From: Halomonas sp. JB37
GTDB lineage: Bacteria > Pseudomonadota > Gammaproteobacteria > Pseudomonadales > Halomonadaceae
DNA: 64,000 bases
Assembly (NCBI RefSeq): GCF_002332255.1
Contig: NZ_NRGW01000001.1
Location: 2,046,001 to 2,110,000 of the forward strand
Direction: 5' to 3'
In this document: positions 1 through 64,000 of the stretch, in pieces
Numbering within the stretch: position 1 is the stretch's first letter
How the letters are laid out: the number at the start of each line of letters is the position of its first letter
Notes under the pieces: generated by a model
Seen by the model: only the letters and a program-made list of their open reading frames with translations
Databases searched by the model: none
Told to the model about the DNA's origin: nothing
Position numbers and translations under genes: made by a program

Positions 1-1
1 G

Positions 2-343
2 ATGCCCGCGTTAGGCCGCTGGGCCGGCGTTGCCTTGTTGGTGCTGACGCCCTGCGCCCAATCGCAAGGCTTGGCATGGAGCTGGCAGCAGTCGCTTAGT
101 GGTCAGGACGTTGCGCTAGCGCTATTGCCGATGGCGCTGTTAGCCCTGCTAGTGCCTTCCACAGTGTTAATGCTGCTAGCGGTCGCGGTCTTTGTGATGC
201 TCATGCGCGGGGCCATGATGCGATTATTCAACGGCATTAACGGCGATATGGTCGGTGCCACTATTGAAGGAGGAGAGCTTTGGCTACTGATCTTACTGTG
301 GAGCTGGTGGCAGTTCGTCACGGTATCACCGCTTGGAATTTAG
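2..343 (+). CDS. cobS: CobS C-terminus, adenosylcobinamide-GDP ribazoletransferase (partial)
   Basis: This is the last 113 codons of the membrane enzyme that joins adenosylcobinamide-GDP to alpha-ribazole(-phosphate), the final assembly step of cobalamin. The piece is very hydrophobic (segments near residues 38-70 and 92-112) and carries the family's C-terminal pattern NGINGDMVGA followed by paired Glu. The start lies left of the window, so the first ATG is only the first Met in frame. The stop overlaps the next gene by 64 bases, so both probably belong to one late-cobalamin operon. Family assignment rests on motif recall. Confidence 0.85.
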   Translation: MPALGRWAGVALLVLTPCAQSQGLAWSWQQSLSGQDVALALLPMALLALLVPSTVLMLLAVAVFVMLMRGAMMRLFNGINGDMVGATIEGGELWLLILLWSWWQFVTVSPLGI

Positions 344-933
344 AGCGCCGCTATCAAGGCCAGCGCGACATTCCGCTGCTTTTCCCCGATGCGCAGGCGG
401 GGTTGATAACCCTGCGTGAAGCGCTGGCGCTTGAGTCGTTTGATTTGATCTACTCAAGCGATCTACACCGCTGTCAGCAAACGCTGGAATGGTCGCAGGC
501 GGCAGATACGGGCGCGCCGGTGCACCTTGAAGCGCGCCTTCGCGAGCTAGATTTTGGCGACTACGAAGGTAAGGTTTACGACGAGCTGAAAGACTTGCCG
601 CACTATCGTGCCTGGATTGACAGCGTGGGTGAGCTGCAAATCCCCGGCGGCGAGTCTGCCGCCCAGCTGCGTGAGCGTTTGGATGCCTGGCTATCTGACT
701 TGGCGGCTGATGCCAGGGCCAATGGCCCTCGAAAAATTCTGGCCATGACCCACGGCGGCGTTATTCGCGAACTGCGCAGACGCTTTGAAATTATCCACTT
801 TTGGGATGCCACGGTACTTCAAGCTCAAGGCAGGCGCTGGCAGCTCTCGTATCACGTTGATGAAAAGGGACAAGGAGAATGGCAATGCAGCTCTTCATCG
901 GCGGTGCCTGCGCTGGCAAGCGCGACGCCGTAG
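280..933 (+). CDS. Histidine phosphatase family protein, probable alpha-ribazole phosphatase
   Basis: 217 aa. The phosphohistidine motif RHG sits at residues 13-15 (VRHGITAWN), a second catalytic region is MTHGGVIRE, and ELDFGDYEG supplies the usual acidic residues. Such enzymes beside cobS and cobU remove the 5'-phosphate of alpha-ribazole-phosphate or cobalamin-phosphate (S. enterica CobC role). The start is TTG 280: AGGAGG at 268-273 sits 6 bases upstream, better placed than for the in-frame GTG at 298. It overlaps cobS by 64 bases and the next gene by about 50. The cobalamin role is inferred from neighbours; the phosphatase fold is clear. Confidence 0.8.
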   Translation: MATDLTVELVAVRHGITAWNLERRYQGQRDIPLLFPDAQAGLITLREALALESFDLIYSSDLHRCQQTLEWSQAADTGAPVHLEARLRELDFGDYEGKVYDELKDLPHYRAWIDSVGELQIPGGESAAQLRERLDAWLSDLAADARANGPRKILAMTHGGVIRELRRRFEIIHFWDATVLQAQGRRWQLSYHVDEKGQGEWQCSSSSAVPALASATP

Positions 934-1310
934 CCGCTCGCTTTCCCGCCGCCACTAGCTGGCGACTCAAAGCCCATAAGCCGCTGAGTGATTGCCGGTC
1001 AGCGCTTTCTAGCCACTCGCCGCTTGTAATTAATGGTGTGCTTGATTGGCTCAGCGCAGATTTAGAAACAACCGATAGCGACACGCTGCGCCAGCGCTGG
1101 CAGGGCGATATAGAACAGCTCTGCCTGCGCGCTGAAACACTCAGCGCAGCGTTAATTATCATCGCTACTGACGTTGGGCGTGGCATTGTGCCCATGCAGT
1201 CTACGCAGCGTCGCCTGCGCGATGTAAATGGTTGGTTCACTCAAGATATGACCGCCCACGCTGAGCGGGTGTGGTATGTCCGCCACGGGCTGGTGATGGC
1301 GATTAAATAA
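885..1310 (+). CDS. cobU: Short CobU/CobP-like adenosylcobinamide kinase/guanylyltransferase
   Basis: 141 aa; CobU enzymes are usually about 170-190 aa. The enzyme phosphorylates adenosylcobinamide and then adds GMP. Visible: a P-loop-like GGACAGKR at residues 6-13 (canonical form GGxxSGKS, so the Ser after Lys is changed to Arg) and the CobU C-terminal signature TDVGRGIVPM followed by R-x-x-RD-x-x-GW. The central part is shortened, and the His used for guanylylation cannot be placed with confidence. ATG 885 is preferred over ATG 879 because AAGGAG at 872-877 is then 7 bases away. It may be a divergent active enzyme or partly degenerate. Confidence 0.65.
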   Translation: MQLFIGGACAGKRDAVAARFPAATSWRLKAHKPLSDCRSALSSHSPLVINGVLDWLSADLETTDSDTLRQRWQGDIEQLCLRAETLSAALIIIATDVGRGIVPMQSTQRRLRDVNGWFTQDMTAHAERVWYVRHGLVMAIK

Positions 1311-1368
1311 GTGCTTAACCCTTAGTTAAAGGCCTGCTCACGGCACTTTAATTGACCTTCTCTTTCAA

Positions 1369-1397
1369 TTGACCTCCTCATAGCAAGTTGCTAGCTT
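1369..1397 (+). promoter_or_regulatory. Candidate sigma-70 promoter for the btu operon
   Basis: TTGACC (1369-1374), a 17-base spacer and TAGCTT (1392-1397) place a start near 1404, just before the riboswitch. A second TTGACC at 1352-1357 has no matching -10. The -35 is good and the -10 weak; position relative to the aptamer is the best support. Confidence 0.45.
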
Positions 1398-1407
1398 ACG
1401 CGCACTC

Positions 1408-1612
1408 TCAGGTGCTGGCGGTATAAAAGCCGCTAGTGAAACGGGAAGTTGGTGAACGCCTTGCGTGATTCCAGCGCTGCCCCCGCAACGGTGATCGAGA
1501 TAAGAACGGCTAAAACGCCACTGTGCCTTGGCATGGGAAGGTGGTCGTTCAGAAATGAGTGGGCCTTTTTAGGCGCGCCTTTCGCTCGTCAGCCCGGAGA
1601 CCGGCCCGAGAG
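1408..1612 (+). ncRNA. Cobalamin (AdoCbl-type) riboswitch
   Basis: The 5' region holds the aptamer core: the conserved GCTGCCCCCGCAACGGT segment at about 1477-1493 and the 3' B12 box AGCCCGGAGACCGGCC at 1591-1606, separated by a variable arm. It lies about 180 bases upstream of btuB on the same strand. Cobalamin riboswitches turn off expression when intracellular cobalamin is high, usually by hiding the ribosome site or forming a terminator. The stretch 1613-1790 would hold the expression platform; I cannot fold it by eye. Boundaries are approximate. Confidence 0.88.
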
Positions 1613-1790
1613 TAGCGGTTCAACAGAACCAAACTATACCGAGACGCGGTGGGCGCTCTCAGGGTGGTTGACGGCGGCATGATGTGATCATGCAGTGCGA
1701 CCGTTATTGCCTTGCTATGCCTAGTTATGCCCTGCGCTCGGCCAAAAAAAATACGTTGTGCGGGTGAGCACGACGCGCAAGGGATCTCAC

Positions 1791-3602
1791 ATGAACCATC
1801 GCTCTAATACCACCGCAACGCTTGCGGCGTTAGCTATGTCTGCGCTACCGCTGGCTGTTCAGGCCCAATCCACGGCGCAAAATACGCCGACAGCGGCTGA
1901 GTCACTTAACCCTGTTGTGGTCACCGCAGCACTGGCCCCGCGTACGGCTAATGAAAGCCTTTCGTCGGTAACCGTGATAGACGAAGCGACTTTTCGCCGC
2001 CAGGACCCTACCAGCATTACCGATCTTCTCCGCGGCCAGCCGGGCGTTGATGTATCTTCCAATGGCAGCTTCGGCAAAAACAGCAGCGTCTTTATTCGTG
2101 GCACCGGTAGCGGCCAAAACGTGCTGTTAATTGATGGTATCCGTTTACGTTCTGCCACTAGCGGCGGTGCAGCGTGGTCGTATCTTGACCCGCGCATGTT
2201 TGATCGTGCGGAAATTGTACGTGGCCCGCGCGGCAGCCTTTACGGTGCCGATGCGATTGGTGGCGTCATTCAGCTCTTTACGCCGCAAGGCGATGAAGAG
2301 GGGCCGCAGCCGCGTATATCGGTAGGCGGGGGCTCTTTCAATACCCAGCGGCTAAGTGCTGGCGTGAGCGGTCGCGAAGGCGGCACTCGCTATAGCTTTG
2401 CCGGCAGTCATTTCAACACCGATGGCCAGCCTGTGCGCAGGAGTGGCGACGACAAAGGTTACGACAATACGTCCGCGCTGGCGCGCGTTTCGCATACGTT
2501 TGAAAGCGGCGCTGAAATGGGAGTACTGGCGCTTCGTGCGCGCGGTAATAATGAATATGACGGCGGTGAGAACGATTTTGTCCAGCAGGTAGCGGGTGTC
2601 TATGGCGAGCTACCGCTGATGGACAACTGGCGGAGTCGACTGACGCTCAGCGAGTCCCGGGATGAAAGCGATAACGTCGCTGATTCAGGGGAGTCCGTCT
2701 TTAATACCAAAGTGCGTACCGCGCGCTGGGAAAACACCTTCACGGCAGGCGTGCACGAGTTAATCGCCGGCGCTGAGTACAGCGAAGACAGAGTCAGCGG
2801 CACGACGGATTATGATGAAAATAGCCGCAGCAATGCCGCCGTGTTTTCTCAAGCGCTGCTGGATTTCTCGCCGTTTATGCTTCAGGCCAGCCTTCGCTTT
2901 GACGATAACGAAGCCTATGGCAATGAAGTAACGGGTAGCCTGGGGTTGGGTTACGACTTAGATGGCCATCATACGTTACGCACGAGCTACGGGACGGCAT
3001 TTAATGCGCCTACCTATAACCAGCTATATTTCTCCGGCTTTGGCAATCCTGATTTAGAGTCGGAAACGTCTGAATCAATTGAAGTCGGCGTGCGCGGCCA
3101 GTACGCAAACTGGTTCTGGGATGCGGCCATCTATCAAACGGATATCGATAACCTGATCGCAGGGCAGGGTGTTCAGTTCAACGTGCCCACATCACGCATT
3201 CGCGGTGCTGAGCTTGCAAGTGGCGTTGAGATTAATGATTGGACGCTGGCCGCCGCATTGACCTATACCGATCCGGAAAATCGCCTGACAGATAATCGTC
3301 TACAAAATCGCGCCACGCAAAGTGTGCGCTTAGATGCTGATCGCGAGCTGGGCGAGTGGTCGTTGGGAGGCTCGTGGGTAGTGCAAAATCATCGCTATCG
3401 TGATGCGCAAAATAACGATCGCCTTAGTGGCTATGGGCTTGTTAACCTTCGTGCAGGCTGGCAGTTCGCTCCGCTTTGGAGCGCCCGTGTGACGGTTGAA
3501 AATGCGCTGGATCAAGACTATATCACCACGCGTTCCTTTGACGGCGCGGACTACATTAACGCAGGCCGAGCAGGATTTTTGAGTGTGCACTTTGGCCAAT
3601 AG
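1791..3602 (+). CDS. btuB: TonB-dependent vitamin B12 outer-membrane receptor BtuB
   Basis: 603 aa outer-membrane transporter for corrinoids. The N-terminus is a signal peptide ending near AVQA/Q (about residues 1-26), then a TonB-box-like NPVVVTAA, then the plug domain with IRGTGSGQNVLLIDG and VRGPRGSLYGADAIGG, then a long beta-barrel ending in an aromatic-rich strand (final residues FLSVHFGQ). ATG 1791 is chosen over upstream GTG 1758 because AAGGGA at 1779-1784 precedes it and the signal peptide then starts properly. It is first in the btuBFCD operon and sits behind the riboswitch, which also supports B12 as substrate. Confidence 0.92.
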   Translation: MNHRSNTTATLAALAMSALPLAVQAQSTAQNTPTAAESLNPVVVTAALAPRTANESLSSVTVIDEATFRRQDPTSITDLLRGQPGVDVSSNGSFGKNSSVFIRGTGSGQNVLLIDGIRLRSATSGGAAWSYLDPRMFDRAEIVRGPRGSLYGADAIGGVIQLFTPQGDEEGPQPRISVGGGSFNTQRLSAGVSGREGGTRYSFAGSHFNTDGQPVRRSGDDKGYDNTSALARVSHTFESGAEMGVLALRARGNNEYDGGENDFVQQVAGVYGELPLMDNWRSRLTLSESRDESDNVADSGESVFNTKVRTARWENTFTAGVHELIAGAEYSEDRVSGTTDYDENSRSNAAVFSQALLDFSPFMLQASLRFDDNEAYGNEVTGSLGLGYDLDGHHTLRTSYGTAFNAPTYNQLYFSGFGNPDLESETSESIEVGVRGQYANWFWDAAIYQTDIDNLIAGQGVQFNVPTSRIRGAELASGVEINDWTLAAALTYTDPENRLTDNRLQNRATQSVRLDADRELGEWSLGGSWVVQNHRYRDAQNNDRLSGYGLVNLRAGWQFAPLWSARVTVENALDQDYITTRSFDGADYINAGRAGFLSVHFGQ

Positions 3603-4506
3603 GAAAAATCACCGACTGTGCGGGGCCTTAGGCCTCGCGCTGTTGGTCGCATCGGTAGCGTCGTACGCCGATAACCCTGCGCGCTGCGCAATCGATGACC
3701 GTGACCGTGAGGTGTGCCTTCACTCGGCTGCTAAGCGTATTGCTACCCTTTCGCCGGGGGCGACTGAGCTGACGTACGCAGCCGGTGCCGGCGACCAAGT
3801 GGTGGCAGTGGTGTCTTACAGCGACTACCCGCCTGACGCTAAAAATGTGGTCTCGGTAGGTAGCCATACCCGCATTGATTTAGAAGCGCTGGTAGGTCTG
3901 GCGCCCGATCTAGTGATCGGCTGGGTAACAGGCAACCCGGCAGAGCAGCTTGAAACGCTGAAAGCACTGGGGATGCCGGTGTTTTACATTGAGCCACGCA
4001 GTATGGAAGGTGTGGCCAGCGCCATAGAACGCTTGGCACGCTTGGCCGGTACTGAAGCTGCCGGGCAGGCCGTTGCCGATAATTTCCGCACGACCATGAC
4101 CGAGCTTGCCGAACGCTACAGCGAGCGCGACCCGGTGCCGACGTTCTACCAGGTGTGGGATGAACCATTGATGAGCGTTAATGATCAGCACCTTATTGGC
4201 CAAGTGATCACAATGTGTGGCGGTGTTAACGTCTTCGGCGGGCAGTCGAGGCTTGTCCCACGCATCGACGATGAAGCCGTGCTTGCCGCTAACCCTGAAG
4301 TCATTGTTGCCGGCGGTATGGGAGAGGAAAATCGTCACTGGCTCACGCACTGGGAGCAGTATTCTAGTCTGATGGCCGTGGCTGAAGATAACCTGTTTTT
4401 CGTACCGCCATCGCTCATACAGCGCCCCACGCCACGCCTCATGGAGGGCACTCAGCTGCTCTGTGAGAAGCTTGATATCGCCCGTCAAAAGCGCAGGAAT
4501 ACTTAA
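3583..4506 (+). CDS. btuF: Cobalamin ABC transporter periplasmic binding protein BtuF
   Basis: 307 aa TroA/BtuF-type binding protein that would deliver cobalamin to BtuCD. A signal peptide covers about residues 1-29 (ending SYA/D). The body shows the family's opening (RIATLSPGATELTYAAGAGDQVV), the DLEALVGLAPDLVIGW segment and a conserved NPEVIVAGG in the C-lobe. The start is GTG 3583, preceded by AGGA, and it overlaps the btuB stop by 20 bases. It overlaps btuC by one base (TAATG). Translational coupling across the operon is likely. Confidence 0.88.
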   Translation: MCTLANRKNHRLCGALGLALLVASVASYADNPARCAIDDRDREVCLHSAAKRIATLSPGATELTYAAGAGDQVVAVVSYSDYPPDAKNVVSVGSHTRIDLEALVGLAPDLVIGWVTGNPAEQLETLKALGMPVFYIEPRSMEGVASAIERLARLAGTEAAGQAVADNFRTTMTELAERYSERDPVPTFYQVWDEPLMSVNDQHLIGQVITMCGGVNVFGGQSRLVPRIDDEAVLAANPEVIVAGGMGEENRHWLTHWEQYSSLMAVAEDNLFFVPPSLIQRPTPRLMEGTQLLCEKLDIARQKRRNT

Positions 4507-5486
4507 TGCTAACGCGCCTGGGCCTGCCACTGGGCCTATTGCTGCTAGCGGCGCTGGGTGCGCTGCTGGTAGCACTGGGTGTCGGCAGTGCGCAGATTTC
4601 CCCCGCACAAATTTGGGCTGTGGTGACGGGCGATGGCGAGCAGGGCGATGCCTTGGCGCGGATCATGGTGCTAGAGCTGCGCTTGCCTCGCGCGCTTTCA
4701 GCCTTTGCGGTGGGTGGTTTGCTAGCGGTAGCTGGGGCGTTAATGCAGGTGCTACTGCGAAACCCTCTGGCCGATCCTTATGTGCTTGGGCTTTCTGGTG
4801 GTGCCTCGATTGGCGCGCTGGCGGCCATGCTGGCAGGGCTAGGGGGGTTGGCCATCTCAAGCTCAGCGTTTGGCGGCGCGCTGTTTTCTACCTTTCTGGT
4901 GTTTGGGCTGGCGCATGGCAGCGGCAGTTGGACACCTTCTCGACTGCTGCTCACGGGGGTAGTCGTCGCGGCGGGGTGGGGCGCAGTGATTACGCTGATG
5001 TTGGCCTTAAGCCCGGCCGAACGCCTGCCGGGAATGCTCTATTGGCTGATGGGCGATCTTTCCTACGCCCGAACGCCGTGGCCGCCGCTACTGCTGCTAT
5101 TAGCCACCTGCGTGGTGCTAATTCCGCTTGGGCGCAGCTTAAACGTGCTGGCGCGTGGCCCGCAGCAGGCCGCCGCGCTGGGCGTTGCGGTCAAGCCGCT
5201 TGAGTGGTGTATCTACGTTGCCGCCAGCTTACTGACGGCGGCGGCAGTGACAACCGCCGGTAGTATTGGTTTTGTGGGTTTGGTGGTGCCGCATATGCTG
5301 CGCTTGCTGTTGGGTAATGATCAGCGGCTGATACTGCCTGCCTGCGCGTTAGCCGGTGGCACGCTGCTAGTGCTGGCCGACACGCTGGCGCGTACCATGA
5401 TCGCGCCAGAACAGCTGCCGGTCGGGGTGATCACCGCGCTACTGGGCGTTCCTACCTTTTTGTTTCTGCTCTATCGGAGCCGCTGA
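4506..5486 (+). CDS. btuC: Cobalamin ABC transporter permease BtuC (FecCD family)
   Basis: 326 aa polytopic inner-membrane protein of the FecCD/BtuC family, normally ten membrane helices acting as a dimer. Family landmarks are LRLPRALSAFAVGGLLAVAG, the RNPLADPYVLGLSGGAS segment, GSIGFVGLVVPHMLRL (the loop that meets the ATPase) and a C-terminal LPVGVITALLGVPTFLFLL. Start ATG 4506 and stop at 5484-5486 overlap both neighbours by one base, so the four btu genes form one translation-coupled unit. Confidence 0.9.
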   Translation: MLTRLGLPLGLLLLAALGALLVALGVGSAQISPAQIWAVVTGDGEQGDALARIMVLELRLPRALSAFAVGGLLAVAGALMQVLLRNPLADPYVLGLSGGASIGALAAMLAGLGGLAISSSAFGGALFSTFLVFGLAHGSGSWTPSRLLLTGVVVAAGWGAVITLMLALSPAERLPGMLYWLMGDLSYARTPWPPLLLLLATCVVLIPLGRSLNVLARGPQQAAALGVAVKPLEWCIYVAASLLTAAAVTTAGSIGFVGLVVPHMLRLLLGNDQRLILPACALAGGTLLVLADTLARTMIAPEQLPVGVITALLGVPTFLFLLYRSR

Positions 5487-6256
5487 TGAGCGTACTTTCT
5501 ACCCATGACCTCATCATCGATGTGCCCGGTAGAGAAAGCGGTACGCCGCTTAATATAACCATTCAGCCCGGTCAGCGTTGGGGCGTATTGGGCCCCAATG
5601 GCGCGGGTAAAACGACGCTGCTGCATACGTTGGCGGGGCTGCATGCGCCCCGGTCCGGCGAGGTTAGATTGGATGGGCAGCCCATGCATCAACAACACCG
5701 CCGCTATATTGCTCAGCGCTTAGGGCTGATATTTCAGGATCGCCAGGATGGCTTTCCTGCGTCGGTATTAGAGACCGCGCTGATTGGGCGTCATCCGTAC
5801 CTATCGGCTTGGCAAATGGAAGGCGCCGCGGACTACCAGCGTGCGGAAGAAGCGCTGCAGCGCTTAGACGTGGCGCACTTACGTGACCGCTTGGTCAGCA
5901 CGCTTTCGGGCGGCGAGCGCCAGCGCGTGGCGATTGCCACCGTGCTAACGCAGGCGCCTAGCGTGTGGCTGGCCGATGAGCCCACCAATCATCTTGATCT
6001 TCATCATCAAAGCTCAGTGATGACGCTTATGGCCGAGCAGGCCGCTTCCGGCCATGCGGTAATGATGTGTCTGCACGATCTCAACTTAGCGGCCCGTTGG
6101 TGCGACCATGTGCTGCTGCTTTATCCTAATGGCGAGGCCTGTTGGGGCACGCGGGATAGCATGCTGGTGCCTAGCGCATTGGAAAAGCTGTATCGCCAGC
6201 GGTTAACGGTGGTTGAGGTGGATGGCGCACCGGTGTTTGTGCCCATCAACGGATAA
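5486..6256 (+). CDS. btuD: Cobalamin ABC transporter ATPase BtuD
   Basis: 256 aa ABC ATPase that powers BtuC. Walker A GPNGAGKTT (near residue 36), Q-loop region with FQDRQDGF, signature LSGGERQRVAIA, Walker B WLADEP with the D-loop NHLDL, and a switch His in LHDLN. GGAG at about 5476 precedes ATG 5486. Last gene of the riboswitch-controlled operon; a 140-base gap follows with no obvious terminator. Confidence 0.88.
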   Translation: MSVLSTHDLIIDVPGRESGTPLNITIQPGQRWGVLGPNGAGKTTLLHTLAGLHAPRSGEVRLDGQPMHQQHRRYIAQRLGLIFQDRQDGFPASVLETALIGRHPYLSAWQMEGAADYQRAEEALQRLDVAHLRDRLVSTLSGGERQRVAIATVLTQAPSVWLADEPTNHLDLHHQSSVMTLMAEQAASGHAVMMCLHDLNLAARWCDHVLLLYPNGEACWGTRDSMLVPSALEKLYRQRLTVVEVDGAPVFVPING

Positions 6257-6396
6257 TCTATTTCTAAAACCCTCCGTGATAAACCCCTTCACACCTGATT
6301 CTTGGCCTACACTGAATATTGATGCGGACCACTGCTGGCCCGGTCGGTTAATGAATGATCCTATCGATATTGCATCTGCAAAAACGGGAGGTCGTT

Positions 6397-7008
6397 ATGA
6401 TCCATCATGTTTGGGGGCTCCTCCATCATCCTGAACGAGAATGGCATAAGATAAGTGGCGAGCATGAAACGGTCACCCATCTTTATGCTCACCACGTTCT
6501 TTTGCTTGCCGCTATCCCCGTCATCTGCGCACTGATTGGTACCACTCAGGTTGGCTGGACCTATGGCGGCAGTGACACCTATAAAGTGTCTCTCTCAAAC
6601 GGCATTGCGCTAGGCGTGGCTTTTTATGCGCTGATACTGCTGGCCGTTGGCATTGTAGGTAGCGTGATCTATTGGATGGCTCGCGATATAGAGCAGCGCC
6701 CCAGTCGCCGCGACTGCCTTATCTTTGCGGGCTACATTGCGACCCCCATGTTTATATGCGGGGTTTTTGCGCTATATCCGGTTTTCTGGCTCTGTATGCT
6801 GGGGATGGTGATTGGGCTGGTGTATTCCGGCTACCTGCTCTACAGAGGGACGCCCAGTTTTCTAGGCATTAGCCATCAGCGTGGATTCATTCTTTCAATC
6901 AAGACATTGGGGATCGGTGTCTTGGTGCTAGAAGCACTCCTCGTCGTTACGGTGCTGCTGTGGAGCATGGGCACTGAGCACAGCGTCGTCTGGGAGTTTT
7001 TTAGGTAA
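6397..7008 (+). CDS. Yip1-family integral membrane protein
   Basis: 203 aa with about five hydrophobic segments (near residues 33-52, 70-95, 108-128, 133-150 and 172-195) and a cytosolic N-terminus rich in His and Trp. The layout resembles bacterial Yip1-domain proteins, whose role is unknown. ATG 6397 is chosen because GGGAGG at 6385-6390 precedes it by 6 bases; an upstream in-frame start at 6355 lacks such a site. It sits between two corrinoid-type importers but nothing in it points to cobalamin. Convergent with the next gene. Confidence 0.65.
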   Translation: MIHHVWGLLHHPEREWHKISGEHETVTHLYAHHVLLLAAIPVICALIGTTQVGWTYGGSDTYKVSLSNGIALGVAFYALILLAVGIVGSVIYWMARDIEQRPSRRDCLIFAGYIATPMFICGVFALYPVFWLCMLGMVIGLVYSGYLLYRGTPSFLGISHQRGFILSIKTLGIGVLVLEALLVVTVLLWSMGTEHSVVWEFFR

Positions 7009-7030
7009 GTGTTTAAGTCGCAGGCTGTTA

Positions 7031-7795
7031 TTAAACGGCGCTACGAAAACGCATCACCTGGCTGCCGTCGATGGGGTCGGCGAAGATATCAGCATAAACG
7101 CCAAACGTCTGACGTAAGCGATAAGGTGTCAGCACGTCTCGAGGTGGGCCGGTGTCAACCAAACGGCCACCCTCCATGACGCCTATTCGGTCGCACTCCA
7201 TGGCGTGGTTAAGATCGTGAAGAGAAATAATCACCGTGATCGGTAGTTGCCTGACCAGCTCAAGAATCGAAAGCTGATGGCGAATGTCTAAATGGTTGGT
7301 CGGCTCATCAAGCAGCAGAATTTTAGGCTGCTGAGCTAGGGCGCGGCCAATATGCACACGCTGGCGTTCGCCGCCTGACAGCGTGTGCCAAAAACGGTCA
7401 GCCATATGCTGCATATCCACATCCTTTAGCGCCTGCGCCACAATCAGCTCATCCTGGTGGGACCAGGGGCGCAGCGCTGACAGAAACGGCGTACGGCCAA
7501 GCGCCACGACATCGCGCACCTTGATGCGATCAGTGGTTTCCGCCTGCTGTTCTACTAACGTAACCGATTGGGCGATATCTCGCTGACGCATGGTATTCAT
7601 CGGCCGATCATCCAGCAGCACTCGGCCTTGCTTCGGTTTGCGCAGCCCCGCGAGAAGCCGAAGTAGGGTGGTTTTGCCTGAACCGTTGGGGCCAATCAGG
7701 CCAAAGGTTTGGCGAGGCGATACCGACAGCGAAACGTCCGTCAGGAGCTGGCTGCCGTGAACGCGCCAGGTGAGTTGTTCGGCGGTGATTTTCAT
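7031..7795 (-). CDS. FecE/BtuD-like ABC transporter ATPase
   Basis: 254 aa. Walker A GPNGSGKTTLLRLLAG, signature LSGGERQRVHIGRALA, Walker B ILLLDEPTNHLDI and switch His in SLHDLNHA define an iron-siderophore/heme/cobalamin-type ATPase. Last gene of a three-gene minus-strand operon (binding protein, permease, ATPase), overlapping the permease stop by 4 bases (ATGA). It is a separate set from btuFCD. The substrate is not visible in the sequence; location inside the cobalamin locus suggests a corrinoid, cobalt chelate or siderophore. Confidence 0.85.
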   Translation of the reverse strand: MKITAEQLTWRVHGSQLLTDVSLSVSPRQTFGLIGPNGSGKTTLLRLLAGLRKPKQGRVLLDDRPMNTMRQRDIAQSVTLVEQQAETTDRIKVRDVVALGRTPFLSALRPWSHQDELIVAQALKDVDMQHMADRFWHTLSGGERQRVHIGRALAQQPKILLLDEPTNHLDIRHQLSILELVRQLPITVIISLHDLNHAMECDRIGVMEGGRLVDTGPPRDVLTPYRLRQTFGVYADIFADPIDGSQVMRFRSAV

Positions 7796-8859
7796 CGTGT
7801 CCTTGTCCCGCGTATCAGGATAAGAGCAAAGGCCGGCGCGCCAATAAGCGATGTGATGACGCCAATCGGTAGCACCTGTCCTGTGACCAAAATGCGTGAC
7901 AGGATATCTGAAAAAATCAAAAATACAGCGCCCGCCAGCGCCGCGGCAGGCACCAGCCGCGTATGGCGGCTGCCGACAATAAAGCGCATGGCATGCGGAA
8001 TCACCAGGCCCACAAAGCCGATGGCCCCTACCATAGACACCATGATCGCTGTCACCAGCGCCATCGTGGTAATCAGTAGGCCGCGCACCGGCCGCACGGC
8101 AATGCCCATGGAGGCCGCGCTATCGGTGCCGAAGGTAAAGGCATCCAGGGCTCGCCGGTGCCATAGGCAAATAATAAGGCCAAACAGCGCGGCGGGGACT
8201 GCCATCCAAACATTGTCCCAGCGCACGCCGGAAAGGTTGCCCAGTAGCCAAAACATGATTCCACGGGCCTGCTCAGCGCTAGCCGATTTAGTAATAATGA
8301 AAGCGGTCAGCGCATTAAATAGCTGCGAGCCCGCAATGCCCGCTAAGATAATAGCCCCCGCCGCCTGAATGCCACGCCCGCCGCCGGTGCCGCTGCTCGC
8401 CGCATGGGCAAGCAGTATCACTAAGCCGAACGCCAATCCCGCGCCCGCGAAAGCGCCAATCGAAAGCGTTATAACGCCTGCGCCAACGCCCGCCACCGCT
8501 ACGGCGACCGCGCCGGTGGAAGCCCCGGCCGATATGCCCATGAGATAAGGGTCGGCGAGAGGGTTGCGCAACAGGGCTTGTAGCACCACCCCCGCTAAGG
8601 CCAAACCCGTGCCGCAGCAGGCGGCGACAATGGCGCGGCTAAGCCGATAGTTCCAAATAATGCCGGCATCAATGCGATCAACGGCATAGTCAGCCCCGAA
8701 CAGCTGATTAGCCAGCACTTTGAAAATCGTCTCAATAGGAATAGATGTCTCACCAATCGCGGTGCCCGCCATTAGCGCTATGAACAGCACAAGCGGCGTT
8801 AACCATAGCCAGCGCCACCAAAAGCCCTCTGTGGATGATCGCTTTAGTGCGATAGGCAT
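7792..8859 (-). CDS. FecCD-family ABC transporter permease
   Basis: 355 aa polytopic permease with the family landmarks YRLSRAIVAACCGTGLALAG, RNPLADPYLMGISAGAS, GAIGFVGLVIPHAMRF and LPIGVITSLIGAPAFALIL. Glycine/alanine-rich helices fill the rest. It starts at ATG 8859, overlapping the stop of the binding-protein gene by one base (TAATG). Partner of the ATPase downstream. Confidence 0.87.
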   Translation of the reverse strand: MPIALKRSSTEGFWWRWLWLTPLVLFIALMAGTAIGETSIPIETIFKVLANQLFGADYAVDRIDAGIIWNYRLSRAIVAACCGTGLALAGVVLQALLRNPLADPYLMGISAGASTGAVAVAVAGVGAGVITLSIGAFAGAGLAFGLVILLAHAASSGTGGGRGIQAAGAIILAGIAGSQLFNALTAFIITKSASAEQARGIMFWLLGNLSGVRWDNVWMAVPAALFGLIICLWHRRALDAFTFGTDSAASMGIAVRPVRGLLITTMALVTAIMVSMVGAIGFVGLVIPHAMRFIVGSRHTRLVPAAALAGAVFLIFSDILSRILVTGQVLPIGVITSLIGAPAFALILIRGTRTR

Positions 8860-9872
8860 TAGTTAAACGACATGGTCGATAACGCTTGGGCAAGAGACTC
8901 AAGGCCATAAATGCTGCGCATGGTGGCACTCATCGCATGGGCATCCATTTCCACAATGCGGCCGTTTTTCACGGCGTTCATTTCGCGAGTAACTGGGTCG
9001 CTTTGTAGAAGCTCAAGTTTGGTGGCCAGATCATCGCCTGGGTAGCGGCGCCGGTCCATGCGTGCCACAACGATCACGTCAGGATTAGCACGAGCAATCG
9101 ACTCCCAGCCTACGGTCGGCCATTCTTCATTAGAGGTGACCACGTTTTGGATACCGAGTTGCTCCATCATATAGCCAGGCGCCCCCAACTGACCGGCAAC
9201 GATAGGGTCGGCCGCTAAATCGTAGGAGGAAAACCAAAATACGGCCGACAGATCGTCGGGTAGTGCAAGGCTAGTCGCCTGTTCGATAGCGCGCTCTTCG
9301 CGGGTCTGCAAATCGGCCACTAGCGTATCGCCCGCGCTCTGCACGTCGAAAATAGCCGCCAGCTCGTGAACGCCTTTATAAATTGAGTCGGTTGAGAATG
9401 CCGCCACCCGGGTACCGTCACCGCCGGTCGCATTGTCTTTGGTATCGCAATCGGCAGGCATGATGTAAGAGGCGATGCCCAGCTCATGAAACTGCTCGCG
9501 GGTGGCTACGCTGCCGGTAGGGCCTACGTGCCACTCGTATTGAGCCGCGACGAGATCAGGCCGCTTGTTCACCACAGACTCAAAGCTTGGGTCGTTATCG
9601 GCAATACGCTCAATGCGGCTGTTTATATCGCTGAATTCGGGCAGCACGGGATTAAACCAGACTGACGTGCCGCTCACTTTATCGGCAAGCCCCAGGCGAT
9701 ATAGCACCTCGGTCGCAGACTGGCCGACCGTTACCGTACTCGCGGGTGGCGCATCAAACGTGATTTCTACGCCGCAATTAGTCAGCGTAAGCGGATAGAC
9801 CGTGCTATCAGCAAAGGCTGCGTGGGCGGGTAAGAAAGCTAACGAAATGCATAAAGGGCGGGCGAGCTTCAT
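8859..9872 (-). CDS. TroA-like ABC transporter substrate-binding protein
   Basis: 337 aa from ATG 9872, which gives a clean signal peptide (residues 1-21, ending AHAAFA/D); an upstream in-frame start at 9944 would put 24 extra charged residues before it. After the signal come YPLTLTNCGVEITFDAPP and the periplasmic binding fold typical of iron-siderophore and corrinoid carriers, with NPDVIVVARMD in the C-lobe. Two cysteines (in TNCG and ADCD) may pair. It resembles binding proteins listed for siderophore or F420-like substrates, but I cannot name the ligand. Divergent from the chelatase motor gene. Confidence 0.75.
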   Translation of the reverse strand: MKLARPLCISLAFLPAHAAFADSTVYPLTLTNCGVEITFDAPPASTVTVGQSATEVLYRLGLADKVSGTSVWFNPVLPEFSDINSRIERIADNDPSFESVVNKRPDLVAAQYEWHVGPTGSVATREQFHELGIASYIMPADCDTKDNATGGDGTRVAAFSTDSIYKGVHELAAIFDVQSAGDTLVADLQTREERAIEQATSLALPDDLSAVFWFSSYDLAADPIVAGQLGAPGYMMEQLGIQNVVTSNEEWPTVGWESIARANPDVIVVARMDRRRYPGDDLATKLELLQSDPVTREMNAVKNGRIVEMDAHAMSATMRSIYGLESLAQALSTMSFN

Positions 9873-10138
9873 GGGACGGTGTTCCAAATGCCGATTGAGG
9901 AAAGACTCGACGGACTGCCGAAGACGAGAGAATAAAGCACGCAAGGCCTTTGCGGTTGGTGACGTGCTGGCGTGATAGGCTGGCCTCTATCTAACGCCTT
10001 CCACTATACTGGACGGTCATTGTAGTCACTTTCTTAACGCTTGGCTCTATCGTTATGTTCTTGTCAGGTATGAATAATTTTCACGCGTGAGGCGGTGTCC
10101 CTACGCCGTTTAATGTATTAACTTGGCTCCTTTTGCCC

Positions 10139-11878
10139 ATGGTGATGCCTGTGGTTGAGTTTCCCTTTACCGCCGTGGTCGGTCAGACGTCGCTTAAAAC
10201 AGCGCTGCTGCTGAACGTGATTAATCCGCGTATTGGCGGGGTGCTGATTAGCGGGCCACGCGGTAGCGCGAAATCGACCCTTGCGCGGGCGCTAGCGGCC
10301 ATTTTGCCTGAGGGCGAGAAGCGAAAACCACCGTTTGTCACCTTGCCGCTTGGCGCCAGCGAAGACCGCCTAACCGGCAGCCTTGATCTGCAAAAGATAC
10401 TCACTGAGCGTGAAGCCACGTTCCATGAAGGGCTATTGGCCAAAGCCGATGGCGGGATTTTATACGTCGATGAAGTGAATTTACTGGCCGATACGCTGGT
10501 CGATTTACTGCTCGATGTCGCGGCCAGCGGTATCAACATCGTCGAACGCGACGGCATTAGCCATTCGCATCCAGCGCGCTTTAGCCTAATCGGCACCATG
10601 AACCCCGATGAGGGCGAGCTTCGCCCCCAGTTACTTGACCGCTTTGGACTGTGCCTTGAGCAGCCGCCTAACGTCAGTATTGAAGCGCGCATCGCCATTG
10701 TGCAGCAGCGCGATGCCTTTGATCGCGATCCCGCTAGTTTTATAGCAGGCTTTGCCGACGAACAAGCTGCGCTCGTCAGCCGTGTAGAGCATGCGCGCCG
10801 AGGGCTGGCGACGGTAACGGCATCTGCCTGGGTTTACGAGCACATCGCTAAGCGCTGCGAAGCAGCAGGGGTTGAAGGTATGCGCGCCGATGTCACCTGG
10901 CACCGCGCTGCGCAGGCCCACGCTGCCTGGCGTGGTGATACGACGATCAGCCAGGAAGATGTCGATAGCGTTGAGCCGTGGGTGCTGGCCCATCGGCGTA
11001 CGCGCTCTGACGATAAGTCTGCTGAGCCGCCATCTTCACCGCCACCATCTTCACCGTCATCGCCTCAAGAATCGGGCCAAGACCCCGGCAGCTCAGTGTC
11101 GTCAAGTAATACTGACGAGCACTCAGCTTCACACGGGCAATGGGGCGCTATGCCGCCCATGGCGCAGAACATGCTAGAAAGTCAGCCGCTTACGCTGCCT
11201 GCATTATTAGCTCGGCCCTTTGGGAAACACTCGCTGTTTAACGGCGGCACGCGTAAGGGCCTTGCGTTGGGGCAGGGGCGAGCCAGTAAGCCGCCAGCTG
11301 CAGCGTTTCGCCCCGATTGGTTTGGCACTTTGATCGCAAATCGCGGTCAGTGGCCCTGGCGTCAGCTGCGCTATCGCAAGGCGCGAACCGGTCAGCCGCG
11401 GGTGCATTTGGTATTGCTTGATACCTCCGGCTCGACGCTCGGTAAGCGGCTTTTGGGCCAGACCAAAGGATGGGTCGATAGCCTTACTCGTCAAGCTTAT
11501 TCAGCTCGTGAGCAAGTGGCGATAGTCGGGTTTGGTAACGACACGCTGGCGTGCCTACTGCCACGACAGCGTGCTCCCAAAAGTGTGCAGGCCTTATTGA
11601 ATGCCACCGATGGCGGCGGCGGCACACCGCTACGTAAAGCGGTTGCTCACGCAGGCCAGTTGATTCGTCAGTGGCAGCGCCGCGACCCCGGCTTACTTAT
11701 CCGTACTTACCTAATGACCGATGGGCGTACCCGAGAGTCCGTCGCTGGCCTGCCGCCGCTTGGCGACTGCGTGGTCATGGATGCCGAACAGTCCTTCGTT
11801 AAACGTGGCCAGGCAGCGCGTCTTGCTCAGCAGCTTGGCGCACTCTATTGGACACCGCCCACCCAGGAGCCAGCATGA
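10139..11878 (+). CDS. Fused ChlI/ChlD-like AAA+ and VWA chelatase motor
   Basis: 579 aa. The N-terminal half is a Mg-chelatase-type AAA+ domain (Walker A GPRGSAKSTLARAL at about residue 38, Walker B GGILYVDEVNLL, sensor region LIGTMNPDEGELRPQLLDRFGL). A Pro/Ser/Gln linker near residues 298-340 leads to a C-terminal von Willebrand A domain with MIDAS motif LLDTSGST and later GGGGTPL and YLMTDGR. Together these match ChlI plus ChlD in one chain. As cobN lies in the same run and no cobS/cobT-type chelatase genes are seen, it probably drives cobalt insertion by CobN. Starts TTG 10133, ATG 10139 and ATG 10145 are all possible. Overlaps cobO by 4 bases. Confidence 0.82.
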   Translation: MVMPVVEFPFTAVVGQTSLKTALLLNVINPRIGGVLISGPRGSAKSTLARALAAILPEGEKRKPPFVTLPLGASEDRLTGSLDLQKILTEREATFHEGLLAKADGGILYVDEVNLLADTLVDLLLDVAASGINIVERDGISHSHPARFSLIGTMNPDEGELRPQLLDRFGLCLEQPPNVSIEARIAIVQQRDAFDRDPASFIAGFADEQAALVSRVEHARRGLATVTASAWVYEHIAKRCEAAGVEGMRADVTWHRAAQAHAAWRGDTTISQEDVDSVEPWVLAHRRTRSDDKSAEPPSSPPPSSPSSPQESGQDPGSSVSSSNTDEHSASHGQWGAMPPMAQNMLESQPLTLPALLARPFGKHSLFNGGTRKGLALGQGRASKPPAAAFRPDWFGTLIANRGQWPWRQLRYRKARTGQPRVHLVLLDTSGSTLGKRLLGQTKGWVDSLTRQAYSAREQVAIVGFGNDTLACLLPRQRAPKSVQALLNATDGGGGTPLRKAVAHAGQLIRQWQRRDPGLLIRTYLMTDGRTRESVAGLPPLGDCVVMDAEQSFVKRGQAARLAQQLGALYWTPPTQEPA

Positions 11879-12468
11879 GCGATAGCAGCCACCTAGACCG
11901 TATGCAGCGTAAGAAAGAAGTTATCGACGAGCGAATAGCGCGTGCATCTGAAGAGCGCGGTGTATTGATTTTGCTAAAAGGAAACGGCAAAGGAAAGAGC
12001 AGTTCTGCTTTCGGCACGCTGGCGCGTTCGTTAGGCCATGGCCAAAAAGGCGCGGTCATTCAGTTTATTAAAGGCCGCCGTGAGACCGGTGAATATCTGT
12101 TTTTTCGCGATCACCCTCAGCTTGACTGGCACATTATGGGCCAGGGCTTTACCTGGGAAACCCAGGATCGACAGCGCGATATCGAAGCCGCCGAAGCCGC
12201 CTGGGAAATCGCCCGGGGGCTGTTAGAAGACCCTGCCTACAACGTTATCGTATTGGACGAAATGAGCTACATGTTCAAATACGACTATTTAGACACGGCG
12301 CCTATTGTCGAGGCGCTTTTACGCCGACCCGCCCACCAAAATGTGATTATCACCGGCCGAACCATGGCGCTGCCGCTGCAGGAAATCGCCGATACCATCA
12401 GCACCGTACAGGATGACCGTCACGCGTTTCGTAACGGCGTTAAAGCTCAGGCGGGGATCGAGTACTGA
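11875..12468 (+). CDS. cobO: Cob(I)yrinic acid a,c-diamide adenosyltransferase CobO
   Basis: 197 aa, CobA/CobO/BtuR family. It transfers adenosyl from ATP to the cob(I)alt corrinoid. The P-loop GNGKGKSS is at residues 36-43; IQFIKG, a Trp-rich QGFTWE and VLDEMSYMFKY complete the family pattern. ATG 11875 follows CAGGAG and overlaps the stop of the chelatase motor (ATGA), so the earlier in-frame start at 11848 is rejected. Confidence 0.93.
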   Translation: MSDSSHLDRMQRKKEVIDERIARASEERGVLILLKGNGKGKSSSAFGTLARSLGHGQKGAVIQFIKGRRETGEYLFFRDHPQLDWHIMGQGFTWETQDRQRDIEAAEAAWEIARGLLEDPAYNVIVLDEMSYMFKYDYLDTAPIVEALLRRPAHQNVIITGRTMALPLQEIADTISTVQDDRHAFRNGVKAQAGIEY

Positions 12469-13841
12469 TGACGACATCTTTGCCAAGCGCTAGCTGCCCG
12501 GCGCTATTTATCGCCGCACCTTCTTCAGGGCAGGGCAAAACAACCGTCACGGCGGGGCTGGCACGCCTGCTGCGCAACCAGGGCAAAGTAGTCAGAGTAT
12601 TTAAAACTGGCCCTGATTATCTGGACCCGCAAATATTGGCGCAAGCATCGGGCCAGCCCGTAGACCAGCTAGATCTGTGGATGGCCGGCGAGGCCTACTG
12701 CCGGCAGCGTTTTTATCAAGCGGCGGTGAGTGCCGATATTATTTTGGTGGAAGGCGCCATGGGCCTTTTCGATGGCGAGCCTTCCAGCGCCGATTTGGCT
12801 GCGCTGTTCGAGTTGCCGCTGGTGATCGTGATGGACGTTAAAGGCATGGCACAAACGGCGGCCGCCTTGATGTCGGGCCTTGCAGGCTTTCGTGATGACC
12901 TTCTCATCGCAGGCATGATCGCCAACGCCTGCGGCACGCAGCGACATCGCGAGCTGATTGAGTCAGCGCTACCGCCCTCGATTCCGCTACTTGCCGCATT
13001 GCCGCGCGACCCCGCCTTAACGCTTCCCGAACGTCACCTGGGGTTGGTTCAGGCAGACGAGATTCGTGATGATTTGGAAGCGCGCTTTGAAGCGGCCGCC
13101 AGCGCATTAGACGCCGCCGGGCTGGCGACGGCGCTGATGAAAATAGCACCCGTAACGTTCACCGCTGCGCAAGGCCATGTGCCGTCAGTGCCATCATCGC
13201 TGGCGGGCCAGACCATTGGTGTAGCTAAAGATGCGGCGTTTAGCTTTATCTATCAGGCCAATTTGGACCTGCTTGAGCAGATGGGCGCGAAGCTATGCTT
13301 TTTCTCACCGCTGAGCGAGCGCCGTTTACCCTTGTGCGATGCGCTTTGGCTGCCCGGTGGTTATCCTGAGCTGCATGCCTCAACGTTGGCTGAGAATGCC
13401 AGTATGCGCGAGGATATTCAGCGCTTTTATAGCGCAGGCAAGCCCATTCTCGCTGAGTGTGGCGGCATGCTCTACTGTTTGGACACGCTGACCGACTACG
13501 ACGAGAACACCCATACGATGCTGGGCCTACTGCCAGGGCAAGGCGCCATGCGCGGACGAAGAGGCTGCCAGGGAATGCAAACCGCCGACTTGGCGGAAGG
13601 TGCTCTTCGCGGGCATGCGCATCATCGCTCAATGGCAGAAGGCACGCCTGAGCCCATTGCCCACGGCCGCCGTCAGCGCCACCCCGCACCGGGCGAGCCG
13701 ATTTATCGCCAGCGCCAGTTAACCGCATCGTATCTTCACTTTTTCTTTCCTAATAATCCTGCCGCGGTCGCGAGCCTGTTCAGCGGCTCAGCAGCATCAG
13801 CGCAGCCTAGCGCCACAGAGGAATTTAACGCATGCAGCTAA
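12468..13841 (+). CDS. cobB: Hydrogenobyrinic/cobyrinic acid a,c-diamide synthase CobB
   Basis: 457 aa, a typical length. It amidates side chains a and c using glutamine and ATP before cobalt insertion. The N-terminal dethiobiotin-synthetase-like domain has P-loop APSSGQGKTTV (17-27) and VEGAMGLFDG; the C-terminal class I glutamine amidotransferase domain has its nucleophile in LAECGGMLY (Cys331) and a catalytic His in ASYLHFFF. Start ATG 12468 overlaps the cobO stop by one base. Confidence 0.93.
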   Translation: MTTSLPSASCPALFIAAPSSGQGKTTVTAGLARLLRNQGKVVRVFKTGPDYLDPQILAQASGQPVDQLDLWMAGEAYCRQRFYQAAVSADIILVEGAMGLFDGEPSSADLAALFELPLVIVMDVKGMAQTAAALMSGLAGFRDDLLIAGMIANACGTQRHRELIESALPPSIPLLAALPRDPALTLPERHLGLVQADEIRDDLEARFEAAASALDAAGLATALMKIAPVTFTAAQGHVPSVPSSLAGQTIGVAKDAAFSFIYQANLDLLEQMGAKLCFFSPLSERRLPLCDALWLPGGYPELHASTLAENASMREDIQRFYSAGKPILAECGGMLYCLDTLTDYDENTHTMLGLLPGQGAMRGRRGCQGMQTADLAEGALRGHAHHRSMAEGTPEPIAHGRRQRHPAPGEPIYRQRQLTASYLHFFFPNNPAAVASLFSGSAASAQPSATEEFNACS

Positions 13842-14929
13842 ATAAAATCCCCGCCACGGTCGTCACCGGTTTTCTCGGCAGCGGTAAAACGACGCTGCTG
13901 GCCAATATTCTGCGTCAAGTGACCGGCAAGCGCATTGCGGTGATCGTCAACGAATTTGGCGAGCAGGACATAGATTCGAGCCTGCTGCGTAGCTGCGCGC
14001 TCGGTTGCGAAGGCGAACAGCCGATGGACGGCGAGGACGGCAGTATTTACGAGCTGGCCAATGGCTGTATCTGTTGCACTGTGGAAGAAGAATTTTTGCC
14101 AGTGATGAAAAAGCTGGTCGCACGGCGTAATGATATCGACCACATTTTAATTGAAACCAGCGGGCTGGCGCTGCCCAAGCCGCTGGTGCAGGCATTTAAC
14201 TGGCCGGAAGTGCGCAGCCACTGCACCGTAGATGCAATTATTACCGTCATCGATGGGCCTGCCGTGGCCGCCGGCCGTTTTGCCAGCGACGAAGGTAAAG
14301 TGGCTGCGCAGCGTTTAGCTGACGAAAGCCTTGATCACGACCCGAGCCTGCGTGAACTGCTTGACGATCAGCTCAGCGCCGCGGATTTAGTCTTGGTCAC
14401 CAAGACCGACCTGCTAAGCGCAGAGGAAAAGGCCCGCGTGGAGACGCTAGTAAAAGCGCGGGTGCCAGCGTCGGTCAAAATCCTGTTTATCGACCAAACG
14501 CTGGCGACCGACACCGCGCAGCTAGAGGCATTAATGGGCATTGGCGCGGCTAGCGAAGAGAACATCGACCGTATCGCCAACCACCACGACAAACATCACG
14601 CTGAAGGCGCGCACCACGACCACGCCCACGATCATTTTGATTCTTGCGTGATAACGCTCGGCGAAGTCGATGCCGACGTTCTGGCAGCCCAGCTTCAGCA
14701 GCTGCTAGAAACACAGGAAATCTATCGGGCTAAAGGCTTTGCGGCGGTTCCCGGCAAGCCGATGCGCCGCGTAATTCAAGCGGTAGGCGAACGGCTAGAC
14801 GGCTACTTCGACAGGCTTTGGGGGCAGGATGAGCGTCGCCAAACCCAACTGGTCATTATTGGTAAAGCGCTTAACCGCGACGATATTCAGGCGGCGCTAT
14901 CCAGCGCTGAGCGCACGGTTAGCGCTTAA
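13832..14929 (+). CDS. cobW: CobW G3E-family GTPase metallochaperone
   Basis: 365 aa. P-loop GFLGSGKT at 13-20, the metal site CICC at residues 79-82, ETSGLALPKP in the switch region, and a His/Asp-rich loop around residues 246-268 (HHDKHH, HHDHAHDH). CobW proteins bind Co(II) with GTP and are thought to supply cobalt to CobN; the gene order cobW-cobN supports that here. It overlaps cobB by 10 bases and cobN by one. Confidence 0.93.
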   Translation: MQLNKIPATVVTGFLGSGKTTLLANILRQVTGKRIAVIVNEFGEQDIDSSLLRSCALGCEGEQPMDGEDGSIYELANGCICCTVEEEFLPVMKKLVARRNDIDHILIETSGLALPKPLVQAFNWPEVRSHCTVDAIITVIDGPAVAAGRFASDEGKVAAQRLADESLDHDPSLRELLDDQLSAADLVLVTKTDLLSAEEKARVETLVKARVPASVKILFIDQTLATDTAQLEALMGIGAASEENIDRIANHHDKHHAEGAHHDHAHDHFDSCVITLGEVDADVLAAQLQQLLETQEIYRAKGFAAVPGKPMRRVIQAVGERLDGYFDRLWGQDERRQTQLVIIGKALNRDDIQAALSSAERTVSA

Positions 14930-17900
14930 TGCATCTTTTCGCTGCCAAGCCTGGGGGCTTTGTTGACGATGAAGGTATCGTCGACCTGCAACAAAGCCCC
15001 GCCGAGGTCGTCATTATGTCAGCGGCTGACAGCAACCTGTCGGCGCTGGCTCAGGCGGTTGACCGCCTGGGCGATGATTACCCGTCGGTGAGGCTGGCGA
15101 ACTGGATGAATCTGGTAAAGCCGGCGGCCTTTGATCTCTATGAAGATCGCGTGCTTGAAAAAGCCAGGCTGGTGATCGTTTCGCTGTTAGGCGGCAAGGG
15201 CTATTGGCCTTACGGTCATGAGCGCTTGTTGGCCTGGGCTGCGGCGAAACCTGAGCGCCAGCTGATTATGGTCCCCGGCTGTGATGCACCGGACGATGCG
15301 CTACTGAACGATTCGAGCGTGAGCTTTGACGCTGCCTACCGCGTGTGGCGCTACCTGCGCGAAGGCGGCGTTGACAATGCCGAGCAACTGCTGCGCTTTG
15401 TGGGTAGCGAGTGTTTAGCCCACGCTCAGCCGTGGCAAGAGCCGAAGGTGATCCCCGCGGCGGTTATCTATGTGCCGCAGGTAAGCGGGCGCCAGGCGGT
15501 GAGCCTAAGTGAATGGCGTGATCAGCGTGTTGCTGAGCGACCTGTTTGCTTACTGCTGTTTTATCGCAGCCATCTGCAGGGCGGCAATACCGCCGTGCCC
15601 GACGGCATGATTGATGCGCTTAAAGCCCAAGGGCTTGAGCCGTTAGCCGTGGCCGTAGCATCGCTAAAAGAGGGGCCCTGTATCGCGTTTGCCAATCATC
15701 TTATTGAGCAAACCGGTGCCATGCTGGTGATCAATACCACCAGCTTTTCGGTCAACCGTAATACCGACGAGGTCGATGCCCTCAGTAGCGAGCAGGGCAG
15801 TGATGTTTCGGGCAGCCTGTTTGTCGGCAGCCCCGTGGTGCTCCAGGCCATGATGGCCAGCAGCACAGCTGAGGACTGGCAGGCAATGGCCGCGGGGCTA
15901 CATAGCCGCGACGTGGCGATGCAGATAGTGCTACCTGAAATGGACGGGCGCATCATCACTCGCGCCGTCGGGTTTAAGGCCGAAGCACACTACAATGCCC
16001 GCAGCCAGCTGTCGGTCACGCATCACACGCTGCATCCTGAACGCGCAGCGTTTGTCGCCACGCTGGCACGTCGGTTTTGCGACCTGCGGCAAACGCCCAA
16101 CGCTGAAAAACGTGTCGCACTGATCATGGCGAACTACCCCAACCGCGATGGGCGTATTGGCAATGGCGTGGGGTTGGATACACCCGCTTCAACGCTAAAA
16201 CTCATAAACGCGCTGGCTTCATCGGGCTACCCGGTCAACGATATCCCTAGTGATGGCGATGCGCTGATTCGCCTGCTGCAGGGTGCAGTCACCAATGATC
16301 ACGAAAGCCTCGACCAGCGCGTTTGCTGGCAAAGTATTGGCGTTGATGAGTATTTAAGCTGGTTTCAAACGCTGCCCGCCACGCTCCAAGAAGCCGTGTG
16401 GGCACGATGGGGCGCACCCGCAGATGACCCCAAATGCCGGCAGGGGCGGCTGATGATTTCCGGTGTTCGCCTGGGGGAAACGTTCGTCGGTATTCAGCCT
16501 GAACGTGAGTTTTGTGACGACCCGAACATTGACTTAACGCAGTCGTACCACGATATGCAGTTGGTACCGCCGCATAGCTACTTGGCGTTTTATCTTTGGC
16601 TACGCGAGCACTATCACGTTGATGCCGTGGTGCACGTGGGCAAGCACGGCAATTTAGAATGGCTACCGGGCAAAAGCACGGCGCTAAGTGCCGACTGCTG
16701 GCCGGATATCGCGCTGGGGCCGCTGCCGCATTTCTACCCGTTTATCGTCAACGACCCCGGTGAAGGTGCCCAGGCTAAGCGTAGAAGCCAAGCGGTGATC
16801 ATTGATCACCTAATGCCGCCTCTGGCGCGGGCTGAACTGTACGGGCCGATGGCCGAGCTTGAAGCGCTGTGTGATGAGTATTATCAGGCGCTGGATATGG
16901 ACCCCCGGCGCGAAGCGCTGATTCGTGAGCAGATTTTGAGCCACCTGCGCGCAACCGGCATCGACCAGGAACTTGCCCGCGCTGTTGATAGCAGCTGTGA
17001 CAGCGAGATTCTCAATGAGCTGGATACCTTCCTTTGCGATATTAAAGAGTCGCAGATACGCCACGGCCTGCACATTCTCGGCACGCTGCCACCGCAGGAG
17101 AAGCTAGCGGGTACGCTGGTAGCGCTACTGAGGCTGCCGCGTGGCGAGGCGGCTGCTCAGCGCGGCCTGCTGCATAATCTAGCCGATGACCTGGGGCTAT
17201 TGAACGACGCTTCCCCCTTTGACCCGCTGGCGGCCAGCAGTGAACCCTGGAACGGCCCGCGCCCGGCACTATTGGCCAGCCAGCTCAGCGATGCTTGGCG
17301 AACCGGTGCGGATACCCGTGAGCGGCTGGAACTATTGGCCGAGCAGCTTATTACCGAGTACGTTCTCGCCCAGGGCTGCCTCGTTGAACTCGCCCATGCC
17401 TATCCTGCCACCGCGGCGCAGCTGCGCTATGCCCGCGAACATCTGTGGGTCGCTATGCAGCGCGGCGTGAAAATGGAGATTCAGTCGCTATTGGATGGGC
17501 TGGACGGTCTGTTCGTGCCCGCTGGGCCAAGCGGCACGCCTAGCCGAGGGCGGCTAGACACGCTGCCTACCGGGCGTAACTTCTTTAGCGTGGATAACCG
17601 CTCGATTCCCTCACCGGCGGCCTGGACGCTGGGGCAGAAATCAGCGCAGGCATTCGTAGAGCGCTACCTGCAGGATAACGGCGACTACCCGCGCCGTCTG
17701 GGTCTGTCGATTTGGGGCACCGCCACCATGCGTACCGGCGGTGATGACATCGCCCAGGCCTTCGCGCTGATGGGCGTGCGGCCTAAATGGTCGCTGGGCT
17801 CGCAGCGGGTGTTCGATTTTGAAGTGATCCCATCGATGCTGCTGAACCGCCCGCGCGTCGACGTCACCTTGCGCGTTTCCGGCTTTTTCCGCGACGCGTT

Positions 17901-18789
17901 TCCTAACGTCATTCGGCTATTCGATGCCGCGGTGCAAGCCGTTGCCGAGTATCAAGAGCCGGGCGACAGCAATACCATTCGAACGGCTGTGCTCAGCCAG
18001 CAGCGCACGCTTGAAGCTCAAGGAATGTCTTCTGAAAGCGCCGCTCAGCAGGCCCGCTACCGTATTTTTGGCAGCAAGCCCGGTGAGTACGGCGCCGGTC
18101 TTAATCGGCTGATCGAAAGCCGCGCTTGGAACAGTGCTGACGACTTGGCCGAGGCGTATTTAGACGCAGGCGCCTACGCCTATGGGCAGTTTAAAGAGTC
18201 GGGCGTTGGCGCACGCAAGGCGTTTGAACAGCAGCTCAAAGAGCTGGACGCGGTGATGCAAAACCAGGATAACCGCGAGCACGATATTCTTGATTCCAAC
18301 AGCTATTACGCTTTTCAAGGCGGCATGGCCAATGCCACTCGTGCGCTAAGCGGCCATGCGCCGACCATTTATCACGCGGATCACGCTAACCCGGCCGCCC
18401 CCAAGATTCGCACGCTGAAAGAAGAGCTTGCCCGCGTTATTCGCTCGCGTGTGCTGAATCCGAAGTGGATAAATGCGATGCGCGAGCACGGTTACAAAGG
18501 CGCGTTTGAAATGGCCGCCACCGTGGACTATCTGTTTGCCTACGACGCCACCACTGATTTAGTCGCGGACTATCAGTACGCCCAGATCAGCGAGGCCTTC
18601 GTGCTTGACCCGGCCAGCCAGCAGTTTTTGCGTGAGCATAATCCTGCCGCGCTTGAGGAAATGGCCGAACGGCTGCTTGAAGCGGCCCAGCGCGGCATGT
18701 GGCAAGATCCGGGCGAGCAGGGGCAGGCGCTGCAAGACCTGCTGCTGGCAATAGATGAAGCCAAAGAGACCGGCCGCTATGGCCATTAA
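14929..18789 (+). CDS. cobN: Cobaltochelatase large subunit CobN
   Basis: 1286 aa, full family length (ChlH/CobN superfamily). Inserts Co(II) into hydrogenobyrinic acid a,c-diamide. Recognisable landmarks include LIMANYPNRDGRIGNGVGLDTPAS, VHVGKHGNLEWLPGKS with the family's catalytic His, PHFYPFIVNDPGEGAQAKRR, GNFFSVD-like GRNFFSVDNRSIPS, and SNSYYAFQGGMA near the C-terminus. Start ATG 14929 overlaps the cobW stop (TAATG). It needs an ATPase motor; the AAA+/VWA fusion at 10.1 kb is the candidate. Confidence 0.95.
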   Translation: MHLFAAKPGGFVDDEGIVDLQQSPAEVVIMSAADSNLSALAQAVDRLGDDYPSVRLANWMNLVKPAAFDLYEDRVLEKARLVIVSLLGGKGYWPYGHERLLAWAAAKPERQLIMVPGCDAPDDALLNDSSVSFDAAYRVWRYLREGGVDNAEQLLRFVGSECLAHAQPWQEPKVIPAAVIYVPQVSGRQAVSLSEWRDQRVAERPVCLLLFYRSHLQGGNTAVPDGMIDALKAQGLEPLAVAVASLKEGPCIAFANHLIEQTGAMLVINTTSFSVNRNTDEVDALSSEQGSDVSGSLFVGSPVVLQAMMASSTAEDWQAMAAGLHSRDVAMQIVLPEMDGRIITRAVGFKAEAHYNARSQLSVTHHTLHPERAAFVATLARRFCDLRQTPNAEKRVALIMANYPNRDGRIGNGVGLDTPASTLKLINALASSGYPVNDIPSDGDALIRLLQGAVTNDHESLDQRVCWQSIGVDEYLSWFQTLPATLQEAVWARWGAPADDPKCRQGRLMISGVRLGETFVGIQPEREFCDDPNIDLTQSYHDMQLVPPHSYLAFYLWLREHYHVDAVVHVGKHGNLEWLPGKSTALSADCWPDIALGPLPHFYPFIVNDPGEGAQAKRRSQAVIIDHLMPPLARAELYGPMAELEALCDEYYQALDMDPRREALIREQILSHLRATGIDQELARAVDSSCDSEILNELDTFLCDIKESQIRHGLHILGTLPPQEKLAGTLVALLRLPRGEAAAQRGLLHNLADDLGLLNDASPFDPLAASSEPWNGPRPALLASQLSDAWRTGADTRERLELLAEQLITEYVLAQGCLVELAHAYPATAAQLRYAREHLWVAMQRGVKMEIQSLLDGLDGLFVPAGPSGTPSRGRLDTLPTGRNFFSVDNRSIPSPAAWTLGQKSAQAFVERYLQDNGDYPRRLGLSIWGTATMRTGGDDIAQAFALMGVRPKWSLGSQRVFDFEVIPSMLLNRPRVDVTLRVSGFFRDAFPNVIRLFDAAVQAVAEYQEPGDSNTIRTAVLSQQRTLEAQGMSSESAAQQARYRIFGSKPGEYGAGLNRLIESRAWNSADDLAEAYLDAGAYAYGQFKESGVGARKAFEQQLKELDAVMQNQDNREHDILDSNSYYAFQGGMANATRALSGHAPTIYHADHANPAAPKIRTLKEELARVIRSRVLNPKWINAMREHGYKGAFEMAATVDYLFAYDATTDLVADYQYAQISEAFVLDPASQQFLREHNPAALEEMAERLLEAAQRGMWQDPGEQGQALQDLLLAIDEAKETGRYGH

Positions 18790-19960
18790 TACGCGCGAAG
18801 AGGCGCTCAGCCCTGGTATCAAAGGTTGGTGCCCCGGCGCGTGGCAGCCTATGCAAACCGGCGATGGCCTGCTGGTAAGAGTTCGCCCGCCCATGGGCGA
18901 GCTTTCGCGTGCCCAGGTGCTGGCCCTGTGTGAGGCGGCAGATACGTTTGGTAACGGCTTAATAGAGCTCACCAGCCGAGCCAATATCCAGCTGCGCGGA
19001 GTAACCGACGCTAGCTGGCCTGCGCTCATGAGCTTTCTGGTTGAAAACGGCCTGGTGGATGCCAACCCAGGGGCCGAGCGCCTGCCGCCCATCATGCTGG
19101 CCCCCGGCTGGCAAATAGGCGATGACACGCACACCGGTGCACGTTTGTTGCAAGCAAGGCGCAATGCGCTGGCCATCATGCCAGGCAAGGTCGGCATTGC
19201 GATTGATGCAGGAGACGCCCCGGTACTGAGCGACGCTGCGGCAGATTTTCGTATTGAACGTTCAGAATCGGGTGGCTTGATGGTGCGCGCAGAGGGGTAT
19301 CAGCGTGGCACGCCAGTGGACTCGATTGAGGCCGCCGTTGAGCACTTGATTCGCTTGACACATTGGTTTGTGGAAAGCGGCGGAAGCCAGGCAGGGCGCA
19401 TGCGCCGACACCAGGTAGCGTTGCCCCCGTGGGCACCCGCCAGCGTGCGCCCGGCGCAGCCAGCGGCAAGCCGCGCACTTGGTAAACAGGCCTGCGGGAT
19501 GGTCTATGGGCTGCCGTTTGGCCGTGCGCCGGCCACCGCCTGGCGCAAAGCCGTGACCCCGGCGTCTGTGACTCACCTACGCGTCACACCCTGGCGGCGT
19601 TTGGTGGTCAAGCAAGCGCTGACTGAAGGCACAGCCTTGCCCGCGGTAGAAGGCTTGATCAGCGATAGCAGTGACTCGCGACTATTGATAGATGCTTGCC
19701 CCGGCGCGCCTTACTGCGCACAGGCAAGTGTCGCCACGCAGCCATTGGCTGAGCGATTGAGTGGCCTGGTAGAAACGTCTCTTCACGTGTCGGGCTGCGC
19801 CAAGGGCTGTGCCCGGCAACAGGCTGCAGCGGTCTGTTTAGTGGGCCATGCTGGAAAATTTAATCTTATCGTCAACGGCCGTGCCGACAGCACGCCGGTT
19901 CAGACAGGCCTCAGTGATGCTGAGGTAATTGCATATCTGGAGAATTTGGGTGCCCTATAA
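18779..19960 (+). CDS. cobG: Precorrin-3B synthase CobG
   Basis: 394 aa sulfite/nitrite-reductase-like Fe-S monooxygenase that hydroxylates precorrin-3A in the oxygen-dependent ring-contraction route, marking the pathway as aerobic. Visible: ferredoxin-like half-domains, ELTSRANIQLRGV, and the cluster cysteines in DACPGAPYCAQA and HVSGCAKGCARQ (four Cys). ATG 18779 overlaps the end of cobN by 11 bases; an in-frame ATG at 18755 is also possible. Confidence 0.9.
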   Translation: MAINTREEALSPGIKGWCPGAWQPMQTGDGLLVRVRPPMGELSRAQVLALCEAADTFGNGLIELTSRANIQLRGVTDASWPALMSFLVENGLVDANPGAERLPPIMLAPGWQIGDDTHTGARLLQARRNALAIMPGKVGIAIDAGDAPVLSDAAADFRIERSESGGLMVRAEGYQRGTPVDSIEAAVEHLIRLTHWFVESGGSQAGRMRRHQVALPPWAPASVRPAQPAASRALGKQACGMVYGLPFGRAPATAWRKAVTPASVTHLRVTPWRRLVVKQALTEGTALPAVEGLISDSSDSRLLIDACPGAPYCAQASVATQPLAERLSGLVETSLHVSGCAKGCARQQAAAVCLVGHAGKFNLIVNGRADSTPVQTGLSDAEVIAYLENLGAL

Positions 19961-20579
19961 GTACGAAACAAGCGGACCGGCGATTTACCGGGAATCTTTT
20001 GCGATTATCCGACGCGAAGCAGAACTGAGCCGCTTTTCGCCAGAAGAAGAGCCGGTAGCGGTTCGTATGATTCACGCCGCCGGGCTGGTCGAGCTTGCCG
20101 CGCATATTCATTTTCAAAACGATGCGGTTAACCGCGCACGCTCAGCATTAGAGCAGGGCGCGCCGATCCTCTGCGATGCGCATATGGTCTCTGAAGGCAT
20201 TACCCGCAAGCGCTTGCCGGCCAACAACGAGGTGATCTGTACCTTGCGCGATGAACGCGTGCCGGGCATGGCTCAACAGATGGCTAATACCCGCTCGGCG
20301 GCGGCGCTTGAACTTTGGCGCCCGCATCTTGAAGGTGCCGTGGTGGCGATTGGCAATGCGCCGACCGCGCTGTTTCATCTTTTAAATATGCTCGAAGACC
20401 CTAGCTGCCCGCGCCCAGCGGCGGTGATCGGCTGCCCGGTTGGGTTTGTGGGGGCGGCGGAATCAAAGCAGGCGCTGTGGGAGAATTTTGCCATCCCCAG
20501 CTGTATCGTGCGCGGCCGCTTAGGCGGCAGCGCGGTGACGGTCGCAGCCCTCAATGCGCTGGCGGATCGTAGCGAATGA
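19950..20579 (+). CDS. cobH: Precorrin-8X methylmutase CobH
   Basis: 209 aa. Moves a methyl from C11 to C12 to make hydrogenobyrinic acid. Family landmarks: YETSGPAIYRESFAIIRREA at the start, the DAHMVSEGI segment, GNAPTALFHLL and GCPVGFVGAAESK. GTG 19950 is chosen because TGGAGA lies 6 bases upstream and homologues start at this residue. It overlaps cobG by 11 bases and cobI by 4. Confidence 0.93.
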   Translation: MPYKYETSGPAIYRESFAIIRREAELSRFSPEEEPVAVRMIHAAGLVELAAHIHFQNDAVNRARSALEQGAPILCDAHMVSEGITRKRLPANNEVICTLRDERVPGMAQQMANTRSAAALELWRPHLEGAVVAIGNAPTALFHLLNMLEDPSCPRPAAVIGCPVGFVGAAESKQALWENFAIPSCIVRGRLGGSAVTVAALNALADRSE

Positions 20580-21337
20580 CCCAGGGAACCCGAACGACCC
20601 AGGGAAGCGTTGTGGGCGTTGGCCTGGGGCCGGGGAGTCAGGACCTAATGAGCGTGCGGGCCGACCGGTTGATTCGCCAGGCCACGCACATTGCCTATTT
20701 TCGTAAGAAGGGCCGTAAAGGCCATGCGCGCAGCATCGTTGAAGGCCTGCTGGCACCGGATGTTATTGAGCTGCCCATGGAATATCCGGTGACCACGGAA
20801 ATTCCGGTGGATGACCCGCGCTATAACGCCTTGCTGTCGTCTTTTTATGAGCAGAGCGTTGCCCAGCTGATTGAGATGGCCAACGCCGGCTGCGACGTGG
20901 TGGTGCTCTGCGAAGGCGATCCGTTCTTCTACGGCTCGTTTATGCATCTCTATACGCGGCTACTTAACCAGGTATCGGTTTCAGTAGTGCCGGGAATTAC
21001 CGGTATGTCGGCGGCCTGGACCGCTACCGGGCAGCCGATCACCTGGGGCGATGACATTCTGACCGTCCTCATGGCAACGCTCCCTGAGCAAGCACTGGCG
21101 GAGCGGATCGCCCAGACCGACGCGCTGGTCGTCATGAAAATCGGCCGCAACCTTAACAAGCTGCGACGGGCGCTGGTAACGGCTGGCCGTGAGCATCAGG
21201 CGTGGCTAATCGAGTACGCGGCGATGGCGCAGCAGCGCGTGCTGCCGCTAAGCGATCTTGATCCGCTAGCTGAAGGAACTGAGAACGTGCCTTATTTCTC
21301 GATTGTGCTGATCCACGGCAACGGCAGGCGCCCATGA
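20576..21337 (+). CDS. cobI: Precorrin-2 C20-methyltransferase CobI
   Basis: 253 aa SAM-dependent tetrapyrrole methylase. VGVGLGPGSQDL opens the fold, LCEGDPFFYGSFMH is the second conserved loop and VVPGITGMSAA the third. The gene starts at ATG 20576 inside the cobH stop (ATGA). The length fits CobI/CbiL, and the next gene is cobJ as usual. Confidence 0.92.
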   Translation: MTQGTRTTQGSVVGVGLGPGSQDLMSVRADRLIRQATHIAYFRKKGRKGHARSIVEGLLAPDVIELPMEYPVTTEIPVDDPRYNALLSSFYEQSVAQLIEMANAGCDVVVLCEGDPFFYGSFMHLYTRLLNQVSVSVVPGITGMSAAWTATGQPITWGDDILTVLMATLPEQALAERIAQTDALVVMKIGRNLNKLRRALVTAGREHQAWLIEYAAMAQQRVLPLSDLDPLAEGTENVPYFSIVLIHGNGRRP

Positions 21338-22107
21338 GCGGATGGCTAAAAATTGTTGGCTTAGGTCCGGGGGCGGCGAGCATGATCACGCCCGAGGTCT
21401 CGGCCGCGCTGTTAGAGGCGTCTGATGTGGTGGGCTATGTGCCCTACGTTAATCGGGTCGCGCCACGTGAAGGGCTTATTCGCCATGGTTCAGATAATCG
21501 CGAAGAGATTAATCGTGCTGAACAGGCGCTGCAGCTCGCGTTTGAGGGGCATCGCGTTGCAGTAGTTTCTTCCGGCGACCCGGGTGTTTTTGCCATGGCA
21601 TCCGCCGTGTTTGAGGCACTAGAGGCAGGCGACTCGCGTTGGCGATCAATAGATATTCAGGTGTTGCCGGGTATTTCCGCCATGCTGGCAGCCAGCGCAC
21701 GGGCAGGCGCACCGCTCGGCCATGATTTTTGCTGTATTAATTTATCCGACAACCTTAAGCCCTGGTCGCTGATTGAAAAGCGCCTGCGCCTCTCGGCAGA
21801 GGCCGATTTCGCCATGGCGTTTTACAACCCGCGTTCCAAGGCAAGGCCGGTAGGGTTTGAGCGCACGTTGAAGGTATTGCGTGAGGTGTGTGAGCCCGAG
21901 CGTTTGATCATCTTTGCCCGAGCGGTTTCCACGCCCGATGAGGCGATTGGCGTGACGACCCTAGCCAAAGCAACGCCAGAAATGGCCGATATGCGCACGC
22001 TGGTGATTGTCGGCTCTAGCCAAACGCGCCGAATTGAGCGAATGAAAAGCCCAGGCGCGGATGAAGACCAGGCTCCGCTGGTGTATACCCCAAGGTCAGT
22101 ATGCTGA
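21334..22107 (+). CDS. cobJ: Precorrin-3B C17-methyltransferase CobJ
   Basis: 257 aa tetrapyrrole methylase that methylates C17 during ring contraction. Motifs: IVGLGPGAASMITPE, GYVPYVNRV, SSGDPGVFAMAS, LPGISAMLAASARAGAPLGHDF and MAFYNPRSKAR, all typical of CobJ. ATG 21334 overlaps cobI by 4 bases. Its stop overlaps the oppositely oriented cobK by 12 bases. Confidence 0.93.
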   Translation: MSGWLKIVGLGPGAASMITPEVSAALLEASDVVGYVPYVNRVAPREGLIRHGSDNREEINRAEQALQLAFEGHRVAVVSSGDPGVFAMASAVFEALEAGDSRWRSIDIQVLPGISAMLAASARAGAPLGHDFCCINLSDNLKPWSLIEKRLRLSAEADFAMAFYNPRSKARPVGFERTLKVLREVCEPERLIIFARAVSTPDEAIGVTTLAKATPEMADMRTLVIVGSSQTRRIERMKSPGADEDQAPLVYTPRSVC

Positions 22108-22833
22108 GTTAATCCACGCAAGCACGTCATCGACACAATGAACTTCACGACGCGCTGGCAGCATCGGCCGTTCGATCATCATCACGGGTATCTTCAGTTG
22201 ACGCGCAGCCGCAAGCTTAGCCGCGGCGCCTTCGCCGCCAGCGTTTTTGCAAACAATACGCTCGATACGCTGCGTTTTTAGTAGCGCTAAATCGCCATCG
22301 AGAGTGAACGGGCCTCTGTCTAGCGTGGTGGTAAAATGAGCCAGCGGCGGCGTTTCAGTTGGCGGGTCAATCAGCCGCAGCACGTAGTGATGCTGGGGCT
22401 GCGCGCTGAATGCTTTCAGATGTAGGCGACCAATCGCTAGCAGCACGCGCTGGGGTGGGCCGGCCAACGCGGCCACGGCGCCATCAATACTCGCCACTGG
22501 CTGCCATTGGTCGCCTTGCTTAGGCTGCCAAGCGGGGCGAGTTAAGGCCAGCATAGCCACACCGCTTTGCGCCGCGGCACTCAGCGCGTTGCGGCTCATT
22601 TGCGCAGCGAAAGGGTGGGTGGCATCGACGATATGGGTAATACCCGCGTGCTTAATAAACGCGATAAGGCCATCCACGCCGCCAAAGCCCCCCACGCGGG
22701 TAGGAAGCGGTTGGGGCTTTGGCGCACTGACGCGGCCTGCGTAGCTAAAGATGGCCGGAAGCCCACGTTCAGCAACGGCGCAGGCCAGGGCGCTGGCTTC
22801 ACTCGTTCCGCCAAGAATCAGGACGTTTATCAT
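22096..22833 (-). CDS. cobK: Precorrin-6A reductase CobK (reversed within the operon)
   Basis: 245 aa NADPH-dependent reductase that makes precorrin-6B. MINVLILGGTSEASALA opens the Rossmann-like fold; DATHPFAAQMSRNA and the late CKNAGGEG are family landmarks. It is the only minus-strand gene between 10.1 and 26 kb. Its ATG (22831-22833) shares bases with the cobL ATG on the other strand, and its 3' end overlaps cobJ. A good ribosome site is not evident for ATG 22833 (an AGGGAG lies about 17 bases away), so a TTG at 22848 is an alternative. Confidence 0.88.
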   Translation of the reverse strand: MINVLILGGTSEASALACAVAERGLPAIFSYAGRVSAPKPQPLPTRVGGFGGVDGLIAFIKHAGITHIVDATHPFAAQMSRNALSAAAQSGVAMLALTRPAWQPKQGDQWQPVASIDGAVAALAGPPQRVLLAIGRLHLKAFSAQPQHHYVLRLIDPPTETPPLAHFTTTLDRGPFTLDGDLALLKTQRIERIVCKNAGGEGAAAKLAAARQLKIPVMMIERPMLPARREVHCVDDVLAWINSAY

Positions 22834-24040
22834 GGCTGAGATTAACAACACTCCCTGGCTGACAGTTTTAGGCTGGGGGGAGAGTGGCACAGAGGGATTG
22901 ACGGCGGCAAGCCGTCAGCAGCTGGCGGATGCCGAGGTAGTATTCGGTGCGCGCCGCCACTTGCGCCTTTTGCCGCCACTCAATGCGGCGGTTCGCGAGT
23001 GGCCGGTGCCGTTTGCCGAGGGTATTGCCGAGTTGCTGAACGAGCGGGGCCGCCGAGTCGTGATGCTGGTGTCCGGTGACCCGTTCTGGTTTGGTGCCGG
23101 CACAAGCCTGACGCCTCACCTGCTTGCCAGCGAATGGACGGCTATCCCTTCGCCCTCAACGTTTAGCCTAGCGGCCTCGCATTTGGCTTGGCCGTTAGAG
23201 CGCTGCACCTGCCTGGGCCTGCATGCCAAGCCGCTGACCCGCATTCGGCCGTATCTGCATGCCGGCAGGCGCTTACTGGTGCTGGTAAGAGACGCCGATG
23301 CGGTGGCCGAGCTGGCCTCGCTTGTTGTGCAGTTTGGCTTTGCGGAGTCTCAGCTAACCCTGCTTGAATCGTTAGGCGGTGAAAACCAGCGAATCCGCAC
23401 GCTGAGTATGAGCGAGACGCTGCCGTCGGATATCACTCATCCGGTAGCGCTGGGCATTCTTGTGGCCGGTGACGGCCCGTCTATTCCACTCACGCCCGGC
23501 CTTGCCGACAGCTTTTTTGACCACGATGGGCAAATCACCAAGCAGCCTGTGCGCGCTATGACGCTGGCAGCGCTGGCCCCTAAACCCGGTGAGCGGCTGT
23601 GGGATATCGGCACCGGCTCAGGCTCCATCGCCATTGAGTGGCTGCTAGCTCACCCTGACAATCAGGCCATTGGTTTTGAGCATCACGCTGAGCGGGCCGC
23701 GCGGGCGCGCAGCAATGCCCAGCATCTTGGCGTTGACTGGCTAGACGTCAAAGAAGGCGATGCGCTGGAAGCGCTGGCAAATGCGCCGCTGCCGCAGGCA
23801 GTATTTATCGGCGGCGGGCTTTCTCAAGCGCTTTTAGAACAGTTATGGCAGCGCCTGCCAGCGGGCGTGCGGGTTGTTGTCAATGCCGTTACGTTGGAAT
23901 CAGAAGCGCTGCTGGCGCACTGGCATCAGGCGATAGGCGGCGATCTTTATCGCCTTGAGCTGGCCATTGCCGCGCCTATCGGCCAACGCCGGGGCTGGAA
24001 AGCCAGCTACCCGATTGTGCAGTGGCGGGTGGTGCGTTGA
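22832..24040 (+). CDS. cobL: Precorrin-6Y C5,15-methyltransferase (decarboxylating) CobL
   Basis: 402 aa two-domain fusion. The N-terminal tetrapyrrole methylase part has VLGWGESGTEGL and VMLVSGDPFWFGAG; the C-terminal CbiT-like part has a SAM-binding GERLWDIGTGSGSIAIEW. Together they methylate C5 and C15 and remove the C12 acetate carboxyl. ATG 22832 is used because the long in-frame upstream extension lies inside cobK on the other strand; AGGA at 22819-22822 is a weak ribosome site. Confidence 0.92.
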   Translation: MAEINNTPWLTVLGWGESGTEGLTAASRQQLADAEVVFGARRHLRLLPPLNAAVREWPVPFAEGIAELLNERGRRVVMLVSGDPFWFGAGTSLTPHLLASEWTAIPSPSTFSLAASHLAWPLERCTCLGLHAKPLTRIRPYLHAGRRLLVLVRDADAVAELASLVVQFGFAESQLTLLESLGGENQRIRTLSMSETLPSDITHPVALGILVAGDGPSIPLTPGLADSFFDHDGQITKQPVRAMTLAALAPKPGERLWDIGTGSGSIAIEWLLAHPDNQAIGFEHHAERAARARSNAQHLGVDWLDVKEGDALEALANAPLPQAVFIGGGLSQALLEQLWQRLPAGVRVVVNAVTLESEALLAHWHQAIGGDLYRLELAIAAPIGQRRGWKASYPIVQWRVVR

Positions 24041-24068
24041 AAGGGCGGGTAATGCAGAAGGTACGCCG

Positions 24069-24458
24069 ATGAGCACTACGCCGATACTCATAGCCGGGTT
24101 TGGTTTTCGCCGCGAGGCAACGCTGGCATCGCTAGAACAAGCGCTTGAGCAGCTTTGCCACCAATATGGCGATATCGACCGATTGGCCGTTACTCACGCG
24201 ATGCGCCCGCTGGTGGAAAGCCTCGGCCGCCAGCATTGCCTTGAGGTTGTCGTGGTGGCAGATGACGACTTAGCCAGCATGGCGACGCTTACCCGCTCAG
24301 CTTACAGCCAGCAGGCAAAGGGCACCGGCAGCGTGGCGGAAGCCGTTGCGCTTTTGGCTGCTGGCAGCGGTGCCCAGCTACTGGGGCCGCGAATTATTTC
24401 AGCCGACAGAAAAGCCACGGCCGCAGTGGCAAAGGCACGGGCAACAGGAGTTATTTGA
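24069..24458 (+). CDS. cobE: CobE / CbiG C-terminal domain protein
   Basis: 129 aa, the size of stand-alone Cob[22 protein letters not shown] is the usual opening and [15 protein letters not shown] the later conserved loop; these match the CbiG C-terminal domain. CobE binds a pathway intermediate in the aerobic route, exact role unclear. ATG 24069 follows AGAAGG at 24056-24061; the longer in-frame upstream stretch is part of cobL in another frame. Confidence 0.82.
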
Positions 24459-25261
24459 TGACGGTTCATTTTATTGGCGCAGGCCCCGGCGCACCGGATC
24501 TGCTCACGCTGCGCGGGCGCGATTTAATCGCGGCCTGCCCTGTATGCCTTTACGCAGGGTCACTCGTGCCCGAGCAGATTCTTGAGCACTGCCCTGAAGG
24601 CGCGCGCATCGTTAATACGGCGACGCTTTCTCTGGATGAAATTCTTGATGAAATTCAAGCCGCCCACGCTGCGGGCCAGGATATCGCCCGGCTGCACTCC
24701 GGCGATGTGTCGGTGTGGTCCGCCATGGGGGAGCAGCTGCGCCGCCTGCGTGCGCTGGATATTCCCTACAGCGTCACCCCCGGCGTGCCTTCATTTGCGG
24801 CGGCGGCGGCAACGCTGGGCCAAGAGCTAACATTGCCAGGAGTGGCGCAATCATTAGTGCTAACACGCACGCCGGGCCGTGCCAGCGCAATGCCCAGCAG
24901 TGAAAGCCTCGCTAACTTCGCTAATACCGGCGCTACGCTGGCTATTCATCTTTCCGTGCATAATCTGGCGCAGGTAGTGAGTGATTTGACGCCGTTTTAC
25001 GGCCCGCAGTGCCCGGTCGCTATCGTTTGGCGGGCGAGCTGGCCCGATGAGCGGGTGGTTCGAGGCCGTCTTTCCAGCATTGAAGCATTAGCCGCAGGTG
25101 CCCTGCAGCGCACGGCGCTGATTCTGGTAGGGCCGGTGCTGGAAAACGACGATTTTCATGAAAGCAGCCTTTACGCGGTAGGTTACGACCGCCGCTTTCG
25201 GCCTCAGTCTGCGGATTCACCGTTTGCGGGCAGCGTGGATGATGAAGAGGACCGCGCATGA
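24458..25261 (+). CDS. cobM: Precorrin-4 C11-methyltransferase CobM
   Basis: 267 aa tetrapyrrole methylase acting after ring contraction. [45 protein letters not shown] and [21 protein letters not shown] are the CobM/CbiF pattern. ATG 24458 follows CAGGAG at 24443-24448; it overlaps the cobE stop by one base. Its stop overlaps cobF (ATGA). Confidence 0.94.
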
Positions 25262-26022
25262 TCACGCTTTCGCTGATTGGTATCGGCACTGGCAACCCCG
25301 ATCACGTTACCTTAGCCGCCGTGCGGGCGCTCAACAGCGCCGATGTGATTTTGCTGCCGCGCAAGGGCGAGGCGAAATCAGACCTGCTCGACCTGCGCCG
25401 ACTGCTGTGCGAACAGCTGCTTGATAGCGCTACTCAGGCCAACATCGTAGAGTTCGATTTACCCACCCGCGATGCCAAGTGTGCGTACCTAAGCGCGGTA
25501 GACGATTGGCATAGTGCCATTGCGCGGGTGTGGGCACAGCTTATGGATAAGCATCTACCCAACGGCGGCCGGGTTGGCATGTTGGTGTGGGGCGATCCTT
25601 CGCTTTATGACAGCAGCCTGCGTATTGCCAAGCGCTTGACCGATAGTGGCCGCGCCGTTGAGGTCAAGGTAGTGCCCGGCATCACCAGCCTGCAAGTGCT
25701 CACCGCCGAGCACAAAATTCCCCTCAATGCGCTTGCCGAGCCAGTTCAAATAACCACCGGCCGCCGCCTACGCGAACGCGGCTGGCCAAGCGATGCCGCC
25801 ACCGTTGCCGTCATGCTCGACAGCGGCGGGGCGTTCACCACGCTGCCACAAGAAGATACTTACATCTGGTGGGGCGCTTACCTGGGGATGGACAAGCAAT
25901 GCTTGATCAAAGGCCCGCTAAGCGAAGTAAACGATGAGATTATTGAGCGACGCGCCGCGCTGCGTGAAGCACATGGCTGGATTATGGATATCTATATGCT
26001 CGCCAAACACCCGCTACTGTAA
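25258..26022 (+). CDS. cobF: Precorrin-6A synthase (deacetylating) CobF
   Basis: 254 aa methylase that adds methyl at C1 and loses acetate; found only in the aerobic pathway. [46 protein letters not shown] and [20 protein letters not shown] match CobF. Last gene of the run. No strong terminator is visible in the 80 bases before ytoQ. Confidence 0.94.
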
Positions 26023-26101
26023 CGCTGGTATTAAGTTGGAATGTTTTTCCATAAAATGGCTCTACTTAGTTATCTGATATTCAATATTTAAGGAGTAAGC
26101 C

Positions 26102-26542
26102 ATGAGCTTTTACGTTTACCTATCCGGCGAGATCCACACCGACTGGCGCGATGAAATCCAGCGTGGTGCAGAAGCCGCAGGTTTGGATATCGTCTTCACC
26201 GCCCCGGTCACCGACCACGACGCCAGTGATGCCGCAGGCGACCACCTAGGTAAGCCAGAAAACGGCTTCTGGCGCGACCACCAGTCGTCTAAGGTCAACG
26301 CTATACGTACTCGCACTTTGATTGAGCAAAGCGATTTAGTCGTGGTGCGTTTTGGTGACAAGTATAAGCAGTGGAATGCCGCCTTTGATGCAGGCTACTG
26401 CGCCGCACTCGCTAAGCCCTACATAACCCTGCACAGCGACGACATCGTTCACCCGCTGAAAGAGGTGGATGCCGGTGCGCAGGCTTGGTGCACCACCACT
26501 GAACAAGTCGTTGAAACCCTCAAGTACGTGCTGAAAGCATAA
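26102..26542 (+). CDS. ytoQ: YtoQ family protein
   Basis: 146 aa. MSFYVYLSGEIHTDWRDEI, the WRDHQSSKVNAIRTRTLI segment and FGDKYKQWNAAFDAGYC match the conserved YtoQ family, which has a nucleoside-deoxyribosyltransferase-like look but no assigned reaction that I know. A clear ribosome site (AAGGAG about 26090) precedes ATG 26102. A decayed copy of its 3' end lies about 0.8 kb downstream beyond brnTA. Confidence 0.85.
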   Translation: MSFYVYLSGEIHTDWRDEIQRGAEAAGLDIVFTAPVTDHDASDAAGDHLGKPENGFWRDHQSSKVNAIRTRTLIEQSDLVVVRFGDKYKQWNAAFDAGYCAALAKPYITLHSDDIVHPLKEVDAGAQAWCTTTEQVVETLKYVLKA

Positions 26543-26564
26543 GCCTGCAAAATATTCTGCAGGC
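26543..26564 (+). terminator. Hairpin after ytoQ
   Basis: GCCTGCA (26543-26549) and TGCAGGC (26558-26564) form a 7-bp perfect stem directly after the ytoQ stop. No run of T follows, so it may be a 3'-end stabiliser rather than an intrinsic terminator. Confidence 0.4.
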
Positions 26565-26700
26565 CCAAAGTGGCCTGTAGAATTTCCGACTTTGAATCGT
26601 TGATTTAATGAGCGCACGCTTTGGCGCGTCAAAGATCTTGCCCCAAGAATCATCATTTCCAATAGCTTGATAATACTTATAATATAACTACAACGTAATT

Positions 26701-26991
26701 ATGAGTTGTCTTACCTTTGACTGGGATCCACGTAAGAATGCCGCTAATCGTAAAAAGCATGACGTCTTTCAAGAGGTCAGAACTGCTTTTACAGATGAGT
26801 TCGGCCGTCTGATATCAGATCCCGACCATTCTGAGGAGGAGGATCGCTTCATACTTCTCGGGACGAGCATTCATTCGCGCTTGTTGGTGGTGTGCCACTG
26901 CATTAGAGACGGTGAGACCATTCGCATTATTTCAGCGCGCAAGGCAGATAAACGAGAGAGAAAAGCCTACGAAGGATATAGATATGCGTGA
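26701..26991 (+). CDS. brnT: BrnT-family ribonuclease toxin
   Basis: 96 aa, the usual BrnT size. FDWDPRKNAANRKKHDV at the start, the RFILLGTS strand, and IRIISARKADKRERKAY at the end match the RelE-like BrnT fold, a ribosome-independent RNase. A TATAAT hexamer sits at 26678-26683, 18 bases before the ATG. It overlaps brnA by 8 bases in the usual toxin-first order; BrnTA complexes usually repress their own promoter. Confidence 0.87.
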   Translation: MSCLTFDWDPRKNAANRKKHDVFQEVRTAFTDEFGRLISDPDHSEEEDRFILLGTSIHSRLLVVCHCIRDGETIRIISARKADKRERKAYEGYRYA

Positions 26992-27193
26992 TCATTATGA
27001 TTTTTCAGAGTCTGTTAAAAACCCATACGCCAAAAAGCTTAAAAAGCAGGTCACGATCCGGCTGGATGAAGACACCATCGCGTATTTCAAAAATCTCGCT
27101 GAAGAAAAAGACCTACCTTATCAAAGCTTGATTAATCTCTATCTGCGCGACTGCGCGCAGTCACATAAAGACCTTAAGCTGGAATGGCAATAA
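26984..27193 (+). CDS. brnA: BrnA-family antitoxin
   Basis: 69 aa. A ribbon-helix-helix-like core (KKQVTIRLDEDTIAYFKNLA) follows a short N-terminal arm and ends in YLRDCAQSHK, as in BrnA antitoxins. ATG 26984 has AAGGA about 7 bases upstream inside brnT; the longer frame from 26912 runs inside brnT and is rejected. Confidence 0.85.
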   Translation: MRDHYDFSESVKNPYAKKLKKQVTIRLDEDTIAYFKNLAEEKDLPYQSLINLYLRDCAQSHKDLKLEWQ

Positions 27194-27227
27194 ACGTTGC
27201 AGCGCTGGCCTAGCCTTATATTACTAT

Positions 27228-27332
27228 ACTCAGCGAAGAAGCTCGCTTAAAGCAGATGATGCCAAGGCCCAGGCCATGCGTACGACTACCGATCCAGTCG
27301 TCGAAACTCTGCGCTATGTCCTCAAAGCATAA
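27228..27332 (+). pseudogene. Decayed 3' end of a second ytoQ-like gene
   Basis: Codons 27243-27332 read SLKADDAKAQAM then RTTTDPVVETLRYVLKA and stop. The end of intact ytoQ reads PLKEVDAGAQAW then CTTTEQVVETLKYVLKA. Upstream, LSEE-like codons appear with lost bases. The relic differs enough from ytoQ to be an older or foreign allele, not a fresh copy. It has no start and no body, so it is not functional. Confidence 0.7.
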
Positions 27333-27339
27333 ATCCAAA

Positions 27340-27425
27340 GCTCCTCCCACAAACATAGCCACTGCATTAGTGGTGTTGAACAAGTGTTGCGGGAGGGCGC
27401 TTTAGCGCGCGATATATTCCGCCAC
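27340..27425. repeat. REP-like extragenic palindromic pair
   Basis: CTCCTCCCACA near 27341 is roughly the inverse of TTGCGGGAGGG near 27393, and the latter runs into the palindrome GCGCTTTAGCGC. A G-rich lead followed by a short palindrome, in inverted pairs, is the pattern of gammaproteobacterial REP sequences. Copy number elsewhere in the genome cannot be seen here. Confidence 0.4.
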
Positions 27426-27429
27426 AATA

Positions 27430-27799
27430 AAGCCCCCTGTAATGCGGGTACCGCCTTGGGAAGGCACGAGCTAAAAAGGGACCCGCGAAGGGCAGCACCC
27501 GCAGCCCCGCTCAGCCACATGCCCACATCGTCAACTCCCCACCGCGCAGGCGTTGCGGCTCAGGGCGCAACGGTAACGTCACCCAAACCAACACCCACCT
27601 AAGACCTATGGCTACCCCTCGCGATCAAGTTTTCAGGTGACCGAAGCAAAATTTATCAATAAAGTATGATTGAATAGAGCAAAACGAGCGGACACGCGAG
27701 TTTTTGATATATAGCCGAATGTCGCGCCTGTGCTATATAAAACAGATGTTTAGAGTTATTTTTGAATGCTGGATAATGTTAATAAATACGCGTGCATAT
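27430..27799. other. Gene-free stretch before the cassette array
   Basis: I see no supportable gene, RNA or repeat here. The left half is GC-rich and the right half (from about 27630) AT-rich, which marks a change of DNA origin close to the array edge. If an attI site exists it would lie at the right end, but no integrase gene is present. Confidence 0.5.
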
Positions 27800-27829
27800 T
27801 TAAGAATGTTATGTGGCGGGCTATATAAT
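27800..27829 (+). promoter_or_regulatory. Candidate cassette promoter (Pc-like)
   Basis: TTAAGA (27800-27805), an 18-base spacer and a perfect TATAAT (27824-27829) predict a start at about 27836, directly at the first cassette boundary. It could drive the first cassette gene and perhaps others. Confidence 0.5.
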
Positions 27830-27856
27830 CACTGTTAGACGCAAAGGGAGGGATTA

Positions 27857-28957
27857 ATGGCCAAACGGGACCCAAACAAGACTGCCCGAAACAAGCGAGT
27901 TGCAGAAATAAAATCTCAGCGGCGAATCCTGCAGCCACTCGTGTTTGAAGAAATGAAGGCAGCTTGCGGCGGAAAGTACACCGCAGAGGCTTCTCTGAAC
28001 GCGTTTATAGGCAGTAAGACAGATGACTACATAAAACTGCACGATGACGTGATTCATACCCCGCTTGAATACAAAAGCAAGTGGCTCTCTGGTCTGAAGC
28101 GTTGTCGTTCCAAGGCTCTAAAAGCTGGAACGAACCATCGGCATGTTGTGATGTATGATCTTATCACCGGCGACCACCCAAACTTCAAAAAGTACGTTTC
28201 CCTATTTCTTGAAAGCTCCTTTTTGAAGCACTATGAGGAGCATTACAAGCAGAAGCCCAAGCTGGACGAAAGCGAATACTGGTTTGGGAACAACGATGAT
28301 GAGTTTGGGCTTCTTGTTACGCCCCGCTTCGCCGCAGATCAGTGGGAAAACGACAACTCCGAGATTCGCCATTTCAAGAACCCGTATTGGACAATCGCTC
28401 ATGTGATGGAGACGGGGTTCTGCTACATGGGTGAAAAACGTGTTCGAACGTTCACTACCATCGAAGACTATCTTCAGTTCTTCCGAGACATGGTACGCCG
28501 GACTAAATCGCAGTACCAGTTGGACGTCGCAAATCGATACATTGATTTCGTTAGTACGAGCGATGATCCGCTTTCGGTTCCACTTCTCATACCTGAGCTG
28601 AGATACGATCCTCACAAGAAAAAGCACCAGCACCGCCTCGACTACCTGATCGTTAATCCTTGGACCCATGAAAAATACGGGTTCGAATTTTCTCCTTGGT
28701 CGGCCCACGGTAAGCTAAAGGGTGCTGGTCGCAAAATGGCGGAATATGACAAGGATGCAAAGGAGAACTTTGAAAAGGAGATGAAGAAGCACAAGCGGTA
28801 CTGGAGGAAATATGGTGTCTCCTACATCATCTATACAGACGAAGATCTTGCCAATATGGATGAGGTTTGGTCGGAAATGAAGGGGCATCTTGAGTCATCG
28901 AAGGAACCCGAGCAGTTGGAATTTGCTTTGCTGGGAGAGATTGATGGGGATGGGTGA
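27857..28957 (+). CDS. Cassette-borne conserved hypothetical, possible PD-(D/E)XK-like nuclease
   Basis: 366 aa, unusually large for a gene cassette. I recognise no characterised family. The N-terminus is basic (KRDPNKTARNKR), then come an aromatic-rich middle (LLVTPRFAADQWENDNSEIRHF is a striking stretch) and a C-terminal part with RLDYLIVNP, GFEFSPWSAHG and, after a Lys-rich helix, WRKYGVSYIIYTDEDL. A strand-Asp, strand-Glu-x-Ser and terminal beta-strand order resembles PD-(D/E)XK nucleases such as TnsA, but the usual Lys is not clear, so this is inference. A strong GGGAGGG site precedes ATG 27857. Its cassette boundaries are exact. A defence role is possible but unproven. Confidence 0.75.
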   Translation: MAKRDPNKTARNKRVAEIKSQRRILQPLVFEEMKAACGGKYTAEASLNAFIGSKTDDYIKLHDDVIHTPLEYKSKWLSGLKRCRSKALKAGTNHRHVVMYDLITGDHPNFKKYVSLFLESSFLKHYEEHYKQKPKLDESEYWFGNNDDEFGLLVTPRFAADQWENDNSEIRHFKNPYWTIAHVMETGFCYMGEKRVRTFTTIEDYLQFFRDMVRRTKSQYQLDVANRYIDFVSTSDDPLSVPLLIPELRYDPHKKKHQHRLDYLIVNPWTHEKYGFEFSPWSAHGKLKGAGRKMAEYDKDAKENFEKEMKKHKRYWRKYGVSYIIYTDEDLANMDEVWSEMKGHLESSKEPEQLEFALLGEIDGDG

Positions 28958-28963
28958 GTTTGC

Positions 28964-29062
28964 GTCTAACAAATCGTTGCAGGTGACCTTTGACCCGCTG
29001 CCCATTTTTGCTGCTACAAAAACGGCCGGCGGATCAAACGCACCTGAACTCAGGCGTTATGC
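28964..29062 (+). other. attC site 1
   Basis: R'' is GTCTAAC (28964-28970) and the R' of the next cassette is GTTATGC (29056-29062). The arms pair along most of their length, for example GTTGCAGGTG with CACCTGAAC, leaving an unpaired G in the usual attC position. R'' is the exact complement of GTTAGAC at 27834-27840, the 5' boundary of this cassette. Confidence 0.82.
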
Positions 29063-29114
29063 ATCGTCAAACTGATCGCGGTGCGTCTTGCATTAAAAGG
29101 TAGGAAGAATTTCT

Positions 29115-29246
29115 GTGAAAATTTCGTTTCATTTTGATGCTGATGACGAATCATTAGGGTCTTACTATGGAGGCCCGATTCGGGAAGCGCTGATGAAAGC
29201 CATTCTCGAATCGCGTGTAATGGATCTACATTCAAAGATATTCTGA
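29115..29246 (+). CDS. Small cassette ORF, 43 aa, hypothetical
   Basis: GTG 29115 with AGGAAG at 29102-29107 upstream encodes 43 aa beginning MKISFHFDADDESLGSYYGG, acidic at first and helical at the end. No family is recognised. The stop TGA is made by the first bases of the IS3 element, so the native protein may have been longer. The gene sits in the right place for a cassette ORF, just inside the 5' boundary. Confidence 0.5.
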   Translation: MKISFHFDADDESLGSYYGGPIREALMKAILESRVMDLHSKIF

Positions 29247-29305
29247 ATCGCCCCAGGTTTCGTAGACACCTCCAGGCCTTATACTAAAGGTATCTAGGAG
29301 GAACC

Positions 29306-29584
29306 ATGAGCCATCCCCGCTACACTGAAGAATTCAAAATCGAAGCCGTCAAACAGGTGGTAGAGCGCGGCCATCGCGTGGCCGAGGTCGCTGAGCGGCT
29401 AGGCGTGTCAGGGCACAGCTTGTACAACTGGATCAAGCGCTACGATAAGCCGGTAGAACAACGGCAAGAAGATGATGATCTCCAAGCTGAAAACCGTCGT
29501 TTGAAGGCCGAACTCAAACGCGTATCAGAAGAGCGAGACATATTAAAAAAGGCCACCGCGTACTTCGCCAGGGAGTCCGACTGA
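29306..29584 (+). CDS. IS3-family transposase OrfA
   Basis: 92 aa with an N-terminal helix-turn-helix (YTEEFKIEAVKQVVERGHRVAEVAERLGVS) and a C-terminal leucine-zipper-like coiled coil (LQAENRRLKAELKRVSEERDILKKA). AGGAGG lies just before ATG 29306. A slippery AAAAAAG at 29545-29551 near its end is the probable -1 frameshift site that makes the OrfAB transposase. Confidence 0.9.
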   Translation: MSHPRYTEEFKIEAVKQVVERGHRVAEVAERLGVSGHSLYNWIKRYDKPVEQRQEDDDLQAENRRLKAELKRVSEERDILKKATAYFARESD

Positions 29585-29631
29585 GGTACGCGTTTATTCA
29601 AAATTATGCGAGCCAATACGCGGTACGTCGC

Positions 29632-30459
29632 TTGTGTCAGATGATGGCCGTGCATCCCAGCGGTTACTACGCATGGTGTAAAAAAGCGCTCTCTAATCGA
29701 GCTCGGGAAGATGAGCGCCTACTGGGATTGATCAAGCACTCCTGGCTTGAAAGTGGCGGTGTATATGGCTATCGCAAGGTCTACCAGGACTTGCGTGAAG
29801 CTGGCGAAACTTGCGGGAAGCACCGTGTGGCGCGTCTTATGAGTAGGGAAGGTTTACGCTCTCAGACGGGCTATCGACGACGCCCTGGCGGCTATGGCGG
29901 TGGAAAAGCGGCTGTTGTATCCCCTAACCATTTAGCCCGTCAGTTTGAAGTAACAGCGCCAAATATTGCTTGGGTGACGGACATCACGTACATCCGCACT
30001 TACGAAGGCTGGCTTTACTTAGCGGTAGTTATCGACCTGTTTTCTCGTCAAGTGGTTGGCTGGTCGATGAAGTCTCGCATGACCACGGAGTTGGTACTGG
30101 ATGCTTTGTTATCAGCAGTCTGGCGACGCAAGCCACAAGGAACGGTGATGGTGCATTCGGATCAAGGAAGCCAGTTTAGCAGTGGAGACTGGCAAAGCTT
30201 TCTGAAAGCGAATCACTTGGTAGGCAGCATGAGCCGACGTGGTAACTGTCATGACAACGCCGTTGCTGAAAGCTTCTTTCAACTTCTCAAGCGAGAGCGA
30301 ATCAAGCGACAGATTTATTCAACACGCGAAGCGGCTAGATGTGACGTGTTCAATTACATTGAAATGTTTTACAACCCAAAGCGCCGACACGGCACAAGTG
30401 ATAACTTGTCACCGGTTGAGTATGAAAGGCGTTACTTCAAGAGCCTAACGGGTGTCTAG
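29632..30459 (+). CDS. IS3-family transposase OrfB (DDE integrase domain)
   Basis: 275 aa in the -1 frame relative to orfA; the frame is open back to 29584. Catalytic signature: WVTDITYI (first Asp), HSDQGSQFSS (second Asp) and NAVAESFFQLLKRE (Glu), the D,D-35-E pattern of rve-type transposases. Probably made mainly as a fusion through the A6G slip in orfA; TTG 29632 is only the first start codon in frame. No inactivating change was seen. Confidence 0.9.
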   Translation: MCQMMAVHPSGYYAWCKKALSNRAREDERLLGLIKHSWLESGGVYGYRKVYQDLREAGETCGKHRVARLMSREGLRSQTGYRRRPGGYGGGKAAVVSPNHLARQFEVTAPNIAWVTDITYIRTYEGWLYLAVVIDLFSRQVVGWSMKSRMTTELVLDALLSAVWRRKPQGTVMVHSDQGSQFSSGDWQSFLKANHLVGSMSRRGNCHDNAVAESFFQLLKRERIKRQIYSTREAARCDVFNYIEMFYNPKRRHGTSDNLSPVEYERRYFKSLTGV

Positions 30460-30475
30460 AATATCCGGGGCGATT

Positions 30476-30573
30476 CACTAACAAGTTGCTCAAGCGGACG
30501 TAAAATAGTTGGCTGTCGTTCGTTCCTCACTATTTTAGCCAACTATTTTACGCCGCTTAGCAAAGCGTTAGCT
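30476..30573 (+). other. attC site 2
   Basis: R'' region CACTAAC (30476-30482, its first two bases shared with the IS end) and R' GTTAGCT (30567-30573). A long hairpin lies between: TAAAATAGTTGGCT pairs exactly with AGCCAACTATTTTA, and the outer arms pair with single unpaired C and A. R'' does not match GTTATGC at 29056, the start of the preceding cassette. Confidence 0.85.
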
Positions 30574-30602
30574 ATCACGAATAATTGTTGAAGGAAATAG
30601 AG

Positions 30603-30929
30603 ATGCTTGAAAGCTCGCCAGATAACACCGAACAGCTCAGGTCGATCAATAAAAAGATCGTGGCCGACGGAGAAGAGCTTCCCGCCGTCACTCTCAAGGA
30701 CGGGAGTAGGGTGCAAACAGGTACGGTCGCGACGATGCTTCGCAATGTCGCTTTGTACAACGCAGGCGAACGCGGAGAAGTAGAAGAACACTTGGAAGTG
30801 GCCGTTCCGACGTTGATTAAAGTCGGACTGTTTGAATTGTTTTCAGTTGATGAATGGATTAACGGGTCAAATGCTGGGCGTAGTTTCGTTGGCCAGCGCG
30901 CTAAAGAATACCTTGCCAAACAAAGCTAA
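30603..30929 (+). CDS. Cassette-borne small conserved hypothetical
   Basis: 108 aa from ATG 30603, preceded by GAAGGA. The protein is soluble and mostly helical, with LPAVTLKDGSRVQTGTVATML, IKVGLFELFSVDEWINGS and a basic tail. It looks like a small family often seen in integrons and accessory DNA, with no known activity. The stop TAA lies inside the R'' core of the following attC. Cassette 5' and 3' cores are exact complements (GTTAGCT/AGCTAAC), so this is a complete cassette. Confidence 0.7.
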   Translation: MLESSPDNTEQLRSINKKIVADGEELPAVTLKDGSRVQTGTVATMLRNVALYNAGERGEVEEHLEVAVPTLIKVGLFELFSVDEWINGSNAGRSFVGQRAKEYLAKQS

Positions 30930-31026
30930 CAGATCGCTGCAGTTGACCACCCAAAGCGCTGCCGCGCTTCGGGTTCCCTCCGCGGCCTTCGGCCGCTCCG
31001 GCGGCAACTGAGCTAAGGCGTTAGAA
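30924..31026 (+). other. attC site 3
   Basis: R'' AGCTAAC (30924-30930), R' GTTAGAA (31020-31026). The arms pair, with GCTGCAGTTGACC opposing GGCAACTGAGC and unpaired G and A as in other attC sites. A GC-rich inner hairpin (GCGGCCTTCGGCCGC) fills the loop. Confidence 0.85.
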
Positions 31027-31037
31027 GGCAACCCAAC

Positions 31038-31313
31038 TTGAAGCCGTTACCGAACAGCGTTACTCCATACAAGAAAACCCCAGACTTTGATGAGCATACA
31101 ATGCCTAAAGGGCTGCTGAACGAGCACCAAATCAAGGAGTTCTTATGAGGAAAAATTGTGGTGCTGGAGGGCAAGCTACAGTACACAATCAACGAGCCAG
31201 TAAAAGAAGTTATTATTCTTGATCCGGAAAATAGTGGTGTCGTAGAACTGACCATACGGCATGAGGTTAAGCCTTTAGGCAAGGTGCGGTTCTATGTTGA
31301 AGTTTATCAGTAG
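31038..31313 (+). pseudogene. DUF1971 cassette gene with one in-frame stop
   Basis: Reading from TTG 31038 gives 91 codons matching the small DUF1971 cupin-like family (related to the extra domain of some TehB tellurite proteins): PLPNSVTPYKKTPDFDEH, then MPKGLLNEHQIKE, then GKIVVLEGKLQYTI, ending PLGKVRFYVEVYQ. Codon 37 (31146-31148) is TGA where relatives, as I recall, have Trp, a TGG to TGA change. Otherwise the frame is intact. Its cassette cores pair exactly (GTTAGAA/TTCTAAC). Weak readthrough could still occur. Confidence 0.78.
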
Positions 31314-31319
31314 GTCGCC

Positions 31320-31367
31320 TTCTAACAAGTCGCTCAAGGTTCGCGCACTGGACAGCCTCAATCGTGC
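31320..31367 (+). other. attC site 4, 5' half only
   Basis: TTCTAAC (31320-31326) followed by AAGTCGCTCAAGG is a normal attC left arm. The right arm is missing because IS5-family sequence begins at about 31368. Confidence 0.7.
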
Positions 31368-31985
31368 CCTGTTCACGGATACGCTCGCTGTCATAGCCTT
31401 TGTCAGCCACCAGCGCATCACCTGACGGCAAATCGTCAATTAATGCCTGGGCTTCTGTGCTGTCGTGTACCTCACCGCCCGTTATCCTGAAAGCATTGGG
31501 AAGTCCGTAAGCGTCGACGGCCAGATGAGGTTTGCTGGTGTTGCCTGCACGGCTTTTACCAATGACTTCTGTTTGCTCTGTGGCGGCCCTGTACTGTCCT
31601 GGTGTGCTTTAACATAAGAGCCATCAATGAACAGCCACTCAACATCAGGGTAATCCACCCATGTGCTGAAAACCGTCATCAGTGTTCCAGCCGCTGGCCA
31701 GGCGTTAAAGCGCTTATAGGCAGTATTCCAAGACCCAAACGCTTCGGGCAGGTTCCGCCACTGACAACCCGTGCGCATCCGGTAAAGAATACCTTCCACA
31801 GTGGGTCGCAGACTGGCCTTGTCATAGACACCGTGTTGAAGCAGGATAGGTTTTAGCTTCGACCAGTGTTCATCCGTGAGCATTTTCGGGACATCGCAGG
31901 CTCACAGTTTGTTGGTGTGGGAACCAACATTGTGCGATTTTGCCTTTATCCTGCCAAATTTTCTTCGCTCAAACGTCAACAGGTC
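31368..31985 (-). mobile_element. IS5-family element, copy 1, 3'-truncated
   Basis: The 5' terminus (GACCTGTTGACGTTTG on the minus strand) abuts a CTAG target tetranucleotide at 31986-31989. The transposase starts at 31883 (MLTDEHWSKLKPILLQHGVYDK) and contains GCQWRNLPEAFGSWN and LFIDGSYVKAHQ. It then continues in the -1 frame (VIGKSRAGNTSKPHLAVDAYG, then GDALVADKGYDSERIREQ). The same frame change occurs in copy 2, so it is probably programmed. The catalytic 3' part is gone. Confidence 0.85.
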
Positions 31986-32056
31986 CTAGACTTAATTAAT
32001 TAGCCCGAGCTAACTATAAAAAACCGTGACTGAAAAAAGCATAAAGGAGCAGACCG

Positions 32057-32761
32057 TTGAGCCTAAACAATGAATCGCGTCGACGATTTATGAAGGGTGC
32101 GTTAACCAGCATTCCTGCCGTCACCCTGGGGAGTGGCATCTCACTCACCGTCTCCGCCAGCGAACCACCAGAACAGCTAAGTGACTATCAGCCAGTTTTT
32201 TTCGACGCAGACGAATGGGTTTTTCTGCTTGCGGCCTGTGACCGGTTGATTCCCAGCGACGGGCCTGGGCCCGGTGCCCTGGAAACCAATGTGCCCATCT
32301 TTATTGATAGGCAGATGGAAGGCAGCTTTGGTTATGCGGCTGATTGGTACATGAAAGGTCCCTTTCCTGACGATGTATTACCGCTGATGGGATATCAGTC
32401 GTCAATGCTCCCACGGGAGGTTTATCGGGCGGGGATTGCCGCAACGCTTGACTACTGCGTGCGCCAGTATGGCCAAAGGTTCTCAGCCCTGGATAACGCC
32501 ACTCAGGAAGAGGTGTTACAGCAGCTTGAGCAGGAAGACATAACCTTCGACAACGTTAGTGCTCGCCAGTTTTTTGCCTTTTTGTTGCAAAATACCAAAG
32601 AGGGCTATTTTGCCGACCCAATCCATGGCGGCAACAAGCATATGGCCGCCTGGAAATTTATCGGCTTCCCAGGCGCCAGGGGCGCGTATCTGGAGTGGGT
32701 CGACCAACATAACGTCAAATATCCGTTAGGGCCGGTCAGCCTTACCGGCGAAAGGGGATAA
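32057..32761 (+). CDS. Gluconate 2-dehydrogenase subunit 3 family protein (small subunit)
   Basis: 234 aa with a twin-arginine signal (SRRRFMKGALTSIPAV at residues 7-22), so it should be exported folded by Tat, probably carrying the GMC subunit, which has no signal of its own. The mature part is the DUF1955-like small-subunit fold (LLAACDRLIPSDGPGPGALE, then GYFADPIHGGNKHMAAWKFIGFP in pieces). TTG 32057 is preceded by AAGGAG at 32043-32048. The next gene starts 2 bases after its stop. Confidence 0.85.
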   Translation: MSLNNESRRRFMKGALTSIPAVTLGSGISLTVSASEPPEQLSDYQPVFFDADEWVFLLAACDRLIPSDGPGPGALETNVPIFIDRQMEGSFGYAADWYMKGPFPDDVLPLMGYQSSMLPREVYRAGIAATLDYCVRQYGQRFSALDNATQEEVLQQLEQEDITFDNVSARQFFAFLLQNTKEGYFADPIHGGNKHMAAWKFIGFPGARGAYLEWVDQHNVKYPLGPVSLTGERG

Positions 32762-32763
32762 GC

Positions 32764-34536
32764 ATGGCAAAAATAAATCCACCGGTTGATGTTGTACTGG
32801 TTGGTCTTGGCTGGACCAATTCGATTATGGGCATGGAATTAACCGAGGAAGGCTTAAGCGTTTTGGCGCTTGAGCGCGGTGAAGACCGCGATACCGTACC
32901 GGACTTTTCCTATCCGAAAATGGCCGATGAGCTTACCTACGGCGTGCGCCTTAAACTGATGCAACAGCCGGCCAAAAGCACGCTGACGGTTCGTCATGGT
33001 CTTGGTGATATGGCTGTCCCTTACCGTACCCTGGGTTCATTCCTACCCGGTGATGGTGTTGGCGGCGCGGGCGTGCACTGGAACGGACATACTTGGCGGC
33101 CACAGCCTCAGGAATTGCGCCTTAAAAGCTACGTCGAGGAGAACTTCGGCGCCGATATCATTCCTGATGAAATGACCATTCAGGATTACGGCGTAAGCTA
33201 CGAAGAGCTGGAGCCCTTTTTTGACTATTTCGAAAAAGTGGCGGGTATTTCTGGCAAGGCGGGTAACCTTAACGGCGAGCTTCAGGAAGGGGGCAACCCA
33301 TTCGAGGGATGGCGCTCAAATGAATATCCCATGCCGCCGCTCGCGCGTACCCATAACGATACGCTGTTTGCTGACATGGCGCGTGATCAGGGACTGCATC
33401 CTTTTCCCTTGCCTGCCGGTAACGCTTCAGAAGCGTATACCAACCCCTATGGTATGCAGCTTGGGCCGTGTAATTTTTGTGGTTTCTGTGAACGTTATGG
33501 CTGCATGAACTACTCCAAGTCCTCGCCCCAGACCTGTATTCTGGGCGCACTGAAGCGGCGCGAAAATTTCTCTTACCAGGCCAATAGCGAAGTGCTACGG
33601 GTCGAGCTAGATAGCGATGGCAAAAAGGCCACCGGCGTGACCTATATCGATAGCGAGGGCGATGAGATATTTCAGCCGGCTGATCTGGTGGTGCTGGGTA
33701 CGTTCTCGCTGAACAATGTACACCTGATGTTGATATCGGGTATTGGTACCCCTTATGACCCGGTAAGCGGCGAGGGTGTGGTCGGCAAGAACTACGCCTA
33801 CCAGATGAACGGTGGCTCAACGCTCTACTTCAAGGATAAAGAGTTCAATCCCTTCATTGGTGCAGGTGCCAATGGCGAAATCATCAACGACTTCGGCGTT
33901 GAGCAGATCGACTTTGCCCAGGAAGGCTTCATTGGTGGCTCCTATATCAATGCCGCGATGACCAATGGGCAGCCGATTCGCAATATGCCGCTGCGCTCAG
34001 GTGCGCCAAGCTGGGGCGCTGGCTGGAAACAGGCCGTGCAGGAAACCTATGGTCACACCATGACGATTGGTTCTCACGGCAGCAACATGGCCTACCGCGA
34101 CTGCTATCTGGATCTTGACCCCAACTATACCGATGACCATGGGCGACCGCTCATGCGCATGACGTTTGACTGGAAGGCAAACGATGTGCGCATGACCCAG
34201 TTCATGAAACAGAAGATCGACACGCTCTCCAAGGCGCTGGGGCCGGACGACTACAAGCTCTCGTTCAAGGATTTCGATTCGCATTATGATGTCCGGCCTT
34301 ACCAGACGACCCATAACGTCGGTGGTGCGATCATGGGGTCCGACCCTTCCAGCAGTGCGCTGAATAGGTATCTGCAGAGCTGGGATGTCCACAACGTGTT
34401 TGTGATGGGGGCCAATGCTTTTCCCCAGAATCTTCAGTACAACCCCACGGGGCTTGTGGGCGCGCTGACCTATTGGGCTGCGAAAGCGATCCGCGAGCAG
34501 TACTTACCCAACCCCGGCCCGCTGGTTCAAGCATAA
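32764..34536 (+). CDS. GMC-type FAD dehydrogenase large subunit
   Basis: 590 aa periplasmic flavoprotein of the gluconate/sorbitol/2-ketogluconate dehydrogenase type, oxidising a sugar or polyol and passing electrons to the cytochrome subunit. FAD fold: VLVGLGWTNSIMGMEL (16-31 region, with Trp in the glycine loop). A Cys cluster CNFCGFCERYGC lies in the middle, as in dehydrogenases with an Fe-S-like site. The C-terminal THNVGGAIMG and NPTGLVGALTYWAA carry the catalytic His/Asn region. Substrate cannot be told from sequence. Part of the operon between two IS5 fragments. Confidence 0.88.
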   Translation: MAKINPPVDVVLVGLGWTNSIMGMELTEEGLSVLALERGEDRDTVPDFSYPKMADELTYGVRLKLMQQPAKSTLTVRHGLGDMAVPYRTLGSFLPGDGVGGAGVHWNGHTWRPQPQELRLKSYVEENFGADIIPDEMTIQDYGVSYEELEPFFDYFEKVAGISGKAGNLNGELQEGGNPFEGWRSNEYPMPPLARTHNDTLFADMARDQGLHPFPLPAGNASEAYTNPYGMQLGPCNFCGFCERYGCMNYSKSSPQTCILGALKRRENFSYQANSEVLRVELDSDGKKATGVTYIDSEGDEIFQPADLVVLGTFSLNNVHLMLISGIGTPYDPVSGEGVVGKNYAYQMNGGSTLYFKDKEFNPFIGAGANGEIINDFGVEQIDFAQEGFIGGSYINAAMTNGQPIRNMPLRSGAPSWGAGWKQAVQETYGHTMTIGSHGSNMAYRDCYLDLDPNYTDDHGRPLMRMTFDWKANDVRMTQFMKQKIDTLSKALGPDDYKLSFKDFDSHYDVRPYQTTHNVGGAIMGSDPSSSALNRYLQSWDVHNVFVMGANAFPQNLQYNPTGLVGALTYWAAKAIREQYLPNPGPLVQA

Positions 34537-34547
34537 GGAGAGCGACC

Positions 34548-35864
34548 ATGATGATACATCGACAATGGCGTCAGGGGTTGGCGGGCATTGGTCTTTTAAG
34601 CGCGGCGGCGCAAGGCATGGCATTTGATCAGACTGAGATAGAGCGCGGTGAGTACCTTTCCAGAGCGGGCGATTGTGTTGCCTGTCACACCGCTCCAGGT
34701 GGCGAGCCTTTTGCTGGCGGTCAGGCGATTGAAAGCCCTTTTGGGGAGATTTTCTCGACCAATATTACCCCTGACCCAGATACCGGAATTGGCAACTATA
34801 CGCGCGATGAGTTTGCCGCTGCGCTGCGCGATGGCGTGCGTAATGATGGCAAAAAGCTTTATCCGGCCATGCCGTATCCTTCCTACTCGTTAATTATCGA
34901 TGACGATATTGACGCCCTCTATGCCTACTTCATGGAAGGCGTTGCGCCGGTGTCGAATCAGCCGGAGAGTACGGATCTGAGCTTTCCGTTCAACCAGCGC
35001 TGGGGTATTGGGATTTGGAACTGGTTTTTCACATCCTCTGAACCGTTCACGCCCTCTAATGATCGAAGCGATGAGCTGAACCGGGGCGCTTACCTGGTGC
35101 AAGGGCTGGGGCACTGCGGCAGTTGTCATACACCGCGTGGGTTGTTCTTCCAGGAAAAGGCCATGAACGGCGAGGGCCGTGACTTCCTGAGAGGGGAAAC
35201 GCTGGAAGGCTGGTACGCACCTAATCTGCGCGGTCGTGGTAATCAGCGCCATCCGCTTCAGCGCTGGAGCGAAGAGGATATCGTTGCCTATCTGGAGACA
35301 GGCCGAAATGATTATAGCGCCGTTGCCGGTGAGATGGCCCCGGTGGTTGCGTACAGTACATCGCATCTGGATGAGGCCGACCTCTATGCTATCGCGAGCT
35401 ATCTCAAATCATTGCCCGCAGGAAAAGGCGACGAGGCGCCCTACGATGAACAGGCCGACGAACAGACCCAAGCGATGCTGACCCACGCCGATGTGGACGG
35501 TAATACCGGTGCTCGGCTCTATCTGGATAACTGCAACGCCTGCCACTTTGCCAATGGTAAAGGGGCATCGCAGGTGTTTCCGTCACTGGAGGGCAGTTCG
35601 CTGGTCAATGCCGAGGATCCCACCGGGATCATTCGCGTGATTCTATCCGGCGCTCGTATGCCTTCGACCGAGAAGCGTCCAGAAGCGCTGGCCATGCCCG
35701 ATTTCGCCTGGCGGCTTTCTGATGATGAGGTAGCTGATGTGGCCAATTTCGTGCGTAATGCCTGGGGCAATGAAGGTGGTGAGGTAAGTGCTGGCCAAGT
35801 AGCCGGCGTGCGAGACAAACTGCCGGAAGACCGTCTCTCCAGCGAGCCTACCTATATTGATTAG
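34548..35864 (+). CDS. Triheme cytochrome c subunit of a membrane-bound dehydrogenase
   Basis: 438 aa. The signal peptide (residues 1-24, ending GMA/F) exports it; three class I heme sites CVACH, CGSCH and CNACH start near residues 43, 189 and 329. This is the layout of the electron-transfer subunit of alcohol, gluconate and sorbitol dehydrogenases, which reduce ubiquinone. ATG 34548 has AAGGAG 7 bases upstream, 11 bases after the GMC stop; the longer frame from 34473 lies inside the GMC gene. Confidence 0.9.
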   Translation: MMIHRQWRQGLAGIGLLSAAAQGMAFDQTEIERGEYLSRAGDCVACHTAPGGEPFAGGQAIESPFGEIFSTNITPDPDTGIGNYTRDEFAAALRDGVRNDGKKLYPAMPYPSYSLIIDDDIDALYAYFMEGVAPVSNQPESTDLSFPFNQRWGIGIWNWFFTSSEPFTPSNDRSDELNRGAYLVQGLGHCGSCHTPRGLFFQEKAMNGEGRDFLRGETLEGWYAPNLRGRGNQRHPLQRWSEEDIVAYLETGRNDYSAVAGEMAPVVAYSTSHLDEADLYAIASYLKSLPAGKGDEAPYDEQADEQTQAMLTHADVDGNTGARLYLDNCNACHFANGKGASQVFPSLEGSSLVNAEDPTGIIRVILSGARMPSTEKRPEALAMPDFAWRLSDDEVADVANFVRNAWGNEGGEVSAGQVAGVRDKLPEDRLSSEPTYID

Positions 35865-35877
35865 CTGAATTAGCTAG

Positions 35878-36424
35878 GGCCTGTTGACGTTTGGGCGAAG
35901 AAGATTTGGTAGAGTAGAAGCAAGCTCGCAGAATAGAGGTTCCCGCACCAACAAACTGCGAGCCTGCGATGCCCTGACAAATGCTCACGGATGAACACTG
36001 GTCGAAGCGTTTGGGTCTTGGAATATTGTCTATAAGCGCTTTAACGCCTGGTCAGCGGCTGGAACACTGATGACGGTTTTCAGCACATTGGTGGATTACC
36101 CTGATGTTGAGTGGCTGTTCATTGATGGCTCTTATGTTAAAGCACACCAGGACAGTACAGGGCCGCCACAGAGCAAACAGAAGTCATTGGTAAAAGCCGT
36201 GCAGGCAACACCAGCAAACCTCATCTGGCCGTCGACGCTTACGGACTTCCCAATGCTTTCAGGATAACGGGCGGTGAGGTACACGACAGCACAGAAGCCC
36301 AGGCATTAATTGACGATTTGCCGTCAGGTGATGCGCTGGTGGCTGACAAAGGCTATGACAGCGAGCGTATCCGTGAACAGGTTGAGGCAAAGGGCATGGA
36401 GGCCGTGATTCCACGCAGGCGAAA
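35878..36424 (+). mobile_element. IS5-family element, copy 2, internally deleted and 3'-truncated
   Basis: The end GGCCTGTTGACGTTTGGG follows CTAG (35874-35877), mirroring copy 1. Compared with copy 1, about 0.1 kb is missing between two CGAAGC repeats at about 36004, removing the transposase N-terminal part. From there to about 36424 it matches copy 1 and extends slightly further (GYDSERIREQVEAKGMEA, then PRRRN). It then runs into the dinJ relic. Not functional. Confidence 0.83.
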
Positions 36425-36654
36425 CTATGAAAGCATGGTGGCCTTTACCTTCTGCTAGTTCCTGAATTGCAGCCGCAGTTGTTTCATTTGGTTGGCGCGT
36501 TTTAAGCTCAAAGGGTATACCGCCATGATTGATGACGGCACGTGCAAAAAGCTTGAGTGCCTAAGATGGGCTTAATCCGAGATCATCACAGATGCTGGTA
36601 AATGCGACTTTTGTGTCATGATCTATGCGTGCGCTTAAGTATTTCGCTTTTCAT
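36425..36654 (-). pseudogene. Broken DinJ/RelB-type antitoxin gene
   Basis: From ATG 36654 on the minus strand the reading MKSEIL is followed after a one-base frameshift by IDHDTKVAFTSICDDLGLSPS, a TAG in place of a sense codon (CAG Gln expected), then ALKLFARAVINHGGIPFEL and IQELAEGKGHHAF. This is the RelB/DinJ ribbon-helix-helix antitoxin pattern. The 3' end is cut by IS5 copy 2, and no toxin gene remains. It lies in reverse orientation before an attC-like site, so it was probably a cassette. Confidence 0.72.
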
Positions 36655-36712
36655 GATAACTACTTCAGAATGTGTTGCAATGTCATAAATTGTAGCACTT
36701 GGTTGGATTGCC

Positions 36713-36790
36713 ACATAACGGATCGTGTTATTCACGGATTTCGGCTGCTGCGACGCTCGCACGTTCGCGCTCATACGCTGGGCGTTATAT
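36713..36790 (+). other. attC-like site 5
   Basis: ACATAAC (36713-36719) and GTTATAT (36784-36790) are the outer cores, 78 bases in total, with GCTGGGCGTTAT as a typical right end. The inner arms pair less well than in sites 1-3, so this is less certain. It would close the array before the Rho-like gene. Confidence 0.45.
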
Positions 36791-36871
36791 ATCGGCAAGA
36801 GGCCAATGTCATTTTCAAAGTGCTGCAGTTATTCTATAAATTCAGATTATTTAAGGCAATCCATCGATATT

Positions 36872-37825
36872 ATGGCTAGAAAAACATTAGCTTTGAAGGC
36901 AAAAAAACAGATAGACGACAACCCCGCCGACGAAGTGGAAGATCAATTCCCTGATGATCCCGAACAACGTTTTTTAAATGGCGTCGCTATTCATCCTTCC
37001 CCACGCATTTATTTAGCGCCTGGCTCTCAAGAGCGCACTGTGCGGGCGATGGATTTAATTACGCCCATTGGGATGGGGCAACGAGGATTAATCGTGGCGC
37101 CGCCAGGCTCTGGCAAAACGACGATGTTAAAACATATCTGTCAGGCCGTTGCAGTGGCTCATCCTGACATAAAGCTGTATGCCTTGCTGATTGATGAGCG
37201 CCCTGAAGAAGTGACCGATTTTAAGCGCAGTGTGTCGGCAGAGGTTCATGCATCGTCTTCAGACGAAACCTATACACACCATGTGCGTATGGCAGATAAG
37301 CTCCTTGAGACGGCACGTAAGCAAGCGGGCGAGGGGCATGATGTGATGATTGTGATTGATTCTCTTACCAGACTCTCGCGCGTTCATAATGCCGAGCAGC
37401 GGGGCAATGGCCGTACGATGTCGGGTGGGCTGGATTCCCGCGCGATGGAAATACCCCGAAAGCTGTTTGGCGCCGCGCGAAAGATCGAAAACGGCGGGTC
37501 GCTCACGATTCTGGCCACCGTGCTGGTAGATACGGGAAGCCGTATGGATCAGGTGATTTTCGAGGAGTTCAAGGGCACGGGCAATATGGAACTCGTGTTA
37601 TCTCGCGACGTGGCCAATCAACGGATTTTCCCGGCGATAGATATCGCCAAAAGCAGTACCCGTCGTGAAGAGCTTTTGATTGATGAAAAAGATATTGAAA
37701 AAGTACGCACATTGCGTAGAGGTTTGACAGCACTTAAGCCAATAGAAGGCGCGCAGAAGTTGCTTGCGCTATTGGAGAAATATCCGACTAATGCGGAGCT
37801 ACTAGATGCGTTTACATCCGACTAA
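36872..37825 (+). CDS. Rho-like ATPase lacking the RNA-binding N-terminal domain
   Basis: 317 aa; Rho is about 420 aa. The sequence aligns by eye with the Rho ATPase core only: FLNGVAIHPSPRIYL, Walker A APPGSGKTTMLK (77-84), LIDERPEEVTDFKR, VIDSLTRLSRVHN, SGGLDSRAMEIPRKLFGAARKIENGGSLT in pieces, EEFKGTGNMEL and AIDIAKSSTRREELL. The first 35 residues are charged and unlike the Rho OB fold, so the primary RNA site is missing. The ATG at 36872 has only a distant AAGG; the frame is open to 36725 but that part overlaps the attC-like site. It may be a Rho paralogue with a special role or a transferred gene. Confidence 0.82.
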   Translation: MARKTLALKAKKQIDDNPADEVEDQFPDDPEQRFLNGVAIHPSPRIYLAPGSQERTVRAMDLITPIGMGQRGLIVAPPGSGKTTMLKHICQAVAVAHPDIKLYALLIDERPEEVTDFKRSVSAEVHASSSDETYTHHVRMADKLLETARKQAGEGHDVMIVIDSLTRLSRVHNAEQRGNGRTMSGGLDSRAMEIPRKLFGAARKIENGGSLTILATVLVDTGSRMDQVIFEEFKGTGNMELVLSRDVANQRIFPAIDIAKSSTRREELLIDEKDIEKVRTLRRGLTALKPIEGAQKLLALLEKYPTNAELLDAFTSD

Positions 37826-37826
37826 C

Positions 37827-37862
37827 GAAGCTCACCTGTTGATCGCTTGAGAGGTGAGCTTC
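37827..37862. terminator. Bidirectional-looking hairpin between rho-like gene and rhlE
   Basis: GAAGCTCACCT (37827-37837) pairs perfectly with AGGTGAGCTTC (37852-37862), an 11-bp stem with a 14-base loop, followed by TTGGTT. It lies between convergent genes and can end transcription from both sides. Confidence 0.7.
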
Positions 37863-37880
37863 TTGGTTACGTATTAGCGA

Positions 37881-39068
37881 TTACTTCTTTTTATAATTCA
37901 AGTTTGAAGCGGGCACGGCCTTTTTAACCGGGAAGCCTTCGACTTCCTTGCGCTCGATGATTGCGTTTAATCGCCTTTCAATGGCACACAAATTCTTGAA
38001 GTCACTGATATCGACCAACGATATAGCTTCACCCGAGGCGCCCGCACGACCGGTTCGGCCAATGCGGTGGATGTAATCTTCTGGCTGGAACGGTAAATCG
38101 TAATTCACCACACGGCTCAGTTCGTCAATATCCAGACCACGAGCGGCCACCCCGGTGGCAATCAAGTACTTGAGTTCGCCGGATTTGAACTGAGCCAAGA
38201 CCTGCTCGCGCATGGCCTGGCTTCTGCCGCCGTGAATGGAGTCCGCGGTGATGCCGCGTTTTTCCAGTTGCGCCACCAGCTTGGCGGCATTGTGTTTTTT
38301 CTCGACAAAGATGAGCGCCTGATCCCACTTGTTCTCGTTGATCAAGTGACTCAACAGTGCGGACTTGGTGTCCTTATCTACCGTGATGAGCCATTGCTTG
38401 ATGCTGGCGGCGGCGCGAACGTTGGGCGTAATGGAGATGTCCGCCGCCAGGTCGGTCATTTTGCTATCTGAAAAGCCGTAGGCCAGCGCCCGAACGTCGC
38501 CAGTCATGGTGGCTGAAAACAGCAGGTTCTGACGGTTTTCAGGCAGGCGGTCGATGATTTTTTTGATGTCATCGACAAAACCCATGTCGACCATTCTGTC
38601 CGCTTCGTCCAACACCAGGACTTTTAGCTCATCAAAGTGCAGCGCCCGCTGATGAGCCAAATCCAGCAATCGGCCCGGCGTGGCGACCAGAATATCCACC
38701 CCTGCGATTAGGCGCTCTTTTTGAGCTTCGGTGTCTACACCGCCATACATCGCCATGGACGTTAAGTGCGTGTGTTTAGCGTATTGAGCCACATTGGCTT
38801 CGACCTGAACTGCTAACTCACGCGTCGGTACTAGAATTAGCGCACGTATGCGTTTGCCGCGTAACGTTCCCGCGTTGCTGAATCGTTCTAGCAGCGGCAG
38901 AACAAAGGCCGCGGTTTTGCCTGTTCCCGTTTGTGCGGTGGCGATTAAGTCTTGACCCGAGAGAATGACAGGAATCGCTTGTTCCTGGATGGGCGTTGGC
39001 GTTGTGTAGCCTAGTTCGGTAATCGCTTGAACAAGCGGACTGGATAAGCCTAGTTTTGCAAATGACAT
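37881..39068 (-). CDS. rhlE: DEAD-box RNA helicase RhlE
   Basis: 395 aa. Q-motif region (FAKLGLSSPLVQAITELGY, then PTPIQEQAIP), motif I ATAQTGTGKT, Ia PTRELA, II DEAD, III SAT, IV-VI regions ending in YIHRIGRTGRAG. Short C-terminal tail (NLNYKKK) without the long basic extension of some RhlE proteins. RhlE-type helicases help ribosome assembly and RNA turnover. ATG 39068 is preceded on the minus strand by AGGAG-like sequence (TAAGGAG reads on the other strand, so the site is weak). Confidence 0.88.
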   Translation of the reverse strand: MSFAKLGLSSPLVQAITELGYTTPTPIQEQAIPVILSGQDLIATAQTGTGKTAAFVLPLLERFSNAGTLRGKRIRALILVPTRELAVQVEANVAQYAKHTHLTSMAMYGGVDTEAQKERLIAGVDILVATPGRLLDLAHQRALHFDELKVLVLDEADRMVDMGFVDDIKKIIDRLPENRQNLLFSATMTGDVRALAYGFSDSKMTDLAADISITPNVRAAASIKQWLITVDKDTKSALLSHLINENKWDQALIFVEKKHNAAKLVAQLEKRGITADSIHGGRSQAMREQVLAQFKSGELKYLIATGVAARGLDIDELSRVVNYDLPFQPEDYIHRIGRTGRAGASGEAISLVDISDFKNLCAIERRLNAIIERKEVEGFPVKKAVPASNLNYKKK

Positions 39069-39261
39069 AAGGAGCTCTGACAGATTGTCGTAAGGTGTGT
39101 CGAAAATAAAAGATGATGCAGTATAGCGTAAAAGGGTAATACGCCATTATTCATGAGCTATTCAGCATGCGCTTGATCTCTTTCAGGCTAACGCCGCTGT
39201 ATTCAGCTACCGCCATCGACAATCAAAGGGCGCTATACGCATGTGCCGGATAGCCTGAGAT

Positions 39262-40842
39262 CTACTCCCGCAGTGAGTTCTTATTCAATAAATCGGTTCC
39301 ATCAACATTCTCAGCAATTTCCTGATCTACCTTTTCCATAAGCTTCTCGTCAGGCCGTGCATCCAGCACTTCATCGGCATCCTGGCCGCGCAGTACCTCC
39401 TTGGCGCGTGCTTTGGCTTGTCGTTTCTCTCTTTCGTCAAGCGCATTGGGCCCCATGGCTATTTGGGAATCATGCGTGGGAGAGGTCAGCGTCATATCAG
39501 AGGTGAGCGAATCTGCGCTTTGGATCTGAAAGCGTTCCAATGCTTGCTCAAGCTTGGAATTAAAACGTAAGCGATAGATCGGTTCTGGTAGGCTGAACCC
39601 TTGATCTTCTAGGGCGTGTTTGGTTTCACGAATGGCAATACTGCGGGCTTTACCAAAGTCCGTTTTTGACTGATCTACCCACATTTGAAATTCCAATATG
39701 ATGTTGGAGTCGCCCACGTGAGTGATGATGGCAATGGCCTTGGGTTCGGCTAAAACAAAGTCTAATGTCTGAACGGCATCAAGGCCTACCTTGATGGCCG
39801 CTAGCGGGTCGTCATTGGCATCAACCCCTAGCTCAAACGTGAAGCGGCGCTCTGGATTCTGGGTGTAATTGAGAATAATGCCTTTGAATACATCCGCGTT
39901 AGGTATACGTAGCTGGTTACCATCCAGGGTCATGAGAATCGTGGCGCGGGAGGTCAGGCGCACCACAATGCCTTCTTTATCATTGATGACCACGTGGTCC
40001 CGCGCTTGAAAAGGTTGGCGAATGCTGAGCATCAAGGATGCAATGTAATTTTCAATGGTATCTTTCACGGCGAAACCAATGGCGATACCGATCACCCCCG
40101 CACCGCCCAGCAGCGTACCTATAATTGTCTCAGCCCCTATCAGGCTTAACGCCAGTATCAGCCCCAAGATAATAAAAATAACTTTGATAGTTTGTGCCAA
40201 CAACTCTGCCACGAATGGGTTAGGCGTTAATCGTTGCCAGAGTTTTTGGCGTCTAGACAGCCAGGCGCCAAACCACGCGACTAACCCAAACAGTAAGAAA
40301 GCGACCACTAATAAGGGCAGGGCCTTGAACAGATTTCGGCCTTTGGTCCTTAAACCTTGATAGGCGGTCGAGACATTATCCTGCACGTCCAAGGTACGGT
40401 TGATCTGATCATCTACCGTTACTACATCAGTCAGCCGATTGGCTAAATTGATGGCTTGCTGGGCTTTTCTTTCATTGGCCGTTTCACCTGCCAGGATGAC
40501 CACGCCTTGGGCGACGCTAACCTCAATCGCTCCCAGTCCCTCAATTTCAGAAAAAATTCCGCTTATGCGCTGGCGAATCTCATTGTCTTTGAGCGGTGAA
40601 GGTGTGGTTTCGATCTGCGCATTGTTAGTGCCCTCACTGCTGATAGTAGCAGGCGCTGGGAGGGCTGCGGGGGCAGCGGCACCAGTATCGCCTTGTTCTA
40701 CATTATTGGACGCCCGAGCCGTTGTTGCATCCCCGGCTGCCGCGTCAGCAGAGAATCCATAGGCAATGCTTAACAGAAGCAATAATAGACAACAGACGCG
40801 CAAAGACCGACGTGCACTTGAAGAGGTAAAAAAAGCGGCCAT
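39262..40842 (-). CDS. MscS-type mechanosensitive channel with periplasmic BON domain
   Basis: 526 aa from ATG 40842, chosen because AAGGA lies 5 bases upstream; ATG 40857 is also possible. A signal peptide (ending near ADA/A) leads to an Ala/Thr-rich stretch and a BON domain (about residues 90-155: IRQRISGIFSEIEGL, VVILAGETANERKAQQA). Then come transmembrane segments, the MscS pore region (GAGVIGIAIGFAVKDTIENYI) and the cytosolic beta domain (HVVINDKEGIVVRL, TLDGNQLRIPN). MscS channels open under hypo-osmotic stress, fitting a halophile. Confidence 0.88.
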   Translation of the reverse strand: MAAFFTSSSARRSLRVCCLLLLLLSIAYGFSADAAAGDATTARASNNVEQGDTGAAAPAALPAPATISSEGTNNAQIETTPSPLKDNEIRQRISGIFSEIEGLGAIEVSVAQGVVILAGETANERKAQQAINLANRLTDVVTVDDQINRTLDVQDNVSTAYQGLRTKGRNLFKALPLLVVAFLLFGLVAWFGAWLSRRQKLWQRLTPNPFVAELLAQTIKVIFIILGLILALSLIGAETIIGTLLGGAGVIGIAIGFAVKDTIENYIASLMLSIRQPFQARDHVVINDKEGIVVRLTSRATILMTLDGNQLRIPNADVFKGIILNYTQNPERRFTFELGVDANDDPLAAIKVGLDAVQTLDFVLAEPKAIAIITHVGDSNIILEFQMWVDQSKTDFGKARSIAIRETKHALEDQGFSLPEPIYRLRFNSKLEQALERFQIQSADSLTSDMTLTSPTHDSQIAMGPNALDEREKRQAKARAKEVLRGQDADEVLDARPDEKLMEKVDQEIAENVDGTDLLNKNSLRE

Positions 40843-40972
40843 AACCATCCTTGTCATTGTATGGTGAGAAAACTGAGCAACCACTCATTATCCAAGATTA
40901 GCACCATCTGCATTCGCACACTGATTGATCAACGTGGTTTTATCGAGGCGCACGTTAGCGGCAAGTGCTGGC

Positions 40973-41461
40973 CTATGAGCTGGCGTTGGTTTGTTGATGA
41001 GCGTTGCCTCCGGCCCGCTCTTCCGCCTGATCCAAAAGTACCGGCCCGCTACCCACTTTCGCCAATTGATCATCCGGGTTATACAGCGGGCAGTTGGTCA
41101 TGCTCAGGCAACCGCAGCCGATACAGCCGCTCAGGTTATTACGCAGTGTTTGTAGATACGCAATACGGCCATCCAGCATGCGCTGCCAGCGTTTTGAAAG
41201 CTGTTGCCAGTCTTCCATCGTGGGCGTGCGGTTATTCGGCAGCGATTCAAAGGCCTGTTTAATCTCTTCAAGGCTCACGCCGACTTTCTGCGCGGCTTTG
41301 ATCACAGAAATGCGTCTAAGCACCTCGGATTTATAGCGGCGCTGGTTTCCTGCATTGCGAGAACTGTGGATCAACCCTTGCTGCTCGTAAAAATGCAGGG
41401 CACTGACGTTGATTCCGCAGCGCTTGGCCACTTTGCCAACACTCCAATTTGCCTCCGCCAT
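40973..41461 (-). CDS. soxR: SoxR redox-sensing MerR-family activator
   Basis: 162 aa. The N-terminal MerR helix-turn-helix (SVGKVAKRCGINVSALHFYEQQGLI in pieces) and QRRYKSEVLRR precede a dimer helix. The [2Fe-2S] cluster Cys lie at residues 113, 116, 118 and 124 (C-x2-C-x-C-x5-C), exactly the SoxR spacing. Redox-cycling compounds oxidise the cluster and activate target promoters. A perfect SoxR box lies upstream, between this gene and the VOC gene it faces. Confidence 0.95.
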   Translation of the reverse strand: MAEANWSVGKVAKRCGINVSALHFYEQQGLIHSSRNAGNQRRYKSEVLRRISVIKAAQKVGVSLEEIKQAFESLPNNRTPTMEDWQQLSKRWQRMLDGRIAYLQTLRNNLSGCIGCGCLSMTNCPLYNPDDQLAKVGSGPVLLDQAEERAGGNAHQQTNASS

Positions 41462-41500
41462 GCTCGCTCCCGCTTTTGTTCATGTTCAAAAAAAGCTTTA

Positions 41501-41518
41501 CCTCAATATGGGTTGAGG
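41501..41518. promoter_or_regulatory. SoxR operator
   Basis: CCTCAATATGGGTTGAGG is an 18-base palindrome with the SoxR half-sites CCTCAA and TTGAGG. It lies in the 96-base gap between soxR and the divergent VOC gene, between a possible -35 (TTTACC) and -10 (TTTAAC) reading rightward, as in SoxR-controlled promoters. Confidence 0.85.
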
Positions 41519-41557
41519 TTTTAACCTCTTATTGTAAATCAAACAAGGAGAACGCTT

Positions 41558-41983
41558 ATGTACTTAGAGCACGTTAACCTGGTCGTTGCGAATATGGATG
41601 CCATGCTGGACTTTTACCGCGCCGCTTTCCCACACTGGCAGATACGCGATGAGGGCCAAGGCGAGTGGTACGGCAAGCCGCGTAAATGGGTGCACTTCGG
41701 TGACGATAGACATTACCTAGCATTAAGCGACCATGGCGAAGGAACGAATCGCGATTTGACGGGGCATAGCGTCGGCTTAGCGCATTTTGCCTACGTGACC
41801 GATAACCTGGATGCTGCGGTTGCCCGGTTAAATAACGCGGGTTTTGCCATTGCCAAACCCGGCGCGACAGAGCCGTTTCGCAAAAACGTTTATTTTGTCG
41901 ACCCGGCGGGTTTTGAAGTCGAGTTTGTGGAGTACCAGAGTGACATCCCGGCGGAGCGCAATTTAAATCGTGATGCGTTGTAG
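41558..41983 (+). CDS. VOC (glyoxalase/dioxygenase fold) protein, SoxR-linked
   Basis: 141 aa, one VOC domain in two beta-alpha-beta-beta-beta halves: LEHVNLVVANMDAMLDFYRAAFP with metal His, WVHFGDDRHYLALSD in the middle, SVGLAHFAYVTDN and FVDPAGFEVEFVEY with the final Glu. AAGGAG lies 8 bases before ATG 41558. The divergent soxR gene and the SoxR box suggest induction by redox-active drugs; substrate unknown. Confidence 0.82.
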   Translation: MYLEHVNLVVANMDAMLDFYRAAFPHWQIRDEGQGEWYGKPRKWVHFGDDRHYLALSDHGEGTNRDLTGHSVGLAHFAYVTDNLDAAVARLNNAGFAIAKPGATEPFRKNVYFVDPAGFEVEFVEYQSDIPAERNLNRDAL

Positions 41984-42099
41984 GCAATTGCGCGGAGTGA
42001 CGGTGACGCTTGAGTCCGTGACGAAACTTTTGGCTCGGCATTGTTAAAGCCTAGCGCCGTAATACTTATTGAATTATCTAGATCGCTTTGGAGTTTTCG

Positions 42100-42522
42100 A
42101 TGGCAAAAGATATTGGCTTTACCCACATTGCATTATCAGCGAGTAACTTGGATAGCAGCATTGCGTTTTATCAGCGCTACGCCAACATGTCAGTCATGCA
42201 CGAGCGAATCGATGAGGAAGCCGGCAAACGCGTTGTCTGGTTGTCAGATAAAACGCGTCCATTTGTCCTCGTTCTCGTCCAAAATAGCCAGCCGGTTCCT
42301 ATTTTAGGGCCTTTTGCTCATTTGGGTGTGGGGTGTGAAAGTCGACGCGCAGTGGATGACCTATGCGACCGTGCTAGGCATGAAGGTATTTTATCCAAAG
42401 AAGCGACTGATTCAGGCGATCCGGTTGGCTATTGGGCATTTATCAATGACCCTGATGGTCATATTCTAGAGATCTCCTATGGACAAGAAATTGGTTTAGC
42501 AGTGGAAGCCTCGGAAGCTTAA
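42100..42522 (+). CDS. VOC-family (glyoxalase-like) protein
   Basis: 140 aa. GFTHIALSASNLDSSIAFYQRY starts the first half and INDPDGHILEISYGQ ends the second, keeping the usual His and Glu positions. GGAG precedes ATG 42100 by 6 bases; an earlier TTG at 42088 overlaps that site. It is only distantly like the VOC gene upstream, so this is not a fresh duplicate. Substrate unknown. Confidence 0.8.
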   Translation: MAKDIGFTHIALSASNLDSSIAFYQRYANMSVMHERIDEEAGKRVVWLSDKTRPFVLVLVQNSQPVPILGPFAHLGVGCESRRAVDDLCDRARHEGILSKEATDSGDPVGYWAFINDPDGHILEISYGQEIGLAVEASEA

Positions 42523-42568
42523 CTTTTAGCCATGTGTTTACTAATAGCCGGCTGGACAGGAAGCGCCC

Positions 42569-43060
42569 ATGACCCAGTACCTCACAGAGAGTGGCATGGG
42601 TGAACGGTATGACCACTATCGCCCCAAAATCCATCAGGCTGTCGTTCAAAAAATGCACCAGCACGTGCAGGACAGGCACTTTGAGCGCGTGGTTGATGTG
42701 GCGTGTGGCACTGGTGATTCTACTATACTATTACTTGAACTTGGTCAGGACGTCATGGGAATTGATTCATCTGACGAGATGCTGGCCATAGCACGAAAGC
42801 GCGGGCTATGTGTAAGAAGGGCCGACTATACCGAGCTTTCGAAGCAGGGTCGTTTTGACCTTATCTCGACGTGTATGGCCTTTCACTGGCTTGATGGCGC
42901 TCAGGCGATTGCCGCTTATAGAGCCGCCTCTAATCGTGGGGCTATCTGGCTTATCTATAATTTTGCCTTCGCGGGCCATACTAGTTCTGATGAGTTTATT
43001 GACTGGCTTCATAACGAGTATTGGAAGCGCTACCTATCACCGCCGCGTAATCGGTTTTAA
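42569..43060 (+). CDS. Class I SAM methyltransferase, C-terminally truncated
   Basis: 163 aa; relatives are about 240-260 aa. VVDVACGTGDST is the SAM loop (residues 41-52), followed by MGIDSSDEML and LISTCMAFHWLD. The frame stops just after RYLSPPRNRF, where relatives, as I recall, continue for about 80 more residues. The 130 bases after the stop do not restore a convincing frame. The gene may be decaying. Confidence 0.65.
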   Translation: MTQYLTESGMGERYDHYRPKIHQAVVQKMHQHVQDRHFERVVDVACGTGDSTILLLELGQDVMGIDSSDEMLAIARKRGLCVRRADYTELSKQGRFDLISTCMAFHWLDGAQAIAAYRAASNRGAIWLIYNFAFAGHTSSDEFIDWLHNEYWKRYLSPPRNRF

Positions 43061-43195
43061 GACATTACCCTGAACCGATTATCGAGCAGGGCATACAGCA
43101 TCAGTATGCGTTGCGGCTGTACATCGCGTTTTAGCGGTAGCACCGCCTAAACGATCTCCCGTACACTCCAGGGCTTTTATCTACTGGCTTATACG

Positions 43196-43669
43196 ATGAA
43201 TAAACTAGCATGGCTGCTGCTGTTTCTAGTGACTCCGGTTCTGGCGGATGTCGATCTGGTAAAAGTAGATAAATCAGAAAACCGTATGTATCTCCTGGAT
43301 GGGGAGAACGTAGTTAGAGAGTTTCGCGTTGCGTTTGGCGGCAACCCGCAGGGCCATAAGGTGCAGGAGGGCGACCAGCGAACGCCTGAAGGTCACTACA
43401 CGCTGGACTACAAGAAAGAGGACTCCGCGGCTTATCGTTCCATGCATGTGAGTTACCCCAATGAAGCAGATATAGCGCATGCCGAAAGCCTCGGCGTATC
43501 GCCAGGTGGTTTTATCATGGTGCACGGCCAGTTTAACTGGTTGGGGTGGCTGGCGCCCATTGCTCAACGCTTCAACTGGACCAATGGCTGCATTGCCTTG
43601 AGCAACTCGGAAATGGATGAGTTCATGGAGCTGGTTAAGGTGGGTACGCCCATTCACATTGAATGGTAA
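43196..43669 (+). CDS. L,D-transpeptidase (YkuD/YafK-like)
   Basis: 157 aa. A signal peptide (residues 1-17, ending VLA/D) directs it to the periplasm. The YkuD domain shows GDQRTPEGHYTL, VHGQFNW with catalytic His, and NWTNGCIALSNSEMD with the nucleophile Cys132. Such enzymes make or cut peptidoglycan 3-3 links or anchor lipoproteins. The single-domain form fits the YafK-related group. Confidence 0.87.
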   Translation: MNKLAWLLLFLVTPVLADVDLVKVDKSENRMYLLDGENVVREFRVAFGGNPQGHKVQEGDQRTPEGHYTLDYKKEDSAAYRSMHVSYPNEADIAHAESLGVSPGGFIMVHGQFNWLGWLAPIAQRFNWTNGCIALSNSEMDEFMELVKVGTPIHIEW

Positions 43670-43692
43670 CGCTGTATAAAGGGAAGACCTCA

Positions 43693-43968
43693 GTGCCAAA
43701 AGTAACCTTGAAAGGTTTTATAGCCGTCCCTGACAGCGATCTGGAAGCCGTGAAAACCGGGCTTGTCGATCACCGCGCGCTCACCCTTGAAGAACCAGGC
43801 TGCATGACGTTCGAGGTTGCTCAGAATAGCGCCGACCCTTGCCGTTTTGATGTCTATGAAGAGTTTGTCGACCGTGCCGCCTTTGAGCGACATCAGCAGC
43901 GTGTAGCAAACTCCGATTGGGGACAGCTAACCCGAAACGTGACGCGTCATTACGAGGTGTTTGAATAG
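43693..43968 (+). CDS. Antibiotic-biosynthesis-monooxygenase (ABM/YgiN-like) domain protein
   Basis: 91 aa ferredoxin-like ABM domain: VTLKGFIAVPDSDLEAVKTGL, PGCMTFEVAQNSADP, YEEFVDRAAFERHQQ. Members act as small quinol monooxygenases or heme-cleaving enzymes. GTG 43693 is preferred because AAGGGAAG lies about 8 bases upstream, and homologues begin at this point; ATG 43663 would overlap the transpeptidase by 7 bases. Confidence 0.78.
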   Translation: MPKVTLKGFIAVPDSDLEAVKTGLVDHRALTLEEPGCMTFEVAQNSADPCRFDVYEEFVDRAAFERHQQRVANSDWGQLTRNVTRHYEVFE

Positions 43969-44185
43969 GCTTTATCGTAAGGTTTGTGCTTTTTAGGGAT
44001 TCGTTTAAAAAGTTGTCGTCGTCATCGGCAGAGCGTGGCATGGGCATCACTCTGGAAAAAGACTTCAATGCGTTGCTTCATGGGTATAATGCGAGCCATC
44101 GCCAATGGCCGTAGTGTTGGCGCGCAATGGATCGTATCGGCGAGTTAATCAGTCGATTCACATTTTACTGTTGAAGGTAGCTGAC

Positions 44186-44608
44186 GTGATTAATACTAAA
44201 ATTTACAAGTCTGTCTATGAGTTGGCTGAGAAGCTAATGAAGGCGGCTGACAAAGAAGATCGAGAGGCTTTTGAGTCACTCTATGCAGAGTTGAAGGCTA
44301 TTTGCACTGATAACGAAAATACCGATAAAGATCACCCTGAACAGTGGGAAACGCTGGCTGACTTTACCGAGGAGTTAGACGATGCGCTGTGTGTCTATGA
44401 CAAAGCGCTAGAGAAAGCGGTCGCTATTAATTCGAAAGACCACATGTCATCCATCGGTTTTTCAATGGCGACATTGCAAGTTGAGCTAGGTCAAAAAGAC
44501 GCGGCTATCAAGAATCTTCAAGCGGCAAAATTGAATGCGAATAAGATTGAAGATAATGATTTGAAAGAAGAAATAGATAAACTGCTGGCAACGCTAACGG
44601 CTGCATAA
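44186..44608 (+). CDS. Conserved TPR-like hypothetical protein
   Basis: 140 aa, entirely helical and acidic: KIYKSVYELAEKLMKAADKEDREAF, DHPEQWETLADFTEEL, ALEKAVAINSKDHMSSIGFSMATLQVELGQKDAAIKNL. The second half resembles a pair of tetratricopeptide helices. GTG 44186 follows GAAGG; the longer frame from 44105 lacks a ribosome site. A similar protein is common in marine gammaproteobacteria, function unknown. Confidence 0.7.
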   Translation: MINTKIYKSVYELAEKLMKAADKEDREAFESLYAELKAICTDNENTDKDHPEQWETLADFTEELDDALCVYDKALEKAVAINSKDHMSSIGFSMATLQVELGQKDAAIKNLQAAKLNANKIEDNDLKEEIDKLLATLTAA

Positions 44609-44701
44609 ACGTTACGTTGTCATCTGTAGGTTGCTGATGTTAAGCACAGCCTTATACGATAAAGGGCTGGGCTGATTTCCCTAAGACTAGGAGCTGTAAT
44701 T

Positions 44702-45181
44702 TTGACCAATAATGATATTTTGCGCCGTATACGGTACGCCTTTGATTTTAAAGATAGCACTATGATTAAAATCTTCGCCCTGGCAGATTTTGAGGCCAGC
44801 GAAGAGCAAGTGTCTTCTTGGTTGAAAAAGGAAGAAGATGAGGCCTTTCTCAATATGAGAGCCAAAGAGTTAGCCGCATTTCTCAATGGTTTTATTAGCT
44901 TTAAACGTGGTAAGCGTGATGGTCCGCAACCCAAATTAGAAGATCATTTGAATAATAATATGGTGTTTCAGAAGCTGAGAATTGCGTTGAATTTACAAGC
45001 AGATGATATTGCTGCTATTTTTGAGCTGGCAGATTTCAGTTTAAGTAATCACGAGCTAAGCGCATTTTTCCGCAAGCCCAGTCATAAGAACTATCGCGAG
45101 TGCAAGGATCAAGTGCTACGCAATTTTTTACTCGGCATTCAGCGTCAGCAGCGGCCTAATCAGAGTGACGTCGAGGCCTGA
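44702..45181 (+). CDS. yehS: YehS / DUF1456 family protein
   Basis: 159 aa made of two repeats of a helical DUF1456 module: NDILRRIRYAFDFKDSTMIKIFALADF with LNGFISFKRGKRDG in the first, and FQKLRIALNLQADDIAAIFELADF with LRNFLLGIQRQQRP in the second. TTG 44702 has AGGAG at about 44690. Function unknown; conserved in gammaproteobacteria. Confidence 0.85.
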   Translation: MTNNDILRRIRYAFDFKDSTMIKIFALADFEASEEQVSSWLKKEEDEAFLNMRAKELAAFLNGFISFKRGKRDGPQPKLEDHLNNNMVFQKLRIALNLQADDIAAIFELADFSLSNHELSAFFRKPSHKNYRECKDQVLRNFLLGIQRQQRPNQSDVEA

Positions 45182-45213
45182 GTTTATAAAAGTCAGCTTG
45201 CTGTATTACACAA

Positions 45214-45241
45214 AGAGGCAGGGCGACGTGTGCCTGCCTCT
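45214..45241. terminator. Hairpin between convergent genes
   Basis: AGAGGCAGG (45214-45222) and CCTGCCTCT (45233-45241) make a perfect 9-bp stem with a 10-base loop, between yehS and the minus-strand methyltransferase. A TTTGTGT follows on the minus-strand side, so it suits that gene best. Confidence 0.6.
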
Positions 45242-45261
45242 CTGCCACTTAAGTTTGAACG

Positions 45262-46005
45262 TTAAACTTTGACGCAGACGAAAATCACATTTCCTGCGTT
45301 TTCGTCCCAAGGGGTAATAGTCTCGTAGTTATGTTCAAAGACGTGAACGTCAAAGTATGGCTTCAACAGCGCTAATAATGTTGCAAAGTTGAACGCCACC
45401 ATCGGATGCTCATCGTTCCATTGCTGAGACTCTGCCCCGCTGATTTTTTCAATGCTGAGCCGAAGCGATTGTTGCTCCCCTTGGCCTGCGTAGTGCCACC
45501 CAGAACGAAACGTGAACACATCGCCTTCATGTTTGGCAGTGTGCTTAACAAATAAATCGTTATTAATTTTGTCTTTATCAACCGCATTAAAATAAAAAAC
45601 GCCGCCCGTTTTTAAGGCGCGGTGGGCGTGAGCAATACACGCTGTTAGCTTTTCAATCCCATCGTTGTAATGAATCGAATATAAAAAACACGTTATTAAG
45701 TCCTGAGATTCATCAACCGTGAAATCGCTCATATCCTGCAGCGTGAAATCTGCTTCTGGGCAGCGCTTGGCGGCGATATCCAGCATGGGTTGATTGATAT
45801 CAAGGCCGCTGCTGGTGTAGCCCGCATCAATAAAATGGCGTACATGTGGGCCGGTGCCACAGGCTAAATCCAGATGGCACGTACCGCCGTTGCCGAAAAT
45901 CTGATGAAGTCTACGAATGGCGTTGCTTTGTGCTTGGTAGTCGATATCCACGCACATCAAGTCGTAGTAGCCAGAAAGGTCGGTATAGAGCGCGTTGACA
46001 GACAT
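45262..46005 (-). CDS. Class I SAM-dependent methyltransferase
   Basis: 247 aa. LDLACGTGPHVRHFIDAGY is the SAM-binding loop, followed by GLDINQPMLD, DFTLQDMSDF and LITCFLYSIHY (post-I motifs), and a C-terminal substrate part. The length is normal for the family. The substrate cannot be inferred. It starts at ATG 46005, divergent from the cupin gene. Confidence 0.8.
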   Translation of the reverse strand: MSVNALYTDLSGYYDLMCVDIDYQAQSNAIRRLHQIFGNGGTCHLDLACGTGPHVRHFIDAGYTSSGLDINQPMLDIAAKRCPEADFTLQDMSDFTVDESQDLITCFLYSIHYNDGIEKLTACIAHAHRALKTGGVFYFNAVDKDKINNDLFVKHTAKHEGDVFTFRSGWHYAGQGEQQSLRLSIEKISGAESQQWNDEHPMVAFNFATLLALLKPYFDVHVFEHNYETITPWDENAGNVIFVCVKV

Positions 46006-46161
46006 GGTCGCCTAGTGGTGGTCGATGGGGTGGATGGCGCATAGTAAACGAGCGCGTGGAGTTTGAGAAGGAAGTACCGCTTCATGCCAGCGGTGGCTCA
46101 TTCTGAGGTGATAGTATGCACCGATAGAAACGTAATATTTCGTGCTTCTAGAGGATCAGCG

Positions 46162-46491
46162 ATGAACATTAAAGACCTACCTTTTGGGATTACTGACTGG
46201 GCTGAGATTGAGAAGACCGAGCATTCAGGTGAGCAAGGAGTGGCTTACTGGCGCACCCAGCACTTTGGCGATATGCGGGTACGTATGGTCGAGTATAGCC
46301 CCGGCTATTTGGCCGACCACTGGTGTGTAAAGGGCCACATATTGCTTTGCTTGGAAGGCGAGCTCCACACCGAATTAGCAGATGGCCGCCAGTTCGTACT
46401 CAGCCCCGGCATGAGCTACCAGGTCGCTGACAATGCGGAGCCTCATCGCTCCTCTACCCAGCAGGGCGCCAAGCTATTCATTGTAGATTAA
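46162..46491 (+). CDS. DHCW-motif cupin fold protein
   Basis: 109 aa cupin: VRMVEYSPGYLADHWCVKGHILLCLEGEL is the metal-side strand set with the DHWC motif, and GRQFVLSPGMSYQVADNAEPHRS the second cupin motif. AGAGGA lies about 8 bases before ATG 46162; the longer frame from 46063 has no support. Function unknown. Confidence 0.8.
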   Translation: MNIKDLPFGITDWAEIEKTEHSGEQGVAYWRTQHFGDMRVRMVEYSPGYLADHWCVKGHILLCLEGELHTELADGRQFVLSPGMSYQVADNAEPHRSSTQQGAKLFIVD

Positions 46492-46502
46492 GCTATCTGT
46501 AC

Positions 46503-46619
46503 CTAGACGGCACTCACCATTAGGCCTGCGCGGATAGCTAACCCTTTGGCGTCGTTGCCATGGTGATCGGCGTTTTTAAGCGCTTGAATGGTTCGCCACA
46601 TAGCATAGCCGAGCAAACC
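46503..46619 (-). pseudogene. Fragment of a DUF1206-like membrane protein gene
   Basis: The minus strand reads LLGYAMWRTIQALKNADHHG, then NDAKGLAIRAGLMVSAV, then TAG. This matches the repeat unit of DUF1206 membrane proteins (W-R, Asp-His-Gly and KGLAIRAG). An in-frame stop lies just upstream and no start is present, so only about 38 codons survive. Confidence 0.5.
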
Positions 46620-46642
46620 CTATGCAATAATGAGAGCAGAAC

Positions 46643-47329
46643 ATGAGTACACTTTCGTCATCGACACTTACACCCAATACGATGTTCTCCAGTACTGGCT
46701 CGTCACCTAGATTCTGGCGCGATGCTCGCATGCCTTATGTGGAACTACGTCATATTAGTGATGCGCGGCAAATTTGCTATGCCCCTCACAGCCATTCGCA
46801 TTGGTCGCTCGGGGCCGTTACCGCAGGGCGTAGCACGTTTTGCTATCGTGACGCATCTTACCGGATTCAAGCGGGCGACATGGTTATGATGAACCCCCAC
46901 TGGGTGCACGCCTGTAATCCTATTGAGAGCCAGCCATGGGCCTATTTGATGCTCTATATCGACGCCGAATGGTTGAGCCAGCTGCGTTATCAACTAGGTT
47001 TACTCGACGCGCCTGAATGGCAAGACATATCGACGGCCGTGGTGACTCAGCCAAATCTCTATGCAGAGTATTGCGATATGGCAGCATGCTTACTGGATGA
47101 TCAGCGAGCTATTGGCGATAAGCAAATGGTGCTGAGGGAGTGCCTATCTCTGATGATGCAGGCGCTTGCCCAAGATCCCCCTGTGATATTGCCTCAAGTG
47201 TCTTGTGAACTGGAAAAAATCGCTGCCTACTTGCGTGTAAATTTCGCCACTGACATCTCGCTTGAACGCTTATGCCAGCAGTCTGGCTATAACGCTGGTA
47301 TAGGCGGCAATGCCAGCGGCAGATGCTAG
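46643..47329 (+). pseudogene. AraC-family regulator, DNA-binding domain deleted
   Basis: 228 codons. The N-terminal cupin-like sensor is intact (HSHSHWSLGAVTAGRSTFCYRD, GDMVMMNPHWVHACNP). The C-terminal AraC domain begins (VNFATDISLERLCQQSGYNAG) but after the first helix-turn-helix the frame runs into the antisense of the facing lysE gene (IGGNASGRC) and stops. About 80 residues of the DNA-binding domain are missing, so it cannot bind DNA normally. Confidence 0.82.
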
Positions 47330-47707
47330 CCATGCTTTGGGGTTGAGCCACTGCATCACGGCGCCCGTAATAAAGCCCGGAGCATTATCGGCGCTTCTTT
47401 CCTGCAAGCGGCCATCGTGCTGTAACAGTTGATAGCTGAGATAAAGTAAAAACAGCAAGCCTGCCCAACGTAAAAATGCTTCCAGCAGTGGCAGCACATT
47501 CAAAAGTGAATAAAGCCCTGCACCGATACATAAAAACAGTGCAATAAACCCCAGCGTAGCGCCTGTCACAAAATTCAGCCCTTGAGCGATGGGGTAGTGC
47601 GTGCCGCTGCTCAGGCAAACGATATTCACCGGCCCTGGTGAAATAGAAGCAGCAAGTGCAAAGGCCGACATGGGTAGCATTATAGGTAGCAGTAGTGACG
47701 TGCTCAT
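47270..47707 (-). pseudogene. LysE-family exporter, C-terminus deleted
   Basis: 145 aa; the family is about 200. The N-terminal part is typical: MPMSAFALAASISPGPVNIVCLSSG, GATLGFIALFLCIGAGLY and MQWLNPKAWLASAAGIAAYTS. It then runs into araC antisense and stops (VIARLLA), losing about the last two helices. ATG 47707 follows AGGAGG by 6 bases. Together with the facing araC remnant it marks one deletion joining the two 3' ends. Confidence 0.82.
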
Positions 47708-47794
47708 TGTCATCCTCCTTAAGGAAAGCAAGGAGTTTGCAATGGCAGCCACGACTTCGTATTGAACAAAATTGAGGTGGCTTATTAAACGGTG

Positions 47795-48736
47795 TTAGTG
47801 CCCAAACACCGACCAGCCGGTACGTTGCACAAACATCTCCAACGCTTGGCTACCTAGCAGACTATTGCCGAAGGAATCTAATCCCGGTGACCAAACCGCA
47901 ATAGAGCCATGCCCTGGGGCGATAGCCAGTATCCCGCCGCCCACGCCACTTTTACCGGGGAGCCCAACACGAAAAGCGAACTCGCCAGAGGCATCGTAGT
48001 GCCCGCACATCATCATTAGCGAGTTAATACGCCGTGCTCTTTGGGGGGCTACCACACGAATGCCGCTGGGCTTATTTATGCCATCTGATGCCAAAAATAG
48101 GCCAGCATGAGCGAGCTGTTCACAGCTCATGGCGATAGCACACTGGTGAAAGTAAGTACCCAGCACCTTATCAACATCGTGGCGCAGGTGGCCAAACGCT
48201 TTCATAAAGTGTGCCAGTGATGCATTGCGATCGCGGTGCGCCATCTCGGAAGCAGCCACTGCGTGGTCAAAGCAGATGCTGTCGTCATCGGCGATATAGC
48301 GCACGAAATTGAGAATTTCGGCCAATGTTTCTTTGGGTTCATGGCCCATCATGATGGCATCGACAACTGCGATAGCGCCGGCATTGATAAACGGATTACG
48401 CGGTTTACCGCTCTCGTGCTCAAGCTGAACAATCGAGTTGAAAGGGTCGCCTGACGGTTCGCGGCCGACTTTTTTCCATAACGCATCGCCCATCTGCCCA
48501 AGGGCAATGGTCAGCGTAAATACTTTCGAGATACTCTGAATAGAGAACGGTGTGGTTGCGCAACCTGCCGAGTACACGTTGCCGTCCACGGTGGCGAGTG
48601 AGATGGCAAACTTCTTCGGGTCAACGTGGCCAAGCTCGGGAATATAGTCTGCCACTTTGCCACGCTCTTCTGCGTTCGCCATGGCTGTCGCAATATCATT
48701 GATCAAGTCTTGCATGGGCGTATTGTGTACCGTCAT
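47795..48736 (-). CDS. glsA: Glutaminase A
   Basis: 313 aa, serine-dependent beta-lactamase-like glutaminase releasing ammonia and glutamate. The SxxK motif is SISK (Ser68-Lys71); [34 protein letters not shown] (in pieces), and [12 protein letters not shown] are family landmarks. ATG 48736 is used; GTG 48751 and ATG 48715 are alternatives. Confidence 0.92.
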
Positions 48737-48916
48737 TTGAGGCGGGGCCACACCCTAGCGGAAAAGTGTGAGGATGTCTTTAGCTTCACTATAACGCTAA
48801 TGACAGCTTCATCCGAGTGTAGGTACTGAGCAAGATTCGGGTCGGCAAACGCAGTCAGGTCGCTTAGGCTGCCAGCAGGGCACCACAACGAATAAACTGA
48901 CCGCTAGAGAGAACAG

Positions 48917-49801
48917 ATGAACGATTATGAGCGTATCGAAAAAGCCATGGCTTACATGGTGGCCCATGCAGCGGCGCAGCCTCATTTAGAGATGGTGGCT
49001 GATCACGTTCATTTAAGTGCCTTTCACTTTCAGCGCCTATTTAGTCATTACGTGGGGGTTAGCCCCAAGCGCTTTTTGCAGGCGCTGACGTTAGAACGCG
49101 GCAAGCAGCTGATTCAATCCTCATCTTCGCTACTGGATGTTGCCCATAGCCTGGGCTTGAGCGGCGGCTCACGGCTTTATGATCATTTCGTGCAGCTAGA
49201 AGCAGCGACTCCCGGTGAATATAAGCGCCTAGGTGAGGGCGTTGAGATTGCTTATGGCGTTCATGAAACGCCGTTTGGCCGCATCTTTGTTGCCGTGACC
49301 CCTCGCGGTATCTGCCGAATGGGGTTTGTTGATGCCACCAGCGCAGAGTCGCTGTTGGCACGGCTTGCCAAGGAGTGGCCGCTTAGTACGTTGCAGCACA
49401 ATACTGAGGCCACGCGTTACGCGGTAGAAGGGTTATTTGCTAAATCTAGGTTTTCTAAACCTAAACTTTCTAAACCCCAAGAGGGCGCGGCCGCTTTGTC
49501 GCTGCACGTGACCGGTACCAATTTCCAAATGGCGGTATGGCGAGCGCTGTTGACCATTCCTGAAGGCCAGTTAGCCAGCTATTCCCACCTAGCCCAGGCG
49601 TTGGGCGCGCCTAAATCCTCCCGTGCGGTGGGTAACGCCGTGGGCGCTAATCCCATCGCGCTGTGGATTCCCTGCCACCGAGTGATTCAACAAAGCGGCG
49701 CACTAGGCGGCTACCGCTGGGGGGTGGAGAAAAAGCAGATGGTGCAAGCCTGGGAGCTAGCAATGAACGATACAGCGCGTGCTCCCATGGCCACGTCTTA
49801 A
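48917..49801 (+). CDS. Ada-like AraC/O6-alkylguanine-DNA alkyltransferase
   Basis: 294 aa. Residues 1-105 are an AraC-type DNA-binding domain (HLSAFHFQRLFSHYVGVSPKRFLQALTLERG region). After a Lys/Pro/Ser linker with FSK(P) repeats (near 178-190) comes an O6-alkylguanine-DNA alkyltransferase domain with SSRAVGNAVGANPIALWIPCHRV and acceptor Cys253. The Ada N-terminal zinc domain that senses methylphosphotriesters is absent, so the usual switch is missing. Probably repairs O6-alkylguanine; it may also act as a regulator. Convergent overlap of 4 bases with the next gene. Confidence 0.9.
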   Translation: MNDYERIEKAMAYMVAHAAAQPHLEMVADHVHLSAFHFQRLFSHYVGVSPKRFLQALTLERGKQLIQSSSSLLDVAHSLGLSGGSRLYDHFVQLEAATPGEYKRLGEGVEIAYGVHETPFGRIFVAVTPRGICRMGFVDATSAESLLARLAKEWPLSTLQHNTEATRYAVEGLFAKSRFSKPKLSKPQEGAAALSLHVTGTNFQMAVWRALLTIPEGQLASYSHLAQALGAPKSSRAVGNAVGANPIALWIPCHRVIQQSGALGGYRWGVEKKQMVQAWELAMNDTARAPMATS

Positions 49802-50664
49802 TCAATGAGCCCGTTGGCATCATAAAATGGGAAAGGGCCCGGGTAGCACGCTATAAAACCTTGGTGAGTAATCATGCCATGCGCCGCTGACCACTGGTGC
49901 AGCAGGTAGCCGGGGGGCTCAAGCTGAAAGCGAGAAGGGCCGTCTGGAGTCAGGTCAAGGCTAACTTGGTGGGAAACACCCGGGCAGCTAATGGCTAAGG
50001 TATTTCCAAAGCGAGCCTGTATGCTCCGATGAAGGTGGCCGCAAAGCACGCGTTCTACTTGTGCATGTTTGCCAATGACGTTTTCTAACGCGCTCGCGTG
50101 CTTAAGCGGCTGTTGGTCCATATGATCAATGCCACTGACAAACGGATGGTGATGCACCATGACCAGGGTAGGTTTTTCGGGTTGCTCCGTTAGAATTTTA
50201 TCAAGCCACTCTAAGCTGGCATTGCTTAACTCCCCGTACGGTTTTCCGGGTACCGATGAATCTAGCCCCACGAGGCGTACCGGGTAATCGTCAATGACCC
50301 AATGAAGAAAGTCGCGGTGCTGAAACAGATAGCGATGTTCTGGGAAGGCTGCGCGCAAGCTTTGGCGATCATCGTGATTGCCGGGAATCAAATACACCGG
50401 CAGCGTTAAGTCAGACAGAATGTGCTTAAACGTGGCGTACTCTTCTGGGTGGCCAAAATCGACCAAGTCACCGCTGATCAGTACCAAGTTAGGCCGAGGC
50501 ACTAGCTGATTGAGCGTAGTAATCGCCTCGCGCAGTGCATTGGCAGTATCGACTTGACGATAAGAGAGCTTACCGCCTGCCTTGATATGTGGATCACTAA
50601 TTTGCGCGATAAGACATTGCTGAGAAGAGGGGCATTGCTCAACACTAAAAGCTTGATCAGCCAT
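49798..50664 (-). CDS. Metallophosphoesterase, CpdA/GpdQ-like phosphodiesterase
   Basis: 288 aa. The binuclear metal motifs are all present: ISDPHI, ISGDLVDFG, IPGNHDDR, VMVHHHPF and CGHLHR. This is the class III cyclic-nucleotide/glycerophosphodiesterase group. It is last in the ABC operon, overlapping the ATPase gene by 8 bases, so its substrate may be the imported compound (a phosphodiester); that is inference. Confidence 0.83.
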   Translation of the reverse strand: MADQAFSVEQCPSSQQCLIAQISDPHIKAGGKLSYRQVDTANALREAITTLNQLVPRPNLVLISGDLVDFGHPEEYATFKHILSDLTLPVYLIPGNHDDRQSLRAAFPEHRYLFQHRDFLHWVIDDYPVRLVGLDSSVPGKPYGELSNASLEWLDKILTEQPEKPTLVMVHHHPFVSGIDHMDQQPLKHASALENVIGKHAQVERVLCGHLHRSIQARFGNTLAISCPGVSHQVSLDLTPDGPSRFQLEPPGYLLHQWSAAHGMITHQGFIACYPGPFPFYDANGLID

Positions 50665-51739
50665 TCGCCATTTCCTTGGTGTTAATCGTCGTAGTCGGCT
50701 TATCGGGATGAAATAGCACGTTAAAAGGCAACGCTAGGCCAATCGCTGTGCCGTTTGGCCAACGCTGGCGCGAAGGTGCCTCTATTTGAAGCGGCACTGT
50801 TCCCCCGGCATCCACGAGCAGGCGCTGTGTCTGGCCTAAAAAAACGCTTTGTACCACCTGCCCCTTAATGTCGGCTTGATTAAGCGGTACCACTTGAATA
50901 TCTTCTGGTCGGCAGTAAATCTCTGTAGCCCCCAGTAAATGAGGCGCGGACAGCTCGCCACCATGTACCGCTAATTGGCCATCCGGTTTTGTTGCAATGA
51001 CGCTTAAACAGTTAACCGCGCCGATAAAGTCGGCCACAAAAGCATTGGCCGGCTGGTGATAGATTTCTTGTGGCGTGCCCAGCTGGGCGATGCGTCCTGC
51101 TTGCATCACCGCAATACGATCACCTAACGCCATCGCTTCATCTTGATCGTGGGTAACGTATACCGCCGTGGTACCTAATTCACGCAGTAACTGACCAATT
51201 TCAATGCGTAAGCGATCACGTAGTTTTGCATCCAATGCGGCCAAAGGTTCATCAAATAGCAGCACCTTGGGACGCACCGCAATGGCGCGGGCGAGAGCAA
51301 CACGCTGTTTCTGGCCACCGGATAACGCATCGATTCTTCGCTCGCCAAAGCCTTGTAAGTCGACCATGCGCATAGCTTCGTCGCGCCGTTGGGTGATCTC
51401 GAAACGCGACAGGCGTTGTAATTTCAGGCCGTAAGCAATGTTGTCGGCAACGCTCATGTTGGGAAATAGCGCATAGTTTTGAAAGACCATCCCGACGTCG
51501 CGCTTTTCAATTGGCAAAGTAGTGACATCACGCTGGCCAAACTGCACTTGTCCGCCTTTATCTGGGCTTTCAAGGCCGCTAATAATGCGCAGCGTGGTTG
51601 TTTTTCCGCAGCCAGAAGGCCCTAGCAGCACCAGTGTTTCACCCGCATTCACCTTTAGGTCAAGTGGCTGTAAGGCCATGTGGCCGCCAGCGAACGTGCG
51701 GCTACAGTGGGTTAGGGTAATACTGACAGATGAACTCAT
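50657..51739 (-). CDS. ABC transporter ATPase with TOBE domain (polyamine/phosphonate/iron type)
   Basis: 360 aa. Walker A LLGPSGCGKTTTLRIISG, Q-loop VFQNYALFPNM, signature LSGGQKQRVALARA, Walker B VLLFDEPLAALDAK, switch His in VTHDQDEAMAL. A C-terminal TOBE-like regulatory part follows from about residue 240. It pairs with the two permeases and binding protein of the same operon. Confidence 0.87.
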   Translation of the reverse strand: MSSSVSITLTHCSRTFAGGHMALQPLDLKVNAGETLVLLGPSGCGKTTTLRIISGLESPDKGGQVQFGQRDVTTLPIEKRDVGMVFQNYALFPNMSVADNIAYGLKLQRLSRFEITQRRDEAMRMVDLQGFGERRIDALSGGQKQRVALARAIAVRPKVLLFDEPLAALDAKLRDRLRIEIGQLLRELGTTAVYVTHDQDEAMALGDRIAVMQAGRIAQLGTPQEIYHQPANAFVADFIGAVNCLSVIATKPDGQLAVHGGELSAPHLLGATEIYCRPEDIQVVPLNQADIKGQVVQSVFLGQTQRLLVDAGGTVPLQIEAPSRQRWPNGTAIGLALPFNVLFHPDKPTTTINTKEMANG

Positions 51740-51814
51740 AGCGAACTCTCATATAAAGCAATCAGGTGTCTTTGAATGTGGAGCTGAATCTCAGAGGTCT
51801 TAACGGCGTGAGTC

Positions 51815-52603
51815 TTAGCGGCGTTGCTCGGTTAATCGCCCAGCCCATTGGATAGCCACCAGCAACGGCACCACCATCACCAAAAATATCAGCGTGTAGG
51901 CTGAGCCGATTTCCAGGCGCATAGACGCGTAGCTATCGGCTAAGCCAACCGGCAGTGTTTTAGTCAGCGGAGTGTGGAGCATCCAGGTAATGTTGAATTC
52001 GCCAATGGACAGTGTGATCACCATTAGCGCGCCTGCCAAAATGCCGCTCATACAGTTAGGGATGACCACTGAGAAAAAGCGTTGCCTGAAGCTTGCACCT
52101 AAGCTTGCGGCCGCCTCTTCAAGCTGGGGAAGCTTTGCCGTCTGCATCACGGAAAGTACTGCGCGCACCATAAAAGGCAGTGTGAAAAGGACATGACCAA
52201 TCAGAATAAATAGCCAGCTGCCTCTAAATTCACGATAGCTACCATAGGCGAGCAGCAGCGCTAGGGCAGTCGCCAACCCGGGGACGGCAACGGGGAGTAG
52301 GAGCAATTCTTCAATCGCATTGGCCCACCGGCGCCGGCTACGTAGCAGGCCATAAGCAGCGGGTACGCCAATAAGGGTAGTGATCAGCAAACAGGCGAGT
52401 GCCAGTTTAATGGACAGCCAAATCGTATCTGAATAAAGCTCCCAAACCTCATTTACCCAGCGCAGGGTCAAGCCGCTCTGTAAGCCAACAAAATAATTCT
52501 CGGTCAGCCCTGCCAGCACCGACATCGCTACAGGCACAATCATGAATAAACATACGATCAGCGTGAAGCTCAGCTGCAGTGTGAAACGTAGGCGCGATTT
52601 CAT
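51815..52603 (-). CDS. ABC transporter permease 2 (PotC-like)
   Basis: 262 aa with about six membrane helices. The EAA coupling loop reads EEAAASLGASFRQRFFSVVIPN, just before the last helices. It overlaps the first permease by 4 bases, so the two are translated together. A 75-base gap to the ATPase gene follows. Confidence 0.84.
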   Translation of the reverse strand: MKSRLRFTLQLSFTLIVCLFMIVPVAMSVLAGLTENYFVGLQSGLTLRWVNEVWELYSDTIWLSIKLALACLLITTLIGVPAAYGLLRSRRRWANAIEELLLLPVAVPGLATALALLLAYGSYREFRGSWLFILIGHVLFTLPFMVRAVLSVMQTAKLPQLEEAAASLGASFRQRFFSVVIPNCMSGILAGALMVITLSIGEFNITWMLHTPLTKTLPVGLADSYASMRLEIGSAYTLIFLVMVVPLLVAIQWAGRLTEQRR

Positions 52604-53496
52604 GCGGAAGCTCCTAGATTTCCGCCTGCTAATCGGCGGGCAATGCTTAACGCTATCCAGGTGATAGCGCCCAGCACAACGGAAAGGGCGGCCGCCATCG
52701 CAAAGTTGGCGTAGTTGGTGAATTCGCCGTAAATATTGAGGGGCAAAATGTTAAGCCGCGTACCCAACGTAAAAGCGGTACCAAAGGCGCCCATGCTGGT
52801 AGCAAAGCAGATCGCGCCGGTTGAGAGCAGCGCTGGCGCAATGCCTGGCACAATCACATCTTTTGTTACCTGCCAGGTATTGGCTCCTAACGAGCGGGCA
52901 GCTTCTTCAAGGCTTTTATCCAAGTTGTCACAAGCAGCCATCACCGTGGTAATGACGCGAGGAATGGAGAAGTAGAGATAGCCAATGAATAGCCCGGCTA
53001 ATGAGTAGGCGAACATCCAACGTTCGCCGAAAAGCCATAGGCTTGACTGTGCCAGCGCCCCCTGGCGCCCCCCTAGCATGATGACTAAAAAGCCGACCAC
53101 GACGCCTGGAAAGGCAAGGGGGAAGGTCAAAATAGCGACCAGCACGGCCTTACCCCAAAAATGCTGACGGGCTAGAAAAAAGCCCACAAAGCCAGCAATA
53201 GCGACTGCCGTTAGTGAGACAACGAGTGAGATACCAACGGTTGTCACTATGCTGATTAAGTACTGGCGATGGGTGAGAATAGTGAGATAAGCGCTCACGC
53301 CGCTACTTCGGTCTGCTTCGGCGCCCATCAATATTAAGCGTGAAAAAGGTAGTAGCCAAAAAGCGCAGAACACAATGAGCGCAGGCATTAAGGCGAGTAC
53401 GGCCACGAGGCTTTTATGCCGCACGGGTACTGTTAAAACCATCCATCGAGTTGAAAAAGAAGCAGCCCCCAAGGGCTGCTTGGATGCTGCTTTCAT
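52600..53496 (-). CDS. ABC transporter permease 1 (PotB-like)
   Basis: 298 aa with six or more membrane helices. The EAA loop reads EEAARSLGANTWQVTKDVIVPG. GGAGG lies 10 bases before ATG 53496, inside the end of the binding-protein gene; the intergenic distance is 2 bases. A strong terminator-like hairpin falls within codons 5-13, unusual for a coding start. A later Met (53442) would avoid it but lacks a ribosome site. Confidence 0.84.
   Translation of the reverse strand: MKAASKQPLGAASFSTRWMVLTVPVRHKSLVAVLALMPALIVFCAFWLLPFSRLILMGAEADRSSGVSAYLTILTHRQYLISIVTTVGISLVVSLTAVAIAGFVGFFLARQHFWGKAVLVAILTFPLAFPGVVVGFLVIMLGGRQGALAQSSLWLFGERWMFAYSLAGLFIGYLYFSIPRVITTVMAACDNLDKSLEEAARSLGANTWQVTKDVIVPGIAPALLSTGAICFATSMGAFGTAFTLGTRLNILPLNIYGEFTNYANFAMAAALSVVLGAITWIALSIARRLAGGNLGASA
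53460..53481 (-). terminator. Attenuator-like terminator inside the start of permease 1
   Basis: On the minus strand AAGCAGCCC pairs exactly with GGGCTGCTT around a TTGG loop and is followed by CTTTTTC. This is a standard intrinsic terminator. It follows the binding-protein gene immediately and could lower expression of the permease and ATPase genes relative to it. Confidence 0.68.
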
Positions 53497-53498
53497 GG

Positions 53499-54530
53499 TT
53501 AACGAACCTCCGACAAATACCGCTCAGAGAAGCTTCGCTGAGCAGCCGCCATTGCAGAGTAGTCAACGGTTGCGGCGCGGGCGTAGTCGCTATCAGGCAG
53601 AAAAACCTCACGTGCTTTTGCTGAGATAGCGCTCTCACGCACCGGGCGTAGATACGCATCGGCCCAGACAGCCTGCCCTTGGTCAGAAAGCACGAAATCA
53701 AGCACTTGCTGACCATTGTCGGGGTTAGGGCCATCCTTCACTAGGCTCATGACATAAGGCACAACCACGCTGCCTTCTTGGGGAATGACAAACTCTACGT
53801 TGGCACCGTCATTGTGGCGAGCGCGATAAGCGTTGAAGTCATAATCAAGCAGAATAGGGATCTCACCGGAAAGGACGCGTGCATAGCTAGTTTGCTTGGG
53901 CACAATGGGGGCGTTATCGGCCAGCTCATTGAAGTAGTTGATGGCGGGTGTGAAATCATTAAGGTCGCCACCCATCGCTAAGTTGACCGCCACAGCGCCC
54001 ACGTAGCCTACAAAGGCGCTTGCAGGATCAAGATAGCCCACCATGCCACGGTATTCGGGTTTAAGCAGATCTTCCCAAGAGGTGGGCACTGGCGCGCCAT
54101 CTAGCGCATCAACGTTGACCATAAAACCGAGGGTGCCGGAATGAATGGCAAACCAGTTGCCCTCGGGATCTTTAAGCCCTTCAGGGATCTCTTCCCAGTG
54201 TTCGGGCTGGTAGGGCGTGACCACGCCCTCCGCCATGGCTTGGATACCAAAGGTGACGCCATAGTAGACAACATCGGCCACTGGACTACCTGCTTCGGCG
54301 ACCAGCTGGGCTAAGGACTGGCCTGAGTTTTTATTGTCTTGCGGTACGTGAATGCCGGTTTCCTGTTCGATCAAGCGCAGCTGTGTGCCCCAGTCAGCCC
54401 ATTCAGGTGGGCAGTTGTAGCAAATCGCGTTATCGCCAGGTTCAGCCATCGCTGCCGCTGATGTAGCGATAGCCGCGGTGGTCAGTAATGCTTGATAGAT
54501 ACGCTTCATATGCCTGCGCTTAAGGTTCAT
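53499..54530 (-). CDS. ABC transporter periplasmic substrate-binding protein
   Basis: 343 aa, group of iron/polyamine/2-aminoethylphosphonate binding proteins. The signal peptide ends near AAAMA/E (about residue 29). The mature start NAICYNCPPEWADWGTQL is unusual in having two Cys close together. The ATG at 54530 is favoured over 54509 because AGAGGAG lies 6-7 bases upstream. First structural gene after the LacI regulator; overlaps it by 4 bases. Confidence 0.84.
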   Translation of the reverse strand: MNLKRRHMKRIYQALLTTAAIATSAAAMAEPGDNAICYNCPPEWADWGTQLRLIEQETGIHVPQDNKNSGQSLAQLVAEAGSPVADVVYYGVTFGIQAMAEGVVTPYQPEHWEEIPEGLKDPEGNWFAIHSGTLGFMVNVDALDGAPVPTSWEDLLKPEYRGMVGYLDPASAFVGYVGAVAVNLAMGGDLNDFTPAINYFNELADNAPIVPKQTSYARVLSGEIPILLDYDFNAYRARHNDGANVEFVIPQEGSVVVPYVMSLVKDGPNPDNGQQVLDFVLSDQGQAVWADAYLRPVRESAISAKAREVFLPDSDYARAATVDYSAMAAAQRSFSERYLSEVR

Positions 54531-55564
54531 AACGTGCTCCTCTGAGTGGTGCCTGTGTTGGACTTGCGTGATGCCGGTATTCCGGTACTTTCGCCCTTAC
54601 GCAATGCGTGGGGCAGGGGAGCCGTCGTGCAGCTTTCTCCCCGAATCATGGCTAATAAGGTGTGAACCGCCGTGCGTCCTATATCGGCACGCGGTTGTTC
54701 GATAGTGCATAGCGATGGATAGAGGTACTGACCTAAAGCGATGCCATCAAACCCCATCACCGAAAGGTCGCCGGGCACGGCAAAGCCTGCACGTTGCAGC
54801 TCTCCGATTAGGCTGATAGCAAGCAGATCATTGGTACAAATAACAGCGCTAAAAGATTGAAAACCTTGTAGCGCTGGCTTGAGGCTGGCGAGGTCGGCTT
54901 GGGTATGACGAGCCATTTCGACAAGCTGATGAGGCAAGAAACCGGCACTCTTCATTGCTTGGCAATAACCTTCGTAACGCTGTTGAGCACGGTCTGATTG
55001 CAGCAATGGGCCGGCGATCATGCCGATGCGCTCATGCCCCAGGGCGATTAAGTGGCGAGTAGCATCAGCACCAGCGGCAAGGTTATCGACGCCAATTGAG
55101 GTAAAGCCGCTAGTCCCAGGTGGGTTGTAGACCAGCAGGCAAGGAATGTTTTCCATACGCAGCTTATCCAGTACGTCACTGTTACTAGCATCGGCGACGG
55201 TGAGCACTAAGCCGTCTACGCGTTGGCGCAGCATCTCTTCAACAATGTTGCCTTCACGGCTGGGCGAGTACTCGCTGGTGGTAACGATTAAGGAGTACCC
55301 TGAGTCGCGGGCCGCCACTTCCATGGCTTGCAGCTGCTCAGCAAAGACGGGGTTGTCGAGGCTGGGCACCATCACGCCAATCATTTGTGTGGCTTGTGAG
55401 CGCAGCTGCTGCGCAACTTTGTTGGGCCTGAATGCCAACTCTTGGGCTGCATTGAATATTTTTTCGCGGGTTGCGGGGCGCACTAAGTCGGGGCTTGAAA
55501 AGGCCCGCGCAGCGGTAGCGCGAGAAACCCCCGCTCGCTTTGCCACACTGAGTAAATCTGCCAT
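54527..55564 (-). CDS. LacI/GalR-family transcriptional regulator
   Basis: 345 aa. The N-terminal LacI helix-turn-helix (LLSVAKRAGVSRATAARAFSS) and hinge (NKVAQQLRSQATQMIGVMVPS) lead to the sugar-binding-like effector domain (VMGFDGIALGQYLYPSL, RGESCTT). It is the first gene of the ABC operon, and an 18-base perfect palindrome lies 22 bases upstream of its start, so it probably controls itself and the operon. Confidence 0.88.
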   Translation of the reverse strand: MADLLSVAKRAGVSRATAARAFSSPDLVRPATREKIFNAAQELAFRPNKVAQQLRSQATQMIGVMVPSLDNPVFAEQLQAMEVAARDSGYSLIVTTSEYSPSREGNIVEEMLRQRVDGLVLTVADASNSDVLDKLRMENIPCLLVYNPPGTSGFTSIGVDNLAAGADATRHLIALGHERIGMIAGPLLQSDRAQQRYEGYCQAMKSAGFLPHQLVEMARHTQADLASLKPALQGFQSFSAVICTNDLLAISLIGELQRAGFAVPGDLSVMGFDGIALGQYLYPSLCTIEQPRADIGRTAVHTLLAMIRGESCTTAPLPHALRKGESTGIPASRKSNTGTTQRSTL

Positions 55565-55585
55565 GCCAACACCTTTCGCTTGCGT

Positions 55586-55603
55586 AATGAGATCGATCTC
55601 ATT
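55586..55603. promoter_or_regulatory. Probable LacI-family operator
   Basis: AATGAGATCGATCTCATT is a perfect 18-base palindrome with the central CG typical of LacI-family operators. It sits just upstream of the lacI-type gene and is the only such palindrome noticed there. Confidence 0.72.
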
Positions 55604-55788
55604 TGTTGGGTGTCAGCCTAACTAGCGCATGTGACGAACTGATGGCGGTAAAAAGTATTTTTGGCGTTATTCATGTGACAGCGTGGTTTTGTTGCACTGA
55701 TAACGCGGTCTGTTTTATTTGGCTACGTTGCGAAGCGGTGCACCTCCCGCTAAAGTCTCGCGTTAGTTAACCTGGGCAAGGCTTTCTT

Positions 55789-57255
55789 ATGGCCACACTA
55801 ATGATTCAAGGCACGACCTCTGATGCCGGTAAAAGCACGGTGGTGGCTGCGCTATGTCGCGCTCTGGCACGGCGTGGCATCTCGGTCGCGCCGTTTAAGC
55901 CTCAGAACATGGCACTTAACAGTGCCGTGACTGAAGATGGTGGTGAGATAGGTCGCTCTACAGCCCTACAGGCGCAGGCATGCTATTTGGCGCCGCACAG
56001 CGATATGAACCCCGTGCTGCTAAAGCCTGAAACAGACCGCGGCGCTCAGGTGATTTTGCGCGGCAAGGTGCATGGCCATATGGATGCATTGGATTACCAC
56101 GCCTATAAGCGCACCGCGAAAGAGAGCGTGATGGCCGCTTGGCAGGCGCTGGAAAACCGCTTTGATGTGATTATTGCCGAGGGCGCCGGTAGCCCGGCAG
56201 AAATCAATTTACGCGAGGGTGATATCGCCAATATGGGCTTTGCCGAAGCGGCAAATTGCCCCGTACTGCTGGTGGGCGATATTGATCGTGGCGGCGTATT
56301 TGCTCAGTTAGTAGGCACGCTGGCGCTGCTTAGTGAGAGTGAGCAGATGCGCACAAAAGGCTTTATTATTAATCGATTCCGTGGCGATATCGCGTTATTA
56401 AATCCCGGCCTTGAGTGGTTGGAAAAACGCACACAAAAGCCGGTACTGGGAACACTCCCTTATCTTCAGGGGCTGGTGCTGGACTCCGAAGACAGCATTG
56501 GTGTCGTTCAAGCAGAAAAGCGCAGCGCTGTGATCAATATTATTGTCCCCGCGCTTCCACGTATCAGCAATCATACCGACTTTGATCCGCTGCGCTTACA
56601 CCCCCAGGTTTCGCTGCGTTTTATTGGGCCTGATCAGCCAATTCCCGCTGCCGATGCGATCATTTTGCCCGGTAGTAAAAGCACTGCCAGCGATCTTGCG
56701 TGGTTAAAACGTCAAGGGTGGGATAAGGCGCTTCAGCGCCATCTTCGTTACGGTGGGGCAGTGTTGGGTATTTGCGGTGGCTTTCAAATGCTGGGCGAGT
56801 GGGTGGACGACCCTGATGGCTTGGAGGGGCAACCAGGAAAAGTGGCCGGGCTAGGGCTGTTGCCCCTCACAACGCAAATGGTAGCGGGCAAGCAGCTGCG
56901 CAACGTTAGTGGCTTGCTGTCAGATCAACCTGCCCTTGTCGAGGGGTATGAAATTCATAACGGCGTCAGCCAGGGCTTAGCGCTTAACTCGCCGCTTTTT
57001 CATATACAGGGTAAGCCTGAAGGGGCCGTTAGTGACGATGGCCAAATAATGGGCACTTACCTGCATGGGTTATTTGATCACCCCGATGCTTGCCAAGCGT
57101 TGCTAACAAAACTGGGCCTTACCCATGTTGAACCAAGTGATTATCAAGCTCACCGTGAGCATGAGCTTAATCGCTTGGCTGACATGCTAGAGGCGAGCAT
57201 TGATATAGAGCAAGTTATTGCGCTGATTGATGCTGGCGTTTCGCCATCACGGTGA
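55789..57255 (+). CDS. cobQ: Cobyric acid synthase CobQ
   Basis: 488 aa. Adds four amide groups (b, d, e, g) to adenosylcobyrinic acid diamide. N-terminal P-loop region [44 protein letters not shown]-terminal glutamine amidotransferase domain with nucleophile Cys329 in GICGGFQML and [10 protein letters not shown]. It stands alone, about 30 kb from the main cob run, with no riboswitch box in the 150 bases upstream. Its 3' end overlaps the convergent ridA-like gene by 41 bases. Confidence 0.94.
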
Positions 57256-57613
57256 TCTCAACACTGCACCCACCACAGATGTTTGCCGATTCAGTGCAAG
57301 TGCGGGCTGGATAGCGGCCGGGATCGAAGTGCTCGGCATACACACCGTCTAGTTCTTGAAGCGTGTGCAGGTCAGTGAGGTGGATATCTACGCGCACTAC
57401 ATCAGCAAAACTGCCGCCTTCCATTTCAAGCATGCGAGAGATGGCCCGCATCACTAGGCGTGTTTCTTCTTTTACGTCGCCCCGCGCCGCGTGGCCATTA
57501 GATAAATCTGCGACGGTTAGCCCTGAAATGAACACATAGTGGTCGTCGATTACCATGTGGCTACCGGGAAAGCTCGGTGTGGGCAGTGTCGGATCGTTGG
57601 TATAGGTCGGCAT
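57215..57613 (-). CDS. RidA (YjgF/YER057c/UK114) family protein
   Basis: 132 aa. [20 protein letters not shown] and [29 protein letters not shown] (in pieces) match the trimeric RidA fold. The end differs from classic RidA ([22 protein letters not shown] has Cys-rich substitutions), so enamine deaminase activity is not assured. Its 3' end overlaps cobQ. Confidence 0.82.
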
Positions 57614-57716
57614 GCTAATTCCTTCTAAGTTGCTGATCGCACATACATCCTCTACGACAGGGCAATAGTGCTAGTGTTCAGTATCAGTCATTATGAATAG
57701 AACAAGGGGAGGCATT

Positions 57717-57785
57717 ATGCACTGTCAAAATAGCGGTGTTTACTCTAGGCTTGCGGCTTTTCTGTCGGCATTGGGGGATAAATGA
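57717..57785 (+). CDS. Possible 22-aa leader ORF
   Basis: ATG 57717 has a strong GGGGAGG 5 bases upstream and encodes 22 residues beginning MHCQNSGVYSRLAAF, then TGA. The TGA overlaps the next gene's ATG (ATGA, 57782-57785), so translation of the two may be coupled. Too short for confident annotation as a protein. Confidence 0.4.
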   Translation: MHCQNSGVYSRLAAFLSALGDK

Positions 57786-58345
57786 AGGTCATACACGTTA
57801 AAGAAGAGGCCCAGCGCGATGCCTGTTTAGCGCGGCTATGCGCTGAAGTTTACGGCCAAGAAGCTGGTTTAACGCCGCTCGTCGTGTTTGCCGGCACTCG
57901 CACCGTTTTATTTGCTCAGCAGGCCGCACGCTTATTTGCTGCCGTTGATGCAAAAGGAAAACCGCAGGCGCTGGCGCTGCTGGTATTAGATGAAGAGGGT
58001 GAGGGGATGACGATTACCCACGCCTGCACGCTGGGCCAATTAGATGCCAAGCAGCGCTTGATTAGTGAACTTAGCTTAAAAGCGCCGCTGCGTGTTGAGG
58101 TAGATACTGGCGAACAAGAAGCGTTTTACCGCGAGAGTGGTATCAAGCGCTGGTTCGGCGGAGTGGATGGCAAACGTATTGGCTTGGGGGCGCGTCACCC
58201 GGCGCAAAATGTTCGCGAGTTGGCACCCACTTTAGGGTTAGACGAAGCGCTTATTTTGCGTCGTTTTAAACATGACCCAAAGGCTTTCGAGGCAGCCAAA
58301 CAGGCGTTCTTGAGCGGCTTGAATGACTTTCCCGCGGCGCTTTAA
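57782..58345 (+). CDS. Conserved hypothetical protein
   Basis: 187 aa. I recognise no family. The N-terminal half alternates strand and helix (VFAGTRTVLFAQQAARLFAAVD, then ALLVLDEEGEGMTITHACTLG), and the middle has LRVEVDTGEQEAFYRESGIKRWFGG, somewhat like an acetyltransferase tail; I do not claim activity. The C-terminus is basic and helical. Its start follows a run of GGGGG and overlaps the small leader ORF. Confidence 0.7.
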   Translation: MKVIHVKEEAQRDACLARLCAEVYGQEAGLTPLVVFAGTRTVLFAQQAARLFAAVDAKGKPQALALLVLDEEGEGMTITHACTLGQLDAKQRLISELSLKAPLRVEVDTGEQEAFYRESGIKRWFGGVDGKRIGLGARHPAQNVRELAPTLGLDEALILRRFKHDPKAFEAAKQAFLSGLNDFPAAL

Positions 58346-58370
58346 TGACGACTCGTCACGTTGGGCAGAT

Positions 58371-59564
58371 TTACTTCTTCGCCAGTTCGCGCATGGCCGT
58401 TTCCAAGCCTTCCATGGTCATCGGGTACATTCGGTCGTTGATAAGCTCGCGAATAAGCTGAGTGGAGTAGGTGCTTTCCCAGGCGCGTGGCGGCATTGGA
58501 TTGAGCCACGCCAAGCGTGGAAAGGTGGCGCATAAACGTTGAAGCCAAACGCCGCCCGGTTCATCGTTAAAATGCTCAACGCTGCCGCCGCGATGAGTGA
58601 TCTCATAAGGTGACATGGCAGCGTCGCCCACTACAACGACCTGATAATCAGCGCCGTAAGTGTGCAGCACGTCCATCGTCGGAATTCGTTCATTGTTGCG
58701 GCGAGACGAGTGCTGGGCGTTACGCCGCCACACCCCTTCGTACAAGCAGTTATGAAAGTAGTAGTGCTCCAGATGCTTGAACTCGGAGCGCGCCGCTGAA
58801 AACAGTTCTTCGCAAACGCGAATGTGGTCGTCCATTGAACCGCCAACGTCTAAAAACAGCAGCACTTTTACCGTGTTGTGGCGCTCTGGGCGCATCTGCA
58901 CGTTAAGTAGCCCGGCATCGCGTGCGGTGGCGCGTATAGTGTTGTCAACGTCGAACTCTTCAAGAGCGCCTTGACGGGCAAACTTGCGCAGACGGCGTAG
59001 TGCCATCTTGATATTACGTGTGCCGAGTTCAAGGGAGTCATCGTAGTCACGAAAGCGGCGCTCATCCCATACTTTAATGGCGCGGCGATGGCGCGAGCCT
59101 TCCTGGCCAATCCGGATACCTTCCGGATTATAGCCATAGGCACCAAACGGGCTGGTGCCACCGGTGCCTATCCATTTATTCCCCCCTGCATGACGCTCTT
59201 TTTGCTCCTCCAGGCGCTTTTTGAACGTTTCAATAAGCGCTTCAAGGCCGCCGAGGGATTCGATATTGGCTTTCTCTTCGTCGGTTAATTGCTTCTCAAA
59301 TTCGCGCCTTAGCCAATCATCAGGAATCAATGCCTCAATGGCGGCATCCATATCTTCCAGGCCTTTAAACCATGCACCGAACGCGCGATCAAAGCGGTCA
59401 AAGTGGCGCTCGTCTTTAACCATAACGGTGCGCGCTACTTGATAGAATACGTTGATATCAGCAAATACAATGCCGCGTTCTACTACCGTGTTAAGGTCCA
59501 GCAGCTCACGTAGCGACACTGGAACGCCCGCACGTTTGAGGGTTTCAAAGAGACCAATAAACAT
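58371..59564 (-). CDS. VWA-domain (CoxE-like) protein paired with MoxR ATPase
   Basis: 397 aa. A helical N-terminal part (FIGLFETLKRAGVPVSLRELLDL) precedes a Lys/Glu-rich linker and a VWA domain with the MIDAS variant LFLDVGGSM, where the canonical DxSxS is DVGGS as in this family. YGADYQVVVVGDAAMSP follows. It begins 3 bases after the MoxR gene. Such pairs act as chaperone-like modules for metal-cofactor insertion or complex maturation; partner unknown. Confidence 0.83.
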   Translation of the reverse strand: MFIGLFETLKRAGVPVSLRELLDLNTVVERGIVFADINVFYQVARTVMVKDERHFDRFDRAFGAWFKGLEDMDAAIEALIPDDWLRREFEKQLTDEEKANIESLGGLEALIETFKKRLEEQKERHAGGNKWIGTGGTSPFGAYGYNPEGIRIGQEGSRHRRAIKVWDERRFRDYDDSLELGTRNIKMALRRLRKFARQGALEEFDVDNTIRATARDAGLLNVQMRPERHNTVKVLLFLDVGGSMDDHIRVCEELFSAARSEFKHLEHYYFHNCLYEGVWRRNAQHSSRRNNERIPTMDVLHTYGADYQVVVVGDAAMSPYEITHRGGSVEHFNDEPGGVWLQRLCATFPRLAWLNPMPPRAWESTYSTQLIRELINDRMYPMTMEGLETAMRELAKK

Positions 59565-59567
59565 GGC

Positions 59568-60422
59568 TTAGCGGCCCGCGCCTTTTTGGCGACGCATCAT
59601 AAAGGCTAAGCGCTCAAGCAGATGAGTGTCCTGTTCATTTTTAACCAGCGCACCGGCCATGGGCGGCAGTGCTTTGGCCGGGTCGCGGTTATACAGCGCT
59701 TCCTGAGCAAGCTCATCCGCCATGAGCAGTTTTAGCCAATCCACCAGCTCAGAGGTTGACGGTTTTTTCTTCAAGCCAGGGGCATTGCGCAAATCGAAGA
59801 ATACTTCTAACGCCTCACTGACCATTCGAGGAGCGATGTCTGGAAAGTGAACATCGACAATCGCCTGCATGGTCTCTCGGTCGGGGAAGTCAATGTAGTG
59901 GAAAAAGCAGCGGCGTAAGAAAGCATCTGGCAGCTCTTTTTCGTTATTTGACGTAATGATGATAATCGGGCGCTGCTCGGCGCGGATAGTTTCACCGGTT
60001 TCATAAACGTGAAACTCCATACGATCCAGCTCTTGAAGCAGGTCGTTGGGGAATTCGATATCCGCCTTGTCGATTTCGTCGATCAGCAGCACAACGCGCT
60101 CATTCGCCGTGAAGGCATCCCATAGTTTGCCGGGCTTGATGTAGTTGGCAACGTTCTCTACGCCTTCCACACCTAACTGGGAATCGCGCAAGCGGCTCAC
60201 CGCATCGTACTCATACAAACCCTGGGCTGCTTTGGTGCTGGACTTAATGTGCCAAGTGATCAGCTTGGTGCCCAGCGACTCGGCCAGCTCTTCGGCCAGC
60301 AGCGTTTTACCGGTACCCGGCTCGCCTTTGATTAAAAGCGGGCGTTCCAACACAACAGCAGCATTGACCGCCTGCTTAAGCGCGTCGGTTGCGATATAGG
60401 TCGAAGTGGATTCAAACGCCAT
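59568..60422 (-). CDS. MoxR-family AAA+ ATPase
   Basis: 284 aa from ATG 60422, giving MAFESTSTYIATDALKQAV; the ORF to 60470 has only weak starts. Walker A IKGEPGTGKTLLAEELA, Walker B VVLLIDEIDKADIEFPND, sensor 1 IIITSNNEKELPDAFLRRCF. This is the small MoxR type with partner VWA protein directly downstream. Confidence 0.87.
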   Translation of the reverse strand: MAFESTSTYIATDALKQAVNAAVVLERPLLIKGEPGTGKTLLAEELAESLGTKLITWHIKSSTKAAQGLYEYDAVSRLRDSQLGVEGVENVANYIKPGKLWDAFTANERVVLLIDEIDKADIEFPNDLLQELDRMEFHVYETGETIRAEQRPIIIITSNNEKELPDAFLRRCFFHYIDFPDRETMQAIVDVHFPDIAPRMVSEALEVFFDLRNAPGLKKKPSTSELVDWLKLLMADELAQEALYNRDPAKALPPMAGALVKNEQDTHLLERLAFMMRRQKGAGR

Positions 60423-60536
60423 GAGCAGGGCCTCGGCTTGTCGAAAACGTGTTGGGAAATATTCAAACAAGTGTACGTGAGGGCAAACCCCAAGGCCATT
60501 CAGAGTGAGGTGTCTTTTATGTTCTCCTGGCTTTTA

Positions 60537-62519
60537 TCAATGCAGCCAGTTTGGCGGCACAATCCCTTGGCGCTGCATTTGCCGATATATCGTTGGCCGT
60601 GAAACGCCTAGCGCGCGAGCCACGGCGCTAATGTTCCAGTGGTGCTTTTTAAGTAGATCTAGTAGCGGCTGCCCTGGATCTGAGCAACTGTCGGAAGATA
60701 AGTCATTAGCCTTGCGCGTAATGCGTTCGCTAAGGCATTGCTCCGGTAAATCAGCGACGGTGATTTCATCGTTTTCCGAGGTGGCCAGTGCGAAGGCCAG
60801 CGCATTTTTTAGCTGCCGAATATTACCTGGCCATGCGTAAGCCAGCAGAGCGCTAATAGCATCTGCTCTTAGGCGTGGTGACTCGCTGGCGGCCCGTTCT
60901 TTGATTACGTCTGCAAACACGCGACGAATCACGTACAGCTTGTCGGCGCGCTCGTTTAGTGAGGGCAGGCGCAGCTGCGCACCGTTCAGGCGGTAGTAGA
61001 GATCTTCACGGAATTCTCCGCGTTGAATCATCTCTTCTATATTGCGATGGGTCGCGGTAATTACCCTAATATCAACCTTCACCGGCGTGTTCGCACCTAG
61101 CGGCATGACTTCCCGTTCTGCGAGTACGCGCAGCAGACGCGTTTGCAGTGCCAGTGGCATATCGCCTATTTCGTCAAGAAACAGGGTGCCTCCGTCAGCT
61201 TGGGGAATGAGCCCGCGCATGCCTTGCGAGCGTCCTCCGGTAAATGCTCCTGGCTGATAGCCAAATAGCTCACTTTCGATCAGTGCTTCAGGAATAGCGG
61301 CGCAGTTGACCGCTACAAAGGGCTTGCTGGAGCGGTGGCCGCTGTCGTGCAGCGCGCGAGCAACAACTTCTTTACCTGTCCCAGTGTCGCCACTAATAAG
61401 GACATTAACACTGACTTCATTGCGCAGCCTCTCAGCCAGTTTTTGTATTTTCCGCATGGCGGGGTCATCGGCACCCAGGCGAGCCAGTGGCTCCGGTAGC
61501 GATGATGCGGGCGGTTGCTGTGCATGCGTCGATCGAGTGCGGCGAGGTTCCAGCAGGCTAATAAAGTAAATCGTGTTGTCGGCCCTGGCGCGAAAGGCAC
61601 GCAGCTGATCATCTGAGCCGCTATTGATGCTCAGCACGTCGGCGATTTCGCATTCAAATAGTTCATCCAATATAGGCGTGTGGCGCGCTGACCAAGGTGG
61701 CCACCGGTGCTGATGGCAGGCGATGAGTTCACGGCCGACGGCGTTGGCCGCTATTACCTGGCCATTTTCTTCAATGGCGATCAGGCCACGCCCGTTCACA
61801 TGCACAAACTCCCGGGAGGTATCCAGGCGTACCATTAGGCAGTCGCGGTAGCGCCGGAGAAAGTAGGCATCTTCAATCATGCGGGCGTAGAGAGTTACTA
61901 ACGAAAGGCTGAAATTTTGGCTTTCATGTTGGCTAGGTGATTGCAGAGCAGAGATATCCAGCACGGCCATGACGTTACCTTGTGGGTCGGTGATAGGCGC
62001 AGCGGTGCAGGTCAGCGAAATATGCGAGGCATCAAAGTGTTCCTGGCGGTGGCAGATAATCGCTTGGCGGTCGTGAAGGCAGGTGCCCACGGCGCAGGTG
62101 CCAGCAAATCGCTCGTCCCAATCGGCGCCCAAGTAAAGACCCGCTTGCCGCAGTAGCCTATCTTTATGGGGGTCGCCGCGAAACTCGACGGTAATACCAC
62201 GATGGTCGGTGAGTAGCAGGACGTAGCCCAACTGGGAGATTTGCTGATAAAGCTGATCCACGCCAGCCCTGGCAACGTGTAGGAGTTCATCAACGGGTTC
62301 CCGGTGCTCGATAAGCGTTTGCTGAGTCACAACTCTTGCGGGGCGCGGCTGGGTAGGGTCAAGCTGGTATTCATTCAAACAGCGCAGCCAGGAGCGTCGA
62401 ATTGTTGGCTGAGCCGGTAGCTGAGGCACGTCCACCCCTTCGCCGAGCAAGAATATATGCTCGATATGCTGGCGCTGTACAGAGTGTAATCGTGCAGGCA
62501 ATAGCGATTGAGTTGGCAT
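60537..62519 (-). CDS. AcoR-like sigma-54-dependent activator
   Basis: 660 aa from ATG 62519 (GTG 62531 also possible). An N-terminal sensory region with GAF-like and PAS-like parts (CAVGTCLHDRQAIICHRQEHF, NVMAVLDISALQSPS) precedes the AAA+ domain (Walker A GDTGTGKE, the sigma-54 contact loop PGAFTGG, GGTLFLDEIGDMP) and a Fis-type helix-turn-helix (WNISAVARALGVSRPTIYRQM). The contact loop reads GAFTGG, not GAFTGA. It is divergent from a flavin monooxygenase gene with a -24/-12 promoter, its likely target. Confidence 0.9.
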   Translation of the reverse strand: MPTQSLLPARLHSVQRQHIEHIFLLGEGVDVPQLPAQPTIRRSWLRCLNEYQLDPTQPRPARVVTQQTLIEHREPVDELLHVARAGVDQLYQQISQLGYVLLLTDHRGITVEFRGDPHKDRLLRQAGLYLGADWDERFAGTCAVGTCLHDRQAIICHRQEHFDASHISLTCTAAPITDPQGNVMAVLDISALQSPSQHESQNFSLSLVTLYARMIEDAYFLRRYRDCLMVRLDTSREFVHVNGRGLIAIEENGQVIAANAVGRELIACHQHRWPPWSARHTPILDELFECEIADVLSINSGSDDQLRAFRARADNTIYFISLLEPRRTRSTHAQQPPASSLPEPLARLGADDPAMRKIQKLAERLRNEVSVNVLISGDTGTGKEVVARALHDSGHRSSKPFVAVNCAAIPEALIESELFGYQPGAFTGGRSQGMRGLIPQADGGTLFLDEIGDMPLALQTRLLRVLAEREVMPLGANTPVKVDIRVITATHRNIEEMIQRGEFREDLYYRLNGAQLRLPSLNERADKLYVIRRVFADVIKERAASESPRLRADAISALLAYAWPGNIRQLKNALAFALATSENDEITVADLPEQCLSERITRKANDLSSDSCSDPGQPLLDLLKKHHWNISAVARALGVSRPTIYRQMQRQGIVPPNWLH

Positions 62520-62610
62520 GGCGTTTTGCACCGTAAGACGCGTTATTGTCTTTCCAGCCTATGCGCTCTAGCGCAGGTGTCAACGCAGCCATCTTACGCC
62601 GTTAGTCGTG

Positions 62611-62634
62611 TGTTACACCTGTAACGGATGTTAC
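62611..62634. promoter_or_regulatory. Inverted repeats, candidate activator (UAS) site
   Basis: GTAAC-ggat-GTTAC (62621-62634) is a perfect inverted repeat, and TTACACCTGTAA (62613-62624) is another overlapping it. They lie about 115-135 bases upstream of the -24/-12 promoter, the usual enhancer distance for a sigma-54 activator. Confidence 0.5.
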
Positions 62635-62746
62635 GCCGAGCTGTAAACAGTGTGACAGGTGTACGCCGCCGTAAATGCTCTTTAATTTTTCAATAGCCGA
62701 TTATTAATCTTTACTATTCAATTGTTTATATTTTATTTGTTCGGTT

Positions 62747-62762
62747 TGGCACGACGGGTGCT
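62747..62762 (+). promoter_or_regulatory. Sigma-54 (-24/-12) promoter
   Basis: TGGCACGACGGGTGCT carries the -24 GG (62748-62749) and -12 GC (62760-62761) separated by the required 10 bases, with TGGCAC fully matching. It lies about 60 bases before the monooxygenase start. Confidence 0.8.
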
Positions 62763-62820
62763 TAGAGTTGTGTAGGTAAAAGGCCTTTCAACAATAACAA
62801 GCGTATATGGAGTACCCGCT

Positions 62821-64000
62821 ATGTCACAGATCCCGTCACATAAAATTGCCACAACAGCCGTCGATGCGTGGCTGAGAGATTTTGATAACGCGCTACAGGC
62901 TAACGATATACAGCACGCGCTTTCACTGTTCGGTGAAGAGTGCTATTGGCGTGACTTTCTAGCCTTCACATGGAATTTAAAAACCTGCGAGGGCAAAAGC
63001 GATATTCAGGCTATGCTTTCTGCAACGTTGGCTAGCGTATGTCCTTCTGATTGGCAGCTAGAAGGCGAGGCGACCGACAGTGGTGACACTTTTGATGCGT
63101 GGTTTACCTTTAAAACAGCAGTGTCTAGCGGCAAAGGCTACCTGCGTCTTAAGCAGGGGAAGTGTTGGACGCTGCTGACCACGATGCAGGCGCTTAATGA
63201 CTATCCTGAGCGTCGTAACCACCATCGCCCCAAAGGGGCTGAGCACGGCGCCAATAAAAACCGCGAAACGTGGTTAGAAGCTCGGGAGCGCGAGGAAGCT
63301 GAATTAGGCTACACCCAGCAGCCGTACTGCGTGATTATTGGCGGTGGCCAGGGGGGCATTGGCTTAGGCGCACGGCTCAAACAGATGGGTGTCCCAACTA
63401 TTATTATCGAGCGTAACGAGCGCGCGGGCGATTCCTGGCGTAAACGTTATAAGTCGCTATGTCTGCACGACCCTGTCTGGTATGACCATCTTCCTTATAT
63501 TCCCTTTCCCGATAGCTGGCCGATCTTTGCCCCTAAAGACAAAGTAGGTGATTGGCTGGAAATGTATACCAACGTGATGGAACTCAACTATTGGAGTTCT
63601 ACCGAGTGCCAGAATGCACACTTTGACGAAGTGGCAGGTGAGTGGGTCGTGAATGTGACTCGCAACGGTGAAAAAGTGACGCTACGGCCGAAGCAGCTCG
63701 TGATGGCGACCGGAATGTCGGGCATGCCTAATGTGCCGACATTCCCCGGTGCTGAAAGCTTTGAAGGTGAGCAGCAGCACTCTAGCCAGCACTCGGGGCC
63801 GGATGCCTATAAGGGTAAAAAGTGCGTCATTATTGGGGCTAATAACTCGGCCCACGATATTGCGGCCGCGCTATGGGAACACGACGCTGATGTGACGATG
63901 TTGCAGCGATCGTCTACCCATATCGTAAAGTCGGACTCATTAATGGAAGAGGTGCTAGGGCCGCTTTATTCAGAAGAGGCCGTCGCTAACGGCATTACTC
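62821..64000 (+). CDS. Flavin-containing monooxygenase with N-terminal SnoaL-like domain (partial)
   Basis: 393 codons to the right edge, no stop in view. Residues 1-150 are an SnoaL/NTF2-like fold (AWLRDFDNALQANDIQHALSLF, SLFGEECYWRDF). Then the FAD fold IIGGGQGGIGLGARLKQMG (about residue 178), GDSWRKRYKSLCLHDPVWYDHLPY, and a second Rossmann motif IIGANNSAHDIAAALWE for NADPH. This is the YUCCA/FMO-type layout with an extra front domain. ATG 62821 follows a weak GGAG. Expected to be induced through the sigma-54 regulator beside it; substrate unknown. Confidence 0.87.
   Translation, partial: MSQIPSHKIATTAVDAWLRDFDNALQANDIQHALSLFGEECYWRDFLAFTWNLKTCEGKSDIQAMLSATLASVCPSDWQLEGEATDSGDTFDAWFTFKTAVSSGKGYLRLKQGKCWTLLTTMQALNDYPERRNHHRPKGAEHGANKNRETWLEAREREEAELGYTQQPYCVIIGGGQGGIGLGARLKQMGVPTIIIERNERAGDSWRKRYKSLCLHDPVWYDHLPYIPFPDSWPIFAPKDKVGDWLEMYTNVMELNYWSSTECQNAHFDEVAGEWVVNVTRNGEKVTLRPKQLVMATGMSGMPNVPTFPGAESFEGEQQHSSQHSGPDAYKGKKCVIIGANNSAHDIAAALWEHDADVTMLQRSSTHIVKSDSLMEEVLGPLYSEEAVANGIT

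Follow-up and report, generated by a model that had tools for sequence, protein, structure and literature searches.

An attI homologue without its own integrase gene at the head of a Halomonas cassette array

Clusters of attC sites lacking an integrase are known as CALIN, and such integrase-less cassette clusters are common. Insertion at attG sites is a described origin of integrase-less cassettes. To our knowledge, the origin of these clusters and the continued exchange of their cassettes are open questions. The current work concerns an array in Halomonas sp. JB37, contained in a window of 64,000 nt (NZ_NRGW01000001.1, positions 2,046,001 to 2,110,000, forward strand; coordinates below are those of the window). 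In the manner of a CALIN, the array has three complete attC sites close together and no integron integrase nearby. The initial annotation had applied this label, which is appropriate to an integrase-less cluster broken by insertion sequences but overlooked the attI homologue at its head. Because the array starts at a conserved attI homologue (27637-27840), the term CALIN alone misses its main feature.

The array is likely to be a detached integron platform: an attI without an intI of its own, at which IntI encoded elsewhere inserts and removes cassettes in trans. Such an attI would stay a landing site for gene cassettes and probably also act as their promoter. IntI supplied by a transient element, or by a different integron locus of the cell, would recombine cassettes at the GTT of attI and exchange cassettes at attC sites. 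The action of IntI in trans, the identity of that IntI and the promoter activity are what we infer in this reading.

attC sites and cassettes of the array

The variable interval containing the array is bordered on the left by ytoQ (26102-26542, plus strand; TIGR03646, 227 bits), found in 79 of the 82 genus genomes, and on the right by a short Rho-like gene, rho2 (36872-37825, plus strand; NF006886, 381 bits). The latter scored 326 bits against the Rho2-paralog model, below the cut-off of that model, and has matches of at least 79% identity in 66/82 genus genomes. A cobalamin riboswitch was the sole match of an Rfam scan, and a tRNA scan returned zero tRNA genes.

A simple palindrome scan missed true attC sites; a motif-plus-arm score was used instead, and then a covariance model trained on 29 attC sites that come from integron loci of relatives, outside the window. 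This model detected attC 1 (28964-29062; 33 bits, E 9.4e-6), attC 2 (30476-30573; 22.9 bits, E 0.0034) and attC 3 (30924-31026; 22.0 bits, E 0.0056), all on the plus strand, in one orientation and downstream of attI, as in an integron array. The only further match up to E 10 in the 64 kb lies on the minus strand within coding sequence (24679-24764, E 0.05). The folding check set beforehand as the refutation test gave attC hairpins: the bottom strands of attC 1-3 form long hairpins with single extrahelical bases. Similar sites, the second check proposed there, are common in relatives. From its four clear sites and one probable site, three complete sites are retained. At 31320, only the left portion of attC 4 remains (31320-31345, plus strand), where an IS5-like element interrupts the site, and the terminal attC-like site (36713-36790, plus strand) is weak, with R''/R' motifs only, a poor fold and no covariance model match.

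Cassette 1 (27834-28970, plus strand) extends from R' GTTAGAC to R'' GTCTAAC. Its pairing is 7/7, as in cassette 3 (30567-30930) and in cassette 4 (31020-31326), which contains small ORFs only, both also on the plus strand; exact pairing had been claimed for three cassettes. Cassette 2 is a remnant (29056-29243, plus strand; pairing 4/7), its end cut by an IS3-family element (29244-30477, plus strand; NF033516, 339 bits) with 27-bp inverted ends and no 3-bp duplication at them. With the IS5-like element in attC 4, this accounts for the breakage by insertion sequences that had been noted before. Inverted IS5-like copies (31346-36460, ends approximate; inverted arms of 384 nt, 98%) flank a gluconate-dehydrogenase-like three-gene operon (32057-35864; PF13618, GMC oxidoreductase and cytochrome c). 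These copies and the operon are outside the integron proper.

The 366-aa ORF of cassette 1 (27857-28957, plus strand) had no match in Pfam, NCBIfam or PADLOC, and a sequence search of solved structures was empty. Its low-confidence structure model gave weak structural matches, among which a PD-(D/E)XK-like nuclease fold was considered, and its C-terminal part is possibly nuclease-like. The loci of four relatives of this ORF in the genome collection contained no match to the attC covariance model. Cassette 3 carries an ORF of the DUF7709 family (30600-30929; PF24813, 144 bits), and PADLOC returned zero matches for three cassette ORFs. The initial annotation had regarded the array, with its largely unknown genes, as the best place to look for novel functions; the genes themselves are modest.

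The attI homologue and its copies in the genus

The element at 27637-27840 (plus strand) ends in the core GTTAGAC (27834-27840), whose crossover GTT at 27834 forms the first bases of cassette 1. The initial annotation had started its feature at this G without naming the site. In relatives, the same element of about 200 bp is the attI region directly upstream of a divergent intI, and the homology stops near the intI start. A model of intI-linked attI of about 200 bp (R2), from whose training the window copy was kept out, matched the element at E 1.7e-33. By homology the element can be regarded as the putative attI site of a complete integron; the intI that adjoins attI in a complete integron is absent from the window. 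An attG-like entry of cassettes at a secondary site, with only incidental likeness of the flank to attI, would follow the described route to integrase-less cassettes; it is nevertheless very improbable, as the match of the flank to the attI model goes far beyond a short core, and cassettes accompany this element at further loci as well.

The element was found, at E 1e-5 or better, in 49 of the 51 intervals, among 81 relatives, in which ytoQ and rho2 share one contig within 20 kb; 48 of these copies were counted, L133 (31 bits) being dropped. Related elements are scattered over the genus (77/82 genomes), and a class control gave 0/74 genomes outside the family. The scattered loci studied (42, of which 5 are from JB37) were hand-picked from the strongest among the matches listed and are not a random sample.

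The LexA box of intI-linked copies (CTGT-N8-ACAG), through which LexA controls intI, has decayed to AAAT-N8-AAAG in the window (27649-27664, plus strand). It shows 0-2 mismatches in 9/9 copies beside full-length intI and 0-1 in 16/20 beside partial intI (scan span 110 bp), and 2-4 in 42/42 ytoQ copies (scan span 95 bp), similar to shuffles. This set omits four ytoQ copies without GTT at the core (L102, L111, L126, L135) and two partial copies (L106, L109). The homology to intI-linked attI, the lack of IntI at the locus and the decay of the LexA box together argue for the detached platform; the four cores without GTT count against it.

A promoter-like site, TTAAGA-18-TATAAT, lies at the attI end (27800-27829, plus strand; 10/12 consensus matches) and is probably a promoter. 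TATAAT and GTT are still present in the window, where the LexA box has decayed. TATAAT or TCTAAT occurs in 22/42 ytoQ-locus copies and in 9/9 copies beside full-length intI. The dyad of type A attI copies, indicated by paired changes in 26 copies, is imperfect in the window (27768-27817, plus strand). The sequences GTTATGTGGC (27808) and GCCACATAAC (36710) were considered as two ends of one cassette hosting later insertions; this was rejected, since 27808 falls inside the dyad and the match is therefore taken as chance or part of attI.

A tree was made of the copies of at least 150 bp; L098, which is nearly identical to L097, and L147, which shares its place with L144, were omitted. It contained two orphan clades, one of 50 and one of 16 copies, and neither included an intI-linked copy. 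These clades, the class control and the mixed attC pools of the loci also favour the platform. Against it, 13 of 25 orphan copies elsewhere cluster with intI-linked copies, the pattern expected from plain recent loss of intI. When full-length-intI copies are excluded, 20 of the 45 non-ytoQ copies in the tree adjoin partial intI only. When the left half and the right half of the element were each placed in a tree of their own, the counts of label changes were 7 and 9, and exchange between halves was not clearly indicated.

Cassette differences between relatives and the source of integrase

In relatives, attC matches were counted up to E of about 0.04, weaker listed matches being dropped. On attI-bearing loci, 166/166 matches lie downstream of attI on its strand, a restriction that supports the platform; the other 6 of the 172 matches are on two loci without an attI match. 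No attC match was found within 6 kb in 23/55 ytoQ copies, which speaks against it.

The loci L097 and L098 have flanks 99.9% identical, and their ytoQ-rho2 gaps differ by one exact cassette of 3,567 bp carrying Gabija genes, from GTTATAG to an attC with R'' CTATAAC. In three close pairs (L095/L096, L137/L138, L093/L104), homology that begins at ytoQ or shortly upstream of attI stops at the attI core; a fourth core comparison, in which the L138 copy is without the core GTT, was left out of the counts. The change at the core and the exact cassette difference are evidence for the platform. Of five more close pairs, two (L134/L136 and L125/L126) lose homology inside the element, before the core, and this counts against it. 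As an alternative, the element would be a promoter region that is mobile or duplicated, and ordinary homologous recombination, in place of IntI, would have spread it and produced the array differences. Tandem copies with a common left flank in L137 and L138 and the conserved -10 hexamer agree with such a spread, but the exact cassette boundaries of the L097/L098 difference do not, and this explanation is quite improbable.

A search of the whole JB37 genome with TIGR02249 yielded zero matches over the cut-off, in agreement with the initial annotation, and remnants only, at least 88 kb from the array. The JB37 array is probably frozen, since broken intI remnants alone were found in the genome. 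IntI was matched at E 1e-40 in 24/82 genus genomes, and in none of the 51 ytoQ-rho2 intervals; a tyrosine recombinase downstream of attI in L127 was considered as IntI and rejected at 34% identity. Four genomes whose arrays differ from those of their neighbours (G036, G016, G070, G078) have no IntI at E 1e-22, so that the integrase source must be lost, transient or missed in drafts. These genomes weigh against the platform, as does the finding that attC sites are not commoner with intact IntI (6/10 intervals with IntI over the cut-off, 23/41 others).

Plain decay would explain the locus as an old ytoQ-rho2 integron that lost intI, leaving attI and cassettes as eroding fossils, with the scattered copies as dead integrons. 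The partial intI beside many non-ytoQ copies, the broken intI of JB37, the insertion sequences in its array and the ytoQ copies without attC are in keeping with decay. It is unlikely, however, as two near-identical genomes differ by one exact cassette, homology breaks off sharply at the core in three close pairs, the core and -10 were kept while the LexA box was lost, and orphan clades without intI-linked members extend over the genus.

The detached platform suggests that sites of gene capture can persist and receive new cassettes at a great distance from the enzyme serving them. More tentatively, and with a little less than an even chance, the integrons of the family may form a distributed system, in which old intI-less attI lineages copy to new chromosomal places and continue to serve for cassette landing and expression, with one or few IntI supplying them in trans. 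The attI platform, not the intI-attI pair, would then be the inherited and selected unit.

Comparison with described integron systems

A sequence-defined landing site would explain the position of the cluster and predict where other clusters lie in each genome, and the attI of the ytoQ locus offers close species pairs for measuring cassette exchange. Should IntI supply attI sites at a distance, annotation that searches for intI-attI pairs would overlook some of the cassettes of a genome, defence genes among them; the Gabija cassette in the ytoQ-rho2 locus of a relative is an example.

The JB37 array shares with CALIN its several attC sites without an integrase gene nearby, but it is headed by an attI homologue whose location is conserved in the genus. 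Insertion at attG likewise puts cassettes outside the main integron and requires IntI in trans; its target is a degenerate genomic site, whereas that in JB37 is an attI homologue. Sedentary chromosomal integrons are also chromosomal, with species-wide arrays and attI and attC of the same families, but loci of the JB37 type have no intI there and several attI copies per genome. The IntI-linked attI of Halomonas-type integrons (L009-L036) shares about 180 bp of homology up to the core, the same -10 and the same attC pool; the ytoQ-type attI differs from it in the lost LexA box, the absence of intI and its own clades in the tree.

The attI element and its conserved place

The cassette array of the window (27834-36790) lies between ytoQ (26102-26542) and a short Rho-like gene, here named rho2 (36872-37825). 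Among 82 genus genomes, ytoQ is present in 79 and rho2, at an identity of at least 79%, in 66 (80 have a match when ordinary Rho is counted). The ytoQ-rho2 gap measures 0.3 to 18 kb in 51 relatives. When the window was compared with these gaps by BLAST, a conserved piece emerged from 27633 to about 27837, ending where the first cassette starts. In relatives, the same element is found immediately upstream of a divergent intI, with homology stopping near the intI start; as judged from its sequence, the piece is an attI.

An attI sequence model, constructed from 40 copies with the window copy excluded, recovered the window element (E 1.7e-33) and, among the matches listed, seven further places in the studied genome with E no higher than 5e-6, not counting reverse-strand echoes. 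Of the 82 genus genomes, 77 were matched at E 1e-5 or better, many with five to nine matches each, echoes included. The model also matched 118 of 151 genomes (16 of 24 genera) in the family sample and 0 of 74 other genomes in the class sample.

Other features were observed around the element. A BrnT/BrnA toxin-antitoxin pair (26701-27193) lies between ytoQ and attI, and related DNA occurs in the gaps of several relatives. A conserved stretch upstream of attI (27384-27507) forms a tandem of up to three units in locus L074 and is also found next to additional attI copies in L134, L137, and L138. Many intervals (e.g. L109, L116) share, at their right end just before rho2, a stretch that by eye resembles the start of an IS1182-type transposase; the variable gap may be bordered by an old IS remnant. 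Far from the array, a cobalamin riboswitch (1393-1623) is followed by a TonB-dependent-receptor-like gene and by a large region for cobalamin synthesis.

Integrase remnants and the array in the studied genome

The initial annotation saw no integrase gene. The window spans 2046001-2110000 of contig C1, and across the whole studied genome (3.8 Mb, two contigs) the TIGR02249 profile gave no match above cut-off. An intI remnant with stops, below cut-off, was located at 2171114-2171553, and a short N-terminal fragment at 3262090-3262275; other sub-cut-off matches appear to be XerC/D-type recombinases. The attI adjoining the broken intI (L078:8614-8790) is interrupted by DNA that resembles the end of the IS3-family element in the window. 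Among the 82 genus genomes, the studied one included, 19 had a match above cut-off and 24 at E 1e-40 or better. Because all of these 24 fall among the 77 with attI, 53 genomes contain the element with no IntI match at E 1e-40.

An attC covariance model, trained on 29 sites from integron loci of relatives, detected three complete sites in the array at E < 0.01 (28964-29062, 30476-30573, and 30924-31026), whose bottom strands fold into attC hairpins. The exact R''/R' pairing noticed for three cassettes holds for cassettes 1, 3, and 4. The earlier count of four clear sites and a probable one stands for these three; at 31320 there is only the left part of an attC, cut by an IS5-like element, and 36713-36790 is a weak attC-like site. 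Genome-wide, nine attC matches were listed with E no higher than 1. Two belong to this array and five to a second cluster (2615298-2618368); the others are single sites at 3260537 and 3592391. The five-attC cluster follows an orphan attI (2619092-2619250), that is, one with no intI beside it; for the orphan attI at 2012538 and 923254, the 9-kb stretches examined contain no attC match.

Cassette 1 encodes a protein of 366 aa with relatives in four loci of the genome collection (41-69% identity) and on five plasmid records (41-49%); its C-terminal part may, with low confidence, be nuclease-like. In L138 a homologue stands directly behind attI, and the DNA is 82% identical over 27634-29062. Cassette 3 is DUF7709. 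Within the array, an inverted IS5-like pair surrounds a gluconate 2-dehydrogenase subunit 3/GMC oxidoreductase/cytochrome c operon (31346-36460), an arrangement resembling a composite transposon, and stop-interrupted remains on the minus strand (36440-36700) resemble by eye a RelB/DinJ-type antitoxin.

Orphan and intI-linked copies

All nine copies next to a full-length intI match the LexA box CTGT-N8-ACAG with 0-2 mismatches. Of the 20 next to a partial intI, 16 have 0-1 mismatches, three have 2, and one has 3. All 42 ytoQ-locus copies have 2-4, the same as shuffles, and 28 other copies without adjacent intI (two listed twice or split) have 0 in one and 2-4 in the rest. TATAAT or TCTAAT precedes the core in 9/9 full-intI copies versus 22/42 ytoQ copies. 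When ytoQ copies are compared without gaps, identity is 0.32-0.41 between -60 and -10, 0.60 over the last ten bases ahead of the core, 0.56 over the following ten, and 0.25-0.29 beyond. Type A copies carry a dyad (window 27768-27817) with paired changes: 84.4% of cells are paired versus 31-46% when slid, and covariation is 0.250 versus at most 0.107. Changes on both sides at 10 of 22 pairs, equalled by 36 of 500 shuffles, are weak on their own.

A tree was constructed from 110 copies (56 ytoQ, 25 other orphan, 20 partial-intI, and 9 full-intI). A clade of 50, comprising 38 ytoQ copies (the window's included) and 12 other orphans (support 95/94), and a clade of 16 ytoQ copies (100/98) have no intI-linked member. 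The other 13 orphans group with intI-linked copies, the ytoQ copy L109 stands apart on a long branch, and L123, from the closest relative, groups with a third, intI-linked type. The tree thus points to more than one origin or exchange of orphan platforms, probable cassette landing sites that lack their own intI.

Probable cassette exchange at orphan attI

Cassettes follow the element. Of 172 attC matches used, 166 sit on a locus with an attI match, all downstream on the same strand and none on the other; the remaining six belong to two integron loci, L089 and L091, that this attI model does not match. An attC lies within 6 kb after attI in 8 of 9 full-intI, 17 of 20 partial-intI, 20 of 25 other orphan, and 32 of 55 ytoQ copies. 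Since the nearest neighbours of 40 ytoQ attC spread over all four locus kinds (7 full-intI, 11 partial-intI, 13 other orphan, and 9 ytoQ), the attC pools are mixed.

Close pairs of ytoQ-rho2 loci reveal the breakpoints. L097 and L098, from the near-identical genomes G036 and G037, have flanks 99.9% identical, and L097 contains an extra 3,567-bp segment. Its first bases, GTTATAG, directly follow one attC, and it finishes with another attC, whose R'' is CTATAAC. By these sequence boundaries it is an exact cassette (L097:3966-7538), encoding GajA and GajB of Gabija (744 and 668 bits). G037 has an intact IntI elsewhere in the genome; in G036 no IntI was found at E 1e-22. Five further pairs were compared: the attI core marks the end of homology in three (L095/L096, L137/L138, L093/L104), and homology breaks off within the element in the other two (L134/L136, L125/L126). 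Three well-anchored comparisons from L095/L096 and L137/L138 gave 90-94% identity over the 200 bp preceding the core and 59-62% over the 200 bp that follow, with a random mean of 59%. Tandem attI copies occur in L137 (three) and L138 (four, one partial).

Beyond the observed structure, conservation, breakpoints, and absence of IntI at the locus, we infer that IntI acts on the ytoQ-locus attI in trans. The -10 at the attI end may start transcription into cassette 1; a promoter scan found 2 sites versus 0.7 in shuffles. In the studied genome the array is probably frozen.

CALINs and sedentary integrons are known, as is the action of IntI in trans in assays. To our knowledge, conserved attI loci that lack intI, carry cassettes, and occur several times per genome have not been described as a class.
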